Position numbers and translations under genes: made by a program. Positions 1 through 52,607 of a stretch of DNA of 52,607 nt are shown one piece after another (within the stretch, counting starts at the first letter, position 1; every line of letters begins with the position of its first letter). The notes under the pieces were generated by a model. It was not told where the DNA came from and did no database searches. It saw only the letters and a list, made by a program, of their open reading frames with translations. This DNA comes from Patescibacteria group bacterium. Its GTDB lineage: Bacteria > Patescibacteriota > Patescibacteriia > UBA2591 > CALHIP01. Where the stretch lies: the NCBI GenBank assembly GCA_026417895.1, contig JAOACJ010000002.1:1-52607 (forward strand), written 5' to 3'.

Positions 1-947
1 TTTTTATTAAGATCACAATTAAGATTAACTTTATGACAGCCAGCAGGTAGTTTTATTTCTTCTTTTTGCTCTTTCTTCTTTTCTTTCTTTTCGGCGGATA
101 AAACATGAAAGGTTAAGGTCTTTGAGAAATCAGTAATCAGACCATCCCCATTGGTGGCTTTGACTTTGGTCAAGTGTTCGCCAATTTCTAAAGGAGTAGT
201 ATCTAAATGATAAAAATAAGCACCAACTAAATCAGCTTTTGTTTTTTTAATTAGAGGTTCTCTCGATGAGTAAACATAAATAGTAATCTCACTTTGCGGC
301 GCGCTTTGACCCAAAATACCAAGTAATTCACCTTGCCTAACTTTATCAGTTGTAAGATCAATGGTGGGAGGAAGAAAGATATTAGAAACTGTCGTTGTCA
401 TCCCACCCTGAATACTGACCGTAAAACTAAAAGTTTGCGACCGTCTGCCTTTATGATCTTCAGCCCACAGAGAAAAAGTCCAAACACCGGCTGTAATGTT
501 AGTAATTTCGCCTTTGAAATTGGCTAAGTTATCAGCTTTTGTCACCACCGCTACTTGTCCGTCTTTTAAAATAGTGACATCAACACCAGGATAAGCTAAA
601 CCTTGAATGATAACCTTTGTTTCGGTAGGTGGTGGAATAGATGGCATCCCCCCACCGCCACCTCCACCGGTGAGACACTTAGAAGTATTAAAAGTACAAT
701 TTTGATAACAGCTGAGAGTTCCGCCTTGATAGCCCAAACTTTGACAAGTGGCATTACCTAAATCAACACCATCGCATTGCTCACCACTTTCCTTAACATT
801 GTTACCACAAACCGTGACCACTACCGAAACCGAAGTCGATAGATTACTGGCAAAAACTTTTTGAGAAAATAAAAAAGGACTAAAAAATAGTCCAAAAAAA
901 ATAGATAAAACAAGAACGATTAATAATCTTCGAAATAAAAGGGGCAT
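1..947 (-). CDS. Secreted surface protein with Cys-rich repeat, beta domains and start of a dockerin motif (3' partial)
   Basis: This gene starts at an ATG at 947 and runs off the left edge, so the C-terminus is missing. An N-terminal signal peptide (hydrophobic run ending near VFAS) is followed by a cysteine-rich stretch (CGNN..ESGEQCDG..LGNATCQSLGY) of the kind seen in DUF4215-like repeats. A poly-Gly linker comes next, then two Ig-like beta domains. The last visible residues (GCHKVNLNCDLNK) match the opening of a dockerin-type calcium-binding motif (DLNxDGxVN), which the edge cuts. Similar exported proteins ending in a dockerin are common in Patescibacteria. It is the last visible gene of the surface island, downstream of cassette A. 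The exported beta protein call is firm; the dockerin call rests on few residues. Confidence 0.75.
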   Translation of the reverse strand, partial: MPLLFRRLLIVLVLSIFFGLFFSPFLFSQKVFASNLSTSVSVVVTVCGNNVKESGEQCDGVDLGNATCQSLGYQGGTLSCYQNCTFNTSKCLTGGGGGGGMPSIPPPTETKVIIQGLAYPGVDVTILKDGQVAVVTKADNLANFKGEITNITAGVWTFSLWAEDHKGRRSQTFSFTVSIQGGMTTTVSNIFLPPTIDLTTDKVRQGELLGILGQSAPQSEITIYVYSSREPLIKKTKADLVGAYFYHLDTTPLEIGEHLTKVKATNGDGLITDFSKTLTFHVLSAEKKEKKKEQKEEIKLPAGCHKVNLNCDLNK

Positions 948-975
948 AACATAATTAAATTGAAACTTGCCTCGT

Positions 976-1491
976 GAAACTCATTGAAATTTATTGAAAT
1001 TTATTGTTTTAGATTTATAAGTAGATTGAATGAAATTATTTAGCTTGATTGATAATCTTTCTGCGATTTCTCTAAATTTTTTATAATTACCACTTTCAAT
1101 TTTCTTGCGTTCTTTTAAAAGTTCTAACCAATGTTCAGTTGCTTCAGTAAGTGAAGCTCGGGCATTATAGAAAAATTTTATTTTCTCTAGAAAATGAAAT
1201 CTGCCATACCCCTCAGCAATATTCGCTCCGGTAGAATCAGCAGATTCAATAAATTGATTTCCTATTATTTTCTTATCTTGCCATGATAGATCTTGATAAA
1301 TTTCCCAGGCAATTTTTGAAAGTTCTCGTGCCAATTGATAAACATCTAAATCCTTTAATAAAATATATTTCTTTTTAATTTCCATATAATTCCATTGTTT
1401 TCCTTAAGTTTCTATCAATTTCTATTTCTATCTATTTCTATCTATTTCTATCAATTTCTATCAGTTTCTATCAGTTTCTATCAATCTCTAT
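976..1491 (-). repeat. Cassette A: four-helix-bundle gene flanked by inverted 10-bp repeat arrays
   Basis: The left arm (976-1006) contains tandem units of the type GAAAYTNATT on the plus strand. The right arm (about 1409-1491) contains about nine units of GAAAYTGATA on the minus strand. The arms are therefore inverted relative to each other and could pair in RNA, with the ORF in the loop. The left arm encodes the last residues of the four-helix-bundle protein. The right arm overlaps the TGA stop of the upstream 309-aa gene (1481-1483). This resembles the terminal complementary ends of 23S rRNA intervening sequences; the functional link is inference. Confidence 0.65.
981..1385 (-). CDS. Four helix bundle protein (S23 / 23S rRNA IVS-type family)
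   Basis: This 134-aa protein matches the S23/IVP four-helix-bundle family: it opens with DLDVYQLARELS and has the diagnostic SADSTGANIAEGYGRF segment near residues 48-63, then FYNARASLTEATEHWLELL. The family is encoded in intervening sequences of 23S rRNA in Leptospira and Coxiella, and the DGR accessory protein Avd has the same fold. The biochemical role is unknown; nucleic-acid binding is suspected. Here it is free-standing between two surface-protein genes inside the inverted repeats of cassette A. Its C-terminal codons are made of the left repeat. It is a different subtype from the copy at 6987-7358 (VYQLA versus VWQRA). Confidence 0.85.
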   Translation of the reverse strand: MEIKKKYILLKDLDVYQLARELSKIAWEIYQDLSWQDKKIIGNQFIESADSTGANIAEGYGRFHFLEKIKFFYNARASLTEATEHWLELLKERKKIESGNYKKFREIAERLSIKLNNFIQSTYKSKTINFNKFQ

Positions 1492-2410
1492 TTATTTTTT
1501 TCTTTTTAAAAATTAAATAACCAGCAAAAATTAAAATAATAAGAATAATAGAACCGCCAAGAATTCTAAATTTTATAGGCAGATCAGCCAGACTGATTTT
1601 TCCTTTAGAAATTGTGCCATAAGGTAAAAGACTGAAATGAAGACGAGCCTCTTGAACAATTTCTTCATTTTTATAAATTTTATATTCTGCCCAATAACCA
1701 CCGGCTTTTAATTTAGTTGGTAATTTAGCTAAAATCCATTTTGTCTGAAAAGGGGGCACTTTTTCTAACTTTGTTGTTTCGATAACTTCTAATAATTGAG
1801 TTTGTTCTTCATTATAAATTTCGAATCTAACTTTAGTCGGTCCAAATTTAACATTTCCTACATTTTCGATATTGAGCCAAAATTTTATTTTCCCTGGTAA
1901 ATAACCAAACCAGAATTGGCGTCCCTCTTCTGAATCTTCTATTTTTACCCCTCTAACTTTAAAACCAAAAATTTCTTTTGAGACAGTTAAATCAATTTCA
2001 ATTCTGCCACCTAAAGCAATGGCTACTGTGCCTGGAGTCGGTGGATTAAGGGGTGTGGTTTTAACCCTCATAACCCCACGGTATCTTTTGTATTCAGCAT
2101 CTTTTGGCACATCAACGCTGACTACCAGTGGAACCTGGGTTTCTCCTTTAGGAAGAATAAATTTATTTCCTTTGTCGATTGAAAGCCATTTTTCAATTTC
2201 TCGTGCCTCAATAGTAATTTCCGCCTGCCAGTCTTCAATTGGATTATCTCTCACTAAGACAATTTTTTGCTCAAAATGCGAACCGCGACCTAAGTTTTCA
2301 TTCATAACATAAGGTGGAGAAATGCCAAAACCAGCCAGACATTTGTTAGCCAGAATAAAAAATAGAATTAAATTCAAAACCAAAAAAACAAAAACTTTCT
2401 TGGTTTTCAT
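1481..2410 (-). CDS. Membrane-anchored surface protein with DUF916-like beta domain
   Basis: This 309-aa protein has a signal peptide (residues 1-26, ending CLA), an extracellular beta-rich region and a C-terminal membrane helix (about 281-300) followed by KKKKINRD. The N-terminal domain (GISPPYVMNENL..G, then EIEKWLSI and a YRGVMRVKT strand) resembles the DUF916/WxL-interacting class of beta sandwiches; I assign this by pattern, not by search. The type I topology places it outside the cell, tethered to the membrane. It lies directly downstream of the 576-aa secreted protein and may anchor it. Its stop codon lies in the 10-bp repeats of cassette A. Confidence 0.6.
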   Translation of the reverse strand: MKTKKVFVFLVLNLILFFILANKCLAGFGISPPYVMNENLGRGSHFEQKIVLVRDNPIEDWQAEITIEAREIEKWLSIDKGNKFILPKGETQVPLVVSVDVPKDAEYKRYRGVMRVKTTPLNPPTPGTVAIALGGRIEIDLTVSKEIFGFKVRGVKIEDSEEGRQFWFGYLPGKIKFWLNIENVGNVKFGPTKVRFEIYNEEQTQLLEVIETTKLEKVPPFQTKWILAKLPTKLKAGGYWAEYKIYKNEEIVQEARLHFSLLPYGTISKGKISLADLPIKFRILGGSIILIILIFAGYLIFKKKKINRD

Positions 2411-2416
2411 AAAAAA

Positions 2417-2438
2417 CCTAAATCCTAAATTCTAATCC
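2417..2438. repeat. Short CTAAAT/CTAATC-type repeat between surface genes
   Basis: This intergenic stretch reads as repeated CTAAATC / CTAAATT / CTAATCC units between the start of the 309-aa gene and the stop of the 576-aa gene. The same unit type occurs at 16525-16569. No hairpin is evident. It may be a degenerate relative of the cassette arms, but it is very short. Confidence 0.3.
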
Positions 2439-2443
2439 GCCAT

Positions 2444-4174
2444 TTACCAGTTATCTTCGCTTACAACCCCAGATAAAGTATCTGTCCCAGTGTAAGTTCC
2501 GGCTGGTTGACCAGAAGGAATAGAGATGCGGAAATAAGTGGGTTTGGTCTGTGGCGACGCCGGATTAGTTGTTTTTGGACAATTTAATTCTCTTTCGATG
2601 GGGGCACTGCTAAGAATATATGTCATACTGTCCCAACTTTGATCAGTAAAATCATATTTTTGTTGAGACACAAGAATGTCAGGTTTGCCTGAAGCAGTCA
2701 TATTAGTGCCGGAATATTCAGCATCTAAACCAGTATTACCTTTGGCGACAATAGTGGCTGTCGCACTCGAAACAGATTTTTGGCCAGGCGCTAAATTGCC
2801 ATAACCAATACTTGATTCCTGGTAAGCATAAGCCATAAATAAGCCTAATTCATTACCATCGTCATCATCAATCCAGCCGGAATCAGCATTATCATCATCA
2901 ATGGCTTTAACTTCTGCCTTCCAGTTGTAGGCATTTTTTGGTGGCGTTGGCGTACCAACCGTTGGATCAGCGACATACCATAAAGGAAAAGTACAAGTCC
3001 AGTTTACTTCCGTATCATTTTCACCCGCACAAGTTCCTGCATCTTGAGAGCAAATTAAATTCCAAGCACCATAAGCGCCAGGGTAGCAATTGTTGGCATT
3101 ATAATCTCCGGAAACTCGACAAGCGCTCGCGGCCAATTCTGTCATTCGCACGTTAGCGGTTGCAGAAGCAATCTCATTACCACCACCCTTTTTAAGACAA
3201 CTATTATTATCAGTGACAGTAAATTTAATTTTAAAACCAGTTGTCTGAGCCTCTGGTTGGGTCAAGGTCAAATCTCCGCTCTCATCCGTATCTAAAAGTT
3301 GAATGGTTGTGTTGGTAATACTTGGCGCAACATTGTTGACTTCAAAATCCTGTGTTGAACCTTGATAAGCACCACTGGCAGCAAAATGGTGATTATCAAT
3401 GACATAAGGATAATAGTTGTAAGAGCCATCTGGTCGCGGGACATTAAAGTTGCAAGAAGGATTTGAAGATTGGCCAGTAACCGAACACCAAGTACCACCA
3501 GCGCCACAACCAGTACCAGTGAAGTCATTCTGTTTACAAACATAAAGAGAAACCGTATCATTATGACCATCGGTATCAGCATCAGAGGCAATAGCTGTAA
3601 CACTACAAGAGGCGGCTGGATTAGCATAGTTGCAATCAGCGACACCAGTAAAACTGGGTCGGTGATTGACTTTAAAAGGTGAACCGGAATGACCTGAACC
3701 TTGATGAGAGGAAGAACAAGCAGGATTAGTAGCTGTCTTGTCACAAACAAAAGCCCACCAATTGTTTGATTCTGGATCAGCGTCCTGAGTTTGGTAGGAA
3801 CAAGTAGCCTGACTTTCAGAATTGGTAGCAGAAGAAATACACCAAGCACCACCACCACAAGTAGGCGGAGCATTATTGCCGGGAGTGATTGAGTTTGTCT
3901 TGCAAATAGCTAAATAATACTGGTCGTTGTTTGGATCAGTGCCAGTGGCTTTGAAAGTAACATTTAAACCAGCATTGGTTGGTGAATCAGTATAAGAGGC
4001 AGGATCTTCATAAGGATAAACGGTCCAATCTGGTGCCGCATTAGCAACGGTCACTGAAGTGCCTAAATTAGTTTGGGCCCTTACTCTCAGGAAAATTAGG
4101 CCGTTGAGAAGCAAGGTAGTAATGATGATTAAAATTAGAAGCCAAGGTAAAGATTTTTTCATTATTTTTGCCAT
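2444..4174 (-). CDS. Secreted beta-rich surface protein, paralogue of the 539-aa protein
   Basis: This 576-aa protein has an N-terminal hydrophobic helix (about 9-31) serving as signal or anchor. It is followed by repeated Ig-like segments with paired cysteines (ICKTN..C.GGAWC; VCKQN..GCGAGGTWC). The C-terminal third is shared with the 539-aa protein upstream. Common landmarks are W(Y/F)xADPT, WxAxxKAxD, a (G/N)YG strand, KGNTGLDAEYSG versus IGNTAIDLELSG, QQKYDF versus EQKYSS, and (S/G)xPAGTYTGT near the end. Function is unknown; a structural surface protein is likely. MAKIMKK at 4174 is taken as start; the second Met (4162) is possible. It has its own promoter. Confidence 0.7.
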   Translation of the reverse strand: MAKIMKKSLPWLLILIIITTLLLNGLIFLRVRAQTNLGTSVTVANAAPDWTVYPYEDPASYTDSPTNAGLNVTFKATGTDPNNDQYYLAICKTNSITPGNNAPPTCGGGAWCISSATNSESQATCSYQTQDADPESNNWWAFVCDKTATNPACSSSHQGSGHSGSPFKVNHRPSFTGVADCNYANPAASCSVTAIASDADTDGHNDTVSLYVCKQNDFTGTGCGAGGTWCSVTGQSSNPSCNFNVPRPDGSYNYYPYVIDNHHFAASGAYQGSTQDFEVNNVAPSITNTTIQLLDTDESGDLTLTQPEAQTTGFKIKFTVTDNNSCLKKGGGNEIASATANVRMTELAASACRVSGDYNANNCYPGAYGAWNLICSQDAGTCAGENDTEVNWTCTFPLWYVADPTVGTPTPPKNAYNWKAEVKAIDDDNADSGWIDDDDGNELGLFMAYAYQESSIGYGNLAPGQKSVSSATATIVAKGNTGLDAEYSGTNMTASGKPDILVSQQKYDFTDQSWDSMTYILSSAPIERELNCPKTTNPASPQTKPTYFRISIPSGQPAGTYTGTDTLSGVVSEDNW

Positions 4175-4218
4175 AACTTTCCACTAAATTAAACTAAAAT
4201 TTCGACCTTTCTTTGTTT

Positions 4219-4246
4219 ATTATAATCTATAATTTTAGAAAGACAA
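4219..4246 (-). promoter_or_regulatory. Sigma70-type promoter for the 576-aa surface gene
   Basis: On the minus strand, TTGTCT (4246-4241) and a perfect TATAAT (4224-4219) are separated by 16 bp. Transcription would begin near 4212, about 38 nt upstream of the ATG at 4174. This suggests that the 576-aa, 309-aa, cassette A and dockerin-type genes can be transcribed separately from the genes upstream. Confidence 0.6.
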
Positions 4247-4317
4247 GAGAATAATAAGTTATCAAATCTGTGGATAAAATCAAGAAAAAGTAACGCATCC
4301 TAAATTCCCGATCTTTT

Positions 4318-5937
4318 TTATGGACAAACACTCTCACTGACTACTTCAAAATAAGCTGTGCCATGATAATTGCCGGCTGGTTTACCGATTGGTACTTTTA
4401 ATTTCCAATAGATATATTCAGACTGATTGGAGGGATGAGTCGTTGGTTTTTGAATAGACATTTCGTAACAGGTTGGTGTAGTTGTTAGCTGGGTACCCTG
4501 TGTTTCATAGTCAAAATTGTTAATGGAGGAATATTTTTGCTCATTAACTGGAATTATATTTGATCCCCAAACTAAATTTGCCCCGGAAAGTTCTAAATCA
4601 ATGGCTGTATTGCCAATGGCTGTTACTTTGACGGCCACTTGATTACTAATTTGATCTGGATAAACAGTCCCATAATTAATATTGGAGATGTCGGTTTCTA
4701 TTGCCGCTAAAGTATTGACATCAGGAGATCCAGTTGGACTAAAATTTTCTCCGCTCTGATTTTGTGAATCAGTCGCTTTCAGCCACGCTCGCCAATATTC
4801 GTTTCGCCAAGGAGATCCATTATCGGTTGGGTCGGCGTGAAACCAAATTGAAATTGTACAAGTAACATCACAAGAACTTCCAGAACAATTACTCAAAGAA
4901 CAAGAAGAAACGGCATAACAATTATTATCATTAGGCGTACAATTTTGGGCCCCAGAAACCCCTGATCGATAAATTTTTGCCTGAACATTAATAATATCTG
5001 AATAACCATTAGGGTCAGAAACAGTGGCGGTGGCTGAAACTGATGTTGTTGTCCCAGCGGTTAGGATAATATCATTTTGTCCATTCAACTGAACATTAGA
5101 AACACTCGGCGGTTGGTTAGTAAAAACAGTAACCGTTGGATATTTTGTATAAGTAAAATTACTCGTTGAACCGGCATTAGTTAAGCGAAAACAATATTGG
5201 GCATTCTGAGCATTGGTTGTGGGACGAAGACTAAATTCAATTTCGGTAAAATTTTCAGACGTCACAGTGATAGCTGAGGTTTGGTTACTGGTATCTTTGA
5301 CTTGACCAGCAACAAAAAAAGCATTCTCATCAGTTAAACCATTGGTAATGTTAGTTGTGGCTGAACCATCAGTTAAATAAGTTGAGTCAGCCATTTCCCA
5401 ATGTTCGGTGGTGGCAACGACTGGGACAGCCAGATAAGAGCCAGAGGGACAATCTGAAGTCTGGGCATATTCAAGACGAAAACTTAGTCCACCGCCCCTT
5501 GTCCAGCCTTCATTAGAAATCTCAAAACGCAAGCGTTTAATGGTGTTGATGGGTAGATTATAGATCGGTGTATCTTCATCAGCTGCCCAAGTCGCATTGG
5601 TTTCACTGCCATCATCATTCCGCCAACGATAATGAATTTGCTCATAATTTGGTGCAAAACGAGTATAAAGCCAATAAAGAACACCACTATAAACTCGTTT
5701 AAGATTGGTAATAAGACCAGTGGCAATTTGTCCTCCCGCACTTCTGAAACCAAAAGTATCGGAAGTACTTTGGCCAGAAATACTTTCCATACTTCCGCCG
5801 TGAATTTCGAAACTTTCAGAATTTGATTCAAAGGCATAAATCTCAGAATTGGAAAATAGAAAGTAGAAAATAGAAAATAGAAAAATAACAAAAAAAATGA
5901 TAAGATATATTTTTATTTTTCCTCTTTGAAGAAACAT
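4318..5937 (-). CDS. Secreted beta-rich surface protein, paralogue of the 576-aa protein
   Basis: This 539-aa protein has an N-terminal signal helix (about 9-30). A recognisable module (YEQIHYRWRNDDGSET, then NTIKRLRFEISNEG) of a type repeated in many Patescibacteria surface proteins follows. The middle has an Ig-like domain (PPSVSNVQLNG) and a Cys-rich loop. The C-terminal domain is paralogous to that of the 576-aa protein (NYGTVYPDQ, IGNTAIDLELSGANL, GKPAGNYHGT). No C-terminal membrane segment is present, so it is released or held by partners. The gap of about 140 bp to the next gene contains that gene's promoter. Confidence 0.7.
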   Translation of the reverse strand: MFLQRGKIKIYLIIFFVIFLFSIFYFLFSNSEIYAFESNSESFEIHGGSMESISGQSTSDTFGFRSAGGQIATGLITNLKRVYSGVLYWLYTRFAPNYEQIHYRWRNDDGSETNATWAADEDTPIYNLPINTIKRLRFEISNEGWTRGGGLSFRLEYAQTSDCPSGSYLAVPVVATTEHWEMADSTYLTDGSATTNITNGLTDENAFFVAGQVKDTSNQTSAITVTSENFTEIEFSLRPTTNAQNAQYCFRLTNAGSTSNFTYTKYPTVTVFTNQPPSVSNVQLNGQNDIILTAGTTTSVSATATVSDPNGYSDIINVQAKIYRSGVSGAQNCTPNDNNCYAVSSCSLSNCSGSSCDVTCTISIWFHADPTDNGSPWRNEYWRAWLKATDSQNQSGENFSPTGSPDVNTLAAIETDISNINYGTVYPDQISNQVAVKVTAIGNTAIDLELSGANLVWGSNIIPVNEQKYSSINNFDYETQGTQLTTTPTCYEMSIQKPTTHPSNQSEYIYWKLKVPIGKPAGNYHGTAYFEVVSESVCP

Positions 5938-5954
5938 TGATTTTATTATTCAAG

Positions 5955-6389
5955 TTATCTCTTTGTTTTTTTGATCCATTGCATAATTTCTGACTCTTCG
6001 CCCAATTTTTCCCAAAAAAGAACGGCCGAACGATTAATAAAGAGAACATTATCCGTTAAAGTCAAATTATCATCCCCTCTTCTGACTAATTGATAAGCCT
6101 TCTGGGGTGAAACCTGCATTTCTTCTCCGGATGAAATTGACTGAGAGGTTGGTGTAAAAGTTTCTAAGAAAAAAACATCTTTTAAGACCAGAATGTCTGA
6201 ATTTATTTTTTTTATCTGACCAAAATAAACTTCTTTGTTGATTAGATAAACAGCATAATAGTTGTTTGATTCTTGATGAACTATTCTATCTCCTAATTTA
6301 CTTAAGGAAGAATAAAAAATTACTAAGAGAATATTAAAAATTGTTAGAGTAATAATGAGGATAAGTAAAGTATTTTTTGTTTTCAGCAT
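5955..6389 (-). CDS. Small membrane protein, LSm/SH3-like domain suspected (paralogue of 8271-8666)
   Basis: I take the ATG at 6389 (MLKTKNTLL, 144 aa) as start because the longer reading frame from 6437 overlaps the upstream gene and adds a non-hydrophobic tail before the membrane helix. One N-terminal helix is followed by a conserved beta block (YYAVYLINKEVYFGQIKK, then VLKDVFFLE) and a distal block (LFINRSAVLFWEKLGEESE). Both blocks recur in the 131-aa protein at 8271-8666 with the same order. The first block looks like a small beta barrel of the Sm/SH3 kind, but that is inference. It probably serves in envelope assembly near the surface proteins. Confidence 0.6.
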   Translation of the reverse strand: MLKTKNTLLILIITLTIFNILLVIFYSSLSKLGDRIVHQESNNYYAVYLINKEVYFGQIKKINSDILVLKDVFFLETFTPTSQSISSGEEMQVSPQKAYQLVRRGDDNLTLTDNVLFINRSAVLFWEKLGEESEIMQWIKKTKR

Positions 6390-6418
6390 AATAATATTAT
6401 AATAATATTTGAATTTAT

Positions 6419-6943
6419 TTATCGTGGATTGTACCAAGAACCAGTTTCGCCTTGATCAGCGATAAAATAATAATATTGTCCGGCTGATAAAGATAAACTG
6501 GTTAAATCAATTTCTTTTTTAATTTTTTGTCCTCTTTGACAGGGAAAAGCTTTATTGAATTTAGCCAGAGTCGGATCTCGACGATAATCATCTTGTTGAT
6601 TAAAAATTAAAATTGCATAGTAGTCATCCTGACAACGACCGGTTAAATTTATTTTCTTTGTCTCAGGATAGCGAAAAACAGAAAATTTCTCTGGTGCCGG
6701 AAATTGCCAAAGGTCAGGCGAAGAAGAAGTAGAGGTAATATGGTTGACACTAAAACCTTGACTCAAGGGAGAAATTTTTAATTGATTTTTATTCTCGTGT
6801 CTTGTTTCTGGCAGCCAAAATTTTATTCGCCAGAAAACAAAAATCAAAGACAGAGCAAAAATGGCCAAGGAAAGGCCTAAAATTTTATAACTCTTTTTTA
6901 AGATTAGCTGGTAGCTGGTAGGTTGTAGCTTTTTAGTCGGCAT
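6419..6943 (-). CDS. Membrane-anchored protein with C-terminal domain shared with the 508-aa protein
   Basis: This 174-aa protein has a short cytoplasmic start, one membrane helix (about 20-42) and an extracytoplasmic domain. The domain pattern (LTGRCQDDYYAILIF, then DYRRDP, FNKAFPC, AGQYYYFIAD, GSWY) also ends the 508-aa protein at 13333-14859 (LQGQCQRKYFVVLIY, DYEKNP, YNKAFPC, AGIYYLLVAE, GPWY). Two cysteines are conserved. The first residues (LQPTSYQLI) are encoded by the left inverted arm of cassette B, so the insertion seems to have supplied the start codon and leader of this gene. There is no other Met before the helix. Confidence 0.6.
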   Translation of the reverse strand: MPTKKLQPTSYQLILKKSYKILGLSLAIFALSLIFVFWRIKFWLPETRHENKNQLKISPLSQGFSVNHITSTSSSPDLWQFPAPEKFSVFRYPETKKINLTGRCQDDYYAILIFNQQDDYRRDPTLAKFNKAFPCQRGQKIKKEIDLTSLSLSAGQYYYFIADQGETGSWYNPR

Positions 6944-6981
6944 AAGATGATTATTCTCTAAATAAGATGATCATTCTCTAA
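6942..6981. repeat. Tandem duplication of a 20-bp unit inside cassette B
   Basis: Two adjacent 20-bp copies (6942-6961 and 6962-6981), each starting ATAAGATGAT and ending TTCTCTAA, differ at one position. They lie between the start codon of the 174-aa gene and the stop of the four-helix-bundle gene. The recent duplication suggests the cassette edges are unstable. Confidence 0.8.
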
Positions 6982-6986
6982 GTTTT

Positions 6987-7358
6987 TTAAGTTTTTAGAG
7001 AGCTAATCATTTTATTTAACATTTTCATCGTTTCTTCTAAAAGAGTATCTACTCTAGCAAAATTCGCTCTCTTGCCAAATGGTAATTTCTTAACAATTTC
7101 AATTTGGGTTTCTAATTCTGCGCCAGAACCATAGGCGATATTTAAAAACTGACAAAAATCTTTTCTCGTCCCCCTCCGTCTTCCTTCGGCAATATTTGAG
7201 GGAATAGAAATCGCTGCTCGTCTCATTTGCGAAACTAATCCATAGAACTCTTCTTTGGGAAATTTGCTAGTTAATTCATAGACAGCAATTACTAAATCTA
7301 CTGCCCGTTGCCAAACAATCAAATCTCGATAGGAATAAATTTTACCTTCTCCTCCCAT
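6987..7358 (-). CDS. Four helix bundle protein (S23 / 23S rRNA IVS-type family)
   Basis: This 123-aa protein is a near-canonical member: YRDLIVWQRAVDLV at residues 9-22, FPKEEFYGLVSQMRRAA, then the hallmark SIPSNIAEGRRRG near 52-64 and GSGAELETQ near 77-85. Length fits the family (about 115-125 aa). Relatives occur inside 23S rRNA intervening sequences; the fold matches DGR Avd. No reverse transcriptase or variable-repeat target is present in the window, so a DGR role is not supported. The gene is the cargo of cassette B between the methyltransferase and the 174-aa gene. Confidence 0.92.
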   Translation of the reverse strand: MGGEGKIYSYRDLIVWQRAVDLVIAVYELTSKFPKEEFYGLVSQMRRAAISIPSNIAEGRRRGTRKDFCQFLNIAYGSGAELETQIEIVKKLPFGKRANFARVDTLLEETMKMLNKMISSLKT

Positions 7359-7391
7359 AACCTAATAAGCTACAAGCTAAGAAGCTACAAG

Positions 7392-7904
7392 CTAATCCTT
7401 TATCACTTTTAATTCAACTAAGATATCTGAAACGACGTTCCAATAGTGCTGGGCAGCAAATTGGCGAGCTTCTTCGGTTTTTTTATCCCAAGGTGGATTA
7501 AAGAAAACCATAATTTGTTGAATTTTGAAATTTGATTTGATTGGATAATGGTCAAGCTTGTTGGCTTTCCGCCAATCACGGTCAAAGTAGAGAAAGGTCG
7601 CTTCTGAAATGGCTCTTTTATGCGTTGGATCCTGCCAAGCACGAATGGAAGTATAGTAAGGACATAAAAAAGTCACCTTAGCTCCATCCTCACAAATCCG
7701 CCAGACTTCATCCATAAATTGCATTAAATCAGAAACGTGTTCAAGATAATGTGAACAGTAAACTTCTTCAACCGAATCATCTTCAAATGGCTGCCAAGGG
7801 TATTCCTCTAAATTCCAGACAAAATCAATACCTGGACCGGGGACAATATCTACTCCTTTAAACCCTGGTCTTTTATTTTGTCCACAAGCAATATCTAATT
7901 TCAT
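7392..7904 (-). CDS. Class I SAM-dependent methyltransferase-like protein
   Basis: This 170-aa protein begins MKLDIACGQNKRPGFKGVDIV, an SAM-binding motif I (D-I-A-C-G) with a following acidic strand end. The later DDSVEEVYCSHYLEHV matches the Methyltransf_11 post-II region, and MDEVWRICEDGAKVTFLCPYY matches the helix and strand after it. The protein is short; no substrate domain is visible. In CPR and phage genomes such enzymes often sit with sugar or surface-polymer genes. Here it lies among surface proteins and near the glycosyltransferase at 8797-9516, so modification of a surface glycan or protein is a reasonable guess only. Its stop codon lies in the right arm of cassette B. Confidence 0.75.
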   Translation of the reverse strand: MKLDIACGQNKRPGFKGVDIVPGPGIDFVWNLEEYPWQPFEDDSVEEVYCSHYLEHVSDLMQFMDEVWRICEDGAKVTFLCPYYTSIRAWQDPTHKRAISEATFLYFDRDWRKANKLDHYPIKSNFKIQQIMVFFNPPWDKKTEEARQFAAQHYWNVVSDILVELKVIKD

Positions 7905-7910
7905 AAATCT

Positions 7911-8269
7911 TTTACGAAATATGAATTTTTACCAATATACTAATATAAATTGACTATTCTTTTAAAATGAAGATTCCGAGGCGCAAAATAATAAAAAATC
8001 AAAGTAGTTAGCGCCAACTCTTTCATTATTGTAAAGAAGCGGTAGATAAACCTGTTCAACCTGTTCTTGGAATTTTAATTTCGCGTTTTTTAAAGAGAGA
8101 GCAACTGCTCTTTGATATACTTTTTCACTTAAACCATAACCTAATCGATTATAAACATCAAAAAGTATGCCGATAATTTGGTAACACAATTCAGGATAAA
8201 TTAAGTCTTCACGTCTTAATAATTTTTTACTCATTATTCGTAAATTCGTATTAATTCGTATTTCGTAAA
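7911..8269 (-). repeat. Cassette C: GxxExxY remnant flanked by TTTACGAAATAYGAATT inverted arms
   Basis: The left arm 7911-7927 (TTTACGAAATATGAATT) and the reverse complement of 8253-8269 (TTTACGAAATACGAATT) match at 16 of 17 positions. The left arm begins 6 bp after the methyltransferase start codon end, and the right arm ends one base before the stop codon of the 131-aa gene (8271). The enclosed ORF is a truncated GxxExxY gene. More ATTCGTA units fill the right side (8236-8262). Confidence 0.75.
7962..8234 (-). pseudogene. Truncated GxxExxY protein gene
   Basis: The 90-aa product begins as a normal GxxExxY family member: LIYPELCYQIIGILFDVYNRLGYGLSEKVYQRAVALSL carries the G-x-x-E-x-x-Y motif (residues about 32-40), followed by the QEQVEQVYLPLLYNNERVG and DFLLF strands. 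Family members are usually about 120-130 aa and continue with an E-L-K-containing PDDEXK-like core. Here the frame ends with CASESSF just after the DF strand, so the putative catalytic E-x-K is lost. I find no ELK-like continuation in the three minus-strand frames down to 7905. It is a decayed cargo of cassette C, not likely active. Confidence 0.75.
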
Positions 8270-8270
8270 G

Positions 8271-8666
8271 TTATTGTCCTCTGGCTCTTAAAATACTTTT
8301 GACTACTTCTGCTTCTGGGGTTAGTTTTTCCCAAAAAAGGACGACCTGACGATTGATAAAGAAAATATCATCGGTCAGCATCGTTGTATCGCGCGTACTT
8401 CTTTTAATCAAGTTAAAAACTCCTTGCTGGTCCGGCGATGGCTCTAGAAAATAAACTTCTTTCATAACAATTGTTTCGGCATTAACAGATTTAATTTGAC
8501 CAAAATAAACTTGACCATTGGTCAGATGAACAGCATACCAATCAGGTGTCTGGTTTAAAATCTGTTTTTTGAGAGTAAAAAGACGGCCGGAAAAAATTAG
8601 CCAGAAAAGCAGATTCAAAACAACTAAAACAATAACGATCAATAAAATGTTTTTTTTGTTGAACAT
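8271..8666 (-). CDS. Small membrane protein, LSm/SH3-like domain suspected (paralogue of 5955-6389)
   Basis: This 131-aa protein has one N-terminal membrane helix (about 6-27), then WYAVHLTNGQVYFGQIKS, VMKEVYFLEP and, near the C-terminus, IFFINRQVVLFWEKLTPEAE. The same blocks occur in the same order in the gene at 5955-6389, so the two are paralogues separated by cassettes B and C and two other genes. The HLTNGQVYFGQI strand pair resembles small Sm/SH3 barrels, which is inference. It lies between the glycosyltransferase-like gene and the methyltransferase on the same strand. Confidence 0.6.
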   Translation of the reverse strand: MFNKKNILLIVIVLVVLNLLFWLIFSGRLFTLKKQILNQTPDWYAVHLTNGQVYFGQIKSVNAETIVMKEVYFLEPSPDQQGVFNLIKRSTRDTTMLTDDIFFINRQVVLFWEKLTPEAEVVKSILRARGQ

Positions 8667-8688
8667 AATTTTTTAATTCATCATAAAT

Positions 8689-8782
8689 TTTACGAAAGAC
8701 GGATTTTTACGAATATACGAATTAATAATAATTAATAATCTGGTACTCATTCGTCAATTCGGATCGATTCGTATTTCGTAAA
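8689..8782. repeat. ORF-less inverted-repeat element of the cassette C type
   Basis: The left arm 8689-8704 (TTTACGAAAGACGGAT) matches the reverse complement of 8767-8782 (TTTACGAAATACGAAT) at 14 of 16 positions, and these arms are the same family as those of cassette C about 420 bp away. Only about 60 bp lie between the arms and there is no ORF. It occupies the gap between the start of the 131-aa gene and the stop of the glycosyltransferase-like gene. It could be an empty or deleted cassette. Confidence 0.7.
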
Positions 8783-8796
8783 GTAAATTAATTATT

Positions 8797-9516
8797 TTAC
8801 CAAACAATATCCATCTGAGGGTCATAATGGCCAACTCTAACCCTGGTATCACAGGCAACTTTATAGCCGAATTGCCGAATTTTTTCAAAGAAATATAAAT
8901 CTTGAGTATAAATTTTTGAACCGCGTTGTGGATCATATTCCTGACAAGTTTTGAACCAAGGCTTTTCTATCCGCGGATCTTTAAAAAGTTCTAGACGAAA
9001 TAAAGTAAAACCCATTCCTAAGCCATTACAAGGCTGAATTTCCATTCTTGGAGGCTGGGGTCGGAAATTCATTTCTGGATCATTAGGATCGCCATAAATC
9101 ATTGGCTGACCACCCTCACCTTTTGTCCAATACAAACCACCGATAACATCATACTTATCCATATTTTCATAGAGTTTTAGAAGTCCGTCTGGCGGTGGGA
9201 GATTATCTTCCTCAAGAGTTAAAATATATTTCCACTTAGAAAGTTCTGGATTCGCTAGAATAAGTTCAATGGCAGCATTATAAGCTTCACCAACCTCCAT
9301 GCCAATCATAAAAATGCGAGTGAATTTTTGATTCATTGGCGTAATTAACCCCATCCAACTTTGGGCTGCTTTGGCAGGAATCATGCCCCGGGTGGGAACA
9401 ATACAAATAGTAGACAAGTCCTGATAAGCCTTGCCCTTTTCCAAACGTTCAATACTCTTTAGGATATTAGCATTGTGTGTTCCTTGATAATTTTCAATGA
9501 CAATCTGCGGTTTCAT
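8797..9516 (-). CDS. Glycosyltransferase-like protein (GT-A type)
   Basis: This 239-aa protein has a GT-A-like layout: an early strand (STICIVPTRGMIPAKAAQSW), a helix with AYNAAIELIL and the acidic metal motif YILTLEEDNLPP near residues 109-120. A second half follows with GGLYWTKGEGG, CNGLGMGFTLFR and a C-terminal YTQDLYFFEKIRQFGYKVACD. No membrane or signal segment is present, so it acts in the cytoplasm. Similar proteins occur in phages and uncultured bacteria. It is placed just after the giant beta-repeat protein gene in the same direction, so glycosylation of that product or its partners is possible but unproven. Confidence 0.65.
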   Translation of the reverse strand: MKPQIVIENYQGTHNANILKSIERLEKGKAYQDLSTICIVPTRGMIPAKAAQSWMGLITPMNQKFTRIFMIGMEVGEAYNAAIELILANPELSKWKYILTLEEDNLPPPDGLLKLYENMDKYDVIGGLYWTKGEGGQPMIYGDPNDPEMNFRPQPPRMEIQPCNGLGMGFTLFRLELFKDPRIEKPWFKTCQEYDPQRGSKIYTQDLYFFEKIRQFGYKVACDTRVRVGHYDPQMDIVW

Positions 9517-9545
9517 TTGTTTTATAAAAATTGGTTCGATGAAAC

Positions 9546-12500
9546 TTAATGGGTTGCTCTAAATATTATAGGAATGTTTGCCCTAACGCCTGCTGTTCCT
9601 GTCACTGTTATGTGTGACAAGGCAATGGTTTGGTTAGTAGCGGTGATAATAGTACTATAAACCCCCCCTAATGAAACATTGGTAGATGTGGCTGGTGTAA
9701 GTCCAAAATTTTCGAATGCCGACGCAGTATAGGTAGAACCAAGCAAAACTGAAAAAGTAGCACCCAGTGCCGTAGTGGCGGTTCCAATAGATGAAGTATT
9801 AGCTGTAGAAACCTGAACTCCTGCCCAGTATATCCCGGGAGAAAGGCTGCCTTGGAGAGCGAATGACAAAAATCTACCACCGGTTAAATTGCTAAAATTA
9901 CTATTATTACTTGCCCAAGTATGGGTCGTTGTTCCAAAACTTCCCATAATCGGAATAAGCGATGAATTATTTGATAAGGTATAAATTACTAAACCAGAAG
10001 AAATCAGTAAAGCGGCGGTGTTCGCTGCTGATGTTGAGGATAATGAAACCAGAATAGGAACATCAATTCTTGTAAAAGATATAGCTTCTGGAAGGATAAA
10101 CTGTCTAAATGAAGCGGAGCTGACGGTTATAGCAGAACTTGAGACTGCTCCAAAAGGAACCACATCCCATCTGGATAGAACCGCCTCCCCTCCTGGATTA
10201 GCTCCGGAAATACTAATGGTCTGGCCAGCGGTTTGTAAAGTGATATTCGGACCAGCGGCGAAAACAACCGTGCCACTGGTATAAGTGGTGGAATTACTAA
10301 CACCAATACCAGCTATACCACCGGCACCAGCTGATGGGCCTGAAATCCATAAAGTATGAAGACCGCCGCCGCCAGTCGAACCGCTGACGGTAATATTATT
10401 TGTCCCGGCCAAAACCCATGTCCCATACTGTGTACCAGTATTACCCGAAGTATTCCCGATATTACTCGCTCCAAAAGCTGCCACCCCAGCATGCTGATGG
10501 CCCTCTAAAGCAAATCGTGAAGCCATAGCGCCAATGCTATTCGCTGAGCCAACCGGATTAACAGTCGTGGCCGAAGAAAGAAGATTAGAAATCACAATGG
10601 CTTGAGGGGCAGCCGTGCTTAAAGCAATGAGATTGCCGGCGGAAAACTGAACAGTACCACTGGTAAAAGTGCTAGCGATATTACTGACAGCTATGCCTGC
10701 CGGTGCGGTTGATTGTGAGTAAGAAGCTGAAGCGGTGAGGGTTTGATTGTTAAGACCAAAAGTGACATTATTGGCATTAGAAAAGATAACTGTTCCTGAA
10801 GTAGCTGTTTGAGCGCCAGCAGCAATGGCACCAAAATTGCCAGTGGCAGTGGCGCCCGCTGGTACAGAAATAGTAATTTTCTGGCCAGCCTCAGTACCAA
10901 CAGTGACATTATTGCCACCAGAAATAACCACACTGCCAGAAGTGAAAGTAGCATTACTGGCAACAATGGCTGAAGGAGCAGTTGATTGCGAATAAGAGGC
11001 AGAAGCGGTGATCACAGAATTATTACTCATTCCGAAGCTAACATTATGGGAGTTAGAAAAAACTACTGAGCCGGTCGTGTTAGCCGTTTGAGTACCAGCG
11101 GCTAAGATATTATAACTTTGAATTGATTGATTGGGAGCGGAAATAGTAATAGTAGCAGAATTAGCATTAATGCTCTGATTTAAGGTAATGTTATTGCCAC
11201 CAGCCAAAATGAATTGTAAAGCACTACCGCTGATGACGCCACTTGTGCCGCTAGTATTACCCAAATTTGACATTCCTAAAACATTAGAACCAGCTGCTCC
11301 ACCACCAGCGCCAAGAATAGTGATGGCATTACCGGCCTGAGAAAGGGTGATATTATTACCACCAGCTAAAGTCATTGTCCCAGAAGAAATTTCAGCCAAT
11401 GTCCCAGCCGTATTACCAGCCAAAGTGACATTGTGAACATTTTGCGTTTGAACAGTTTGGTTAGCCGCAGAAATAATAATTTTTTGGCCACTATCGGTGC
11501 CAACAGTAATGTTGTTGCCGCCAGAAATAACAACCGTCCCACTGGTATAAGTGGTATTACTAGCGCCAATACCAGCCAAACCACCACCAGCTCCAGCAGC
11601 AGCACTAGCGGTAATTGTTTGACCATCCATGCCAAAAGTTACGGTTGGTGAATTAGAAAAAACAACAGTGCCAGAAGTAGCTTGCGTTGTGCCGGCGCTG
11701 ATAGCGCCAATACTACCACCGCCACCGGCTGTGCCAGCGGAAATAGTAATAGCATTTCCTTCTTGTGACAAAGTAACATTGGCACCACCAGCCAAGGTAA
11801 GAGTACCGCTACTGATCATCGTTGGCGTACCAACAACATTACCACTGACGGTGACGCCAACGATTGTCCCTAAATTGCCAATTTCTTGAATCGTGCCATT
11901 GTCACAGACCAAGGCGCGACTATTATTTGAGTTATACCAAAGAGTGCCGGACGGTGAACAGGCGGCGCCAATAGTGTCGGTAGTATTTTTGACGTCTAAA
12001 GCTAATCTTGTTGGCGAACCTGAACCAGCGCCAGTGCCAATTTGCACCCGGTTGTCAGCATTCAAAGTTCTTAAAAGGGCACCATAAACATCTCTTGTGG
12101 CTCGAGCATAAGCCACGGCATCGATACGCTGACGGGGTAACAAGGTTTCGTAGGTTCCACAGGCTGAGCCAGTATAATTGGCCACTTCAACCTGCAAGTA
12201 AATCGTATCATTGCTATAAAAATTAAAAGTAGATAAATCATCGACCTCACCAATACCAACATTAAAGACACCGTTGGCAACATTGACGATATTGTCAGAT
12301 GGTGTGCCAGTTGGCCAAAGTTTATTGCCACCACTAACTGCATCATGAATCGAAAACCGAAAACAATAATTCGTCCCAGAACCGCCTAAGGGATTGCCAC
12401 TACTATCAGTTAAGCGGCCCTGATAGGAAAGAATTTTTGAAACACCGACAGCCGCTTCCATTTTTTCCGGAAACAAGATATTAGCCGAAAGGGACACGAC

Positions 12501-12605
12501 AACAATGAAAGAAAAAATAATCTCCAGTAAACCAAGCAAGGCCAGTAAGAAAAATGGTTTTCTGGCTTTGTAAAGAAATTTAACACCCTTGGAAGTGATG
12601 GCCAT
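9546..12605 (-). CDS. Giant secreted beta-strand repeat protein (adhesin or fibre-like)
   Basis: This 1019-aa protein has an N-terminal membrane segment (about 15-42) and then an entry domain (ILSYQGRLTDSSGNPLGG) like those at the start of phage tail-fibre-type and bacterial surface proteins. From about residue 245 to 760 there are roughly eleven degenerate repeats of 40-50 residues. They alternate between SGTVVFSNS..VTFGMDGQTITAS and SGTVVISGGNNITVGT..GQKI types. A C-terminal beta domain of about 190 residues follows. Composition is Gly/Ser/Thr/Asn/Ala-rich with almost no Cys. A fibrous adhesin is the most likely role. Repeat array length is probably variable among strains. Confidence 0.75.
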   Translation of the reverse strand: MAITSKGVKFLYKARKPFFLLALLGLLEIIFSFIVVVSLSANILFPEKMEAAVGVSKILSYQGRLTDSSGNPLGGSGTNYCFRFSIHDAVSGGNKLWPTGTPSDNIVNVANGVFNVGIGEVDDLSTFNFYSNDTIYLQVEVANYTGSACGTYETLLPRQRIDAVAYARATRDVYGALLRTLNADNRVQIGTGAGSGSPTRLALDVKNTTDTIGAACSPSGTLWYNSNNSRALVCDNGTIQEIGNLGTIVGVTVSGNVVGTPTMISSGTLTLAGGANVTLSQEGNAITISAGTAGGGGSIGAISAGTTQATSGTVVFSNSPTVTFGMDGQTITASAAAGAGGGLAGIGASNTTYTSGTVVISGGNNITVGTDSGQKIIISAANQTVQTQNVHNVTLAGNTAGTLAEISSGTMTLAGGNNITLSQAGNAITILGAGGGAAGSNVLGMSNLGNTSGTSGVISGSALQFILAGGNNITLNQSINANSATITISAPNQSIQSYNILAAGTQTANTTGSVVFSNSHNVSFGMSNNSVITASASYSQSTAPSAIVASNATFTSGSVVISGGNNVTVGTEAGQKITISVPAGATATGNFGAIAAGAQTATSGTVIFSNANNVTFGLNNQTLTASASYSQSTAPAGIAVSNIASTFTSGTVQFSAGNLIALSTAAPQAIVISNLLSSATTVNPVGSANSIGAMASRFALEGHQHAGVAAFGASNIGNTSGNTGTQYGTWVLAGTNNITVSGSTGGGGLHTLWISGPSAGAGGIAGIGVSNSTTYTSGTVVFAAGPNITLQTAGQTISISGANPGGEAVLSRWDVVPFGAVSSSAITVSSASFRQFILPEAISFTRIDVPILVSLSSTSAANTAALLISSGLVIYTLSNNSSLIPIMGSFGTTTHTWASNNSNFSNLTGGRFLSFALQGSLSPGIYWAGVQVSTANTSSIGTATTALGATFSVLLGSTYTASAFENFGLTPATSTNVSLGGVYSTIITATNQTIALSHITVTGTAGVRANIPIIFRATH

Positions 12606-12610
12606 GTCTC

Positions 12611-13282
12611 CTAGAATTTAAGATTTTGAATCACCTCGTCAGTTTCATTATAGCACTTTTCAAAAAGCTGTTGAAGGGGGAAAACAATGTTTTTCGTCTC
12701 TGGCGACTCGCCAATGGCTGGGGGTAAATAAGGCAATTCTTGGGCCGGAAAGTGATGGTTGACATGAACTGTTAATTCTAACGGGGCTAGAATTTTCAAA
12801 AAGTATTGCTCCTTTTTTCTCCCCCCTTCTTTCTCTAAAGTAAATTGCGTGCCAAAATCTCGTAAATCACTTCTAGCTAAAATTTTTTCATCAACAAAAT
12901 TCAAAAATAGATCTTTTAAAGGAATAACATTATTGAAGCGATAATAAATATCAAAATTAAAGCCAAAGCCTTGAAGTTTTGTTTGAGCAAAGAGTTTCTG
13001 ATAAATTTTTAGTGATTCGCTAATCAATGAAGTTTCTTGAGGTTCTTTTTGAGAAAGATCTTCAACGATTAATCTTAATGGTTCAACAACCACTTTTAAT
13101 TGCATTTTTGGCAATTCTAAAACTTTGGTTTGTAAAATCGGATCATCAATAAAGCGGGCACCAATGGCTGCTTCGCCATAATAAAGACCAGCCAAGGTTG
13201 AATTGTCAGGCGCGGTAAAACTTTTTTCCTCAAAAAGAAAGACGATGTTAGTATGGTAAAGAGATTTAGAAGTAATTGTCAT
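12611..13282 (-). CDS. Unknown 223-aa protein in surface operon
   Basis: I do not recognise this protein. It has no signal peptide or membrane segment, begins MTITSKSLYHTNIVFLFEEKSF and ends YNETDEVIQNLKF. It has alternating strands and a helix-rich middle (SLISESLKIYQKLFAQ) and looks like a compact cytoplasmic protein. It is followed after 5 bp by the giant repeat-protein gene, so the two are probably cotranscribed; a chaperone or assembly role for the fibre is possible but has no motif support. Its promoter leaves only about 5 bases between the -10 box and the ATG, suggesting a leaderless transcript. Confidence 0.55.
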   Translation of the reverse strand: MTITSKSLYHTNIVFLFEEKSFTAPDNSTLAGLYYGEAAIGARFIDDPILQTKVLELPKMQLKVVVEPLRLIVEDLSQKEPQETSLISESLKIYQKLFAQTKLQGFGFNFDIYYRFNNVIPLKDLFLNFVDEKILARSDLRDFGTQFTLEKEGGRKKEQYFLKILAPLELTVHVNHHFPAQELPYLPPAIGESPETKNIVFPLQQLFEKCYNETDEVIQNLKF

Positions 13283-13287
13283 ATAAT

Positions 13288-13315
13288 ATTATACTATATC
13301 AATGTAATCTAACAA
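13288..13315 (-). promoter_or_regulatory. Promoter placing the transcript start at the ATG (leaderless)
   Basis: On the minus strand, TTGTTA (13315-13310), a 16-bp spacer and TATAAT (13293-13288) are followed by five bases and the ATG at 13282. Transcription normally starts about 7 nt after the -10 box, so the mRNA would begin at or within a base or two of the start codon. A 12-bp tandem unit (CAATGTAATCTA, about 13300-13326) overlaps the -35 side. Confidence 0.55.
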
Positions 13316-13332
13316 TGTAATCTACCAACAAT

Positions 13333-14859
13333 TTATTTAAAAACCTCTTCTATTTTAATCGGTTGAAGAGCGGTGATTGGATACCAAGGTCCGCTTTCGT
13401 CCTCTTCAGCCACTAAAAGATAATAGATACCTGCCGCTAAATTAGAAGGAAGATCGTTGAATGCGTAATAATATTGCCCATTCCGACAAGGAAAAGCTTT
13501 ATTGTAGACAAAGTTGCTGGGATTTTTCTCGTAATCTTCTTCTTGTGAATAAATGAGAACGACAAAATATTTTCTCTGACACTGACCTTGTAAAAATAAT
13601 TTTGATTTTTCTTCGGAGGTGACTTCTAAATTAATGGTCCAATTTTCTTGATTGGTATTTTTTTGAAATATTCCAAGATGCCAGTCCAAAATTTTCTTGG
13701 TTCGAATTGGTTCACCAGCCAGAGAAAAGAAATACACTCTTTGTGGCTCAAGCCAATGGAACTCCACCTGACGATCATAGATTTCATCACCGATGGCAAA
13801 TTTTAGTTTAAATAGATATCGACCTGGCGACCAATTATCTATTTTTTTAATTTTAAAACGATAATGATTCTCTTCTTCTAAGAGATTAGGCAAGATAATT
13901 ATTTCTTGGCTAGCAGGGCTTATTAAACTTGCTTGTTTAAGCTGGAAAAATGGTTGAAAAAGAAATTTAATTTTATTCCATAAATTCTGCTCTGCAATTT
14001 TTGGTTTTGACAAAAGAAATTCTGGTTCCTCATAAATTAAGAATTTATTTTTAGCGGCAACTAAACTTATTTTCCATTCTGGTGTTTCTGGCTCGATAAT
14101 TTCTTCTTCTTCAATTATTTCTTCTTCTCTTATCTCGGCAGCTGGCTCCTCAATTTGATAATTGATTTCTAACCAAACCGCCTCAAGGTAAACAGCTGAG
14201 GATTGAGAATTTAGAATATAGGATTGAGAGGAAGAATAAGTAAATCTGATTTTAAAATTTTCTAAATCTTGCCAATTTTCAAATACCGGCAGGGCGTATA
14301 AAAAATAGCCACCATTAGTGGCATTAGAAATTTCGTTGGCAAAATTTAATTCACCAGCCCTCTGCCAATTGTTTTGGTAAAGATATTCAATCTTTAGTTT
14401 ATCTTCAGCGCTACCACGACCGGCCAAGGAAAATCTTAATTGAATACTTTTGATTTTATTTTCTCTAAATTGATCAGGAAGAGAGAAATTGGATAACTCT
14501 AAAAATTTTTCCTCAAAAACTTCAAAAACTTGCTGTTCTTTTTGCAAAACCTCTTCTTGATCCGGTCTTTGCAATTGTTCTTCGGGAGATGACTCAAAAG
14601 CCTTAAAAGGAGAAGCAGAGTTTTCTGGGTTAAATTCTTCAAAACTCGCCTGCTCACCCAAATCTTGAATAAAAATTGCTTCCGGATTTTGCCAATCAGT
14701 AAGATAGACAGTGGGCAAAATTTTTGTTTCGTTCTTGGCCCGAACAAAATGAACAAAGGTTGATTTCCTGAATAATAGATTCCCTGCCCCGCTAATAAAA
14801 ACAAGGCTTAAAATTAAACTAGTAACAAGAAGAATGAATCTTTTTTTTCTTAATAACAT
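13333..14859 (-). CDS. Large exported protein ending in the GxCQ/NKAFPC domain
   Basis: This 508-aa protein has an N-terminal signal or anchor helix (about 7-28), then a Glu-rich low-complexity stretch, a beta domain (SIQLRFSLAGRGSAEDKLKIEYLY; YLEAVWLEINYQ), an acidic linker (EEEIIEEEEIIEPE near 245-258), a second beta domain, and a C-terminal domain of about 90 residues shared with the 174-aa protein (LQGQCQRKY, DYEKNP, YNKAFPC, AGIYYLLVAEEDESGPWYP). It follows the cohesin-like gene by 17 bp and is probably in its operon. The role is structural or assembly-related by context. Confidence 0.65.
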   Translation of the reverse strand: MLLRKKRFILLVTSLILSLVFISGAGNLLFRKSTFVHFVRAKNETKILPTVYLTDWQNPEAIFIQDLGEQASFEEFNPENSASPFKAFESSPEEQLQRPDQEEVLQKEQQVFEVFEEKFLELSNFSLPDQFRENKIKSIQLRFSLAGRGSAEDKLKIEYLYQNNWQRAGELNFANEISNATNGGYFLYALPVFENWQDLENFKIRFTYSSSQSYILNSQSSAVYLEAVWLEINYQIEEPAAEIREEEIIEEEEIIEPETPEWKISLVAAKNKFLIYEEPEFLLSKPKIAEQNLWNKIKFLFQPFFQLKQASLISPASQEIIILPNLLEEENHYRFKIKKIDNWSPGRYLFKLKFAIGDEIYDRQVEFHWLEPQRVYFFSLAGEPIRTKKILDWHLGIFQKNTNQENWTINLEVTSEEKSKLFLQGQCQRKYFVVLIYSQEEDYEKNPSNFVYNKAFPCRNGQYYYAFNDLPSNLAAGIYYLLVAEEDESGPWYPITALQPIKIEEVFK

Positions 14860-14876
14860 TGGAGACGAAAAGTTAT

Positions 14877-16472
14877 TTATTGATTTTGGTTTCTTTCAGA
14901 AGATAAAAATTTGCGCAGATAAAAATCGCATTTTCTAAATTTTCTTTTGATCCCTAAACAAAGCGTCAAAGAAACCCCTAAAGCCCAGATAGCTAAACCG
15001 GCAATAAGACTCCAGACCATCGTTGGTGGAATAATCCAGAAAAGAAAACGCAGACCATTTTTCACTACCTTGACCTCAATTTCTTTAGAAGGACGAGACT
15101 CTTCTTCACCAATCATGGCAATGGCATAGCCAGAATATTGGCCCGGCAAAAGGACTTGAGAATAAGTAATGCCCCAATGACCATTTTCTTGAACCTCTTC
15201 TTCTGCACTTAAAGTCTTGCCTGATTCGTGATTTAAATAAAGTTTGATTTTTGCACCAGGTAAACCTATTCCTCTGACGACCAAACTTCCTAACGTCTCG
15301 CTGACTAAAAGTTCCTTTTGATAGTAATTAATTTTTGGAATGGGAATCGGTTCAATCGTAATCATTAAATTTTTTTCTGAATAATTTCCGGCTTTATCAT
15401 AGGCCCTGACAGCGATTGAAAGATCGCCCGGTTTTTGTTTTGGTATTTGTAAATAATTTTCTTTCACTTGAATTGGTGGATTCTCTAATATTTTTACAGT
15501 GTAATAGTCAGTGCCAGAGAGTTCATCTTTAGCACTAAAACGAAGAGTAGGTGCTGGATTATAAGTAAAATGACCTTCGTCAACGGTGATCTGTAAGTCA
15601 ACCGGTGGTGTGGTATCAATTTGTATCTTAAAATGATTAGTTTCTCCCCAACCAGCCTCATTTTTGGCTTTGAGATGAAAATACCAAATTCCTTCGTTTA
15701 AATTTAAATAAGCGGTGGAAGTGTTTAAGCCCTCACCACTGTTATCAGGCACCGTCTCTGGTTTTTGGTCTAAAATATAACTGTAATCAGTAATCCCACT
15801 TTGCCACGTCCAGCTTAAAATGATGTTTTTTTCTTGATACCATTTTGTTTCCTCAGGATGAGTTGAGGAAAAGATTTTTACTTTGGAGGGCGGTTCTGGC
15901 TTAACTGGCTGAAGGGGTGGCGGTTGAGCAGGTTTGGGTAGACCAGTTTCATAGAGGGTAAAATTTGCCTGAGAAGTGTTTTTTAAAATATTGGTACCAA
16001 AGCCATCATTAGCTAAAACCTGAGCTGAAGAAATTGTAACCCAAGCCGAACCAGCTGATTTGACTTTAAAATTAATGGTGAGAACTCGACCACTGCCATT
16101 AAAGCCAGGATTGGGAATACCGCCGGAAAAAGAAATCGTCCCGTTTGGATTAGAAAAACTTGGTTCATTAAACCATAGACTCAGGATTGTTCCTGATTTA
16201 GAAAGACTGATAACCTGTAAATTTTTTGAAAAAGAAAGATTGGCCTCAATCAAATTAATCGCATTGCCGCCTGTCTTAACCATCAAAGAGATAGAGAATG
16301 GTTTGTTGACCTCAAGGGTACCACTGGCTGGGGAAAAATAAAGACTGGCTGAAGGTGTGGCTTGAGCGACTGCCTCTTGGGGTGCCAAATCAAAAAATAA
16401 AAATGAAAAAATAAAAAAGAGAATGAAAAAATAAAAGTTTTGAATTCTGAATGGTGATTTTAACTTTTGCAT
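14877..16472 (-). CDS. Membrane-anchored surface protein with N-terminal cohesin-like domain
   Basis: This 531-aa protein has a signal peptide (about 1-36, ending AVAQA), then a cohesin-type beta sandwich at about 38-172 (SLYFSPASGTLEVNKPFSIS, INLIEANLSF, TISFSGGIPNPGF, VLTINFKVKSAGSA). It is followed by a Pro-rich linker, Fn3/Ig-like modules (TDYSYILDQ; GIWYFHLKAKNEAGWG; DTTPPVDLQI) and a C-terminal membrane helix (about 482-510) with a basic tail. Cohesins bind dockerins in cellulosomes and also in non-cellulosomal proteins; the gene at 1-947 begins a dockerin-like motif. It is the first gene of the surface run after the short zinc-ribbon gene. Confidence 0.7.
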   Translation of the reverse strand: MQKLKSPFRIQNFYFFILFFIFSFLFFDLAPQEAVAQATPSASLYFSPASGTLEVNKPFSISLMVKTGGNAINLIEANLSFSKNLQVISLSKSGTILSLWFNEPSFSNPNGTISFSGGIPNPGFNGSGRVLTINFKVKSAGSAWVTISSAQVLANDGFGTNILKNTSQANFTLYETGLPKPAQPPPLQPVKPEPPSKVKIFSSTHPEETKWYQEKNIILSWTWQSGITDYSYILDQKPETVPDNSGEGLNTSTAYLNLNEGIWYFHLKAKNEAGWGETNHFKIQIDTTPPVDLQITVDEGHFTYNPAPTLRFSAKDELSGTDYYTVKILENPPIQVKENYLQIPKQKPGDLSIAVRAYDKAGNYSEKNLMITIEPIPIPKINYYQKELLVSETLGSLVVRGIGLPGAKIKLYLNHESGKTLSAEEEVQENGHWGITYSQVLLPGQYSGYAIAMIGEEESRPSKEIEVKVVKNGLRFLFWIIPPTMVWSLIAGLAIWALGVSLTLCLGIKRKFRKCDFYLRKFLSSERNQNQ

Positions 16473-16524
16473 TTTGATTTTTGAGTCTATTTTGTGTAAT
16501 ACAAATCTTTTTAGTTATTCAAAC

Positions 16525-16569
16525 TAAACTCTAAATTCTATTTTCTAAATTCTAGATTCTAATATTTAG
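16525..16569. repeat. Short TCTAAATTCTA-type repeats upstream of the cohesin-like gene
   Basis: Several degenerate copies of a CTAAATTCTA unit, including a locally palindromic AATTCTAGATT, run up to the stop codon of the zinc-ribbon gene (16566-16568). The same unit type appears at 2417-2438. The rest of the gap before the cohesin-like gene is AT-rich, with no clear promoter that I would defend. Confidence 0.4.
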
Positions 16570-16775
16570 TATCTTTTTCTCAACTGCTCTCTTCTTTTTC
16601 TCATACAATCTCGACAGCGAAGCTGATCAATTCTGTCTGGATCAGGATTAAAGGGCAACTCTTTAATTTCTGCCCCACATTCACAACATTTGATATTCAT
16701 CGCTGAAACATCGGTCATTTGACGCGGCTGAAAGCCACGTCCTCGAAAACCTTGATTCTTGCCTTGAAAAGCCAT
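16566..16775 (-). CDS. Small zinc-ribbon protein with CxxC-x20-CxxC
   Basis: This 69-aa basic protein has C30-x2-C33 and C54-x2-C57, separated by 20 residues, after an Arg/Gly/Gln-rich tail (GKNQGFRGRGFQPRQ). This is a longer-spaced version of the CxxC-x17-CxxC zinc-binding domain that is common in CPR genomes. The Lys/Arg-rich end (RKRREQLRKRY) suggests nucleic-acid or ribosome contact; function is unknown. It sits between the membrane glycosyltransferase and the surface operon on the same strand. Confidence 0.7.
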   Translation of the reverse strand: MAFQGKNQGFRGRGFQPRQMTDVSAMNIKCCECGAEIKELPFNPDPDRIDQLRCRDCMRKRREQLRKRY

Positions 16776-16811
16776 AGTAAGGCCTCAAATTTTGGAGACC
16801 TAGACTACGGC

Positions 16812-16838
16812 TTTTAATTTTGACAATGAAAATTAAAA
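16812..16838 (-). terminator. Perfect AT-only inverted repeat, possible terminator
   Basis: TTTTAATTTT (16812-16821) and AAAATTAAAA (16829-16838) form a perfect 10-bp stem with a 7-nt loop in the gap downstream of the membrane glycosyltransferase gene. It contains no G:C pairs, so it would be a weak terminator. It could instead be a short dyad element. Confidence 0.35.
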
Positions 16839-16926
16839 TCGTATTTTAGGTGCTCCAAATTTTAATGATAAATTCGACTTTATTTAAATTTTATCTTAAG
16901 AAAATGAAATTGTCAAATTTCAAATT

Positions 16927-18405
16927 TCAAAATACTGGTTTTTTCTCGGTAACGCGAAAACTGAATGGTTTATTAAGCATCAATTTAGTTTGGGCCTGTA
17001 AAACAGGAATTGAACCGAAAATAATAGTCGTCAAAGGAAAAAAGAGCCACTGAATAAACATAAAAAAGTACCGATGAAAAGCAATTTTTTCTTTTCGTGG
17101 TGGTAAAAGTTTCAAACTTAAAATCGCACAAATTAAAAGACCAACCATTGCTACTGTCATAATCCACTCCATGACAAATGGGACATTTTGAGCAAAAACT
17201 GTTGTTTCAATCTTTCTCTTGGCTAGCCAAAGTGGTAATCGACCAATGGCAAAAAGAAGAATAGGAATCGTTGCCCAAGAATAAGATCCTTCAAGTTGTT
17301 TCCAAAGGTAAGGAAGAATCTTTTTAAAAGAAATTTTTTTCTGGATGACCTGCCAAACCATATAAGGAAAGTGTTCAATCCCCCACCCCCAACGCATCAC
17401 CTGTTTATATTGATTAACGACTGTTCGCCAAAAAGAACCGGCATAAACCGTATCCATTGAAACTGGAATGTAAAGTGGTATGACCTGATAGTCGCCTCGA
17501 TAATGAACAAGACATTGAAGAGCAATGCGTGAATCTTCGGTGACAATATCTTTTTGCCAAAAGCCAACTTCAACCAAAGCTTTGAAACTCATGGCATGGG
17601 AAGAAAAGCTAAAAAGAGTTTTTCTTTTCGAGAGTTCGGAAAGAAGCCAAAAGGTCGTGCCGCGAGAAACAATCCGAGAAAAAAATGGCGATTCCCAAAT
17701 ATTGTTATTGTAGATAGCAACCGGTTGGTAACTTTTTCTTGTTGGCTGATCAACGGTCAAATAGGTATAAGTTAAATAAGAAAAATATTCTCGATGAACA
17801 CGGGTGTCAATATCAAAAGCAGAGACAATAATATTTTCGTAAGGAATTTTTAATTGATCAATTATTTTTTTAGCCTGGTGACCAGCAAAGTGAAGATTTG
17901 AGCCCTTGCCGGGGATTTCATCTGGTAAATCTTTAGGATGAAGAGTAATTAAAAATTGAAAGAAGATTTTTTCGTATCGTTTTTTGATTATCTCGGCAAT
18001 AGTCAAGAAATTTTCTTTATCCCTTTCTTCGCCAGCTAAAACAACAATAAATTTCTCTTTGGGATAATTAACTTCTTTTAGACTCTGAAAGGTTGACTCA
18101 ATGATTGCTAATGGTTCTTTGTAGGTCGGTAAAAAAATAAGATGATAAATTTTCTGCCAATCAGAAATTTTTGATAACTTCTGCCACCAATTAATTTTCA
18201 AATGCTGACGAAGGGTTCGCCAGGCCGATAAAAGATGAATCATCAAATAAAAAATTCGACAAAGCCACAAAAGACTTAAAATAATAATAAAAAAAAGAAC
18301 CCAGATTGGTTTAAGAAAAGAAAAAATGATTAAAAGAAAAAAGGTTAGCCAAACTAAGCCAGCAGGAATAACTTCAAAAAAACGATAAAGTAATGGCTTT
18401 TTCAT
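16927..18405 (-). CDS. Membrane glycosyltransferase, family 2
   Basis: This 492-aa protein has two N-terminal membrane helices (about 12-58), a cytoplasmic GT2 catalytic domain and about four C-terminal helices. Motifs in order are LIFLPTYKEP (nucleotide strand), SAFDIDTRVH (D-x-D), TEDSR (catalytic ED) and QYKQVMRWGWG (QxxRW-like). This arrangement is that of processive or polymer-type GT2 enzymes related to cellulose and hyaluronan synthases; the acceptor and product are unknown. It starts 2 bp after the argS stop, with AAGGA 7 nt ahead of its ATG, one of the few clear Shine-Dalgarno sites in the window. It is probably cotranscribed with argS. Confidence 0.85.
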   Translation of the reverse strand: MKKPLLYRFFEVIPAGLVWLTFFLLIIFSFLKPIWVLFFIIILSLLWLCRIFYLMIHLLSAWRTLRQHLKINWWQKLSKISDWQKIYHLIFLPTYKEPLAIIESTFQSLKEVNYPKEKFIVVLAGEERDKENFLTIAEIIKKRYEKIFFQFLITLHPKDLPDEIPGKGSNLHFAGHQAKKIIDQLKIPYENIIVSAFDIDTRVHREYFSYLTYTYLTVDQPTRKSYQPVAIYNNNIWESPFFSRIVSRGTTFWLLSELSKRKTLFSFSSHAMSFKALVEVGFWQKDIVTEDSRIALQCLVHYRGDYQVIPLYIPVSMDTVYAGSFWRTVVNQYKQVMRWGWGIEHFPYMVWQVIQKKISFKKILPYLWKQLEGSYSWATIPILLFAIGRLPLWLAKRKIETTVFAQNVPFVMEWIMTVAMVGLLICAILSLKLLPPRKEKIAFHRYFFMFIQWLFFPLTTIIFGSIPVLQAQTKLMLNKPFSFRVTEKKPVF

Positions 18406-18407
18406 AT

Positions 18408-20153
18408 CTACATCCTTTCTAACACTTCGATACCCAAGATACTTAATCCGTTTTTCAAAACTTGAGCCACCGCCTTGATTAAAACTAACCTTGCTTCCCT
18501 AATATCTTTTTCAGCCGTTAAGACTTGATATCGATGATAAAAGGTATTAAAAGCCTGGGCCAATTGAAGTAGATAATTAGCTAAAAAAGATGGGTTATAG
18601 TAAAAAGCTGATTTTTCTAAAACTTCAGGAAAATTAAAAAGAAATTTTAAAATTTCTTTCTCTTCTTTTTCCTTTAAGAACGAGTAATCAATGGTGGCTA
18701 AATTTTCTTCTCGCCAATCCGATTTTTCTAGAATACTCTGAATGCGGGCATAAGCATATTGCAAGTAAGGACCAGTCGCTCCTTCAAAAGAGATTTCTTT
18801 TTCCGGCTCATAAAAAATGTCTTCCTCGGGTGTAAATTTTAAAAAGAAAAATTTTAAAGAAGCGAGGGCAATTTTTTCAGCTCTTTCTTCTAAAATTTTT
18901 GGTGAAATATCTTTTTCTCTTTTTAAAATTTCTGATTTGGCAATTTTTTTTACTTCAGCTAACAGTTCATCAATTTCTACCACTATTCCTTCCCGTGACT
19001 TCATTTTACCGGCTGGCAAAAAAACCAGGCCATAGGCAAGATGGAAGCAATTTTTGACCCAAGGATAACCAAAAACTTCTAAAATTTTAAATAAAACTTT
19101 AAAATGATGTCTTTGTTCTGAGCCAACAACATAAAGAGAAAGGTCTGGTTTATATTCATCATATTTTAATTTGGCCAGGCCTAAATCTTGAGTAATATAG
19201 ATACTTGTCCCATCGGCCCGAATAAGAACCTTTTTACCTAATTGATAGTTGGAGAGATCAATCTCAATCGCCCCATCTTCTCTTTGATAACAAAGATTAT
19301 TTTTAAGGGCCTCATTGACCATTTCCTTGCCGAGCTTATAAACCTCGCTTTCGTAATACCACTTGTCAAAATCAATGCCTAATTTTCGATAAGTTTCTTG
19401 AAAGCCCTGGATCGCCCAACCATTCATTTTTTGCCAAAGCTGCCAAACTTCTTGGTCGCCCGCCTCCCATTTTTTCAAAATTTCTTGCGCTTCTTTTAAA
19501 AGTTCTGGTTTTTCTTTGACCTTTGTTTCAAAAAGGGTGTAAAATTTGCCAACAAAGTGATCACCTTTTAAATGCTCGCTTTCGGGTGTTTTGTTCTCAC
19601 CCCATTTCTGATAGGCCAACATTGATTTAGCAATATGAATTCCTCGGTCATTAATCAAATTAGCTTTAATAACTTGATAACCGAGATTTTTAAATAAATT
19701 GGCTAAGCTGGCGCCTAAAAAATTATTTCTTAAATGTCCCAAATGTTGAGGCTTATTGGTGTTCGGGGCAGAAAATTCTATCATCACCGTTTTACCTTGA
19801 CCAACTTGACTAGTGCCAAAATTGTCTTTTTTTTCTAAAATTTCATTAAGGGTTGTCTGAAACCATTTAGTTGGTTGAAGAAAGAAATTTAAATAAGGAC
19901 CGTTAGCAGCAACTCTTTCCACTATCTCATTAAGATTAATTTTTCTTGCTAAAAATTTAGCCACTCTTTCTGGTTTCATTTTTAATTTTCTACCTAATAA
20001 GAAGCAGGGATAGCTTAAATCACCCATCTCTGGTTGGGGCGGTAATTCAATTTTAAAATCTAAATCTTCTAAAATTGATGAACCAAACTCTTCTTCAATG
20101 ACTTTTTTAAGATTAAGAATGATCGTTTCTCTAAATGTCTTAATATCAAACAT
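18408..20153 (-). CDS. argS: Arginyl-tRNA synthetase
   Basis: This 581-aa class I synthetase charges tRNA-Arg. It has the N-terminal Add-1-like domain (residues 1-110), the HIGH-type motif as HLGH at 137-140 in the typical FSAPNTNKPQHLGH context, the KMSKS-type motif as KMKSREG near 382, and an alpha-helical DALR anticodon-binding domain at the C-terminus (YAYARIQSILEKS, then FNTFYHRYQVL). Length is normal for bacterial ArgS. The start at 20153 (MFDIKTFRETI) lacks a Shine-Dalgarno sequence. Confidence 0.97.
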   Translation of the reverse strand: MFDIKTFRETIILNLKKVIEEEFGSSILEDLDFKIELPPQPEMGDLSYPCFLLGRKLKMKPERVAKFLARKINLNEIVERVAANGPYLNFFLQPTKWFQTTLNEILEKKDNFGTSQVGQGKTVMIEFSAPNTNKPQHLGHLRNNFLGASLANLFKNLGYQVIKANLINDRGIHIAKSMLAYQKWGENKTPESEHLKGDHFVGKFYTLFETKVKEKPELLKEAQEILKKWEAGDQEVWQLWQKMNGWAIQGFQETYRKLGIDFDKWYYESEVYKLGKEMVNEALKNNLCYQREDGAIEIDLSNYQLGKKVLIRADGTSIYITQDLGLAKLKYDEYKPDLSLYVVGSEQRHHFKVLFKILEVFGYPWVKNCFHLAYGLVFLPAGKMKSREGIVVEIDELLAEVKKIAKSEILKREKDISPKILEERAEKIALASLKFFFLKFTPEEDIFYEPEKEISFEGATGPYLQYAYARIQSILEKSDWREENLATIDYSFLKEKEEKEILKFLFNFPEVLEKSAFYYNPSFLANYLLQLAQAFNTFYHRYQVLTAEKDIREARLVLIKAVAQVLKNGLSILGIEVLERM

Positions 20154-20175
20154 AAAATATAAAAATAAAGATTTT

Positions 20176-20562
20176 TTAGAGAGTTAAGATTAAAATGGTA
20201 GCTGCTAGCACAGAAAGATTAACTAAAAAAGAGGCAAGTCCAAAAAAATAACCCAGCAACTTTTCGCCTCTTTGGAAAAGAAAATTGGTTAAAATAAAAT
20301 TTAAAAATAAAATGACTAAACCAACCAATGGCATTTCGAAAAGATATTTTTTTGGCCCGATGCGATCTAGCCCAACGCCTGGAATGACTGAGTAATGAAG
20401 AATTGTTATCTCTGACAAATTTTTAGTTTTCAGAAAAATAAAAAACCAAAGAAAAAGATTAATCGTTAGGCTAATAATAAAAATATAGACAACTACTTTT
20501 TCTTGCCAAAAAGAGATTTTTTTGATTTCTTTGATGGCTTTTAAAATGGGCGTCTCTTCCAT
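20176..20562 (-). CDS. Unknown membrane protein, three helices
   Basis: I take the ATG at 20562 (MEETPILKAIKEIKK, 128 aa) as start. The frame is open to 20712, but that extension is Arg/Cys-rich and coincides with the inverted-repeat element at 20624-20741. Three membrane helices are seen (about 22-43, 74-96, 104-126), with a short extracytoplasmic loop (TILHYSVIPGVGLDRIGP) after the first. It is not recognised. It lies just upstream of argS on the same strand. Confidence 0.65.
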   Translation of the reverse strand: MEETPILKAIKEIKKISFWQEKVVVYIFIISLTINLFLWFFIFLKTKNLSEITILHYSVIPGVGLDRIGPKKYLFEMPLVGLVILFLNFILTNFLFQRGEKLLGYFFGLASFLVNLSVLAATILILTL

Positions 20563-20623
20563 AGATTTATATTTTAATCTCCTTGACAAAAAAGTCAAAT
20601 TTGATAACTTAAAATAATTATGG

Positions 20624-20741
20624 CACCCCGCACTAAATCTCGAAGATAGTCTATTTTTTAACAATAAATATCCCGCGGGACACCGCCTAACGGCTTTGTC
20701 ATTAGTGACCACTTGGCCTATTTTAAGGTTAGTGCTGGATG
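20624..20741. repeat. Intergenic inverted-repeat element with nested GC-rich hairpins
   Basis: Outer arms CACCCCGCACTAA (20624-20636) and the reverse complement of 20729-20741 (CATCCAGCACTAA) match at 11 of 13 positions. Inside are a perfect palindrome TCCCGCGGGA (20671-20680), a small stem around CCGCCTAACGG (20683-20693) and GTCA-TTAG-TGAC (20698-20709). GC content is visibly higher than in the surroundings. It fills the gap between divergent genes (the minus-strand membrane protein and rpmA). It may be a mobile MITE-like element or a structured RNA. Confidence 0.55.
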
Positions 20742-20794
20742 CTCATAATTTTAGATAAATTTATTTCGTTTTCAACTCATAAATTTATAAAATT

Positions 20795-21067
20795 ATGGCA
20801 CATAAAAAAGCAGGTTCATCAACGGCTTTAGGCCGAGACTCAATCGCCAAAAGATTAGGCGTTAAATTATTTGCTGGCGAAAGGGCAAAGCCGGGCTCCA
20901 TTATCATTCGTCAAAGAGGGACAGCATTTCGGGCCGGAAAAAACGTCAAACGAGGCAAGGATGATACCTTATACGCTGTCAAGGCAGGTCGGGTAAAATT
21001 TACTTGGCGCAAAATTCCAGGCTTTACTGGTAAATTAAAATGGGTAAAGTTTGTCGAGGTAGAATAA
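20795..21067 (+). CDS. rpmA: 50S ribosomal protein L27
   Basis: This 90-aa protein carries the L27 signature: the [24 protein letters not shown] start, [27 protein letters not shown] and VKFTWRK. L27 reaches the peptidyl transferase centre with its N-terminus. There is no Firmicutes-type cleavable N-terminal extension. The usual partner rplU is not next to it, which is atypical of the standard rplU-rpmA pair. The start lacks a Shine-Dalgarno sequence. Confidence 0.97.
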
Positions 21068-21074
21068 TTTAGAT

Positions 21075-21174
21075 AAAATTTTCAATTTACTAATTTTCAA
21101 TCAAATTCTAATAATTCAATTTTAGAAATACTTGAAGATTTATTGAAAATTGGTAATTAAAAATTGATAATTTT
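21075..21174. repeat. Intergenic inverted-repeat element between rpmA and miaA
   Basis: The left arm 21075-21101 starts AAAATTTTCAATTT and ends AATTTTCAAT. The right arm 21142-21174 read in reverse complement starts AAAATTATCAATTT and also ends AATTTTCAAT, with a few extra bases in the middle. The 40 bp between the arms are AT-rich without an ORF. The layout (arms near neighbouring gene ends, no ORF) is like the element at 8689-8782, but the arm sequence is different. As an RNA it could also act as a weak terminator for rpmA. Confidence 0.5.
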
Positions 21175-21212
21175 TATAATTGAAAGATTCAAGTTTTGAA
21201 TTTATTTTTATT

Positions 21213-22160
21213 ATGAATAAATTAATTGTCATCTTAGGCCCAACCGCTTCTGGAAAAACGGAATTAGCCATTAAATTGGCTAAATTTTTTAATGGCGAAA
21301 TTATCTCAGCTGATTCAAGGCAAATTTATCGTGAAATGGATATTGGTACGAACAAAATTAAAGATTCAAGACTCAAGATTCAAAATGAAAATTTAAAATG
21401 CAAAATTAGTAAAATTGAAAAACCAGTTTTTTATAAAGGAGTTCCGCATTATCTTATCGATGTTGCCAATCCGGATGAGGAATTTACCGTCGCTCAATTT
21501 AAAAAAAGAGCCATTAAAATTATCAAAAACATCCAAAAAAGAGGCAAAACTCCTTTTTTGGTTGGTGGCACTGGCCTCTACATCCAGTCAATCGTTGATA
21601 ATTTAGTCATCCCAAGAGTCAAGCCAGATAAAGTCTTAAGAAATAAGTTGAGTACTAAAAGCAATGAGTGGTTGTTTAAAAAACTTAAAAAAATTGATCC
21701 TTTAACAGCTAACGAGATTGATCGAAAGAACAAGAGAAGATTAATTAGAGCTTTAGAGGTCTGTTTGAAAACAAAAAAAAGATTTTCTGAATTACGAAAA
21801 AGGGGGAAACCGTTGTTTGATATTTTACAAATTGGTTTAAAAATTTCCCGGCCAATTCTTTATCAAAGAATCAATCAAAGAGTTGAGAAAATGATAAGAG
21901 ACGGTTTAGTTGATGAGGTGAAAAAACTTTACAAAAAATATTCGCCATCCCTCCCCTCGCTCAGTGGTATTGGTTATCAAGAAATCATTGCCTATTTACA
22001 AGGAAAAATAAGCCTTCCGGCGGCTGTTGAGGAAATTAAAAAAAATACACGACACTTTGCCAAGCGACAGATGACTTGGTTTCGTCGTGATCCAAGAATT
22101 GTTTGGTTAAAAGACTATCAAGAAATTAAAAAAAGGATTGCCTATTTTTTAAAAAATTAA
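21213..22160 (+). CDS. miaA: tRNA dimethylallyltransferase
   Basis: This 315-aa enzyme transfers a dimethylallyl group to A37 of tRNAs reading U-starting codons. The P-loop GPTASGKT is at residues 9-16, the conserved ADSRQIYREMDIGT at 33-46, GGTGLYIQS in the middle, and GIGYQEI plus the RQMTWFRRD signature near the C-terminus. The ATG at 21213 is chosen; an upstream TTG in frame adds an unconserved tail. Residues about 49-75 are an extra Lys/Ile/Asn-rich segment between DIGT and VPHYLID that is absent from standard bacterial MiaA; its DNA is repetitive (GATTCAAGA-like units). It converges with and overlaps the flavodoxin-like gene by 4 bp. Confidence 0.95.
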   Translation: MNKLIVILGPTASGKTELAIKLAKFFNGEIISADSRQIYREMDIGTNKIKDSRLKIQNENLKCKISKIEKPVFYKGVPHYLIDVANPDEEFTVAQFKKRAIKIIKNIQKRGKTPFLVGGTGLYIQSIVDNLVIPRVKPDKVLRNKLSTKSNEWLFKKLKKIDPLTANEIDRKNKRRLIRALEVCLKTKKRFSELRKRGKPLFDILQIGLKISRPILYQRINQRVEKMIRDGLVDEVKKLYKKYSPSLPSLSGIGYQEIIAYLQGKISLPAAVEEIKKNTRHFAKRQMTWFRRDPRIVWLKDYQEIKKRIAYFLKN

Positions 22161-22627
22161 AAATTAATTTTGACAAGATCTTGAACAAAGTTTTTAGCTT
22201 TTTCTAAATCTTTTTCATTGGGCCTGCCTTTATTTAAACCACCAATTATTTTTAATAAACCAAAAGTATCAAAACCTGGACAGTTGAATTGACCAATAAC
22301 TTTGAAACCTTTAGCTTCTAAAATTTTTCTAAAATTTCTAGTAAAAAAATTATAAAAAATAGATTCGGGACGACCGCTGGTGGAAAAAATAAAGGCTTTT
22401 TTATTTTGGACGGGTGGCAAATTTTTCACAAATTCAATAAGTCGATGGTGATATTGACCAAAATAAATACCGGAGCCGAAACCAATTAAATCATAGTTTA
22501 GAACTTCTGCTGGTTGAATCTCTGGTGGCTTCACTAATTTCGCCTTTAAAAAATGAGCCATAACCTGAGCAACCTTCTCGGTATTTTGATGATGAAAAGA
22601 AAGATAAATAATTAAAGATTTTATCAT
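22157..22627 (-). CDS. Flavodoxin-like domain protein
   Basis: This 156-aa protein has the flavodoxin layout: strand one SLIIYLSFHHQNTEKVAQVMA with the phosphate-loop position, YDLIGFGSGIYFGQYHHRL for the second loop and KKAFIFSTSGRPESIF for the third. It then has a helix and GFDTFGLLKIIGGLNKGRP, where long-chain flavodoxins place their last helix and loop. It resembles the FMN-binding menaquinone-dependent protoporphyrinogen oxidase-type (HemG-like) and general flavodoxin families. The electron partner is unknown. It is cytoplasmic and follows the radical SAM gene on the same strand by 19 bp, so it may supply electrons to it; this is inference. Confidence 0.75.
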   Translation of the reverse strand: MIKSLIIYLSFHHQNTEKVAQVMAHFLKAKLVKPPEIQPAEVLNYDLIGFGSGIYFGQYHHRLIEFVKNLPPVQNKKAFIFSTSGRPESIFYNFFTRNFRKILEAKGFKVIGQFNCPGFDTFGLLKIIGGLNKGRPNEKDLEKAKNFVQDLVKINF

Positions 22628-22646
22628 TGTCTCAGGGTTTACTAAA

Positions 22647-24137
22647 TTATTCTGAACAAATCTTTTCTGAAATTTTCCGAAAATGAAAACCGTAAATAGA
22701 TAAGGTAATGGCTAAAGGAAAAAGTTTTGGCCGTCTAAATAATGTCCAGAAAAAAATTTTCCAGTAATGCCATCGTTCTTGGCCAATGATACCCAGTAAC
22801 CAAATAGATTTTAAAAATGCTTTAAATTTTGATAATTGAAAACGAATCTTTTTTTTCTGAAGCGGTCGATAATTTCTTAAAAAAGTTTTAAGTCGCTGAT
22901 AATAATTGTCTGGTGAATAAATGGTCTTCAAAATTTTCTGATAGCCCCGACGAAGTGTTTCTTTCCCCATTTTTGGCACAAAATTAATTGAAGTATTACT
23001 ACCAAAGGTATTTTTTATCAATCGACCCTGTTCTTTTAGCCTCTGATAAAGCCTGGTTTTAGGAAAAGCATTTAAAATACCAACCATGGCTGTGACAATG
23101 CCACTTTTCTGAATAAAGTCAATTTGTCTTTTAAAAATTGAGGGTTGATCATGATCAAAACCAACAATGAAACCACCCTGAACCTGAAGTCCGGCCCGAT
23201 GCATCTTTTCTACAGAAGAGATTAAATCACGATTTATATTTTGAAATTTGCCACACTCTTTTAAAGAATTTTCATCTGGTGTTTCAATACCAACAAAAAC
23301 TGTATCAAATCCAGCTTTGACCATTAGATTCATTAATTCATCGTCATCAGCCAAAGTAATAGGTGCTTCGGTATTAAAAGAAAAGGGGTAATTTTTTTTC
23401 TCCAACCATTCAATTATGGCTGGTAAAATTTCTTCTTTGAGTTTTGTTTTATGACCAATAAAATTGTCATCAACAAAAAATATCTTTTCTCGCCATCCCA
23501 ATTGATACAATTTTTCTAATTCATTTAAAACCTGTTCTTTTGTTTTTGTCCGTGGAACTCGACCATTTAAAACAATGATGTCGCAAAATTCACAATTAAA
23601 AGGACAGCCTCGTGAATATTGAAGACACATTGAAGAATAATCTTTCAGGTTAATTAATTCAAAAAGAGGAACTGGCGACTTGGTCAAATCAGGAAATTCA
23701 GAAGAAGTATAAATTTTTTTGAGCGATCCATTTTTAAAATCTTCTAAAAATTGCTTCAAGGTTATTTCTGCTTCATTCAGAATAAAATGATCGATTTCAT
23801 CTTTAAACTCCTCAACGCCAAAACCGGTTGTAAATAAAGGACCGCCGGCAACAATTTTCGTAGAGAATTTTTTACATCTTCTGACAATTTTCTTAACGGA
23901 TTTTTTTTGAATAATCATGGCGCTGATAAAGACAAAATCAGCCCATTTTAAGTCTTCATCTTTTAATTTATTCACATTTAAATCAACGAGTCTTTTTTCC
24001 CATTCTTTTGGTAAAAGAGCGGCAACTGTTAATAATCCGAGTGGCGGAAAGGGAGCTTTTTTATTAATAAAGGGTAGGGCATATTTAAAACTCCAGAAAG
24101 TCGCCGGAAATTTTGGATAAAGAAGTAGAATTTTCAT
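22647..24137 (-). CDS. B12-binding-domain radical SAM protein with DUF4070-like C-terminus
   Basis: This 496-aa protein has an N-terminal cobalamin-binding-like Rossmann domain (1-145; PFPPLGLLTVAALLP, WADFVFISAM), without a DxHxxG motif, and a radical SAM core. The cluster motif is C178-x3-C182-x2-C185 (CPFNCEFC), followed by FFVDDNFIG and GFDTVFVGIETPD. The C-terminal part (GGFIVGFDHDQPSIF..QIDFIQ, MVGILNAFPKTRLYQRL) fits the DUF4070 class. Related enzymes act on lipids and hopanoids, but the substrate here is unknown. The start codon overlaps the stop of the membrane-protein gene upstream by 4 bp (24134-24137). Confidence 0.85.
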   Translation of the reverse strand: MKILLLYPKFPATFWSFKYALPFINKKAPFPPLGLLTVAALLPKEWEKRLVDLNVNKLKDEDLKWADFVFISAMIIQKKSVKKIVRRCKKFSTKIVAGGPLFTTGFGVEEFKDEIDHFILNEAEITLKQFLEDFKNGSLKKIYTSSEFPDLTKSPVPLFELINLKDYSSMCLQYSRGCPFNCEFCDIIVLNGRVPRTKTKEQVLNELEKLYQLGWREKIFFVDDNFIGHKTKLKEEILPAIIEWLEKKNYPFSFNTEAPITLADDDELMNLMVKAGFDTVFVGIETPDENSLKECGKFQNINRDLISSVEKMHRAGLQVQGGFIVGFDHDQPSIFKRQIDFIQKSGIVTAMVGILNAFPKTRLYQRLKEQGRLIKNTFGSNTSINFVPKMGKETLRRGYQKILKTIYSPDNYYQRLKTFLRNYRPLQKKKIRFQLSKFKAFLKSIWLLGIIGQERWHYWKIFFWTLFRRPKLFPLAITLSIYGFHFRKISEKICSE

Positions 24138-24679
24138 AACTTAAATTTAACAAAGTTTTTCTTTTCAGAAAAGACCCGGTCAAAAACCAAAGAAAAAATT
24201 AGACTAAAAAGTGGCGTAAAAATGATAACTGAAAATAATTGATTTTTTAAAAATGGAAGACCGACTAGATAACATTGAATTAAACCTTGAAAATTCATTG
24301 GATACATATTAAAAGTTAACCACCAACCAAAATTTGTCCAAAGATAAAAAAAGAGCACGGAAATAATGCCACCACCAGTAATTTTAAAAAAATAATACTT
24401 TGAGTTTCTTTGGAAAAGAAGACCAAAAAAACCGATGAAAATAAAAGCTGACCAAGTAAAAAGATAAACAGAAACATTACCAAAATAGAGATCAGAAAAA
24501 AAGATAATCAAAAGAGGAATAATGGCTGTATAAAGACCTCCTAAAAAAGAACCAGTTAAAAGAGATAAAGAAGTAATGGCTTCAAAATTTGGTAAATTGA
24601 TGATTCTATTCAAGAAAATTCGAGAAATTACCCCTAGGATAATTATTAGGATGGCTAATAAAATTTTTCTTTTGTTCAT
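24134..24679 (-). CDS. Membrane protein of DUF6580 / ECF-S-like type
   Basis: This 181-aa protein has about five hydrophobic helices and the conserved NLPNFEAITSLSLLTGSFLGG segment (residues about 28-48), followed by a DLYFGN loop, as in DUF6580 putative transport proteins that resemble ECF transporter substrate-binding subunits. It is an integral membrane protein; the substrate is unknown. Translational coupling with the radical SAM gene (4-bp overlap) argues that the two act together. Confidence 0.7.
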   Translation of the reverse strand: MNKRKILLAILIIILGVISRIFLNRIINLPNFEAITSLSLLTGSFLGGLYTAIIPLLIIFFSDLYFGNVSVYLFTWSAFIFIGFFGLLFQRNSKYYFFKITGGGIISVLFFYLWTNFGWWLTFNMYPMNFQGLIQCYLVGLPFLKNQLFSVIIFTPLFSLIFSLVFDRVFSEKKNFVKFKL

Positions 24680-24743
24680 AAATTTTATCTCTTAAAGAAA
24701 TAGGTTTGACTTCTATTATATCACCACATAAATAATTGAGCCA

Positions 24744-25316
24744 TCATTGCTTTGTGCCAGTTAAAATCTGTTTTCTGTTAACGATGTCATAAAAATGAGC
24801 CAAAAGACTTAAAAAGGCAGAACAGAGAGAGATAAAAAGTAACAAAATAATTAACGGTCTAATGGCTTCAATGCCAGCAATCAAACCAGTGAGGGCTAAA
24901 CTTTGGAGTGTCATTTTTATTTTTCCCCAACTGTTTGCTTTTGTGGAAATGCCAAATTTTATTTTAATTGGTCGGCCAAGGACAAGCAATGATTCCAAAA
25001 TAGTGGTTATGGCAATCAACCAAAGAGGGAGATGTTTTAAACCATAGAGCCAAAGGATACTAAGAATTAATAATTTATCAGCTAAAGGATCAAGCCATTC
25101 TCCTTCTTTTGTTTTTTGGGCCCGAACTCTGGCCAGCACTCCATCGAAAGTATCAAGAAGGGCTGTCAAAATGAAAAGAATCATGGCTATTATATTTTGT
25201 CTAACGAAAAGTAAAATAATAATCGGTCCAATCATTAAAATCCGCAAAAGAGAAAGATGGTTTGGTTTAACCCAGGAAGGTATAATTTTAATAAAAGAAT
25301 AGATAAAACCGTCCAT
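24744..25316 (-). CDS. CDP-alcohol phosphatidyltransferase (PgsA-like)
   Basis: This 190-aa integral membrane enzyme contains the complete family motif: D55-x2-D58-G59-x2-A62-R63-x8-G72-x3-D76-x3-D80. The N-terminus has PNHLSLLRI, typical of the substrate-binding start. Enzymes of this family join a CDP-activated lipid to glycerol phosphate, inositol phosphate or another alcohol; I cannot tell which. CPR bacteria often lack complete phospholipid pathways, so a lone member is noteworthy. It is followed by the DUF6580-like and radical SAM genes on the same strand and preceded by the exporter genes. Confidence 0.85.
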   Translation of the reverse strand: MDGFIYSFIKIIPSWVKPNHLSLLRILMIGPIIILLFVRQNIIAMILFILTALLDTFDGVLARVRAQKTKEGEWLDPLADKLLILSILWLYGLKHLPLWLIAITTILESLLVLGRPIKIKFGISTKANSWGKIKMTLQSLALTGLIAGIEAIRPLIILLLFISLCSAFLSLLAHFYDIVNRKQILTGTKQ

Positions 25317-25326
25317 AAATTATAAA

Positions 25327-26574
25327 TTATTCATATCTTAAGGCTTCGATTGGATCCAGTAAAGAAGCACGCCGCGCTGGATAAATACCAAAAACAAAAC
25401 CAACTACAGCCGCGACAGTAAAACCAATACCAACGGCGAGAAAGGAAATATGAAAACCCCAGTGGAGACCTAAAACTTTACCTAAGATAAAGCCGGCTAA
25501 AAAAGAGAAAAGAATGCCAAGAAAAATACCAATCAAACCACCGATGATGGTTAAAATGATGGCTTCTAAAAGAAATTGGTAAAGAATATCTGAATTTCTT
25601 GCGCCGACAGCCTTGCGCAGACCGATTTCTTTTGTCCTTTCTGTCACTGAAACCAGCATGATGTTCATAATACCAATACCACCGACCAACAGAGCAATAG
25701 CTGCTACACTTGATAGAAAAAGAGTGAAAATTCTGGTGACTTGACTTAGAATATTAGCCGCCTCCTTTTGGCTGGTGACTTTAAAATCGTCTTTAGATAA
25801 ATCACCTTCCGGATTATAAATCTGATGGTTCCGACGTAGTATTTGACGAAGACTTTCAGCCGCTTCTTCAATTTTCTTTTCATTAGAAACCCGCGCAACA
25901 ATATTTCTCAGATGATCAGTGCCTAACAAAAATTTTTGTGCCGCGCCAACCGGAAGATAAACATACTCATCTATATTCAAAAACATCTGACTACCCCTTT
26001 CTTCTAAAACACCAATGACACGAAAATTAGTTCTTTTAATTCTGACATTTTTCCCAATTGGATCTTCTTCGCCAAATAAATCTTCTTTAACTTTGAAGCC
26101 TAAAATTATTTCTCTTTCAGCTGACCTAACATTTCCAGAAAAATTTCTGCCCAAAATAATTTTTCCACTCATAATGTCAAAAAAATCAGCCGTTGTCCCA
26201 TAATAAGTAATTTTTTTATTTTGATTGCCGTAAATGATCCTTTCGACCCCTAAAACCAAAGGAGCAGCTTTTTCCACATAGGGGTTTTTCAAAATATCTT
26301 CTAAGTCTCGAATTTTCAATGTTTTAGTGGTAAATTCTTCAATCATTGATTGACGTGCATCTTTAAGACTCGGACTACCCGGTTCAATAAAGAGATTGTT
26401 TGAGCCCATAGAAGCAATTTCTCCTAAGATTAATTCTTGCGCCCCACTACCAATCGAGACCATCATAATAACAGCAGCAATACCAATAACAATACCTAAA
26501 ATTGTTAAGATGGAACGACTTTTATTGCTTTTTAAACTTTTGAGTGATGTCTTTAATATGTCAAGTAGTTTCAT
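25327..26574 (-). CDS. MacB-like ABC transporter permease
   Basis: This 415-aa protein has the MacB/FtsX architecture: a first membrane helix (about 20-42; SILTILGIVIGIAAVIMMVSIG), a periplasmic-type MacB_PCD domain to about residue 275, and three C-terminal helices within the FtsX domain (GGIGIMNIMLVSVTERTKEIGLRKAVGA). It pairs with the ATPase 44 bp upstream and the adaptor further upstream in the same operon. In diderms this system exports macrolides or lipoproteins; in a CPR cell it probably works across the single membrane and wall. The substrate is unknown. Confidence 0.93.
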   Translation of the reverse strand: MKLLDILKTSLKSLKSNKSRSILTILGIVIGIAAVIMMVSIGSGAQELILGEIASMGSNNLFIEPGSPSLKDARQSMIEEFTTKTLKIRDLEDILKNPYVEKAAPLVLGVERIIYGNQNKKITYYGTTADFFDIMSGKIILGRNFSGNVRSAEREIILGFKVKEDLFGEEDPIGKNVRIKRTNFRVIGVLEERGSQMFLNIDEYVYLPVGAAQKFLLGTDHLRNIVARVSNEKKIEEAAESLRQILRRNHQIYNPEGDLSKDDFKVTSQKEAANILSQVTRIFTLFLSSVAAIALLVGGIGIMNIMLVSVTERTKEIGLRKAVGARNSDILYQFLLEAIILTIIGGLIGIFLGILFSFLAGFILGKVLGLHWGFHISFLAVGIGFTVAAVVGFVFGIYPARRASLLDPIEALRYE

Positions 26575-26618
26575 CTTTTTGCAATTTTTTACTATTTCAC
26601 AAATGAAAATTTGACGAT

Positions 26619-27329
26619 TTATTTTATAAAGCCATCCTTTGCAAAATGTCTCTTCTTTACCAATTCATCATTAACCACTCTCCCGTCTTTCATCTCAACA
26701 ATTCTTTTCGCTGCCTCGGCGGTATAGGTTTCGTGAGTGACCATAACAATCGTATGACCCTTTTCATTTAGTTCTTGTAAAAGAGCTATAATCTGTTGGC
26801 CCGATTTCGAATCTAGGTTGCCAGTTGGTTCATCGGCAAAAATGACCGAAGGATTATTCACCAAGGCCCGAGCAATAGCTACCCTTTGTTGTTCGCCTCC
26901 GGAAAGTTGGTTAGGAAAATAATTTATCCTTCCTTTTAGACCAACTGCTTCAAGTGATTCTTTTGCTCTTTGATCTATTTTTTGTTGAGAAAAATGAGTA
27001 TAAATCAGTGGCAATTTTACATTTTCTAAGACAGTCAAGCGAGGCAAGAGATTAAAAGATTGAAAAATAAATCCTACCTCTCTATTTCTAATTTTGGCTA
27101 ACTCATCGTCAGAAAAATCGTTAATAGATCGACCTTTAAATTTATAAAGACCGCTTGTTGGTCGGTCTAAAAATCCCATAATGTGCATTAGGGTTGATTT
27201 ACCACAACCTGATGGCCCTTTGATGGCAACAAATTCACCCTTCTCTATTTTCAACGAAATACCATCAAGAGCTACAGTCTTTACTTCACCCTGACCATAA
27301 ATTTTTTTTAAATCTTTAACTTCAATCAT
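26619..27329 (-). CDS. MacB/LolD-type ABC transporter ATP-binding protein
   Basis: This 236-aa ATPase has Walker [10 protein letters not shown] at residues 38-46, a Q-loop in [18 protein letters not shown], the signature [15 protein letters not shown], Walker [13 protein letters not shown] and the switch His in VMVTHE. The subfamily (LolD/MacB/FtsE-like) works with FtsX-type permeases, and such a permease follows it. It begins 9 bp after the adaptor stop, consistent with one operon (adaptor, ATPase, permease). Confidence 0.95.
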
Positions 27330-27338
27330 TTTGATTGA

Positions 27339-28970
27339 TTATTTTTTAAGAAAGGTAACAATTGTCTCGCCCCCCTCTAGACCAGAAATAATTTCAACTT
27401 CGCCTTTGTTGTTGACAAGACCTGTTTGAACTTCAACCTCTTTTATCTTTTTATCTTTAAAAACTTTTACAAATTTCTTGCCATTTTTTTGTCTTACAGC
27501 TATTTCTGGCACAAGAAGAATATTCTCTTTTTTAGCAGTAACAATTTCCACGTTGACAGTCATACCAACCTTGATTCTTTCATCTTGATGATCAAAGGCA
27601 ACGGTGGCTTTATAATAGACCACACCTTGAATGACTGTCTCGGCAGGATCAATTTTAACGACTCGACCAGTAAAAAATTCATCAGGCAGAGCGTCTAAAC
27701 TAATTTTTGCTGGTTGACCGACTTTAATTTTACTAATATCTGTTTCAGAAATATCAAGTTCTATTTCAAAATTGCCCAATGAATTTATGGTGATTGGTAT
27801 TTGATTGGCCAAAACTGTCTCCCCAACCTCAACATTTAAATCGGTAATCAAGCCATTAATTGGCGCGACAAGAATTGTCTTTCGAATTTTATCTTGAATA
27901 ATGGCTAAACTCGCCTCTTGCTGGCGAATTTGCGCCTCTTGATAGCGAATATCTTCTGGTTTTGGTCCAGATTTTTTAATCGCCAATTGATCTCGGGCCT
28001 TAGCTAAACTCGCCCGAGCACTATCTAATGAAGCTTGAGCATTATTGATATTAATCTGGTTAATAATTTTTTGACTATTAATCGCTTGTTGTTTGGCTAA
28101 AAGATTGGCAATGGCTGTATTAATATTGGCCCGAGCCGTATTCAGATAACCTTTGTAATTGCTCAAAGTCGTCGCAGAAAGACCGACGGCGCTGTTGACA
28201 GCCTCGGTGAGAGGATTGAAAAGGTCTCTAATGACTATCAAATGATTTTGTGCCTTAAGTAAGGCCTCGTCTAGCTCGCTCTCAGTAAAGGAAAGACGAT
28301 TAATCTCGTTTTTAAATTCTTGAAGATGATAGCCAGCAATTGCCCTTTGCCATTCAGAATCAAATTCGGCTTGCTGATTGGTGGTAAGAAAGGTAAGTTG
28401 TGGATTAGTGGTTAAGTCATTAGAAAATAAATCATCAATCTGTCTATTCAGAGCATCTTCTGCTTTAGTATAAGCGTCTTGAAGAAGATTCTCAATTGTA
28501 TTATAGATATTAGTCAAATCATTTTCGGCTTTAATTTTAACGTCAATGAGATTTTTTTCTGCATTCTCAACGCTTTTTTCAGCGCTCCTTACCTCTGTTT
28601 CCGCTAATTGAATTTCTTCTTGGCTAGCACCAGTTTTCAGTAAATCAAGTCTAGCTTTAGCAGCTTCAAGAGCAGCTTTTTGCTGAAGAAGTTGAATTTG
28701 TAAATCTAAGTCATCTAATTTAATTAAAGTTTGTCCTAATTTGACTTGATCACCAACTTTAACGAGAATGTTTTTAACTCGACCATTTGTCTCAAATTGA
28801 AGATCAATTTTTTGACTTGGTCTTACTGTCCCCGTCGCCGAAACTACTTGCTCAATCTCACCTCTTTTAACTATCACTAATTCATAAGAAATCTTTTTAG
28901 GTTTAAAAATTAAAAAACCAATCAAAACCAGAGAGATGAGAGTAAAAAGAATCAAAATTGTTTTTTTCAT
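27339..28970 (-). CDS. HlyD/MacA-type adaptor protein with enlarged helical hairpin
   Basis: This 543-aa protein has an N-terminal anchor helix (about 4-23), a lipoyl/beta-barrel half motif (EIEQVVSATGTVRPSQKIDLQFETNGRV), a long coiled-coil hairpin (about 85-345), the second lipoyl half (TILVAPINGLITDLNVEVGETV) and C-terminal beta-barrel and membrane-proximal domains (GKKFVKVFKDKKIKEVEVQTG). MacA-type adaptors are about 370 aa; the extra length lies in the hairpin. It is the first gene of the exporter operon. Confidence 0.9.
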   Translation of the reverse strand: MKKTILILFTLISLVLIGFLIFKPKKISYELVIVKRGEIEQVVSATGTVRPSQKIDLQFETNGRVKNILVKVGDQVKLGQTLIKLDDLDLQIQLLQQKAALEAAKARLDLLKTGASQEEIQLAETEVRSAEKSVENAEKNLIDVKIKAENDLTNIYNTIENLLQDAYTKAEDALNRQIDDLFSNDLTTNPQLTFLTTNQQAEFDSEWQRAIAGYHLQEFKNEINRLSFTESELDEALLKAQNHLIVIRDLFNPLTEAVNSAVGLSATTLSNYKGYLNTARANINTAIANLLAKQQAINSQKIINQININNAQASLDSARASLAKARDQLAIKKSGPKPEDIRYQEAQIRQQEASLAIIQDKIRKTILVAPINGLITDLNVEVGETVLANQIPITINSLGNFEIELDISETDISKIKVGQPAKISLDALPDEFFTGRVVKIDPAETVIQGVVYYKATVAFDHQDERIKVGMTVNVEIVTAKKENILLVPEIAVRQKNGKKFVKVFKDKKIKEVEVQTGLVNNKGEVEIISGLEGGETIVTFLKK

Positions 28971-29073
28971 AAATTTTGACTTAAATTAACGATTTTCTAA
29001 TTTTAACAAAAAAAGAAAACCTGCCAAGTCTACTAACTAAGCAGTTCTCCTATCTGAAAGTAATTATTTTCGA

Positions 29074-29235
29074 CTATTGGACAGCGGATAAGGCATCAAC
29101 TAATCCCCAGCCATAATAGAAATGGTTAAAACCAGCAGGACCTAGATCCCAAGCTATATTTTGCAGTCTGACTTGAATTTCGTCAGGCTCGCAGCGACTA
29201 ATTGTCCCTACCAACAATAAGCCTCTAGCTGATTT
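29074..29235 (-). pseudogene. C-terminal remnant of a subtilisin-like serine protease
   Basis: On the minus strand, about 53 codons read to a TAG stop at 29076-29074. The segment DEIQVRLQNIAWDLGPAG, then YYGWGLVDALSAVQ, matches the end of peptidase S8 proteins (EVRxRLxxTAxDLGxxGxDxxYGxGLVDAxxAV). The frame is closed upstream by a TAG at 29238-29236. The catalytic Asp, His and Ser regions are absent from the gap 29239-29304 before the Sua5 gene. The rest of the 28971-29304 gap shows no gene. Confidence 0.75.
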
Positions 29236-29304
29236 CTAATTTTGAAATGACTAAACGTCTTTTGTTTTCCTTATCGTGTCTTATAATTAAAAGTTAAAAT
29301 TAGA

Positions 29305-30285
29305 TCAATTTTTATTCTCTTCAGAACTTGCCTTCTTTAATCTTTCCATAATGGCTCTACCCACTCCTTTCTCTGGCACTGCTTCAGCAAAAATCACTTC
29401 TGCTTCCGATTCATCTAATTGATGAAGAGCGTCAAAAAAATTACTCGCTGCTTCTTTTAAATCGCCCTTTGGCGATAAAATTTTAAAAGCGGTAAATCTA
29501 TTTTTGTTCTTTACCTGACAAAAGGCTAAGAAACTAATTTTCTTTTTTAATTTATTTTTAAAAATTTCTTCCTCGTTTTTGACAATTTTTAATGGCTTAA
29601 AGGGTGAATAATGAGTAGGAAGATTACCAGGCGCTAAAATTTTTTTTTGTTTTTTTAAAATTTCCACTGGACCAATAACCTTTTTAATTTCCTCAATGGG
29701 TAAACTACCTAATCTTAAAATTTTTGGTTTTCGATCAATAAAAAGAATTGTTGATTCTAAGCCATAAGCTGTTTTCCCGCCGTCTAAAATTATTTTAATC
29801 CTTTTACCAATTTGTTTTTGAACATGCTCGGCTTTAGTTGGACTTAATTTACCAAATAAATTAGCACTTGGAGCAGCAATAGGTGCGCCAAGTTCTTGGA
29901 TTAAAGAAAGAGAAACCAGGTTGGCTGGCATTCTTACCGCCACTGTCTCTAAACCAGCTGTGACTAAATAAGGCACCTTTCTCTTTTTGGGCAAAATAAG
30001 TGTCAATGGTCCGGGCCAGAATTTAGCCATTAATTTAAAAATGAATAGCTGATTAATTTTAGCTACTTCTTCTAATTGCCTCAAATTAGCAATATGAACA
30101 ATCAGTGGATCAAAAAGGGGTCTTTTTTTCACTTCAAAAATTGTTGCCACTGCCCTTCTGTCATAAACATTAGCCCCCAAACCGTAAACTGTTTCTGTCG
30201 GGAAAGCCACAACCTCACCCCTTTTCAATAAGCGAGCTGCTTTTTTGACATTTTGGCCAGAAAAACCATTAAGAATTTTAGCCAT
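29305..30285 (-). CDS. L-threonylcarbamoyladenylate synthase (Sua5/YrdC with Sua5 domain)
   Basis: This 326-aa enzyme makes threonylcarbamoyl-AMP for the t6A37 modification of ANN-decoding tRNAs. The YrdC domain carries FPTETVYGLG at residues 28-37, KKRPLFDPLIVH, FWPGPLTLIL, AVRMPA and APSANLFGK. A C-terminal Sua5 extension from about residue 200 (PGNLPTHYSPFKPL, then AEAVPEKGVGRAIMERLKKAS) makes it the Sua5 rather than the TsaC form. The ATG at 30285 is chosen because a longer frame would overlap the divergent gene and its promoter. A -10 box lies 22-27 nt upstream. Confidence 0.93.
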   Translation of the reverse strand: MAKILNGFSGQNVKKAARLLKRGEVVAFPTETVYGLGANVYDRRAVATIFEVKKRPLFDPLIVHIANLRQLEEVAKINQLFIFKLMAKFWPGPLTLILPKKRKVPYLVTAGLETVAVRMPANLVSLSLIQELGAPIAAPSANLFGKLSPTKAEHVQKQIGKRIKIILDGGKTAYGLESTILFIDRKPKILRLGSLPIEEIKKVIGPVEILKKQKKILAPGNLPTHYSPFKPLKIVKNEEEIFKNKLKKKISFLAFCQVKNKNRFTAFKILSPKGDLKEAASNFFDALHQLDESEAEVIFAEAVPEKGVGRAIMERLKKASSEENKN

Positions 30286-30306
30286 AGATTGTTTTTTAAC
30301 TTTTAT

Positions 30307-30312
30307 ATTATA
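30307..30312 (-). promoter_or_regulatory. -10 box of the Sua5-type gene
   Basis: A perfect TATAAT on the minus strand lies 22-27 nt upstream of the ATG at 30285, giving a leader of about 15 nt. It is back-to-back with the plus-strand -10 box at 30324-30329; the two promoters are only 11 bp apart. No convincing -35 box is seen. Confidence 0.5.
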
Positions 30313-30323
30313 CAAAAAAATGG

Positions 30324-30329
30324 TATAAT
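30324..30329 (+). promoter_or_regulatory. -10 box giving a leaderless or near-leaderless radical SAM transcript
   Basis: TATAAT is followed by eight bases and the ATG at 30338, so transcription would start at or one or two bases before the start codon. The -35 region (about 30301-30306) is poor. The start codon is supported by family alignment (MKEALLYEK), so a longer leader is unlikely. Confidence 0.5.
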
Positions 30330-30337
30330 GAAAAGAG

Positions 30338-31351
30338 ATGAAAGAAGCATTATTATATGAAAAATTAGCCAATAAAGTTGTCCGTTGTCAGGCTTGTGCT
30401 CATCGATGTTTTATTGCGGAAAAAAAACGAGGTTTTTGTGGCGTCAGAGAAAATCAAGGCGGTAAACTTTACTCCCTAGTTTATGGTAAAGTTATTGCCT
30501 GCCATATTGATCCCATTGAAAAAAAACCCTTTTTTCATTGGTTACCTGGTAGTTATTCTTTATCAATCGCTACTGTTGGTTGCAATTTTCGCTGTCTTCA
30601 TTGTCAAAATGCGGATATTTCTCAAATGCCTCGTGATGCTGATGGTCAAATCTTAGGCGAGGTAATGTCACCCCAAGAAATCGTTGATTTGGCCAGGAAA
30701 AATAATTTACCAAGCATCTCTTATACTTATACCGAGCCGACAGTCTTTCTTGAATTTGCCCTCGAAACAATGAAGTTAGCAAAAAAAGAAAATTTGAAAA
30801 ATAACTGGGTGACTAATGGTTATTTAAGTGAAAAAACTTTAAGATTAATTAGCCCATATTTAGATGCTGCTAATGTTGACTTAAAATTTTTTTCTGATGA
30901 CTTATATCAAAAAATTTGTGGCGCCACATTACAGCCCGTCTTAGACTCTTTAAAATTAATGAAAAGAAAAAAAATTTGGCTTGAGGTAACCACTTTAGTT
31001 ATTCCTGGTTATACTAATCAAGACAATCAATTTGAAAAAATGGCTACATTCATTAAAAACGAATTAGGCCCAGAGACACCATGGCACATCTCTCGTTTTT
31101 ATCCAGCTTACAAAACGATAAATCTTTCGCCGACGCCGCCAGAAATGATTTATCAGGCCTACGAAATTGGCAAAAAAATTGGTCTAAAATATGTCTATGT
31201 TGGTAATCTACCTGGCGATGAAAAGGAAAATACTTATTGTCCAAAATGTGGTCAATTAAATATCAAAAGAATTGCTTATGAAATTGAAAGATTTGATCAA
31301 GAAGGTAAATGTCGACGATGTCAAGAGAATTTAAATTTAATTTTAAAATAA
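30338..31351 (+). CDS. AmmeMemoRadiSam-type radical SAM enzyme
   Basis: This 337-aa protein matches the radical SAM member of the AmmeMemoRadiSam system: the start MKEALLYEKLANKVVRCQACAHRCFI contains a Cys-rich lead-in, followed by RGFCGVRENQ. The cluster motif C82-x3-C86-x2-C89 occurs in GCNFRCLHCQN, followed by YTYTEPTVFLEF and NWVTNGYLS. The end carries two CxxC pairs (YCPKCGQ, CRRCQENL), a zinc-ribbon tail. The system's substrate is unknown. A LigB/Memo-like gene lies 5 kb away on the same strand (36246-37031). Confidence 0.9.
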   Translation: MKEALLYEKLANKVVRCQACAHRCFIAEKKRGFCGVRENQGGKLYSLVYGKVIACHIDPIEKKPFFHWLPGSYSLSIATVGCNFRCLHCQNADISQMPRDADGQILGEVMSPQEIVDLARKNNLPSISYTYTEPTVFLEFALETMKLAKKENLKNNWVTNGYLSEKTLRLISPYLDAANVDLKFFSDDLYQKICGATLQPVLDSLKLMKRKKIWLEVTTLVIPGYTNQDNQFEKMATFIKNELGPETPWHISRFYPAYKTINLSPTPPEMIYQAYEIGKKIGLKYVYVGNLPGDEKENTYCPKCGQLNIKRIAYEIERFDQEGKCRRCQENLNLILK

Positions 31352-31370
31352 CAGTTGTGGATAACTTAAA

Positions 31371-31408
31371 TTAGCAGTCTTGACTGAAGAGTGCTAATAA
31401 TATATAAT
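31371..31408 (+). promoter_or_regulatory. CIRCE operator overlapping the clpB promoter
   Basis: TTAGCAGTC (31371-31379), nine spacer bases and GAGTGCTAA (31389-31397) form a CIRCE element, with one mismatch to the consensus TTAGCACTC-N9-GAGTGCTAA. The -35 TTGACT (31380-31385) lies in the spacer, and TATAAT (31403-31408) follows after 17 bp. HrcA bound here would block RNA polymerase directly. HrcA is not encoded in this window. Confidence 0.92.
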
Positions 31409-31486
31409 AAAATAAATAAAAATTAAATTAGAAATCGAAAAATCTTTTATTTATTTTCTTTAATCTTTAATTTTGACAAAGTGCTT

Positions 31487-34093
31487 ATGGATAACTTTAC
31501 TTTAAAAGCCCAGGAAGCCATTCAACAAGCCCATACCATTGCTATGGAAAAGGAACAACAACAAGTTGATTCTCCTCATCTTTTTTTGGCTTTACTTTCT
31601 CAAGAAGAGGGTGTAGTGGTGGCTGTTTTAAAAAAAATGGGACTGCCAATTGAAAAATTAAAAGCCAGAACTGAAAGTGCTATTGCCTTACTGCCGCGAG
31701 TTATCGGATTTGGTGGAGTGGCCGAAATTTACATCTCACCAATTTTGAAAAAAATAATTTTTCAGGCAACTCGCGAAGCCAACCAACTAAAGGATGAATA
31801 TGTTAGCACCGAACATCTGCTTTTAGCCCTAGCCTCTGTCCCTTCTATTGTTAAAGACCTTTTGATTGAATTTGGGGCTAACTATGATTCGATTCTGAAA
31901 ACGTTAGCTGAGGTTCGTGGTACAGAACGAGTGACTGAACCAGAGCCAGAATCAAAATATCAGGCTTTGGAAAAGTATACGACAAATCTAACTGAGCTGG
32001 CACGCCAGAAAAAAATTGATCCGATTATTGGTCGCGACGAAGAAATCCGTCGTCTAATGCAGGTTCTTTCCCGACGAACAAAAAATAATCCAGTTTTAAT
32101 TGGTGAGGCCGGTGTCGGTAAAACTGCCATTGCTGAAGGTTTAGCCCAAAGAATTGTTGCCGGTGAGGTTCCTGAGTCATTAAAAGATAAAGAAATTATT
32201 AGCTTAGACTTGGGTGGTTTAATTGCTGGCACTAAATATCGCGGCGAATTTGAAAATCGTTTGAAAGCCGTTTTAAGAGAAATAAAAAGAGCGGCCAATT
32301 ATATTTTGTTCATTGATGAATTGCATACTTTAGTTGGTGCCGGAGCGGCTGAAGGTGCCGTTGATGCTTCAAATATGTTAAAACCGGCTTTAGCCAAAGG
32401 TGAGCTTCGTTGTATTGGCGCTACGACTTTCAAAGAATATCAACGTTATATTGAACGCGATCCAGCCCTAGAGCGACGCTTTCAACCAGTCTATGTTGAT
32501 GAACCAACGATTGAGGAAGCAATTGCTATTTTGCGCGGTATTAAGGAAAAATATGAAGTTCATCACGGGGTAAAAATTTCTGATGAAGCTATTATTGCTG
32601 CTGTTAAACTTTCGGCTCGCTATATCACAGAAAGATTTTTACCTGATAAAGCTATTGATTTGATGGATGAAGCTTGTTCTTATTTGAGACTGGAAATTGA
32701 ATCTGAACCAGAAGAATTAGATCGCTTAAAAAGGAAAATCAAACAGTTAGAAATAGAATTAGTTGCTTTAGAAAAGGATAAAAAAGCCCAAACAAAAATT
32801 AGCAGTTTGAAAAAAGAAATAGCGAAATTGAAAGAAAAAAGTCAAGCTTTTGAATTGCGCTGGCAATATGAAAAAGAAATTATTACCGCTATAAAAAAAG
32901 CTAAAGGAGAAATCGATCGGTTAAAACAAGAGTTAGAAATCGCTGAAAGAGAAGCCAATTTGGAAAAAGTAGCGGAAATCAAATACGGTAGAATTCCCAC
33001 TTTAGAAAAAGAAATTAAAGATCAAGAAAAGAAATTAGCCAAAATTCAAGCCAAACAACGACTACTCAAAGAGGAGGTTAATACTGAAGACATTGCAAAA
33101 ATTGTTGCTCGTTGGACGGGCGTGCCAGTCGAAAAAATGTTGGAAGAAGAAACAGAAAAATTAGCCAAAATGGAAGCAGAAATTCATAAGCGTTTAATTA
33201 ATCAAGAAGAGGCTGTCAAAGCCGTAGCTGATGCTATCAGGCGTTCACGAGCTGGCGTGGCAGAAGAAAATCGACCGATTGGTTCATTTATGTTTCTTGG
33301 CCCTTCTGGTGTCGGTAAAACAGAATTGGCCCGCTCGCTAGCCGATTTCTTATTTAACGATGAAAATGCTTTAATCCGTCTTGATATGAGCGAGTATATG
33401 GAAAAACATGAGGTAGCAAAAATCATTGGCTCGCCGCCCGGTTACGTTGGTTACGAAGAGGGCGGACAACTGACAGAAAAAATTCGTCATCGACCATATT
33501 CAGTTTTACTTTTTGATGAAATTGAAAAGGCCCATCCTGACGTTTTCAATCTTTTATTACAGATCCTTGATGAAGGCCGTTTAACTGATGCCAAAGGCCG
33601 AACCGTTAATTTCAAAAATACCATTATTATTATGACCTCTAATCTTGGCTCAGAGACGATTCAAGATTTTGCCAAAAAATGTGCTCTTGGTTTTGTTTCT
33701 GATCGAGAAAAACTAGATACGGAAGAAAAAGTCAAAGAAAAAATTCAAGAGGCTCTTAAAGAGAGATTTCGACCTGAGTTTCTAAATCGGTTAGATGAGA
33801 TTATTATCTTTCATGCTTTAAACAAAGAGCAAATAGAAAAAATTGTTGATTTGCAATTAAATTTAGTCAAAAAAAGATTAGAAGAGAAAAACATCAAAAT
33901 TGAGGTTAGTCCAGAAGCAAAAAAGATGATTGCCGAACGCGGCTTTGACCCAATTTTCGGCGCCCGACCATTAAAAAGAGTTATTCAAAAAGAAATTTTA
34001 GATAAACTAGCCTTAGAAATTGTCAGGGGAAAAATTAAAGATGGAGATAAGGTAAAGGTAGTGGTAGAAAAAGATAAAATTGTGATTAAATAA
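31487..34093 (+). CDS. clpB: ClpB-type AAA+ disaggregase
   Basis: This 868-aa heat-shock chaperone has an N-terminal Clp repeat domain (1-145), AAA domain 1 with Walker [10 protein letters not shown] near residue 205 and Walker [11 protein letters not shown], and a Lys/Glu-rich coiled-coil middle domain (about 395-520). AAA domain 2 has Walker [10 protein letters not shown] near 604 and Walker [13 protein letters not shown], and a small C-terminal domain follows. The long middle domain distinguishes ClpB from ClpC. It works with DnaK to resolve protein aggregates in the cytoplasm. I use the ATG at 31487 rather than the GTG two codons earlier; neither has a clear Shine-Dalgarno sequence. Confidence 0.95.
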
Positions 34094-34172
34094 ATTTCAA
34101 ATTTCAAACAAAAAATTCAATTCAAAAAAGCGAATAATGTTTAATAATTTCCAGGCTAACAACCTCAAAATC

Positions 34173-34226
34173 AACCGTCTTATTTTTTATAACGATCGTT
34201 ATGAATTATAAGACGATTGGTTGGTA
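34173..34226 (+). terminator. Large hairpin downstream of clpB
   Basis: A perfect 14-bp palindrome ATAACGATCGTTAT (34189-34202) is nested inside an outer stem CGTCTTAT / ATAAGACG (34176-34183 with 34208-34215) and a further CAACC / GGTTG pair. An eight-T run lies a few bases downstream (34228-34235). It could terminate clpB, but the central palindrome is also the shape of a protein-binding site. The region 34094-34172 shows nothing else. Confidence 0.45.
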
Positions 34227-34346
34227 GTTTTTTTTCGGTTGAACCAGTAAGATTTAATCATTCAAAAATCAAAAGTATCAGATGTAGAATTTCATTGCTT
34301 AAACGAGATAACTTTGAAAAATTCAACATTCTTTTTTCAGATTTTA

Positions 34347-34384
34347 AAAAACCCCTTTAGTCTCGCACAAACCAAAGGGGTTTT
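34347..34384 (+). terminator. Rho-independent terminator
   Basis: AAAACCCCTTT (34348-34358) and AAAGGGGTTTT (34374-34384) form an 11-bp stem with a 15-nt loop, flanked by A-run and T-run on either side. It can act in both directions, between clpB (plus) and the zinc-ribbon gene (minus). Confidence 0.8.
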
Positions 34385-34387
34385 TGG

Positions 34388-34465
34388 ACTTTTAGCTAGC
34401 GGTGTTCACGGTGTTTGCGCCGTTTCGCTTGTGTTTGGCGTCGTCGAAGTTCTACCCGGATGGCT
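34388..34465. other. Unexplained GC-rich patch
   Basis: This stretch of about 78 bp is clearly richer in G and C than its surroundings, with GGTGTT and GGCGT-like units on the plus strand. On the minus strand one frame reads as a very basic run (RRRQTQAKRRKHREHR), another begins with an ATG at 34468 (MSHPGRTSTT) and stops after 20 codons. I cannot call a gene. A decayed small basic (ribosomal-protein-like) gene or a structured RNA are options. Confidence 0.25.
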
Positions 34466-34476
34466 CATTTTAATAA

Positions 34477-34671
34477 TTAATAATTGGCCGTTGAATTGTA
34501 CTCGAATAGTCTTGAACAGTGTGGGCAGACCAAATAAATAAACCAATTACGTGCTTTTCGGTCGGAGTAACCCGAAGTAATAATTTTATATCTTTTAGTT
34601 GCCCCTCCACAATAGGGGCATTTGATTTTATTTTCTTTCATTTTCGTTTTCTTCATTTTCTTTTCTTTCAT
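34477..34671 (-). CDS. Small zinc-ribbon protein
   Basis: This 64-aa protein has C18-x2-C21 (KCPYCGG) and C49-x2-C52 (VCPHCSRLF), a rubredoxin-knuckle zinc ribbon. The Lys-rich start has several Met codons, but GAGGTGAG sits 6 nt upstream of the ATG at 34671, which decides the start. Function is unknown. It is an isolated minus-strand gene between two plus-strand units. Confidence 0.65.
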   Translation of the reverse strand: MKEKKMKKTKMKENKIKCPYCGGATKRYKIITSGYSDRKARNWFIYLVCPHCSRLFEYNSTANY

Positions 34672-34742
34672 TTTTTCTCACCTCTCTTTCTATGAGATTT
34701 TAATTATTTTACTCCTTGCTCTTACTCTATCACCTCTTCTTC

Positions 34743-34771
34743 TTGTCAAGGGGAGAAGTTTTTGCTAAAAT
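34743..34771 (+). promoter_or_regulatory. Promoter of the secreted transglycosylase-like gene
   Basis: TTGTCA (34743-34748), a 17-bp spacer and TAAAAT (34766-34771) precede the ATG at 34790, giving a leader of about 12 nt without a Shine-Dalgarno sequence. Confidence 0.5.
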
Positions 34772-34789
34772 CTTAATAAATATTTAAAT

Positions 34790-36145
34790 ATGCGAAAAGT
34801 TTTAATTATTTTTGTCATTTGTCACTTATCATTTGTCATTAATTTGCCTGCTTTAGCAGCAAATTTCAATCCAGATTATCTGATTTCTGATAAAGAACTG
34901 ACGCATCACAAAGCCATGACACTGGAAGAAATTGATCTTTTTTTAAAAAAATTCAATGGGGCCTTGGCTAATTATTATACTCAAGATATTGACGGTCGAG
35001 TAAGATCAGCCAGTGAAATTATTTTTAAAGCGGCTCAGCGATATAAAATCAACCCTCAAGTTCTAATTACTCTTTTACAAAAAGAACAAACGCTGCTGAC
35101 GAAAAAGGCTTCTAAACCAACCCAATATGACTGGGCAATGGGGTTTGCCTGTTATGATGGTCGGGCACCGATTGAATTATTTCGTGGATTTGCCCGTCAG
35201 GTTGATCGGGCGGCTTGGCGGCTAAGATATTTTTTAGAACATCCCTGGCAATTTGTTTTTCGACCAGGTCAGATTTACAAAATCTCTGGTCTTTTTGTTA
35301 TTCCCCAAAATTTAGCCACCGCTGCTTTATACAATTACACCCCTCACGTTTTTGGCAATCAACTTTTCTGGCGAATCTGGCGTCAGTGGTTTGGTCAAGA
35401 ATTGGGGCCAATTGAAAATAATACTTTAGTTAAATTAAAAAATGAACCAGGTATCTGGTTGATTCAAAATGGCAAACGTCGGCCATTTTATTCAAAAAAT
35501 GTTTTTTTAGCCAATTTCTCATTGAAAAACGTAAGAATCATTCCAGAGAAAGAGCTTTTGAAGTATGAAATTGGTGAACCAATGGATTTTCCTAATTATT
35601 CTCTTTTAGAAAACGAAAAGGGAGAAAGATATTTAAAAGTTGATAACGAAGTCAGATTTGTCCCTGACAATATTTTCCGAGAAATTGGTTTTAATCCAGA
35701 GGAAGTGATAAAAATTTCTGATAGAGAATTAAAAAGATATAAATTAGGCAAACCCGTCCTTTCCCCTTATCCAACAGGTGTCCTACTTCAAGATTCGAGT
35801 TCTGGCGCAGTCTATTTTGTCAAAGATGAATTTAAGTATCCAATTTTTACTAAAGAAATTCTACTCGCTAATTTCCCTTATGATCGAATTATTAAGGTAA
35901 AACCTGAAAGATTGGCTGAATTCATCTTAGGTGAACCGGTAAAATTTAGAGACGGTAGTTTACTCAAAACAGCCACCAGTGATATTGTCTATCTGATTTC
36001 CGAGGGTAAAAGGAGGCCAATTGCCTCACCGGCTGTTTTTGCTGAATTTGGCTATCAATGGGAAAGTGTCATCACTGTCCGAGAGGAGATTTTAAATTTA
36101 CATCCTTTGGGCGAACCAGTGGAAATGGTTGATGGAATACAATAG
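34790..36145 (+). CDS. Secreted protein: lysozyme-like N-terminal domain and four GKRRPI-type repeats
   Basis: This 451-aa protein has a signal peptide (1-24, ending ALAA). A helical domain (about 45-205) follows, with INPQVLITLLQKEQTLLT and YDWAMGFACYDG, resembling lytic-transglycosylase-like folds; the Glu in QKEQ would be the candidate catalytic acid (inference). Four repeats of about 55 residues follow. They share GxxL, YLI..GKRRPI or similar, FxxxGY/NF, and LxxYxxGEPV (for example IWLIQNGKRRPFYS; IVYLISEGKRRPIAS). Such repeats are frequent in CPR and actinobacterial exported proteins. It probably acts on or binds the cell wall. Confidence 0.7.
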   Translation: MRKVLIIFVICHLSFVINLPALAANFNPDYLISDKELTHHKAMTLEEIDLFLKKFNGALANYYTQDIDGRVRSASEIIFKAAQRYKINPQVLITLLQKEQTLLTKKASKPTQYDWAMGFACYDGRAPIELFRGFARQVDRAAWRLRYFLEHPWQFVFRPGQIYKISGLFVIPQNLATAALYNYTPHVFGNQLFWRIWRQWFGQELGPIENNTLVKLKNEPGIWLIQNGKRRPFYSKNVFLANFSLKNVRIIPEKELLKYEIGEPMDFPNYSLLENEKGERYLKVDNEVRFVPDNIFREIGFNPEEVIKISDRELKRYKLGKPVLSPYPTGVLLQDSSSGAVYFVKDEFKYPIFTKEILLANFPYDRIIKVKPERLAEFILGEPVKFRDGSLLKTATSDIVYLISEGKRRPIASPAVFAEFGYQWESVITVREEILNLHPLGEPVEMVDGIQ

Positions 36146-36245
36146 AACGAAAACCTTAAGCACCAAAGTTCAAACAAATACCAGTATCCAGTGACCAAAA
36201 TTCTCAATGTTTTGAATCTAGTAGAATAATTAAAAATTTAATCTT

Positions 36246-37031
36246 ATGTCTCTAGTTTTTTCTTCAATTTGTCCTCATCCACCAATTATTATCCCAACGA
36301 TTGGGCAAGAAAATCTGTCAGCAGTTAAAAAAACAATTAAAGGATTAGAAAAATTAGAAAAAGATTTTTCACGAGTCAAGCCAGAAACAGTTATTGTTAT
36401 CTCGCCTCACGGAGTCATTTACGCTGATAGTTTTTCTCTGAATTTTTCTGAAAATTACTCTGGTAATTTTCAATCATTTGGTGATTTTACTACTAATTTA
36501 AACTTTAATCCCGATTTAGAATTTCTTCATCATCTCAAAGAAAAAATTGAAGAAAAATTACCGGTTGTTTTAGTCAGTGAAAAAAATCTTGATCATGGTT
36601 CTCTGGTTCCTCTTTATTATTTAACTAAAAATCACCAGCCAAAGATTATCCCCATTGGCTACTCATTTTTAGATTTTGAAACTCATTTAGAATTGGGTAA
36701 AATTTTAAAAGAAGAAATTTCTGCCTCGCGAAAGAAAATTGGTGTCATTGCTTCAGGTGATCTTTCTCACCGAGTCACACCAGAAGCACCAGCTGGTTAT
36801 TCACCAAAGGGTGGGATTTTTGATAAGAGGTTAATCACTCTCTTGAAAAATAAAAATTTAAAAGGAATTTTAGAAATGGATAAAAATTTAATTGAAGAGG
36901 CTGGCGAATGTGGATTAAGATCCTTTTTAATCCTTTTGGGCATTTTAGAAAAAATAAACTATAAGCCAGAAGTTTATTCTTATGAAGCACCTTTTGGTGT
37001 GGGCTATTTAGTCATGAATTTCCGATTGTGA
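36246..37031 (+). CDS. LigB/Memo-like protein (AmmeMemoRadiSam system B type)
   Basis: This 261-aa protein fits the class III extradiol dioxygenase/Memo superfamily: the start LVFSSICPHPPIIIPTIG, VIVISPHGVIYAD, LDHGSLVPLYYL with the active-site-type His, VIASGDLSHRVTPEAP and a C-terminal APFGVGYLV. His residues in CPHPP, SPHG, DHGS and SHR fit the metal-site pattern of LigB-like proteins. In AmmeMemoRadiSam loci this domain occurs with AMMECR1 and a radical SAM enzyme; the latter is at 30338-31351, and AMMECR1 is not in this window. Substrate unknown. The 36146-36245 gap shows no gene. Confidence 0.8.
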   Translation: MSLVFSSICPHPPIIIPTIGQENLSAVKKTIKGLEKLEKDFSRVKPETVIVISPHGVIYADSFSLNFSENYSGNFQSFGDFTTNLNFNPDLEFLHHLKEKIEEKLPVVLVSEKNLDHGSLVPLYYLTKNHQPKIIPIGYSFLDFETHLELGKILKEEISASRKKIGVIASGDLSHRVTPEAPAGYSPKGGIFDKRLITLLKNKNLKGILEMDKNLIEEAGECGLRSFLILLGILEKINYKPEVYSYEAPFGVGYLVMNFRL

Positions 37032-37067
37032 AAATTTCGATGGTCAAAATCAATGAATTTTTGAAGT

Positions 37068-38990
37068 ATGATTGCTAAAATCATTCCCTTCACTCGGCTA
37101 CCATATTTTGTCGTCTCTCATCAGGAAAAAAGAGAAGTTTCTTTTTTTGATTACCAAGTACCAAAAGAACTAGAAGAAAAAATTAGACTTGATCAAATCG
37201 TAAAAATATATTTTCGTAACAAAAAAATTAATGGTTTAGTCGTTGGTCTAAAAAAAACATCGAAAGAAAAAAAGCTAAAACCAGTTGAGGGAATTGTTTT
37301 TGAGGAGAGTCTAATAACGAAAGATCAGTTAAAACTTTTCAAATGGCTTTCTTCTTTTTATTTTGCCTCACTCCCGACTATTCTTAAAACCTCTCTTCCT
37401 CAGCCAGTAAAGAGGTCAACCATTGATCATAATCATTGCATTCTGCAGAGAGAGAGTTTAAAAATCTCTAAGAAATTCTTACCTGAACTCAAAAGAATAA
37501 TTAATATCTTTATTACTTCAAAAAGAAAAAAATTTTACCTTCTCTGGAATGAGCCATTTAAAAAACTGGCTTTTTATTATGCGGTGATAAAAAAAACGAT
37601 AACTAAAAAGCAGAAAGTTTTAATTTTACTGCCAGAGATTGATCAAATTAATTTTTTTTTAAAGTATTTAGGTCAACTAACGAATAGAATTTCTATTTTA
37701 CATTCTCAACTAAAAAAGTCCGAGATTTGGCAAAATTGGCAAAAAATTATCCGTCAAGAAGTAGATTTAGTCATTGGTACAAGAATGGCAATTTTTGCGC
37801 CAATAAGTAATTTGGGCTTAATTATTCTTGAAGATGAAGAAAATGATTTACATCGTTCTAAACAATTTCCTTATTATGATACTCGCCTCATTGCATGGAA
37901 ACTAACGAAATTGAATAAAATAAAGTTAATTTTTTCTTCGCCAGCGCCGCGCGTTGAAACTTATTGGCAAACATTTATCCAGGGTAAGTTTTTTCCTTTA
38001 GACTTGAGAGATATTAGAAAAACAAAAATGAAGTTAGTTGATATGGTTGAAGAAATGAGGAAGGGAAATTTTTCACCCTTGAGCGATGATTTAAAGGACA
38101 GAGTCATCAAGACTATAAAAAATAATCGGCGAGTTATTATCTATTTAAAAAGAAAAGGATTTACTACTTTTAATTTTTGTCAGGATTGTGGGTATCTTTT
38201 TTCATGCCCGCGTTGCGATTTACCTTTGACCGCCCATAAAAAAAATAAAATTTACTATCTTCTTTGCCACCATTGTGGCTATGAAGAAGAATTACCTTTA
38301 AAATGTCCAGGTTGTCAGGGCGTGGAAATAAAAATGAAGGGTTTGGCTATACAGAAAATTGAAGAAATTTTGTCTTCAATTGGACAAGTTAAAAGTATAG
38401 ATATGGGCACTAAAGATAGGACACTCAATAAAGAAATTATTATTACTACCCTTCCGTTTTGGCGAGACTTCGAAAGCAAGTGGATGGAAAATATTGGTCT
38501 AGTTGGTTTAATCAATACTGATACTCTACTCAACCAGCCCGATTTCCGCTCTTCGGAAAAAGTTTTTCAAGAATTAGTCGGTATAATTAACTGGATAAAT
38601 TATTTTAAAATTCCTTTCATCATTCAAACTTGGTCAAAGAATAACCCGGCCATTGAAAATGCTTGTCTATCAGATTTTAAAAATTTTTATCAACAGGAAT
38701 TAGAAGTAAGAAAAGAGTTTTTATACCCACCGTTTCAAAGGTTTTTTAGATTAACCCTTCAAGAAGAAAGGTGGCAAAAATTAAAAAGAGTTTCAGAAGA
38801 CTTCGAAAAAAATTTTGCTAAAATAAAAAATCAAAATATCAAAATTTTCTCTTACTCTATTCCTCCTCGCCGAAAAAAAACTTTTGAAAAAAGTTATCTT
38901 ATCAAAATAAAAAATCTCCATCCTCTTTCACCCTTACCAAACGAAATAAAAAAAATTCTTCCTCAAAATTCCTTTTTAGAACCACACTAA
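37068..38990 (+). CDS. priA: PriA-like primosomal protein N' with degenerate helicase motifs
   Basis: This 640-aa protein is a PriA homologue: an N-terminal DNA-binding domain (1-100), a helicase-like core, and a zinc-binding region at about 371-416 with CQDC, CPRC, CHHC and CPGC pairs. GTRMAIFAPISNLGLIILEDEEN matches the GTRSAxFxPxxxLGLIxxDEEH block, with the final His replaced by Asn. The Walker A GxTGSGKT is absent; the aligned site (about 157-170) reads LLWNEPFKKLAFYY. The usual GTQM motif V is also not visible. It may act as a fork-binding loader without ATPase activity. Confidence 0.85.
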   Translation: MIAKIIPFTRLPYFVVSHQEKREVSFFDYQVPKELEEKIRLDQIVKIYFRNKKINGLVVGLKKTSKEKKLKPVEGIVFEESLITKDQLKLFKWLSSFYFASLPTILKTSLPQPVKRSTIDHNHCILQRESLKISKKFLPELKRIINIFITSKRKKFYLLWNEPFKKLAFYYAVIKKTITKKQKVLILLPEIDQINFFLKYLGQLTNRISILHSQLKKSEIWQNWQKIIRQEVDLVIGTRMAIFAPISNLGLIILEDEENDLHRSKQFPYYDTRLIAWKLTKLNKIKLIFSSPAPRVETYWQTFIQGKFFPLDLRDIRKTKMKLVDMVEEMRKGNFSPLSDDLKDRVIKTIKNNRRVIIYLKRKGFTTFNFCQDCGYLFSCPRCDLPLTAHKKNKIYYLLCHHCGYEEELPLKCPGCQGVEIKMKGLAIQKIEEILSSIGQVKSIDMGTKDRTLNKEIIITTLPFWRDFESKWMENIGLVGLINTDTLLNQPDFRSSEKVFQELVGIINWINYFKIPFIIQTWSKNNPAIENACLSDFKNFYQQELEVRKEFLYPPFQRFFRLTLQEERWQKLKRVSEDFEKNFAKIKNQNIKIFSYSIPPRRKKTFEKSYLIKIKNLHPLSPLPNEIKKILPQNSFLEPH

Positions 38991-39035
38991 ATTTGTCAAA
39001 ATAGACACAACGGCGTTCACAATAAATTTTTGACC

Positions 39036-39066
39036 ATATCTTCCACTCATTCATTGCAGAAGATAT
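39036..39066. terminator. Inverted repeat between convergent priA and glycosyltransferase genes
   Basis: ATATCTTC (39036-39043) and GAAGATAT (39059-39066) form a perfect 8-bp stem with a 15-nt loop between two convergent genes. There is no clear U-run on either strand, so terminator function is only suggested by position. Confidence 0.35.
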
Positions 39067-39069
39067 TTG

Positions 39070-39786
39070 TTATAGAAGAGAGTGCTTTTTTTTAATTATC
39101 TTGAGTCCTTCTTCGTAATTTTTAATAGCTTTTGGTTTCAAAATTTTAAATGGAAAAATGTGCCATGGTAGACGATAAAGAAAAGAAGGCAGCCAGGAGC
39201 TTAAACCAATTTTCCTTGGTTTAACAGTAAATAAAATTTCTGGAATTCTTATCCCTCGATAACCTTTTTCTAACATCGTTAGCCATAAATCCCAATCTTG
39301 AAATTTGGTTAAAGATTCATCAAAGCCGGGAAAATGTTCGCGTCGAATTAGAGACATCATCGAAATATATGGCATTTTTTTTAATCTTTCAGAATCAAAA
39401 TCAAAACTGGGAAAAACTTTCCAGCCAAATTTAAAGGAAGAGTAGGCATAACTTGCTTCTGGATGCTCTTTTAAAATTTTTACCATTTTCTCTAAACAAT
39501 CGTTTTTTAACTCAACATCGGCATCGCAGAAAAATAAAAAATCGCCTTTTGCTTCTTGGAAACCGCGATTGCGAGCGCTATTGGCCCCCTTTCTTTCTTG
39601 ATTAATAATTTTAATTCTTCCTGGCCACCTTTTTTCTGTTTTTTCTAATTTTTTTTTCGTATCATCAGTTGAACCATCATTGACAATAATCACTTCAAAA
39701 TTCTGATAAGTTTGATAGAAAATAGTTTCCAGTGTATTTAAAATAGTATTACCGTGTTGATAGGTTGGGATGATAACAGAAATCAT
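39070..39786 (-). CDS. Glycosyltransferase, family 2
   Basis: This 238-aa soluble GT-A enzyme has SVIIPTYQHGNTILNTLETI at the start, VIIVNDGSTDDT, GANSARNRGFQEAKGDFLFFCDADVE (D-A-D metal motif near 91-93) and a second acidic region at FQDWDLWLTMLEKGYRG (ED-like). The fold is intact from strand 1 to the acceptor helix; the C-terminus is short. The sugar donor and acceptor are unknown, but surface or lipid-linked glycans are typical. It is isolated, convergent with priA and followed upstream by tRNA-Gln. Confidence 0.92.
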   Translation of the reverse strand: MISVIIPTYQHGNTILNTLETIFYQTYQNFEVIIVNDGSTDDTKKKLEKTEKRWPGRIKIINQERKGANSARNRGFQEAKGDFLFFCDADVELKNDCLEKMVKILKEHPEASYAYSSFKFGWKVFPSFDFDSERLKKMPYISMMSLIRREHFPGFDESLTKFQDWDLWLTMLEKGYRGIRIPEILFTVKPRKIGLSSWLPSFLYRLPWHIFPFKILKPKAIKNYEEGLKIIKKKHSLL

Positions 39787-39967
39787 TTTACCCTCTGGCT
39801 ATTTAATTATCTTTAAATTTTCACTAATTAAACGACGACACCCCTCCTCTTCTAAAGTTTTGATGCAAAATTTCCTGACGAATTTTTAAATTCTACGCTC
39901 GGGCGGAAACGGAGAAAAAGCAAGATGGCGGAGTGAAAAATGGAAAATATAAAATATACTAATTAAG

Positions 39968-40038
39968 CTGCGGGGCTTGGATTCGAACCAAGATTAACGG
40001 GTCCAGAGCCCGCTGTCCTACCGTTAGACGACCCCGCA
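39968..40038 (-). tRNA. tRNA-Gln (CTG)
   Basis: Minus strand, 71 nt. The acceptor stem TGCGGGG pairs with CCCCGCA, with discriminator G; the anticodon loop CTCTGGA gives CTG, and the T arm CTTGG-TTCGAAT-CCAAG is intact. U1:A72 fits glutamine tRNAs. CCA is not encoded. The flanking gap 39787-39967 is AT-rich, with a GC-richer stretch at about 39895-39935 that I cannot explain. Confidence 0.93.
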
Positions 40039-40121
40039 AGCAGCATAAAATCCTAAATCCGAAACAATATTTAAATATTTAAATCCAAAATTAAAGCTGG
40101 TAACCGGTAAAACTCTTTTAA

Positions 40122-41234
40122 TTAGTTTACTACACCAGCTGAACCCAAAGAACATATCTTAATAGTGGCTAATTCAAGAGGTAGTTGAGGAATCTCGGCG
40201 TATTCTAAAGAAACTTTTACCTTGATTAATTCTTCAATCATTTTAACTAAATAGTTAATCGACGTTTCTTTGGCCAAAACTAAAATTTTTTCTTCTATCT
40301 TCTCATCTAAAGAAAATGAATATTTTTCAGGATTAAAACCGATTTTTATCAAAAGCATTTTCCTTAAAAATTCAATCAGGTCTAAATTAAATTGTTTTAA
40401 ATCAATCCCCTCTTCTAATAATTGATTAATTAAGTCAATGGCTCGGTGAAGATCTTTTTTAAATAAATATTCAGCGAGTTGGCTGACTTTTTCTAAATCG
40501 GAACGAGGTAGAATAATTTCTGCCTCTGCGGAAGTGATTTCTTTATCACCTAAAGAGAGAACTTGGGCTAATAAACTTTCGGCATCACGAACAAATCCCT
40601 GCGATTGACGAGCGATATTTTTCAAAACTTTTTCTTCAACTTTAACTCCTTCAAGTTTAACGATTTTCTTTAATCTTTCGAGAATTTCTGGCAAAGACAC
40701 TTTGCTAAAATTAAATTTCTGGCATCGCGAGACAATAGTAAAAGGCATTTTATGAATTTCGGTCGTCACTAAAATAAAAACAACATAGGACGGTGGCTCT
40801 TCTAAGGTTTTTAGTAAAGCATTAAAGGCGTCGGGTGTAATTTGATGGGACTCATCAATAATAAAAATTTTATATTTACCAACAGCTGGAGGAAAACGAA
40901 CGCTTTCTCTTAATTCTTTGATTTCGTTAATACCTCGATTAGAAGCAGCATCGATTTCAATAAAATCTAATGATTTCCCGGCTATAATCTCCTGACAGGA
41001 AAAACATTGATTACAAGGCTCACTTTGTCCCTCTTTTCTATTTTGACAATTGATGGCTTTAGCAAAAATTCGGCCAAGAGTCGTTTTACCAATACCCCGT
41101 GGCCCATAAAACAAATAGGCGTGAGAAATTTTTCCCATTTTAATTTCATTTTCTAAAGTTTTTTTGACATGTTCTTGACCAATGACTTCGGAAAAAGTTT
41201 GTGGTCGATATTTTCGATATAAAGCGAGAGCCAT
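40122..41234 (-). CDS. dnaX: DNA polymerase III subunit gamma/tau, short form
   Basis: This 370-aa clamp-loader ATPase has Walker A GPRGIGKT at residues 44-51, the zinc-binding cysteines (C-N-Q-C-F-S-C) near 78-84, Walker B KIFIIDESH, sensor 1 and a lid region (NLSRCQKFNF). The domain III collar ends near residue 350. It lacks the long tau-specific C-terminus that binds the polymerase and helicase, so it is a gamma-like form. It is downstream of the TraD/VirB4-like ATPase on the same strand. Confidence 0.95.
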   Translation of the reverse strand: MALALYRKYRPQTFSEVIGQEHVKKTLENEIKMGKISHAYLFYGPRGIGKTTLGRIFAKAINCQNRKEGQSEPCNQCFSCQEIIAGKSLDFIEIDAASNRGINEIKELRESVRFPPAVGKYKIFIIDESHQITPDAFNALLKTLEEPPSYVVFILVTTEIHKMPFTIVSRCQKFNFSKVSLPEILERLKKIVKLEGVKVEEKVLKNIARQSQGFVRDAESLLAQVLSLGDKEITSAEAEIILPRSDLEKVSQLAEYLFKKDLHRAIDLINQLLEEGIDLKQFNLDLIEFLRKMLLIKIGFNPEKYSFSLDEKIEEKILVLAKETSINYLVKMIEELIKVKVSLEYAEIPQLPLELATIKICSLGSAGVVN

Positions 41235-41263
41235 AATAAAAAAACATGATTAATTGACATTGA

Positions 41264-43831
41264 TTATAAATTTTTCTCTAAACCAATATCCTGTCTGGCT
41301 GGTACGCCGAGTTGAGAGCGTTCTAGAATTTCTTTTTCAACAATAGCCTTTGGTCGACCATATTTCAAACGAGAAATTTGACGAATAGCTTCGGCAATTT
41401 TTCGATCACCGACCTTTGGTGGTAAGGTGACCATATTAAAAGGTCGAGTGGGTTGATTATTCACTAAAAGCTTGACATAGGCATTAAATTTTTCCACATT
41501 AATCAAATCATATTCATTAAAGACTGGTTTATATTCTTTAGCTAAAATTTCCGCATCCTCAATACCAATTTTAAAAGTAATCATCGTGCCAACCGTGCCT
41601 AAAACTGCATCGCGAATCCTTGCCTCGCCGCCACCGCCGCCAACTACCGAAGAAGAAACTAACAGTTGTCCTAAATACTGATGAGCCATAGTAAGATTTA
41701 ATCGGTATTTTCTTGCCTCTGATAAAATGGTGGCAATGGAATCAGTAATAAAGTTCTGAAACTCGTCAATATATAAATAAAAATCTTTTCTCTCAGCTTC
41801 GGGTAAGTCAGCTCGTGCCATAGCCGCCATTTGTAATTTTGAAACGATAACTAAACCTAAAAGATTGGCGTTAACTTCACCGATTTTTCCTTTTGAAAGA
41901 TTGACTAATAAAATTTTTTGTTTATCCATCACTTCGCGAAAATCAATACCTGAATGAGCTTGGCCAATAATGTTTCTCATCATTTCATTCTCGACAAAGC
42001 GACCAACCTTAGAAATCAAATAACCTAACATTTCTGATTTATGAAACTCGGTCGTTCTAGCCATTTCTTTTTCCCAAAAAGCGCGAACAATCGGATCTTT
42101 TAATTTGGCTGTCCAGGCTTTAGCATAATCGGGATCAGAAAACATTCTGGGGATTTCAGCAATTGTGCCTGGATTTTCTCGATCGGCCATTAAAGTTAAC
42201 ATTACGTTTCTCATATTATGTTCAAACATTGGACCAATAATTTCTGGCGGAAAGAGTTTATAAAAAATGGCAATCATTTCTTGAACAGCAAAGTCTTTCT
42301 GTTCTTCGGTTTTTGCTTCTAACATATTTAAACCGATTGGTCTTTCCGTATCTGAAGCATCAAAAAGAATGACATCTTCAACCCTTTCTCGAGGAACCGA
42401 ACCTAAGATATCTTCAATTAAATCACCGTGTGGATCAATTACTCCAACACCTTCGCCATTGCAAATATCTTGTTTGACCATATTAGAAATCAAAACAGTT
42501 TTGCCGGTACCAGTTTTACCGATAATATAAACGTGACGACGGCGATCATCTCTTTTTATTCTAATCAAAGTTTCTTTACCACGATAGATATTTTTACCTA
42601 AAATAATTCCTTCTTTTGGCACTTCAACTGGCGCTGGGGCCTTTCGTGCGATCAGCCAACGAATGTTGGGTGTCTCAGTCGTCGGCAAAGGAAAATGGAA
42701 AATACTCGTTAATTCTTCAGTATTTAAAATAAAAGACCTTTTTTCGTCAATATTTCGATAAATAAAATCCTGACAAATTGTTTCTGGTCGCGAGACAAAA
42801 TGAGGTTGAAAGCCATTACCATATTCATAAATAGTATACTGATGAAATGAATTAGTAATCGTTTCTAGATAACGTTGAGCCTGTTCTTTTGTCTTCGCTG
42901 AAACAATAATTCTAATGTTAATATCGAGACCGGCTTTTGAATTTTTGTTTTCAATACTTTTAACAATTTCTTGATCCATCGGCGAAAGTTGTTTTGGTTT
43001 TTCTTCTATTTCCTTCTCTTTCTTTTTTTCCTTTGGCAAAGCATAAGTTGTAAAATCAGCCATAAATTTGACTAATGGATTGGCGCCGGCCGCTCTCATC
43101 GCTTGTTTTAAATTTTTTCCCTGCTGCATTTCTCGAGCGACCTTGGCGGGAAAACGATGCCATTCTTTTTTTGCCGAACGAGCTATAATTTGAATAGCAG
43201 CCGAATCACCTTCTTCTATTTTAGTTAGAGAATTGGTGATGGCATTTAAGGGATCAACATTTAAGTTAAGATAGGTTTTAATTGGCAAAATGTGAGATTT
43301 TTTTAAAGTTAAAAAACTAGCTAAAATGACACTCTTGGGCGAAAAAAGATTATAATCTTCAACCTCTTCAATTTGGGCACTGGGAAATTGAGCATGAATT
43401 TGTTGCTCAGTATAATTAGCAAGATAGCGTGGCACGACCATATAAAAAGAAATGAGACCTTCTTTATCTCTGACAATTTCAAGTGAGAAATGGTCATGTC
43501 GGCCAAAGAAAAAGGTTTTCAATGACCTGTCGACTGGGAGACCACCTAAATTATCTAAAAAGGTTTCAGCCGGGCTCAAATAGTCTTTAATTTCTTTTTT
43601 TTCTTTTTCTTCTTCGAGTGATTCTTTGGGTAGAGTAATTAAAAAAACAACCTTATTAAAAATTTGTTGATAAAAACCAATTTTTCTGAAAATTATTCTT
43701 AAGCAACTGATGAAAAGAATGAGAGACAGTAAAATGATGCCAAAATAAATTAAAAATTTTCCCAATAAGAGCAGGTTGGCGGCTTGAGAAATTTCTGGAA
43801 GGTCTGTTTGAAGTGTTGGCAACGATCTCAT
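41264..43831 (-). CDS. VirB4/TraD-like conjugative-type ATPase (DUF87/TraM-recognition)
   Basis: This 855-aa protein has an N-terminal membrane helix (about 24-48), a beta/helical domain (about 80-400), then a P-loop ATPase: Walker A IGKTGTGKT near 434-442, GVIDPHGDLIEDIL, a Walker B of the type LYIDEFQNF and a TMAHQYLGQL motif. The layout matches type IV secretion coupling or VirB4-type proteins widespread in CPR genomes, where they occur without the rest of a conjugation apparatus. It may drive DNA or pilus traffic; no relaxase, VirB6 or pilin gene is nearby. It is preceded by an anchor-like 175-aa protein. Confidence 0.88.
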   Translation of the reverse strand: MRSLPTLQTDLPEISQAANLLLLGKFLIYFGIILLSLILFISCLRIIFRKIGFYQQIFNKVVFLITLPKESLEEEKEKKEIKDYLSPAETFLDNLGGLPVDRSLKTFFFGRHDHFSLEIVRDKEGLISFYMVVPRYLANYTEQQIHAQFPSAQIEEVEDYNLFSPKSVILASFLTLKKSHILPIKTYLNLNVDPLNAITNSLTKIEEGDSAAIQIIARSAKKEWHRFPAKVAREMQQGKNLKQAMRAAGANPLVKFMADFTTYALPKEKKKEKEIEEKPKQLSPMDQEIVKSIENKNSKAGLDINIRIIVSAKTKEQAQRYLETITNSFHQYTIYEYGNGFQPHFVSRPETICQDFIYRNIDEKRSFILNTEELTSIFHFPLPTTETPNIRWLIARKAPAPVEVPKEGIILGKNIYRGKETLIRIKRDDRRRHVYIIGKTGTGKTVLISNMVKQDICNGEGVGVIDPHGDLIEDILGSVPRERVEDVILFDASDTERPIGLNMLEAKTEEQKDFAVQEMIAIFYKLFPPEIIGPMFEHNMRNVMLTLMADRENPGTIAEIPRMFSDPDYAKAWTAKLKDPIVRAFWEKEMARTTEFHKSEMLGYLISKVGRFVENEMMRNIIGQAHSGIDFREVMDKQKILLVNLSKGKIGEVNANLLGLVIVSKLQMAAMARADLPEAERKDFYLYIDEFQNFITDSIATILSEARKYRLNLTMAHQYLGQLLVSSSVVGGGGGEARIRDAVLGTVGTMITFKIGIEDAEILAKEYKPVFNEYDLINVEKFNAYVKLLVNNQPTRPFNMVTLPPKVGDRKIAEAIRQISRLKYGRPKAIVEKEILERSQLGVPARQDIGLEKNL

Positions 43832-43869
43832 AGTCTTTGGTTTATAAAAAATCTTTGGTCATTAATTGG

Positions 43870-44397
43870 TCATGAATTGTCCCACTTTTTTCTTTTTTCA
43901 GCTAAAAGAAGAATTTTGTCAGTTTTTATTTTTGCTTCCTGAATCAAAAACAATTTGTTAATACCAGGAATCATTTTGACGAGCATCAACAACCAATCTC
44001 GAATAAGGATCATAATTTTTTTTATATTGATTTTAATCTCACGGAGAAGTATTTCTATTTTTGAAGCCGTCTCTTCGCCCTTTTTTCTAAAAATTAATTT
44101 TTGTTCAGCCGTTAAAGAATTATAAATTTCGTCTAAGTTTTCTGAAAGAATTTGTTCAATCTCAATAAGAATTGGAGACTTTTCTCTTTTTGGCGGAAGC
44201 AAAACTTCTTCGACTGGCGTAGGAAGGGTAACGGCTGGCGGTGGAGCGGTCGTTAGTATTTCACCCCCCCCTTCTATTTTCGCTTCTTTCTCTTTTTCTG
44301 TTTCCGTCTCTTTTTCTGGTGGGGTAATGACCTCTTTTTTTTCAGACTTTTCAGAAATATCTTCTCTTTCTTCTTTTTTAAAAGGAAAAATAGCCAT
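43870..44397 (-). CDS. Unknown protein upstream of TraD-like gene, Glu/Lys-rich with C-terminal hydrophobic helix
   Basis: This 175-aa protein has a charged, low-complexity first third (residues 1-50), a Pro/Thr-rich linker, a helix (SPILIEIEQILSENLDEIYNSLTAEQ) and a hydrophobic or amphipathic segment near 125-150 (IKKIMILIRDWLLMLVKMIPGI). It is not SecE, although it sits where secE often follows rpmG and tRNA-Trp. It is followed by the TraD-like ATPase by 38 bp and is likely its partner. Function unknown. Confidence 0.6.
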   Translation of the reverse strand: MAIFPFKKEEREDISEKSEKKEVITPPEKETETEKEKEAKIEGGGEILTTAPPPAVTLPTPVEEVLLPPKREKSPILIEIEQILSENLDEIYNSLTAEQKLIFRKKGEETASKIEILLREIKINIKKIMILIRDWLLMLVKMIPGINKLFLIQEAKIKTDKILLLAEKRKKWDNS

Positions 44398-44526
44398 AAA
44401 TTTAGAATTTATATTAGAATAGATTAATTAATAATATCTTAAAATATCCGCAAATATCCACCAAAGACATTTAAAAGACATTTAAATATTAGCAATTTAA
44501 AAAAATAGGTCAAACTAAATAAAAAA

Positions 44527-44597
44527 CGGGGCTACTCCGATTCGAACGGAGATCAACGGTTTTGGAGACCGCTATTCTACCATTGAACTATAGCCCC
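44527..44597 (-). tRNA. tRNA-Trp (CCA)
   Basis: Minus strand, 71 nt: acceptor GGGGCTA / TAGCCCC with discriminator G, anticodon loop CTCCAAA giving CCA, T loop TTCGAAT. The CCA anticodon reads only UGG, consistent with UGA being used as a stop in this window. The gap 44398-44526 holds a 12-bp direct repeat AAGACATTTAAA (twice, around 44465-44490) but no gene. Confidence 0.95.
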
Positions 44598-44623
44598 ATG
44601 GTTGATTGCCGGTTTTTATATAA

Positions 44624-44785
44624 TTATTTCGTTTCTTTGTGTAAAGTATGTTTTCGACAACTTGAACAAAATTTTTTTAGCTCTAAACGATTTTTAATTT
44701 TTTTCTTATTTTTTCTTGTATAATAATTTATCCGATGACAATCAGAACATTCTAATTTAACTAAATTTTCTTTAATTCTTCCCAT
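44624..44785 (-). CDS. rpmG: 50S ribosomal protein L33
   Basis: This 53-aa protein was found by direct translation of the interval between tRNA-Trp and tRNA-Thr. It begins MGRIKENLVKLECSDCHR and contains NYYTRKNKKK, and a second CSSC pair gives a CxxC...CxxC zinc ribbon (C13, C16, C40, C43). Length and pattern (ECxDC, NYYTRKN, LELKKFC) match bacterial L33. Its position beside tRNA-Trp is the familiar rpmG-trnW arrangement. No Shine-Dalgarno sequence is seen. Confidence 0.93.
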   Translation of the reverse strand: MGRIKENLVKLECSDCHRINYYTRKNKKKIKNRLELKKFCSSCRKHTLHKETK

Positions 44786-44807
44786 AAAATTTAATTATTA
44801 ATTTCTT

Positions 44808-44880
44808 AGCCAGCGGTCGGACTCGAACCGACAACCCACTGTTTACAAAACAGTTGCTCTTCCTGTTGAGCTACACTGGC
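44808..44880 (-). tRNA. tRNA-Thr (TGT)
   Basis: Minus strand, 73 nt: acceptor GCCAGTG pairing with CGCTGGC (one G:U), discriminator T, anticodon loop TTTGTAA giving TGT, T loop TTCGAGT. It is one of three tRNAs in tandem with rpmG. Confidence 0.93.
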
Positions 44881-44898
44881 AAATTTATTTTTGGTATT

Positions 44899-44982
44899 TG
44901 GGCGGGGGAGGACTCGAACCTCCGAAGTCCAAAAGGACCCCAGATTTACAGTCTGGTGCAATTGCCGCTATGCGACCCGCCC
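44899..44982 (-). tRNA. tRNA-Tyr (GTA)
   Basis: Minus strand, 84 nt, class II with a long variable arm (about 44926-44941). Acceptor GGGCGGG / CCCGCCC, discriminator A, anticodon loop CTGTAAA giving GTA, T loop TTCGAGT. Confidence 0.95.
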
Positions 44983-44993
44983 ATTTTTACTAA

Positions 44994-45066
44994 AGCCCAC
45001 TCGCGGACTTGAACCGCGGACCTACTCCTTACCATGGAGTTGCTCTGCCAGCTGAGCTAAGTGGGC
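44994..45066 (-). tRNA. tRNA-Thr (GGT)
   Basis: Minus strand, 73 nt: acceptor GCCCACT / AGTGGGC, discriminator T, anticodon loop ATGGTAA giving GGT. Its 5' ten bases overlap the end of the TPR protein gene, whose TAG stop is at 45059-45057, so the tRNA is probably cut from the same transcript. Confidence 0.93.
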
Positions 45067-45887
45067 AAATTCTTAATTTTTTCTTCCCACTCACTAATCT
45101 TTTGATTTTCCGGATTCACTTCTTTCAGTTTAGTAAGGTATTTTTTTGCTTCCTCTTTTTTCTTTAAAATTATAGAGTTTTCTATTAAAAAGTCAAGAAT
45201 TTTTGGATTATTTGGTTCAAACTCTAAAGCTTTTTTAAAATAAAAAAGAGATTTTTTTTCGTTTTCTGTTTTTTGATAAAAATTTCCTAAATCGATGAGG
45301 CGATTAATTAACTCTACAACTAAATCTTTGGGAATGCCCTCCTTCTTTCTTTGAAACCTTTGCCACCACTTTATTGACTGCCAGGTCAAATCTAAAAGAT
45401 GTTTTAAATTTTTTTCCGCCAAAGAAAATTTATTTTGAATAAAATAGATTTCGGCTAAATTTTTAAAAATTCTCACATCAACTGGGCTAAGAGAAGCAGC
45501 TTCAAGAAATTTTTTTTCTGCTTCTAAATAATTATTCGTTGCTAAAAGTTTTTCTCCTTGTTCAATAAGAGATTTTACCTCTGCTTCTAATGCGAGAGGT
45601 CTTTTCTTTAATATTTTTTCACTTTTTTCTTTTAAATATTTACTTTCTAAAGCGATAAGTTTTTTGCTTAAATTTTCTATTTTTTTCTGAAAAAATTCCT
45701 TGAAGGTCATTTTTCTTAGTTTTTCTTTTATCTTTCTTTCCAAGATAAAAATTTTTAATTTTCTCTGTCTCTCTTTTAAATTTTTTTGCTCTTCAATGTT
45801 AACTGGAATTAAAAGTTTACTGAAAATAATTTTTAGACAGAAAAGAAAAGAAAAGGAAGCAATTAAAATTAAAAAAATGTCAATCAT
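45057..45887 (-). CDS. Membrane-anchored TPR protein
   Basis: This 276-aa protein has an N-terminal helix (about 4-28), a long Lys/Glu-rich coiled coil (30-95) and TPR-type repeats (for example LEAEKKFLEAASLSPVDVRIFKNLAEIYF near 125-153, then SLFYFKKALEFEPNNPKIL near 220-238). TPRs mediate protein contacts; the partner is unknown. The last three codons and the stop (CCC ACT TAG) are also the 5' end of tRNA-Thr(GGT), an overlap of 10 bp. Confidence 0.8.
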   Translation of the reverse strand: MIDIFLILIASFSFLFCLKIIFSKLLIPVNIEEQKNLKERQRKLKIFILERKIKEKLRKMTFKEFFQKKIENLSKKLIALESKYLKEKSEKILKKRPLALEAEVKSLIEQGEKLLATNNYLEAEKKFLEAASLSPVDVRIFKNLAEIYFIQNKFSLAEKNLKHLLDLTWQSIKWWQRFQRKKEGIPKDLVVELINRLIDLGNFYQKTENEKKSLFYFKKALEFEPNNPKILDFLIENSIILKKKEEAKKYLTKLKEVNPENQKISEWEEKIKNLPT

Positions 45888-45927
45888 GGTAATTAATGAA
45901 TAGTTTTTAACTATTGGTTCTGGTTAT

Positions 45928-46006
45928 CTAGTTATTAGTTATTTTAAAACTAGGACCAATAAACTAAGACTAAATAAAAACTCATGGCCAATAACTAATA
46001 AACTAG
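45928..46006. repeat. ORF-less inverted-repeat element, CTAGTTATTAGTTATT type
   Basis: The left arm CTAGTTATTAGTTATT (45928-45943) matches the reverse complement of 45990-46006 (CTAGTTTATTAGTTATT) except for one extra T. The right arm overlaps the TAG stop codon of the aldolase gene (46003-46005). A further pair ATTGGTTC / GGACCAAT lies at 45913-45920 and 45953-45960. No ORF is enclosed. It fills the gap between the TPR and aldolase genes. Confidence 0.65.
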
Positions 46007-46872
46007 GCTTTGCCGAGGCTACTAAATATCTCAATTTTCTTCTCAACAAGTCGCTTAACTGCCTCGATAGAGTGAGATAAAATTTTTCTTGGATCAATTT
46101 CCTTTTTTTCTTTTTTTAAAAATTCTTTTAATGCTGTGGAAAAAGCAATATTTATTTCTGTATGAATATTGATAATTCTTATCCCTAAAGAAATGGCTTT
46201 TTTAATCTCTCTTTTTTCCAACCCTGAGGCGCCATGAAGAACAAGAGGAATTTTTACTTTTGCAGAAATTTCTTTGAGTCGGGGAAAATCCAATTTTATC
46301 GGATGCTCCATTTTCCAAACGCCATGAACATTACCAATCCCAACGGCCAAGGTATCAACTTTTGTTTTCTTAACAAACTGATAAGCTTCATTAGGGTCAG
46401 TTAAAAATTCTTCTCGATGATACTGAAATCTCCTGATATCAGAAATAGTCTTTGGTACCCTGCCAATTTCTCCTTGAACCAAAACGCCGTAGCGATGAGC
46501 ATATTCAACAACCTTTTTTGTCAAGGCCACGTTTTCGTCAAAGGGCAGCTCTGAAGCATCAATCATAATAGAAGAAAAACCAGACTGAATACATTCGACA
46601 GCTGAATGAAATGTTTCGCCGTGATCAAGATGAAGAACAACAGGAATGGAAGGAACGACGTTTTGAGCTATTGTCTTAACAAGATGAGTAATCGGTTTAA
46701 GGCCGGCGTAACGAATCGAACGAGCACTCACTCCGATAATAATCGGTGATGATTTTGCCTTTGCCGCCAAGGCCACCCCCAAGGTAGTCTCTAAATTATG
46801 AGTGGCAAAACAACCTAAAGCATAATTTTCTTTTTCTGCTTTTTTTAAAATTTGTTTTAGGTGAACAAGCAT
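46003..46872 (-). CDS. fba: Class II fructose-bisphosphate aldolase family protein
   Basis: This 289-aa zinc-dependent TIM-barrel enzyme has the metal and substrate residues of the family: Asp83 and His84 in HLDHGE, Glu135 in VQGEIGR, His183 in NVHGVW and His213 in VLHGASG. It probably splits or forms fructose 1,6-bisphosphate in glycolysis; tagatose-bisphosphate or related ketose-bisphosphate activity cannot be excluded. It follows tpiA by 9 bp, placing two consecutive glycolytic enzymes in one operon. Confidence 0.92.
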   Translation of the reverse strand: MLVHLKQILKKAEKENYALGCFATHNLETTLGVALAAKAKSSPIIIGVSARSIRYAGLKPITHLVKTIAQNVVPSIPVVLHLDHGETFHSAVECIQSGFSSIMIDASELPFDENVALTKKVVEYAHRYGVLVQGEIGRVPKTISDIRRFQYHREEFLTDPNEAYQFVKKTKVDTLAVGIGNVHGVWKMEHPIKLDFPRLKEISAKVKIPLVLHGASGLEKREIKKAISLGIRIINIHTEINIAFSTALKEFLKKEKKEIDPRKILSHSIEAVKRLVEKKIEIFSSLGKA

Positions 46873-46881
46873 ATTTTATTT

Positions 46882-47664
46882 TCAATGATTAATCGAAAAT
46901 TTTTTAATCATCGACAAGAATTCATCTGTTTTCAAAGAGGCGCCACCGACTAACACACCATCGACATTTTCCTGCTCCAGAAAATCACTGACATTATTTT
47001 GTTCAACACTTCCGCCGTAAATTATTCTGACATTGTTCTCAATAAAATCAATTGGTAAAAAATCAATTAATCTTTGTTTTATTACTCGATGCGTGTATTC
47101 GGCTTCGGTTGGCTCTACCGCCTGACCAGAACCAATCACCCAAACCGGTTCATAGGCAATAACGATTTGATTTTTTTCATCGAAATGAATGCCATCTAAA
47201 GCAGCTGAAACTTGTTGAATAATGACAAAGTCTTTCTGTCCAATTTGTCTCTCTTCAAACTTCTCGCCAACGCAAAGAATTGGTATTAAACCATGATTTA
47301 AAATAACTTTTACTTTTTTGTGAATCATTTCGTCATCTTCTTTAAGATAATTTCGTCTTTCAGAATGACCAACAATGATATACTTAACACCTAATTCTTT
47401 AAGCATTAAAACGGAAATTTCGCCAGTATAAGCACCCCTCTCTTCCCAAAAAACATCCTGGGCACCAAGACAAATTGGCATTTCTGTTTTTTTTATTAGT
47501 TCTCCCACCTTTGGTAAAGCAGTAAATGATGGACAGAGAACTATTTCAAGGTTGCCAAGATTTTTTATTTTTTTTAGAGCAGCTAAAATTTCTTTAGTTA
47601 GATTTTCTGTTTCTGTTAGACTAATAGACATTTTCCAGTTAGCAATGAATATTTTATTTTTCAT
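46882..47664 (-). CDS. tpiA: Triosephosphate isomerase
   Basis: This 260-aa enzyme interconverts dihydroxyacetone phosphate and glyceraldehyde 3-phosphate. Catalytic residues are Lys11 (ANWKM), His100 (IVGHSERR) and Glu172 (AYEPVWVIGSG); the phosphate loop GGSV and the GVLVGGASLK end are intact. The ATG at 47664 is chosen over a TTG three codons upstream. No Shine-Dalgarno sequence is seen. Confidence 0.97.
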   Translation of the reverse strand: MKNKIFIANWKMSISLTETENLTKEILAALKKIKNLGNLEIVLCPSFTALPKVGELIKKTEMPICLGAQDVFWEERGAYTGEISVLMLKELGVKYIIVGHSERRNYLKEDDEMIHKKVKVILNHGLIPILCVGEKFEERQIGQKDFVIIQQVSAALDGIHFDEKNQIVIAYEPVWVIGSGQAVEPTEAEYTHRVIKQRLIDFLPIDFIENNVRIIYGGSVEQNNVSDFLEQENVDGVLVGGASLKTDEFLSMIKKFSINH

Positions 47665-47683
47665 ATAAAGCAACTTAATTATT

Positions 47684-48151
47684 CTATATTATCTTAATGA
47701 AAGTAAAAAATCCGGTACTTATAAATGTAACAATTAAGCCAGCAATTAAAATTCCGACAAAAATTAGAAAAAGTGATTTAAGATATGGAATACCAAAGAG
47801 AAAACTGGCAATGGCACCAGTCCAGGCGCCAGTCATAGGTAAGGGAATGGCAACAAAAACAACCAAGGCTAGGTCGCCGAATTTTTGATATTTTTTGTAA
47901 AACCTGTTTCTAGTTCTTAAAAAAAGCCAGGAGAAGAATTGATGAAAAATTTTAAAATTTTTCATTAAAAATTGAGATAGGTTTGGCAAAAACCACAAAA
48001 GGAAAAAAATTGGTAAAAGGTTGCCAATGACAGAAAAAGTAAATGCTTCTAAAGGAGAAAGACGGAGCACCGAGATGGCAAAAGGAATGGTTCCCCGTAA
48101 TTCATTGATTGGTAGAGTAGATAAAAGAATAGTTTGAATTTGTGGACTCAT
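47684..48151 (-). CDS. Small multidrug export family membrane protein
   Basis: This 155-aa integral membrane protein matches the Sm_multidrug_ex (PF06695) pattern: LPINELRGTIPFAI near the start, FSVIGNLLPIFFLL, then FVAIPLPMTGAWTGAIASFLFG in the second half. The name is inherited; the transported substrate is not established. Its start overlaps the scpB stop by 4 bp, so the two genes are translationally coupled. Confidence 0.85.
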   Translation of the reverse strand: MSPQIQTILLSTLPINELRGTIPFAISVLRLSPLEAFTFSVIGNLLPIFFLLWFLPNLSQFLMKNFKIFHQFFSWLFLRTRNRFYKKYQKFGDLALVVFVAIPLPMTGAWTGAIASFLFGIPYLKSLFLIFVGILIAGLIVTFISTGFFTFIKII

Positions 48152-48675
48152 TGATTCAAATCAGAAATTCTAATTTCTAAATGATGAAATTTTTCATAAT
48201 CAGGTAATTCTTTTTGACTTCTTAAACCGAGATGTTTTAGAAAATCAAAACTAATATTATAGAGTATTTTTTCGTTTTCCTTCAATTCATCAATTAAGCC
48301 TTTAACCATTAAATGTCTCAAAATAATGGAACAATTCACGCCTCTTATTTGATCGAGTTCTTCTTTGGTAATTGGACCACGATAAGCAATAATCGCCAGA
48401 GTTTCTAGAGCGGCAGGAGTAATTTCTTCTTTCATTTCATAATCTAAAAATTTTTTTACCAGTTCGCTAACACTAGGATTAGTGGCAAGTTGAAACTTGT
48501 CTTCTTTATTTAGAATAATAATGCCTCTTTCCTCCGACTGATATTCTTTCATTAATTCATCAATAGCCGCCTCAATTTCCTCTAATGGTTTTTTTGTTAT
48601 CTTCGCCAGTTCTTTTTTAGAAAGAGGTCGATCAGAGACAAAGAGAATGGCCTCAAGACTTGATTTAAGACTCAT
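48148..48675 (-). CDS. scpB: SMC-ScpAB complex subunit ScpB
   Basis: This 175-aa protein has two winged-helix domains: LKSSLEAILFVSDRPLSKKELAKI at the start, and TPAALETLAIIAYRGPITKEELDQIRGV near residues 92-119, the most conserved ScpB stretch. It binds ScpA and the SMC heads in chromosome segregation. It is separated from scpA by tRNA-Val, and its end overlaps the Sm_multidrug_ex start. Confidence 0.95.
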   Translation of the reverse strand: MSLKSSLEAILFVSDRPLSKKELAKITKKPLEEIEAAIDELMKEYQSEERGIIILNKEDKFQLATNPSVSELVKKFLDYEMKEEITPAALETLAIIAYRGPITKEELDQIRGVNCSIILRHLMVKGLIDELKENEKILYNISFDFLKHLGLRSQKELPDYEKFHHLEIRISDLNQ

Positions 48676-48729
48676 AAAAATTATAAATTAGAAAAATTTT
48701 TCATCTATTTTCTTATATTTCTTATTTAA

Positions 48730-48803
48730 TGGGCATGAGAGGATTCGAACCTCTGACCTTACGGATGTGAACCGTACGCTCTAACCAACTGAGCTACATG
48801 CCC
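48730..48803 (-). tRNA. tRNA-Val (CAC)
   Basis: Minus strand, 74 nt: acceptor GGGCATG / CATGCCC, discriminator A, anticodon loop TTCACAT giving CAC, T loop TTCGAAT. It lies 8 bp after the scpA stop and about 55 bp before scpB on the same strand. Confidence 0.95.
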
Positions 48804-48811
48804 AACAACTA

Positions 48812-49504
48812 TTATCTTCTATAAATCTTGATTTCGCCAAAAATTTTATTTTGTTCAACTTTTATCATCTGCCTTTTCACTAATTCTAAGATAGCTAAAA
48901 AACTAATAATAATTTCTAATTTAGATTTTGCTTTTTTCATTAAAAAATTAAAATTAAATTTTCTTTTTAACTTCAGAATCCCGTCAATCTCTTTAATTTT
49001 ATCAGTTAAAGAAATTATTTTTCTTTTTATTTTTTTTCTAATTAAAAGCTCTTTTTCTAGATTTTTAATTAGTAACTGAAAAGAGGTGAAAATTTTTTTG
49101 AGGCCGACCTTTTTCGGCGGAATAAAAAGCCTTTCATTTAAGAAAAATTTTTCCCGAGAAAAGGAGTATCGTTTGTGACCCAGAATGTCTTTAATAATTT
49201 TTGTTGCCTGTTGATACTCTTTATAAATTTTAAGCTGCTCTTCAAACTTCAAAATTTCTTTCTCCTCTTCTTGAGTCAAATGAGGTAGTAAAATAATCGA
49301 TTTGAGATATAAAAGTTTAGCCGCTAGGTAGAGAAAGTCCGCTAATTCGTGCAAGGCAACGTCTTTGATTTTGTCTAAATAGTCAATAAATTGATCAGTA
49401 ATTTTAGCTAAAGAAATTTTAGAAATATCTAATTTTTCTTCCTCAATCAATTTTAAAAGAAGATCAAGTGGTCCGGAAAATTGATCCAATTTAATCTCAT
49501 ACAT
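48812..49504 (-). CDS. scpA: SMC-ScpAB complex subunit ScpA
   Basis: This 230-aa kleisin opens with the family hallmark YEIKLDQFSGPLDLLLKLIEEEKLDISKISLAKITDQF, followed by DFLYLAAKLLYLKS near residues 56-69, and ends with a winged-helix segment (SFLAILELVKRQMIKVEQNKIFGEI). It bridges the SMC heads with ScpB. The middle is Lys-rich and divergent. Confidence 0.95.
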   Translation of the reverse strand: MYEIKLDQFSGPLDLLLKLIEEEKLDISKISLAKITDQFIDYLDKIKDVALHELADFLYLAAKLLYLKSIILLPHLTQEEEKEILKFEEQLKIYKEYQQATKIIKDILGHKRYSFSREKFFLNERLFIPPKKVGLKKIFTSFQLLIKNLEKELLIRKKIKRKIISLTDKIKEIDGILKLKRKFNFNFLMKKAKSKLEIIISFLAILELVKRQMIKVEQNKIFGEIKIYRR

Positions 49505-49558
49505 AAAATAATAAACAATGAATTTCTATATCCTCTACGGTTCGGTTGTCGAAGCAAA

Positions 49559-50029
49559 CTATTTTTTCTTACTGAAATTACCCTGAGTAGGTTTTTCTAG
49601 TTTTAGGAAATCTTTTACCTTTAATCTCAAAGAATCAGTATAACTACCAGCATTAATAATCATCTCCTTCGTCTTCAATAAAGCTTTATCAAGATAAAGT
49701 GGTACCCTTTTATGAAGTGAAGCAAAAGGAGTAATAGTCCCTGGCTTAATCTTAAAAAAGGTTTTCATTACTCCTTCTTTGGCAATTTCAACTTTCTTTG
49801 CTTTGAGTGCTTTTTTTAATTTCTTTAGGTCGGCTAATCTTGAAGCCGGCAAAACTAAAATAGCATAACCTTTCTCGGTTTTAATCACCAAGGTTTTGGC
49901 AATCTTATTAATTTTTTCTCGAAGTGTTTGGGCTAAGTCGTAAGCAGTATAAACAGTGCGGTGAACAATCTTTTCAAATTTAACTTTATTTTTCTCAAGA
50001 TAATTAAGAATTTTTTTAGGGATGGCCAT
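49559..50029 (-). CDS. YbaK/ProX-type aminoacyl-tRNA deacylase domain protein
   Basis: This 156-aa protein fits the YbaK/EbsC fold: KVKFEKIVHRTVYTAYDLAQTL at the start, AKTLVIKTEKGYAILVLPAS with the likely catalytic Lys of the KTL strand, and a central GTITPFASLHKRVPLYLDKALLKTKEMIINAG. Family members clear mischarged tRNAs (Cys or Ala on Pro tRNA). Specificity cannot be read here. It is closely spaced with the winged-helix gene (7 bp). Confidence 0.85.
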   Translation of the reverse strand: MAIPKKILNYLEKNKVKFEKIVHRTVYTAYDLAQTLREKINKIAKTLVIKTEKGYAILVLPASRLADLKKLKKALKAKKVEIAKEGVMKTFFKIKPGTITPFASLHKRVPLYLDKALLKTKEMIINAGSYTDSLRLKVKDFLKLEKPTQGNFSKKK

Positions 50030-50036
50030 AAAATTT

Positions 50037-50330
50037 TTAATTTTTAATTTTTAAAGGCAGTTTTTGCCCTTGATTCAAAATTCTTTTTGCTAACTGTCGA
50101 CCGAAGGTAGTTAGCTTGATTTCTTTAATAAATAATTTATGAGGAGTTTTTTTTGCCACAACAGAAATCAGTTCTTTTTTCATTAATCTTTCTAAACTCT
50201 TAGTAATAATACCTTTAATATTTTTACCTGCTCTTCCTTTATAAAATTTAACTATTTCCTCAAATAAAATTTTACCAGAACGAAAATAAGATTCAAGAAT
50301 AATTTTTCTTTGCAGATTTGATAGATACAT
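50037..50330 (-). CDS. Putative winged-helix protein
   Basis: This 97-aa protein has a helical start (LSNLQRKIILESYFRSGKI), a recognition-type segment (GIITKSLERLMKKELISVV) and a wing (THKLFIKEIKLTTFG-like strands). This arrangement suggests a DNA-binding winged helix. It could be an autoregulator or a small DNA-binding protein. It lies 11 bp after the GNAT protein gene. Confidence 0.55.
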   Translation of the reverse strand: MYLSNLQRKIILESYFRSGKILFEEIVKFYKGRAGKNIKGIITKSLERLMKKELISVVAKKTPHKLFIKEIKLTTFGRQLAKRILNQGQKLPLKIKN

Positions 50331-50341
50331 AGAATGCTGTT

Positions 50342-52607
50342 TTAATCAACCATTACTTCATATTTTTGATACAACGCATCTTCACCTTCATCATAGTAGT
50401 CAGGAACAAGCACAGACTCTTTTAATAAAACACCTAAATTCTTTAAATCTTCCTCATGTCTTTCAAAAAGATCTTGAGAATCTTCGCGAAGATGCATATC
50501 AAAGAAAATTGATTGATTCCTAATTTTAGCTTCTTCTTTAATTCGTTTAATTACTTCCTTAACAAGAGACCAACCCAAGCCTTGTCCTCGTGAATCAGGT
50601 CTGACTGCAATATCGTCAAGATAAACACAAAACTCGCCTTCATCAGTTTCATCTTCATAAGCAATAGCATAGCCAAGTAATTTTGACTCTTGCTCATCTA
50701 ATCTTTGTCCATAAATGACGACAGAGTATTTCAAGCCATTTTTCTCTTTTAAATCATTAATCATCTCTTGTCCGCGTACTAAACCAATTTCTTGATAAAC
50801 CTGGCGCTCTAACTCTACAATCAATTTAAAATCATTTTCATTTAAATTTCTCTGTAGAAGGTTTCTCAACTCAATTTTTTTAGATACCGCCCTCTCTCTT
50901 CTTTTTCTTTTTTCTTTGATCAATTTAACCGACCTTCCTTCAGCCTCAAGAAAATAATCATCTCGACCATTATACCCTCCAATTTTAGAATATTTTGTCC
51001 CAGCTTCGGGCAATTTAGCCAACTCAGAAGGAGTGGGTAAATCATTATTTGCTTTACCTAAAACAAGTTTTTTTACACCAATTGCCTGAGCGTATCTTGT
51101 CAAATAAGTCCGCAATTGATGCCAAAGCTCAGTTGGATAATTTGAGGAATAAAGTGTGTTGGCTTCAATATTATCAACAACTAAAGATGTTTCACCATTC
51201 TCGTCCGCACCAAGCCAACACCAAGCCGCTAAAATTGGTTCCCCTTTTGTTTCGTCATAAATATTAACAATCTGAATACCTAAATCAGTTAAATAATCAG
51301 CGATTGGAGATTCCTCGCCCATATGGCTTGATTCAATACGAATACAACAAGGTGAATAATTTCCTTGGTAAAGATCAATATCTGGGTTTCTGGGCCAGAC
51401 AAAAATGCTCATTGGTCTATTTTCTAACTTTTCTTTTTCTTTTTCTCCTTTTTCAGAAAAAAGATTAACCAGGGTTTGGGTATCAGATTCAAAATGAGTA
51501 AATTGTTCACTCACCCTTTCCTCTATTTCCTGCTTTAAAGATTCTGCTCTTTCTTGACCAAGAGGAGAAAGTAAAGACACGAAATTGTTGCGAAAAAATG
51601 CCAAGCGTCTTTCCAGTTGAGACAATCGTTTTATCAAATCTTCTTTAATTTGAGCTAATTCTGACTTAATTTTTAACAGTTCGGCGCTTTGATAGATCTT
51701 GGTTGACAGAAGTTCTTGATATTTCTTCTCTTTATTAGTCAGACTTTCTTGTGTTTCGATTAAGTCTTTCTTTAAAACCGTGAAGCTATTAATTTCGCCC
51801 AAAATTTTATCCCAAAGAGAGATTTTTTTAATTTTTAAAAGTTTGTTCTTCAAGTTTTCAATTCCTTTTTTAATGCCTTCCCTTTTCTTCTCGCTAGTGG
51901 TTTGAGTCAATATCTTTTCCATTTCTTTAATGTTTATCTCTATTTCTTCAGCTTCTCTTGGTAAAACTTCTGTTTGAACGAGTTCTTTTTGGTAATTCTT
52001 TAAAACACCTTTGATTTGATAGGTATAAATTTCAATTGTTTGGCCTAGACGATTAATTGGAAAAGATATTCTTTCAGACAATGGGACTAATTCTTTGCCT
52101 GTCCGAAGAATAAAATAGTGAGTTTCTTCATAATTAAGCCATCTTTCAGTGTTAATTCCGCCTCTTTCTAACGCTCTAATAATTTCTCTATTGCGCGAAA
52201 AGGTCAAAAGTTTTTCCTGCATCCTCTGACGAAATGTCAAGCTTTGTGGGTCCAGATCAGGAGATCGTGTAAGAATTTCTTTTTTGCTTTCAAAAAGAAA
52301 TCGAATTTTTTCTTTAGCAATTTCGTCAAATTCGGGGTATTTAATAATAAGTTTTGTGGCAAAACGAGGGTTGTTTAAAATAGCATCTTTAAAAAAGTCA
52401 TTTTCCTTAACAAGAGAAATAAACTTTTCCGAATTTCTAATAAACACACATAGGCTTATAGCAGATTCAATTGAGTTTTTAATTTGAGAGGCAAAGCCGG
52501 GACAAAAATTTTCAATTTCATAGACTATTGCTCGAAGCTCTGGAAGATTATTAAATAATTCTTCTGCAGAAATAAAACAGGACCAGTTCTCTTGGATTTT
52601 GAAGGCG
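50342..52607 (-). CDS. Multidomain protein with C-terminal GNAT acetyltransferase (5' partial)
   Basis: The reading frame stays open to the right edge (52607), with no in-frame ATG upstream of a GTG at 52447, so the start probably lies outside the window. The visible 754 residues comprise a helical N-terminal region, a coiled coil (middle), a domain with SIFVWPRNPDIDLYQGNYSPCCIR and a C-terminal GNAT fold. The last contains VYLDDIAVRPDSRGQGLGWSLVKEVIKRI, the acetyl-CoA loop (R/Q-x-x-G-x-G/A). Substrate unknown. It is cytoplasmic. The CCIR and HxGEES region may be a second enzyme-like domain, not recognised. Confidence 0.7.
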   Translation of the reverse strand, partial: AFKIQENWSCFISAEELFNNLPELRAIVYEIENFCPGFASQIKNSIESAISLCVFIRNSEKFISLVKENDFFKDAILNNPRFATKLIIKYPEFDEIAKEKIRFLFESKKEILTRSPDLDPQSLTFRQRMQEKLLTFSRNREIIRALERGGINTERWLNYEETHYFILRTGKELVPLSERISFPINRLGQTIEIYTYQIKGVLKNYQKELVQTEVLPREAEEIEINIKEMEKILTQTTSEKKREGIKKGIENLKNKLLKIKKISLWDKILGEINSFTVLKKDLIETQESLTNKEKKYQELLSTKIYQSAELLKIKSELAQIKEDLIKRLSQLERRLAFFRNNFVSLLSPLGQERAESLKQEIEERVSEQFTHFESDTQTLVNLFSEKGEKEKEKLENRPMSIFVWPRNPDIDLYQGNYSPCCIRIESSHMGEESPIADYLTDLGIQIVNIYDETKGEPILAAWCWLGADENGETSLVVDNIEANTLYSSNYPTELWHQLRTYLTRYAQAIGVKKLVLGKANNDLPTPSELAKLPEAGTKYSKIGGYNGRDDYFLEAEGRSVKLIKEKRKRRERAVSKKIELRNLLQRNLNENDFKLIVELERQVYQEIGLVRGQEMINDLKEKNGLKYSVVIYGQRLDEQESKLLGYAIAYEDETDEGEFCVYLDDIAVRPDSRGQGLGWSLVKEVIKRIKEEAKIRNQSIFFDMHLREDSQDLFERHEEDLKNLGVLLKESVLVPDYYDEGEDALYQKYEVMVD

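Follow-up and report, generated by a model that had tools for sequence, protein, structure and literature searches.

A gene-less palindromic element in a Patescibacteria genome, probably derived by internal deletion from a GxxExxY nuclease element

The window analyzed here, a stretch of 52,607 nucleotides from a Patescibacteria genome of 650 kb in 18 contigs, carries a palindromic element of 94 bp without a gene at positions 8689-8782 (no strand assigned). We propose that it is non-autonomous and arose from a gene-bearing element by internal deletion, and that a GxxExxY nuclease acting on the arms formerly mobilized such copies; we put the probability of this reading at about 0.6. The element was recognized as an inverted repeat, by BLAST, by a profile match, and by its folding.

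The left arm (8689-8727, plus strand) consists of the units TTTACGAA-AGACGGAT-TTTTACGAAT-ATACGAAT, and the right arm (8744-8782, minus strand) reads TTTACGAA-ATACGAAT-CGATCCGAAT-TGACGAAT on its own strand; together they form inverted repeat I3. Each arm is 39 nt long, the two are 74% complementary, and they enclose a loop of 16 nt. The initial annotation had described the arms by their outer 16-mers, which we recovered as TTTACGAAAGACGGAT at 8689-8704 on the plus strand (14 of 16 matching) and TTTACGAAATACGAAT at 8767-8782 on the minus strand (16 of 16). The 62 bp between these 16-mers agree with the approximately 60 bp given there as enclosed, but the true arms are longer than 16 nt and the loop is correspondingly small. 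The element is also free of ORFs, as had been claimed: none of at least 60 aa lies within it, and a mechanical 60-aa ORF (8754-8936) merely overlaps the right arm. Folded as a single strand, the element reached -17 kcal/mol as DNA (z = -3.1 compared with shuffles) and -21.7 kcal/mol as RNA (z = -2.6).

The 16-mer alone is weak evidence, whereas the whole structure lies far beyond chance. With up to three mismatches allowed, the 16-mer matched four times in the window, where 1.45 matches were expected, a count that 4 of 100 shuffles attained. The genome-wide tally proposed in the initial annotation returned 22 matches at the same threshold versus 23 for the reversed control; because this count was uninformative by itself, we relied instead on BLAST, on a profile, and on a palindrome pattern with gaps. 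BLAST with the element found the element itself, the arm and ORF start of a nearby cassette (cassette C; E = 1.4e-9), and a copy on another contig, C11 (E = 1.6e-5). The profile was derived solely from the Candidatus Staskawiczbacteria isolate nzgw417 (JAHFKU), with 11 gene-less sequences, each 86-90 nt long, and matched positions 8691-8780 end to end (E = 1.3e-12). The C11 copy (G000:C11, approximately 41538-41610; L006:1501-1573) is a second compact, gene-less copy in the window's own genome, G000, and matches the same profile (E = 1.3e-8). It lies between divergent genes, one membrane-metalloprotease-like and the other a short 68-aa gene resembling ribosomal protein L28.

Cassette C (7911-8269, minus strand) shares the arms of the gene-less copy and is a gene-bearing element, now decayed. 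Its arms (7911-7945 and 8235-8269; inverted repeat I2) are 83% complementary, with a score above that of all shuffles, and its end at 8269 is 419 bp from the gene-less copy, in agreement with the roughly 420 bp reported before. Between the arms lies a truncated GxxExxY gene (7962-8234, minus strand) that matches TIGR04256 with 50 bits (cut-off 35) and PF13366 (PDDEXK_3) with 55.3 bits (cut-off 22), covering model positions 1-67 of 117 only. Model positions 68-117, which include the E-x-K and Q-x3-Y part of the active site, are absent, and the nuclease site is not intact. Translation revealed the C-terminal GxxExxY tail, FKRIVNLY with its stop, in a different frame just before the arm (7940-7966, minus strand), indicating that the middle of cassette C, with the E-x-K and Q-x3-Y part, has been deleted. 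Cassette C is the sole GxxExxY match in its genome, which has no intact copy. Because this one gene is truncated, both copies in the window's genome are probably immobile relics.

Across 63 GxxExxY proteins, Glu-36 (E36), D75, K87, Q99, and Y103 are invariant and E85 is near-invariant; we take these residues to be a RecB-like PD-(D/E)XK site with Q-x3-Y. An AlphaFold model of the protein (pLDDT 94) had Cas4 and lambda exonuclease as its nearest solved structures and was also near viral PD-(D/E)XK nucleases. On this modeling, GxxExxY, with approximately 130 aa, has a RecB/Cas4-like PD-(D/E)XK nuclease fold and is a predicted nuclease. T7 endonuclease I came up below significance in a profile search (E = 0.12) and was set aside. 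The GxxExxY family and the four-helix-bundle family described below are common proteins for which we know of no function.

Aligned with cassette C, the gene-less copy runs through the complete 5' arm, the start codon and the first codons of the GxxExxY ORF, jumps approximately 250 bp, and continues with the 3' arm. Its right arm is 89% identical to 8236-8271 (direct repeat D3). The ORF remnant (8732-8751, minus strand; ATGAGTA..A.ATTATTAA, including the start codon) corresponds to the first ~18 nt of the gene and, beyond the arm, is identical to cassette C at 17 of 20 positions (shuffle p = 0.001). Because both arms and the ORF start of cassette C are kept, the sequence comparison identifies the gene-less copy as an internal-deletion derivative of a GxxExxY element of the cassette C type. 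The initial annotation had left a choice between an empty site and a MITE-type derivative. We dropped the former, which is contradicted by both arms and the ORF remnant, since an empty site would have no arms. The latter is supported by the retained ORF start and by the other gene-less copies, but does not apply in the strict sense of a MITE, as there are neither target-site duplications nor a known transposase. In an empty-site comparison at the locus itself, the sole same-genus genome proved to lack the neighboring 239-aa gene.

The gene-less copy is intergenic and sits in a 130-bp gap between a 131-aa gene (8271-8666) and, upstream, a 239-aa gene (8797-9516), both of which are host genes on the minus strand. 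The 131-aa gene separates cassette C from the gene-less copy and is not cargo; domain profile searches gave it no family match above the cut-off. Its product and a 160-aa protein encoded in the same gene cluster (5955-6437) are membrane proteins and apparent paralogues, with common YFGQIK...FWEKL motifs. As a stretch of 900 bp holds both copies, which have the arm and the ORF start in common, a local tandem duplication of the cassette C flank, with the middle lost and no mobility, might account for them. However, the intervening 131-aa gene is not duplicated, the two arms are both retained in inverted order, a gene-less copy lies on another contig, and the multi-copy family of another genome matches end to end. 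We consider a local duplication very improbable. The outcome that the initial annotation had named as speaking against it, no further copies and a match explained by flank duplication only, was tested, and further copies exist.

The architecture was then followed through GxxExxY genes collected at two taxonomic levels, the order (26 genomes) and the class (381 genomes). Inverted arms exceeding 60 dinucleotide-level shuffles enclosed 105 of 122 GxxExxY loci, compared with 10 of 200 controls, which were ORFs of comparable length. These arms are built of approximately four short units with a period of 8-10 nt. TACGAAT is the unit in the window element, and the units vary by element (ACGAAT, ACAAAT, ACAGAT, ACGCGGAT, CCTTGATT, CTCTAAT, and others). 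Elements within one genome differ in their unit, whereas the left and right arms of an element agree, as in L037, L040, L043, and L045 of genome G005. On the protein tree, elements of one arm-unit class group together (46 changes versus a shuffled mean of 70, with 0 of 200 shuffles as low), which is also expected under simple common descent. Iterated-arm palindromes apparently represent a widespread class of mobile elements that has so far not been described; among open-access papers, we found nothing on GxxExxY as a mobile element.

A neighboring cassette in the window (6919-7394, minus strand; inverted repeats I9 and I10) contains a four-helix-bundle (23S_rRNA_IVP) gene at 6987-7358 between arms of AAGCTA(C/A) repeats. 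Four-helix-bundle genes outside rRNA (the window cassette, L025, L027, and L194-L213) likewise lay between iterated inverted arms, with 20 of 20 sampled genes showing them. These arms have a strict 7-nt period and other letters, in contrast to the 8-10 nt of the GxxExxY arms. A further four-helix-bundle gene in the window (981-1385) had no detectable inverted arms, its score falling within the shuffles. The four-helix-bundle domain also shares a single open frame with Lgt (C-terminal) and sits N-terminally in other proteins (L205, L202, L203, and L204).

Gene-less palindromes were counted with the pattern ACGAAT-N2..6-ACGAAT-N15..45-ATTCGT, which is too compact for a gene and stands for the single arm-unit class used for the association. 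It occurred in 75 of the 381 class genomes, with 528 matches including overlaps compared with 5 for the reversed control. Of the 98 genomes with GxxExxY, 55 had palindromes (56%), compared with 20 of the 283 genomes in which no GxxExxY was detected (7%; OR 16.8, p = 5e-23), and the link held within taxonomic families (OR 9.0, p = 1e-7). Matching between the units of the palindromes and those of the resident GxxExxY was moderate at a threshold of at least three palindromes (OR 4.8, p = 0.006) and not significant at thresholds of 1 or 5. Genome G149 has 48 pattern matches, yet its sampled GxxExxY genes have other arm units.

When 84,980 species genomes were searched with an exact palindrome, at least 118 stretches were returned, belonging to Patescibacteria, Bacteroidota, and Omnitrophota. 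This distribution, the 75 class genomes, and the C11 copy agree with the earlier claim that the arms occur independently of their cargo. A profile search of 838 kb revealed no complete GxxExxY gene near the 118 stretches, yielding only a decayed copy in a Nealsonbacteria contig (L308) and one weak match (L220); the gene-less copies are thus dispersed and not clustered with the gene. One Staskawiczbacteria genome, nzgw417, contains more than 10 near-identical gene-less copies in which the arms are nearly invariant and the spacers and loop are variable. In this family (L216, L236, L240, L266, L268, L273, and other JAHFKU stretches), the loop is often AAACG-N-CGTTT, and many copies stop a few bases short of an ATG.

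Y1 transposases were found in 203 of the 381 genomes and, overall, are associated with palindromes (OR 3.2, p = 2e-5). The element could accordingly be REP-like, with a Y1 (IS200/RAYT) transposase or some other host enzyme as its mover and GxxExxY as a passenger that tolerates the palindrome or takes advantage of it; the missing target-site duplications would fit single-strand transposition. However, the Y1 association was gone once GxxExxY was fixed (p = 0.12 and 0.14), whereas GxxExxY remained strong in both Y1 strata (OR 14-15). Moreover, G000 has no PF01797 match and thus no detected Y1 (HUH) transposase, and the arms specifically flank GxxExxY genes. We regard mobilization by Y1 or another such host enzyme as unlikely. 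The GxxExxY link also holds with or without the four-helix gene; with GxxExxY fixed, the four-helix gene, like Y1, loses most of its own association, and a weaker link between four-helix genes and palindromes persists in GxxExxY-negative genomes (p = 0.02). Among 89 related palindromes, there was no excess of target-site duplications directly at the ends (0 at k >= 3), and with offsets of up to 3 nt allowed, we noticed a slight excess of 6-mers (5 versus a null mean of 1.3). The lack of target-site duplications argues against a DDE transposase and a standard DDE-transposon MITE.

Complete GxxExxY elements were also found in frame within RecG (L033), leucyl-tRNA synthetase (LeuRS; L092), LepA/EF4 (L097), and a GT2 glycosyltransferase gene (L032), and one is fused N-terminally to MurB (L103). 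Comparison with solved structures places an interruption of 141 residues in LepA, where it falls between Aquifex residues 67 and 71, and one of 175 residues in LeuRS. LeuRS holds two further gene-less inserts in the same frame, one of them of approximately 32 residues. The recG gene contains an element in genome G007 and none in G008 of the same genus, with flanks that are 93-95% identical in DNA. The site measures 594 bp in G007 versus 45 bp in G008, a net difference of +549 bp or 183 codons, and the insertion is not clean, as approximately 10-15 loop codons also differ. We count this presence/absence polymorphism, as read from the two sequences, as support for mobility.

These insertions bear on the possibility that the element acts at the RNA level, either as a transcript stem cut by RNase III, as in the 23S rRNA IVS, or as an operon regulator, the gene-less copy being an mRNA hairpin. 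Its RNA fold is better than that of shuffles, it lies between same-strand genes, an ATG follows many of the copies at a distance of a few nt, and the Coxiella IVS are ORF elements with terminal inverted repeats that are excised by RNase III (PMC4990558). Nevertheless, complete and gene-less copies are in frame in LeuRS, LepA, and RecG, where cutting of the mRNA would destroy the gene, and the conserved feature among copies is the DNA units, not the stem length or loop. We judge an RNA element to be quite unlikely. The location of copies inside coding genes also conflicts with protein-binding operators, that is, with arms that are autoregulatory sites of GxxExxY and gene-less copies that form its regulon. 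Units iterated at about one helical turn and specific to each element would suit such sites, but presence or absence varies between close relatives and the nuclease active site is intact in complete GxxExxY copies, making the operator hypothesis hardly credible.

The preferred reading, mobilization by GxxExxY, can be set against several known systems. Rickettsial palindromic elements (RPE), ~100-150 bp in length, are palindromes that spread selfishly and occur in frame in protein genes unrelated to one another (PMC10969869; PMC6649704). By description, the relatives of the window element that lie in frame in LeuRS, RecG, LepA, and GT2 resemble them. They differ in that gene-bearing copies with the same arms exist here, the arms consist of approximately four iterated units, and the window copy is intergenic. 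RPE have been known in Rickettsia protein genes since 2000, and, to our knowledge, neither a mobilizer nor an autonomous, gene-bearing partner has been identified for them. Bacterial MITEs are short, gene-less, bounded by terminal inverted repeats, and derived by internal deletion from a gene-bearing element (PMC10969869). The window element is similar in being gene-less, with 94 bp and 39-nt arms, and in keeping both ends and the ORF start of cassette C, but it has no target-site duplications, and its partner is a GxxExxY PD-(D/E)XK nuclease instead of a known transposase. The 23S rRNA IVS consists of a small ORF between terminal inverted repeats and is thought to be selfish (PMC4990558), and a study on rRNA insertion sequences of CPR bacteria mentions a 23S_rRNA_IVP ORF. 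A small ORF between inverted repeats is common to both, and the four-helix-bundle genes of the class likewise lie between iterated arms outside rRNA, whereas GxxExxY elements have another cargo, another arm grammar, and a non-rRNA location. REP/BIME sequences with RAYT are comparable as dispersed short palindromes with a separate single-gene mobilizer; in contrast, the palindromes described here are longer, iterated, and associated with GxxExxY, not with a Y1 transposase.

A complete element comprises two inverted arms, of approximately four units each, around one GxxExxY nuclease gene. Most likely, the nuclease recognizes its own arm units, in the duplex or in an extruded hairpin, and then cuts; repair after cutting would copy or move the element. 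Gene-less palindromes that retain the arms would be mobilized in trans by GxxExxY. The sequences show the anatomy, the derivation from the cassette, the dispersal in many copies, the presence in frame within genes, the recG polymorphism, and the co-occurrence of palindromes with GxxExxY. Co-occurrence is not itself a mechanism, and we infer the role of GxxExxY as the mobilizing enzyme, the recognition of the arms, the cutting, and the direction of copying.

More broadly, and at somewhat less than even odds, these elements may form a new prokaryotic class that is common in Patescibacteria and extends to Bacteroidota and Omnitrophota, composed of iterated-arm palindromes with a minimal RecB/Cas4-like GxxExxY mobilizer and a lineage-specific arm unit. 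Elements with a four-helix-bundle protein and 7-nt units would be a sister class. Such elements would seed gene-less palindromes between genes and in frame in essential genes, and they might provide RPE-like coding palindromes with the autonomous partner that has been missing. The association found here links gene-less palindromes with one nuclease family and with defined pairs of arm unit and protein, so that the question of what mobilizes coding palindromes and what GxxExxY does becomes directly testable. It would also account for the insertions that interrupt, in frame, the LeuRS, LepA, and RecG genes of Patescibacteria.
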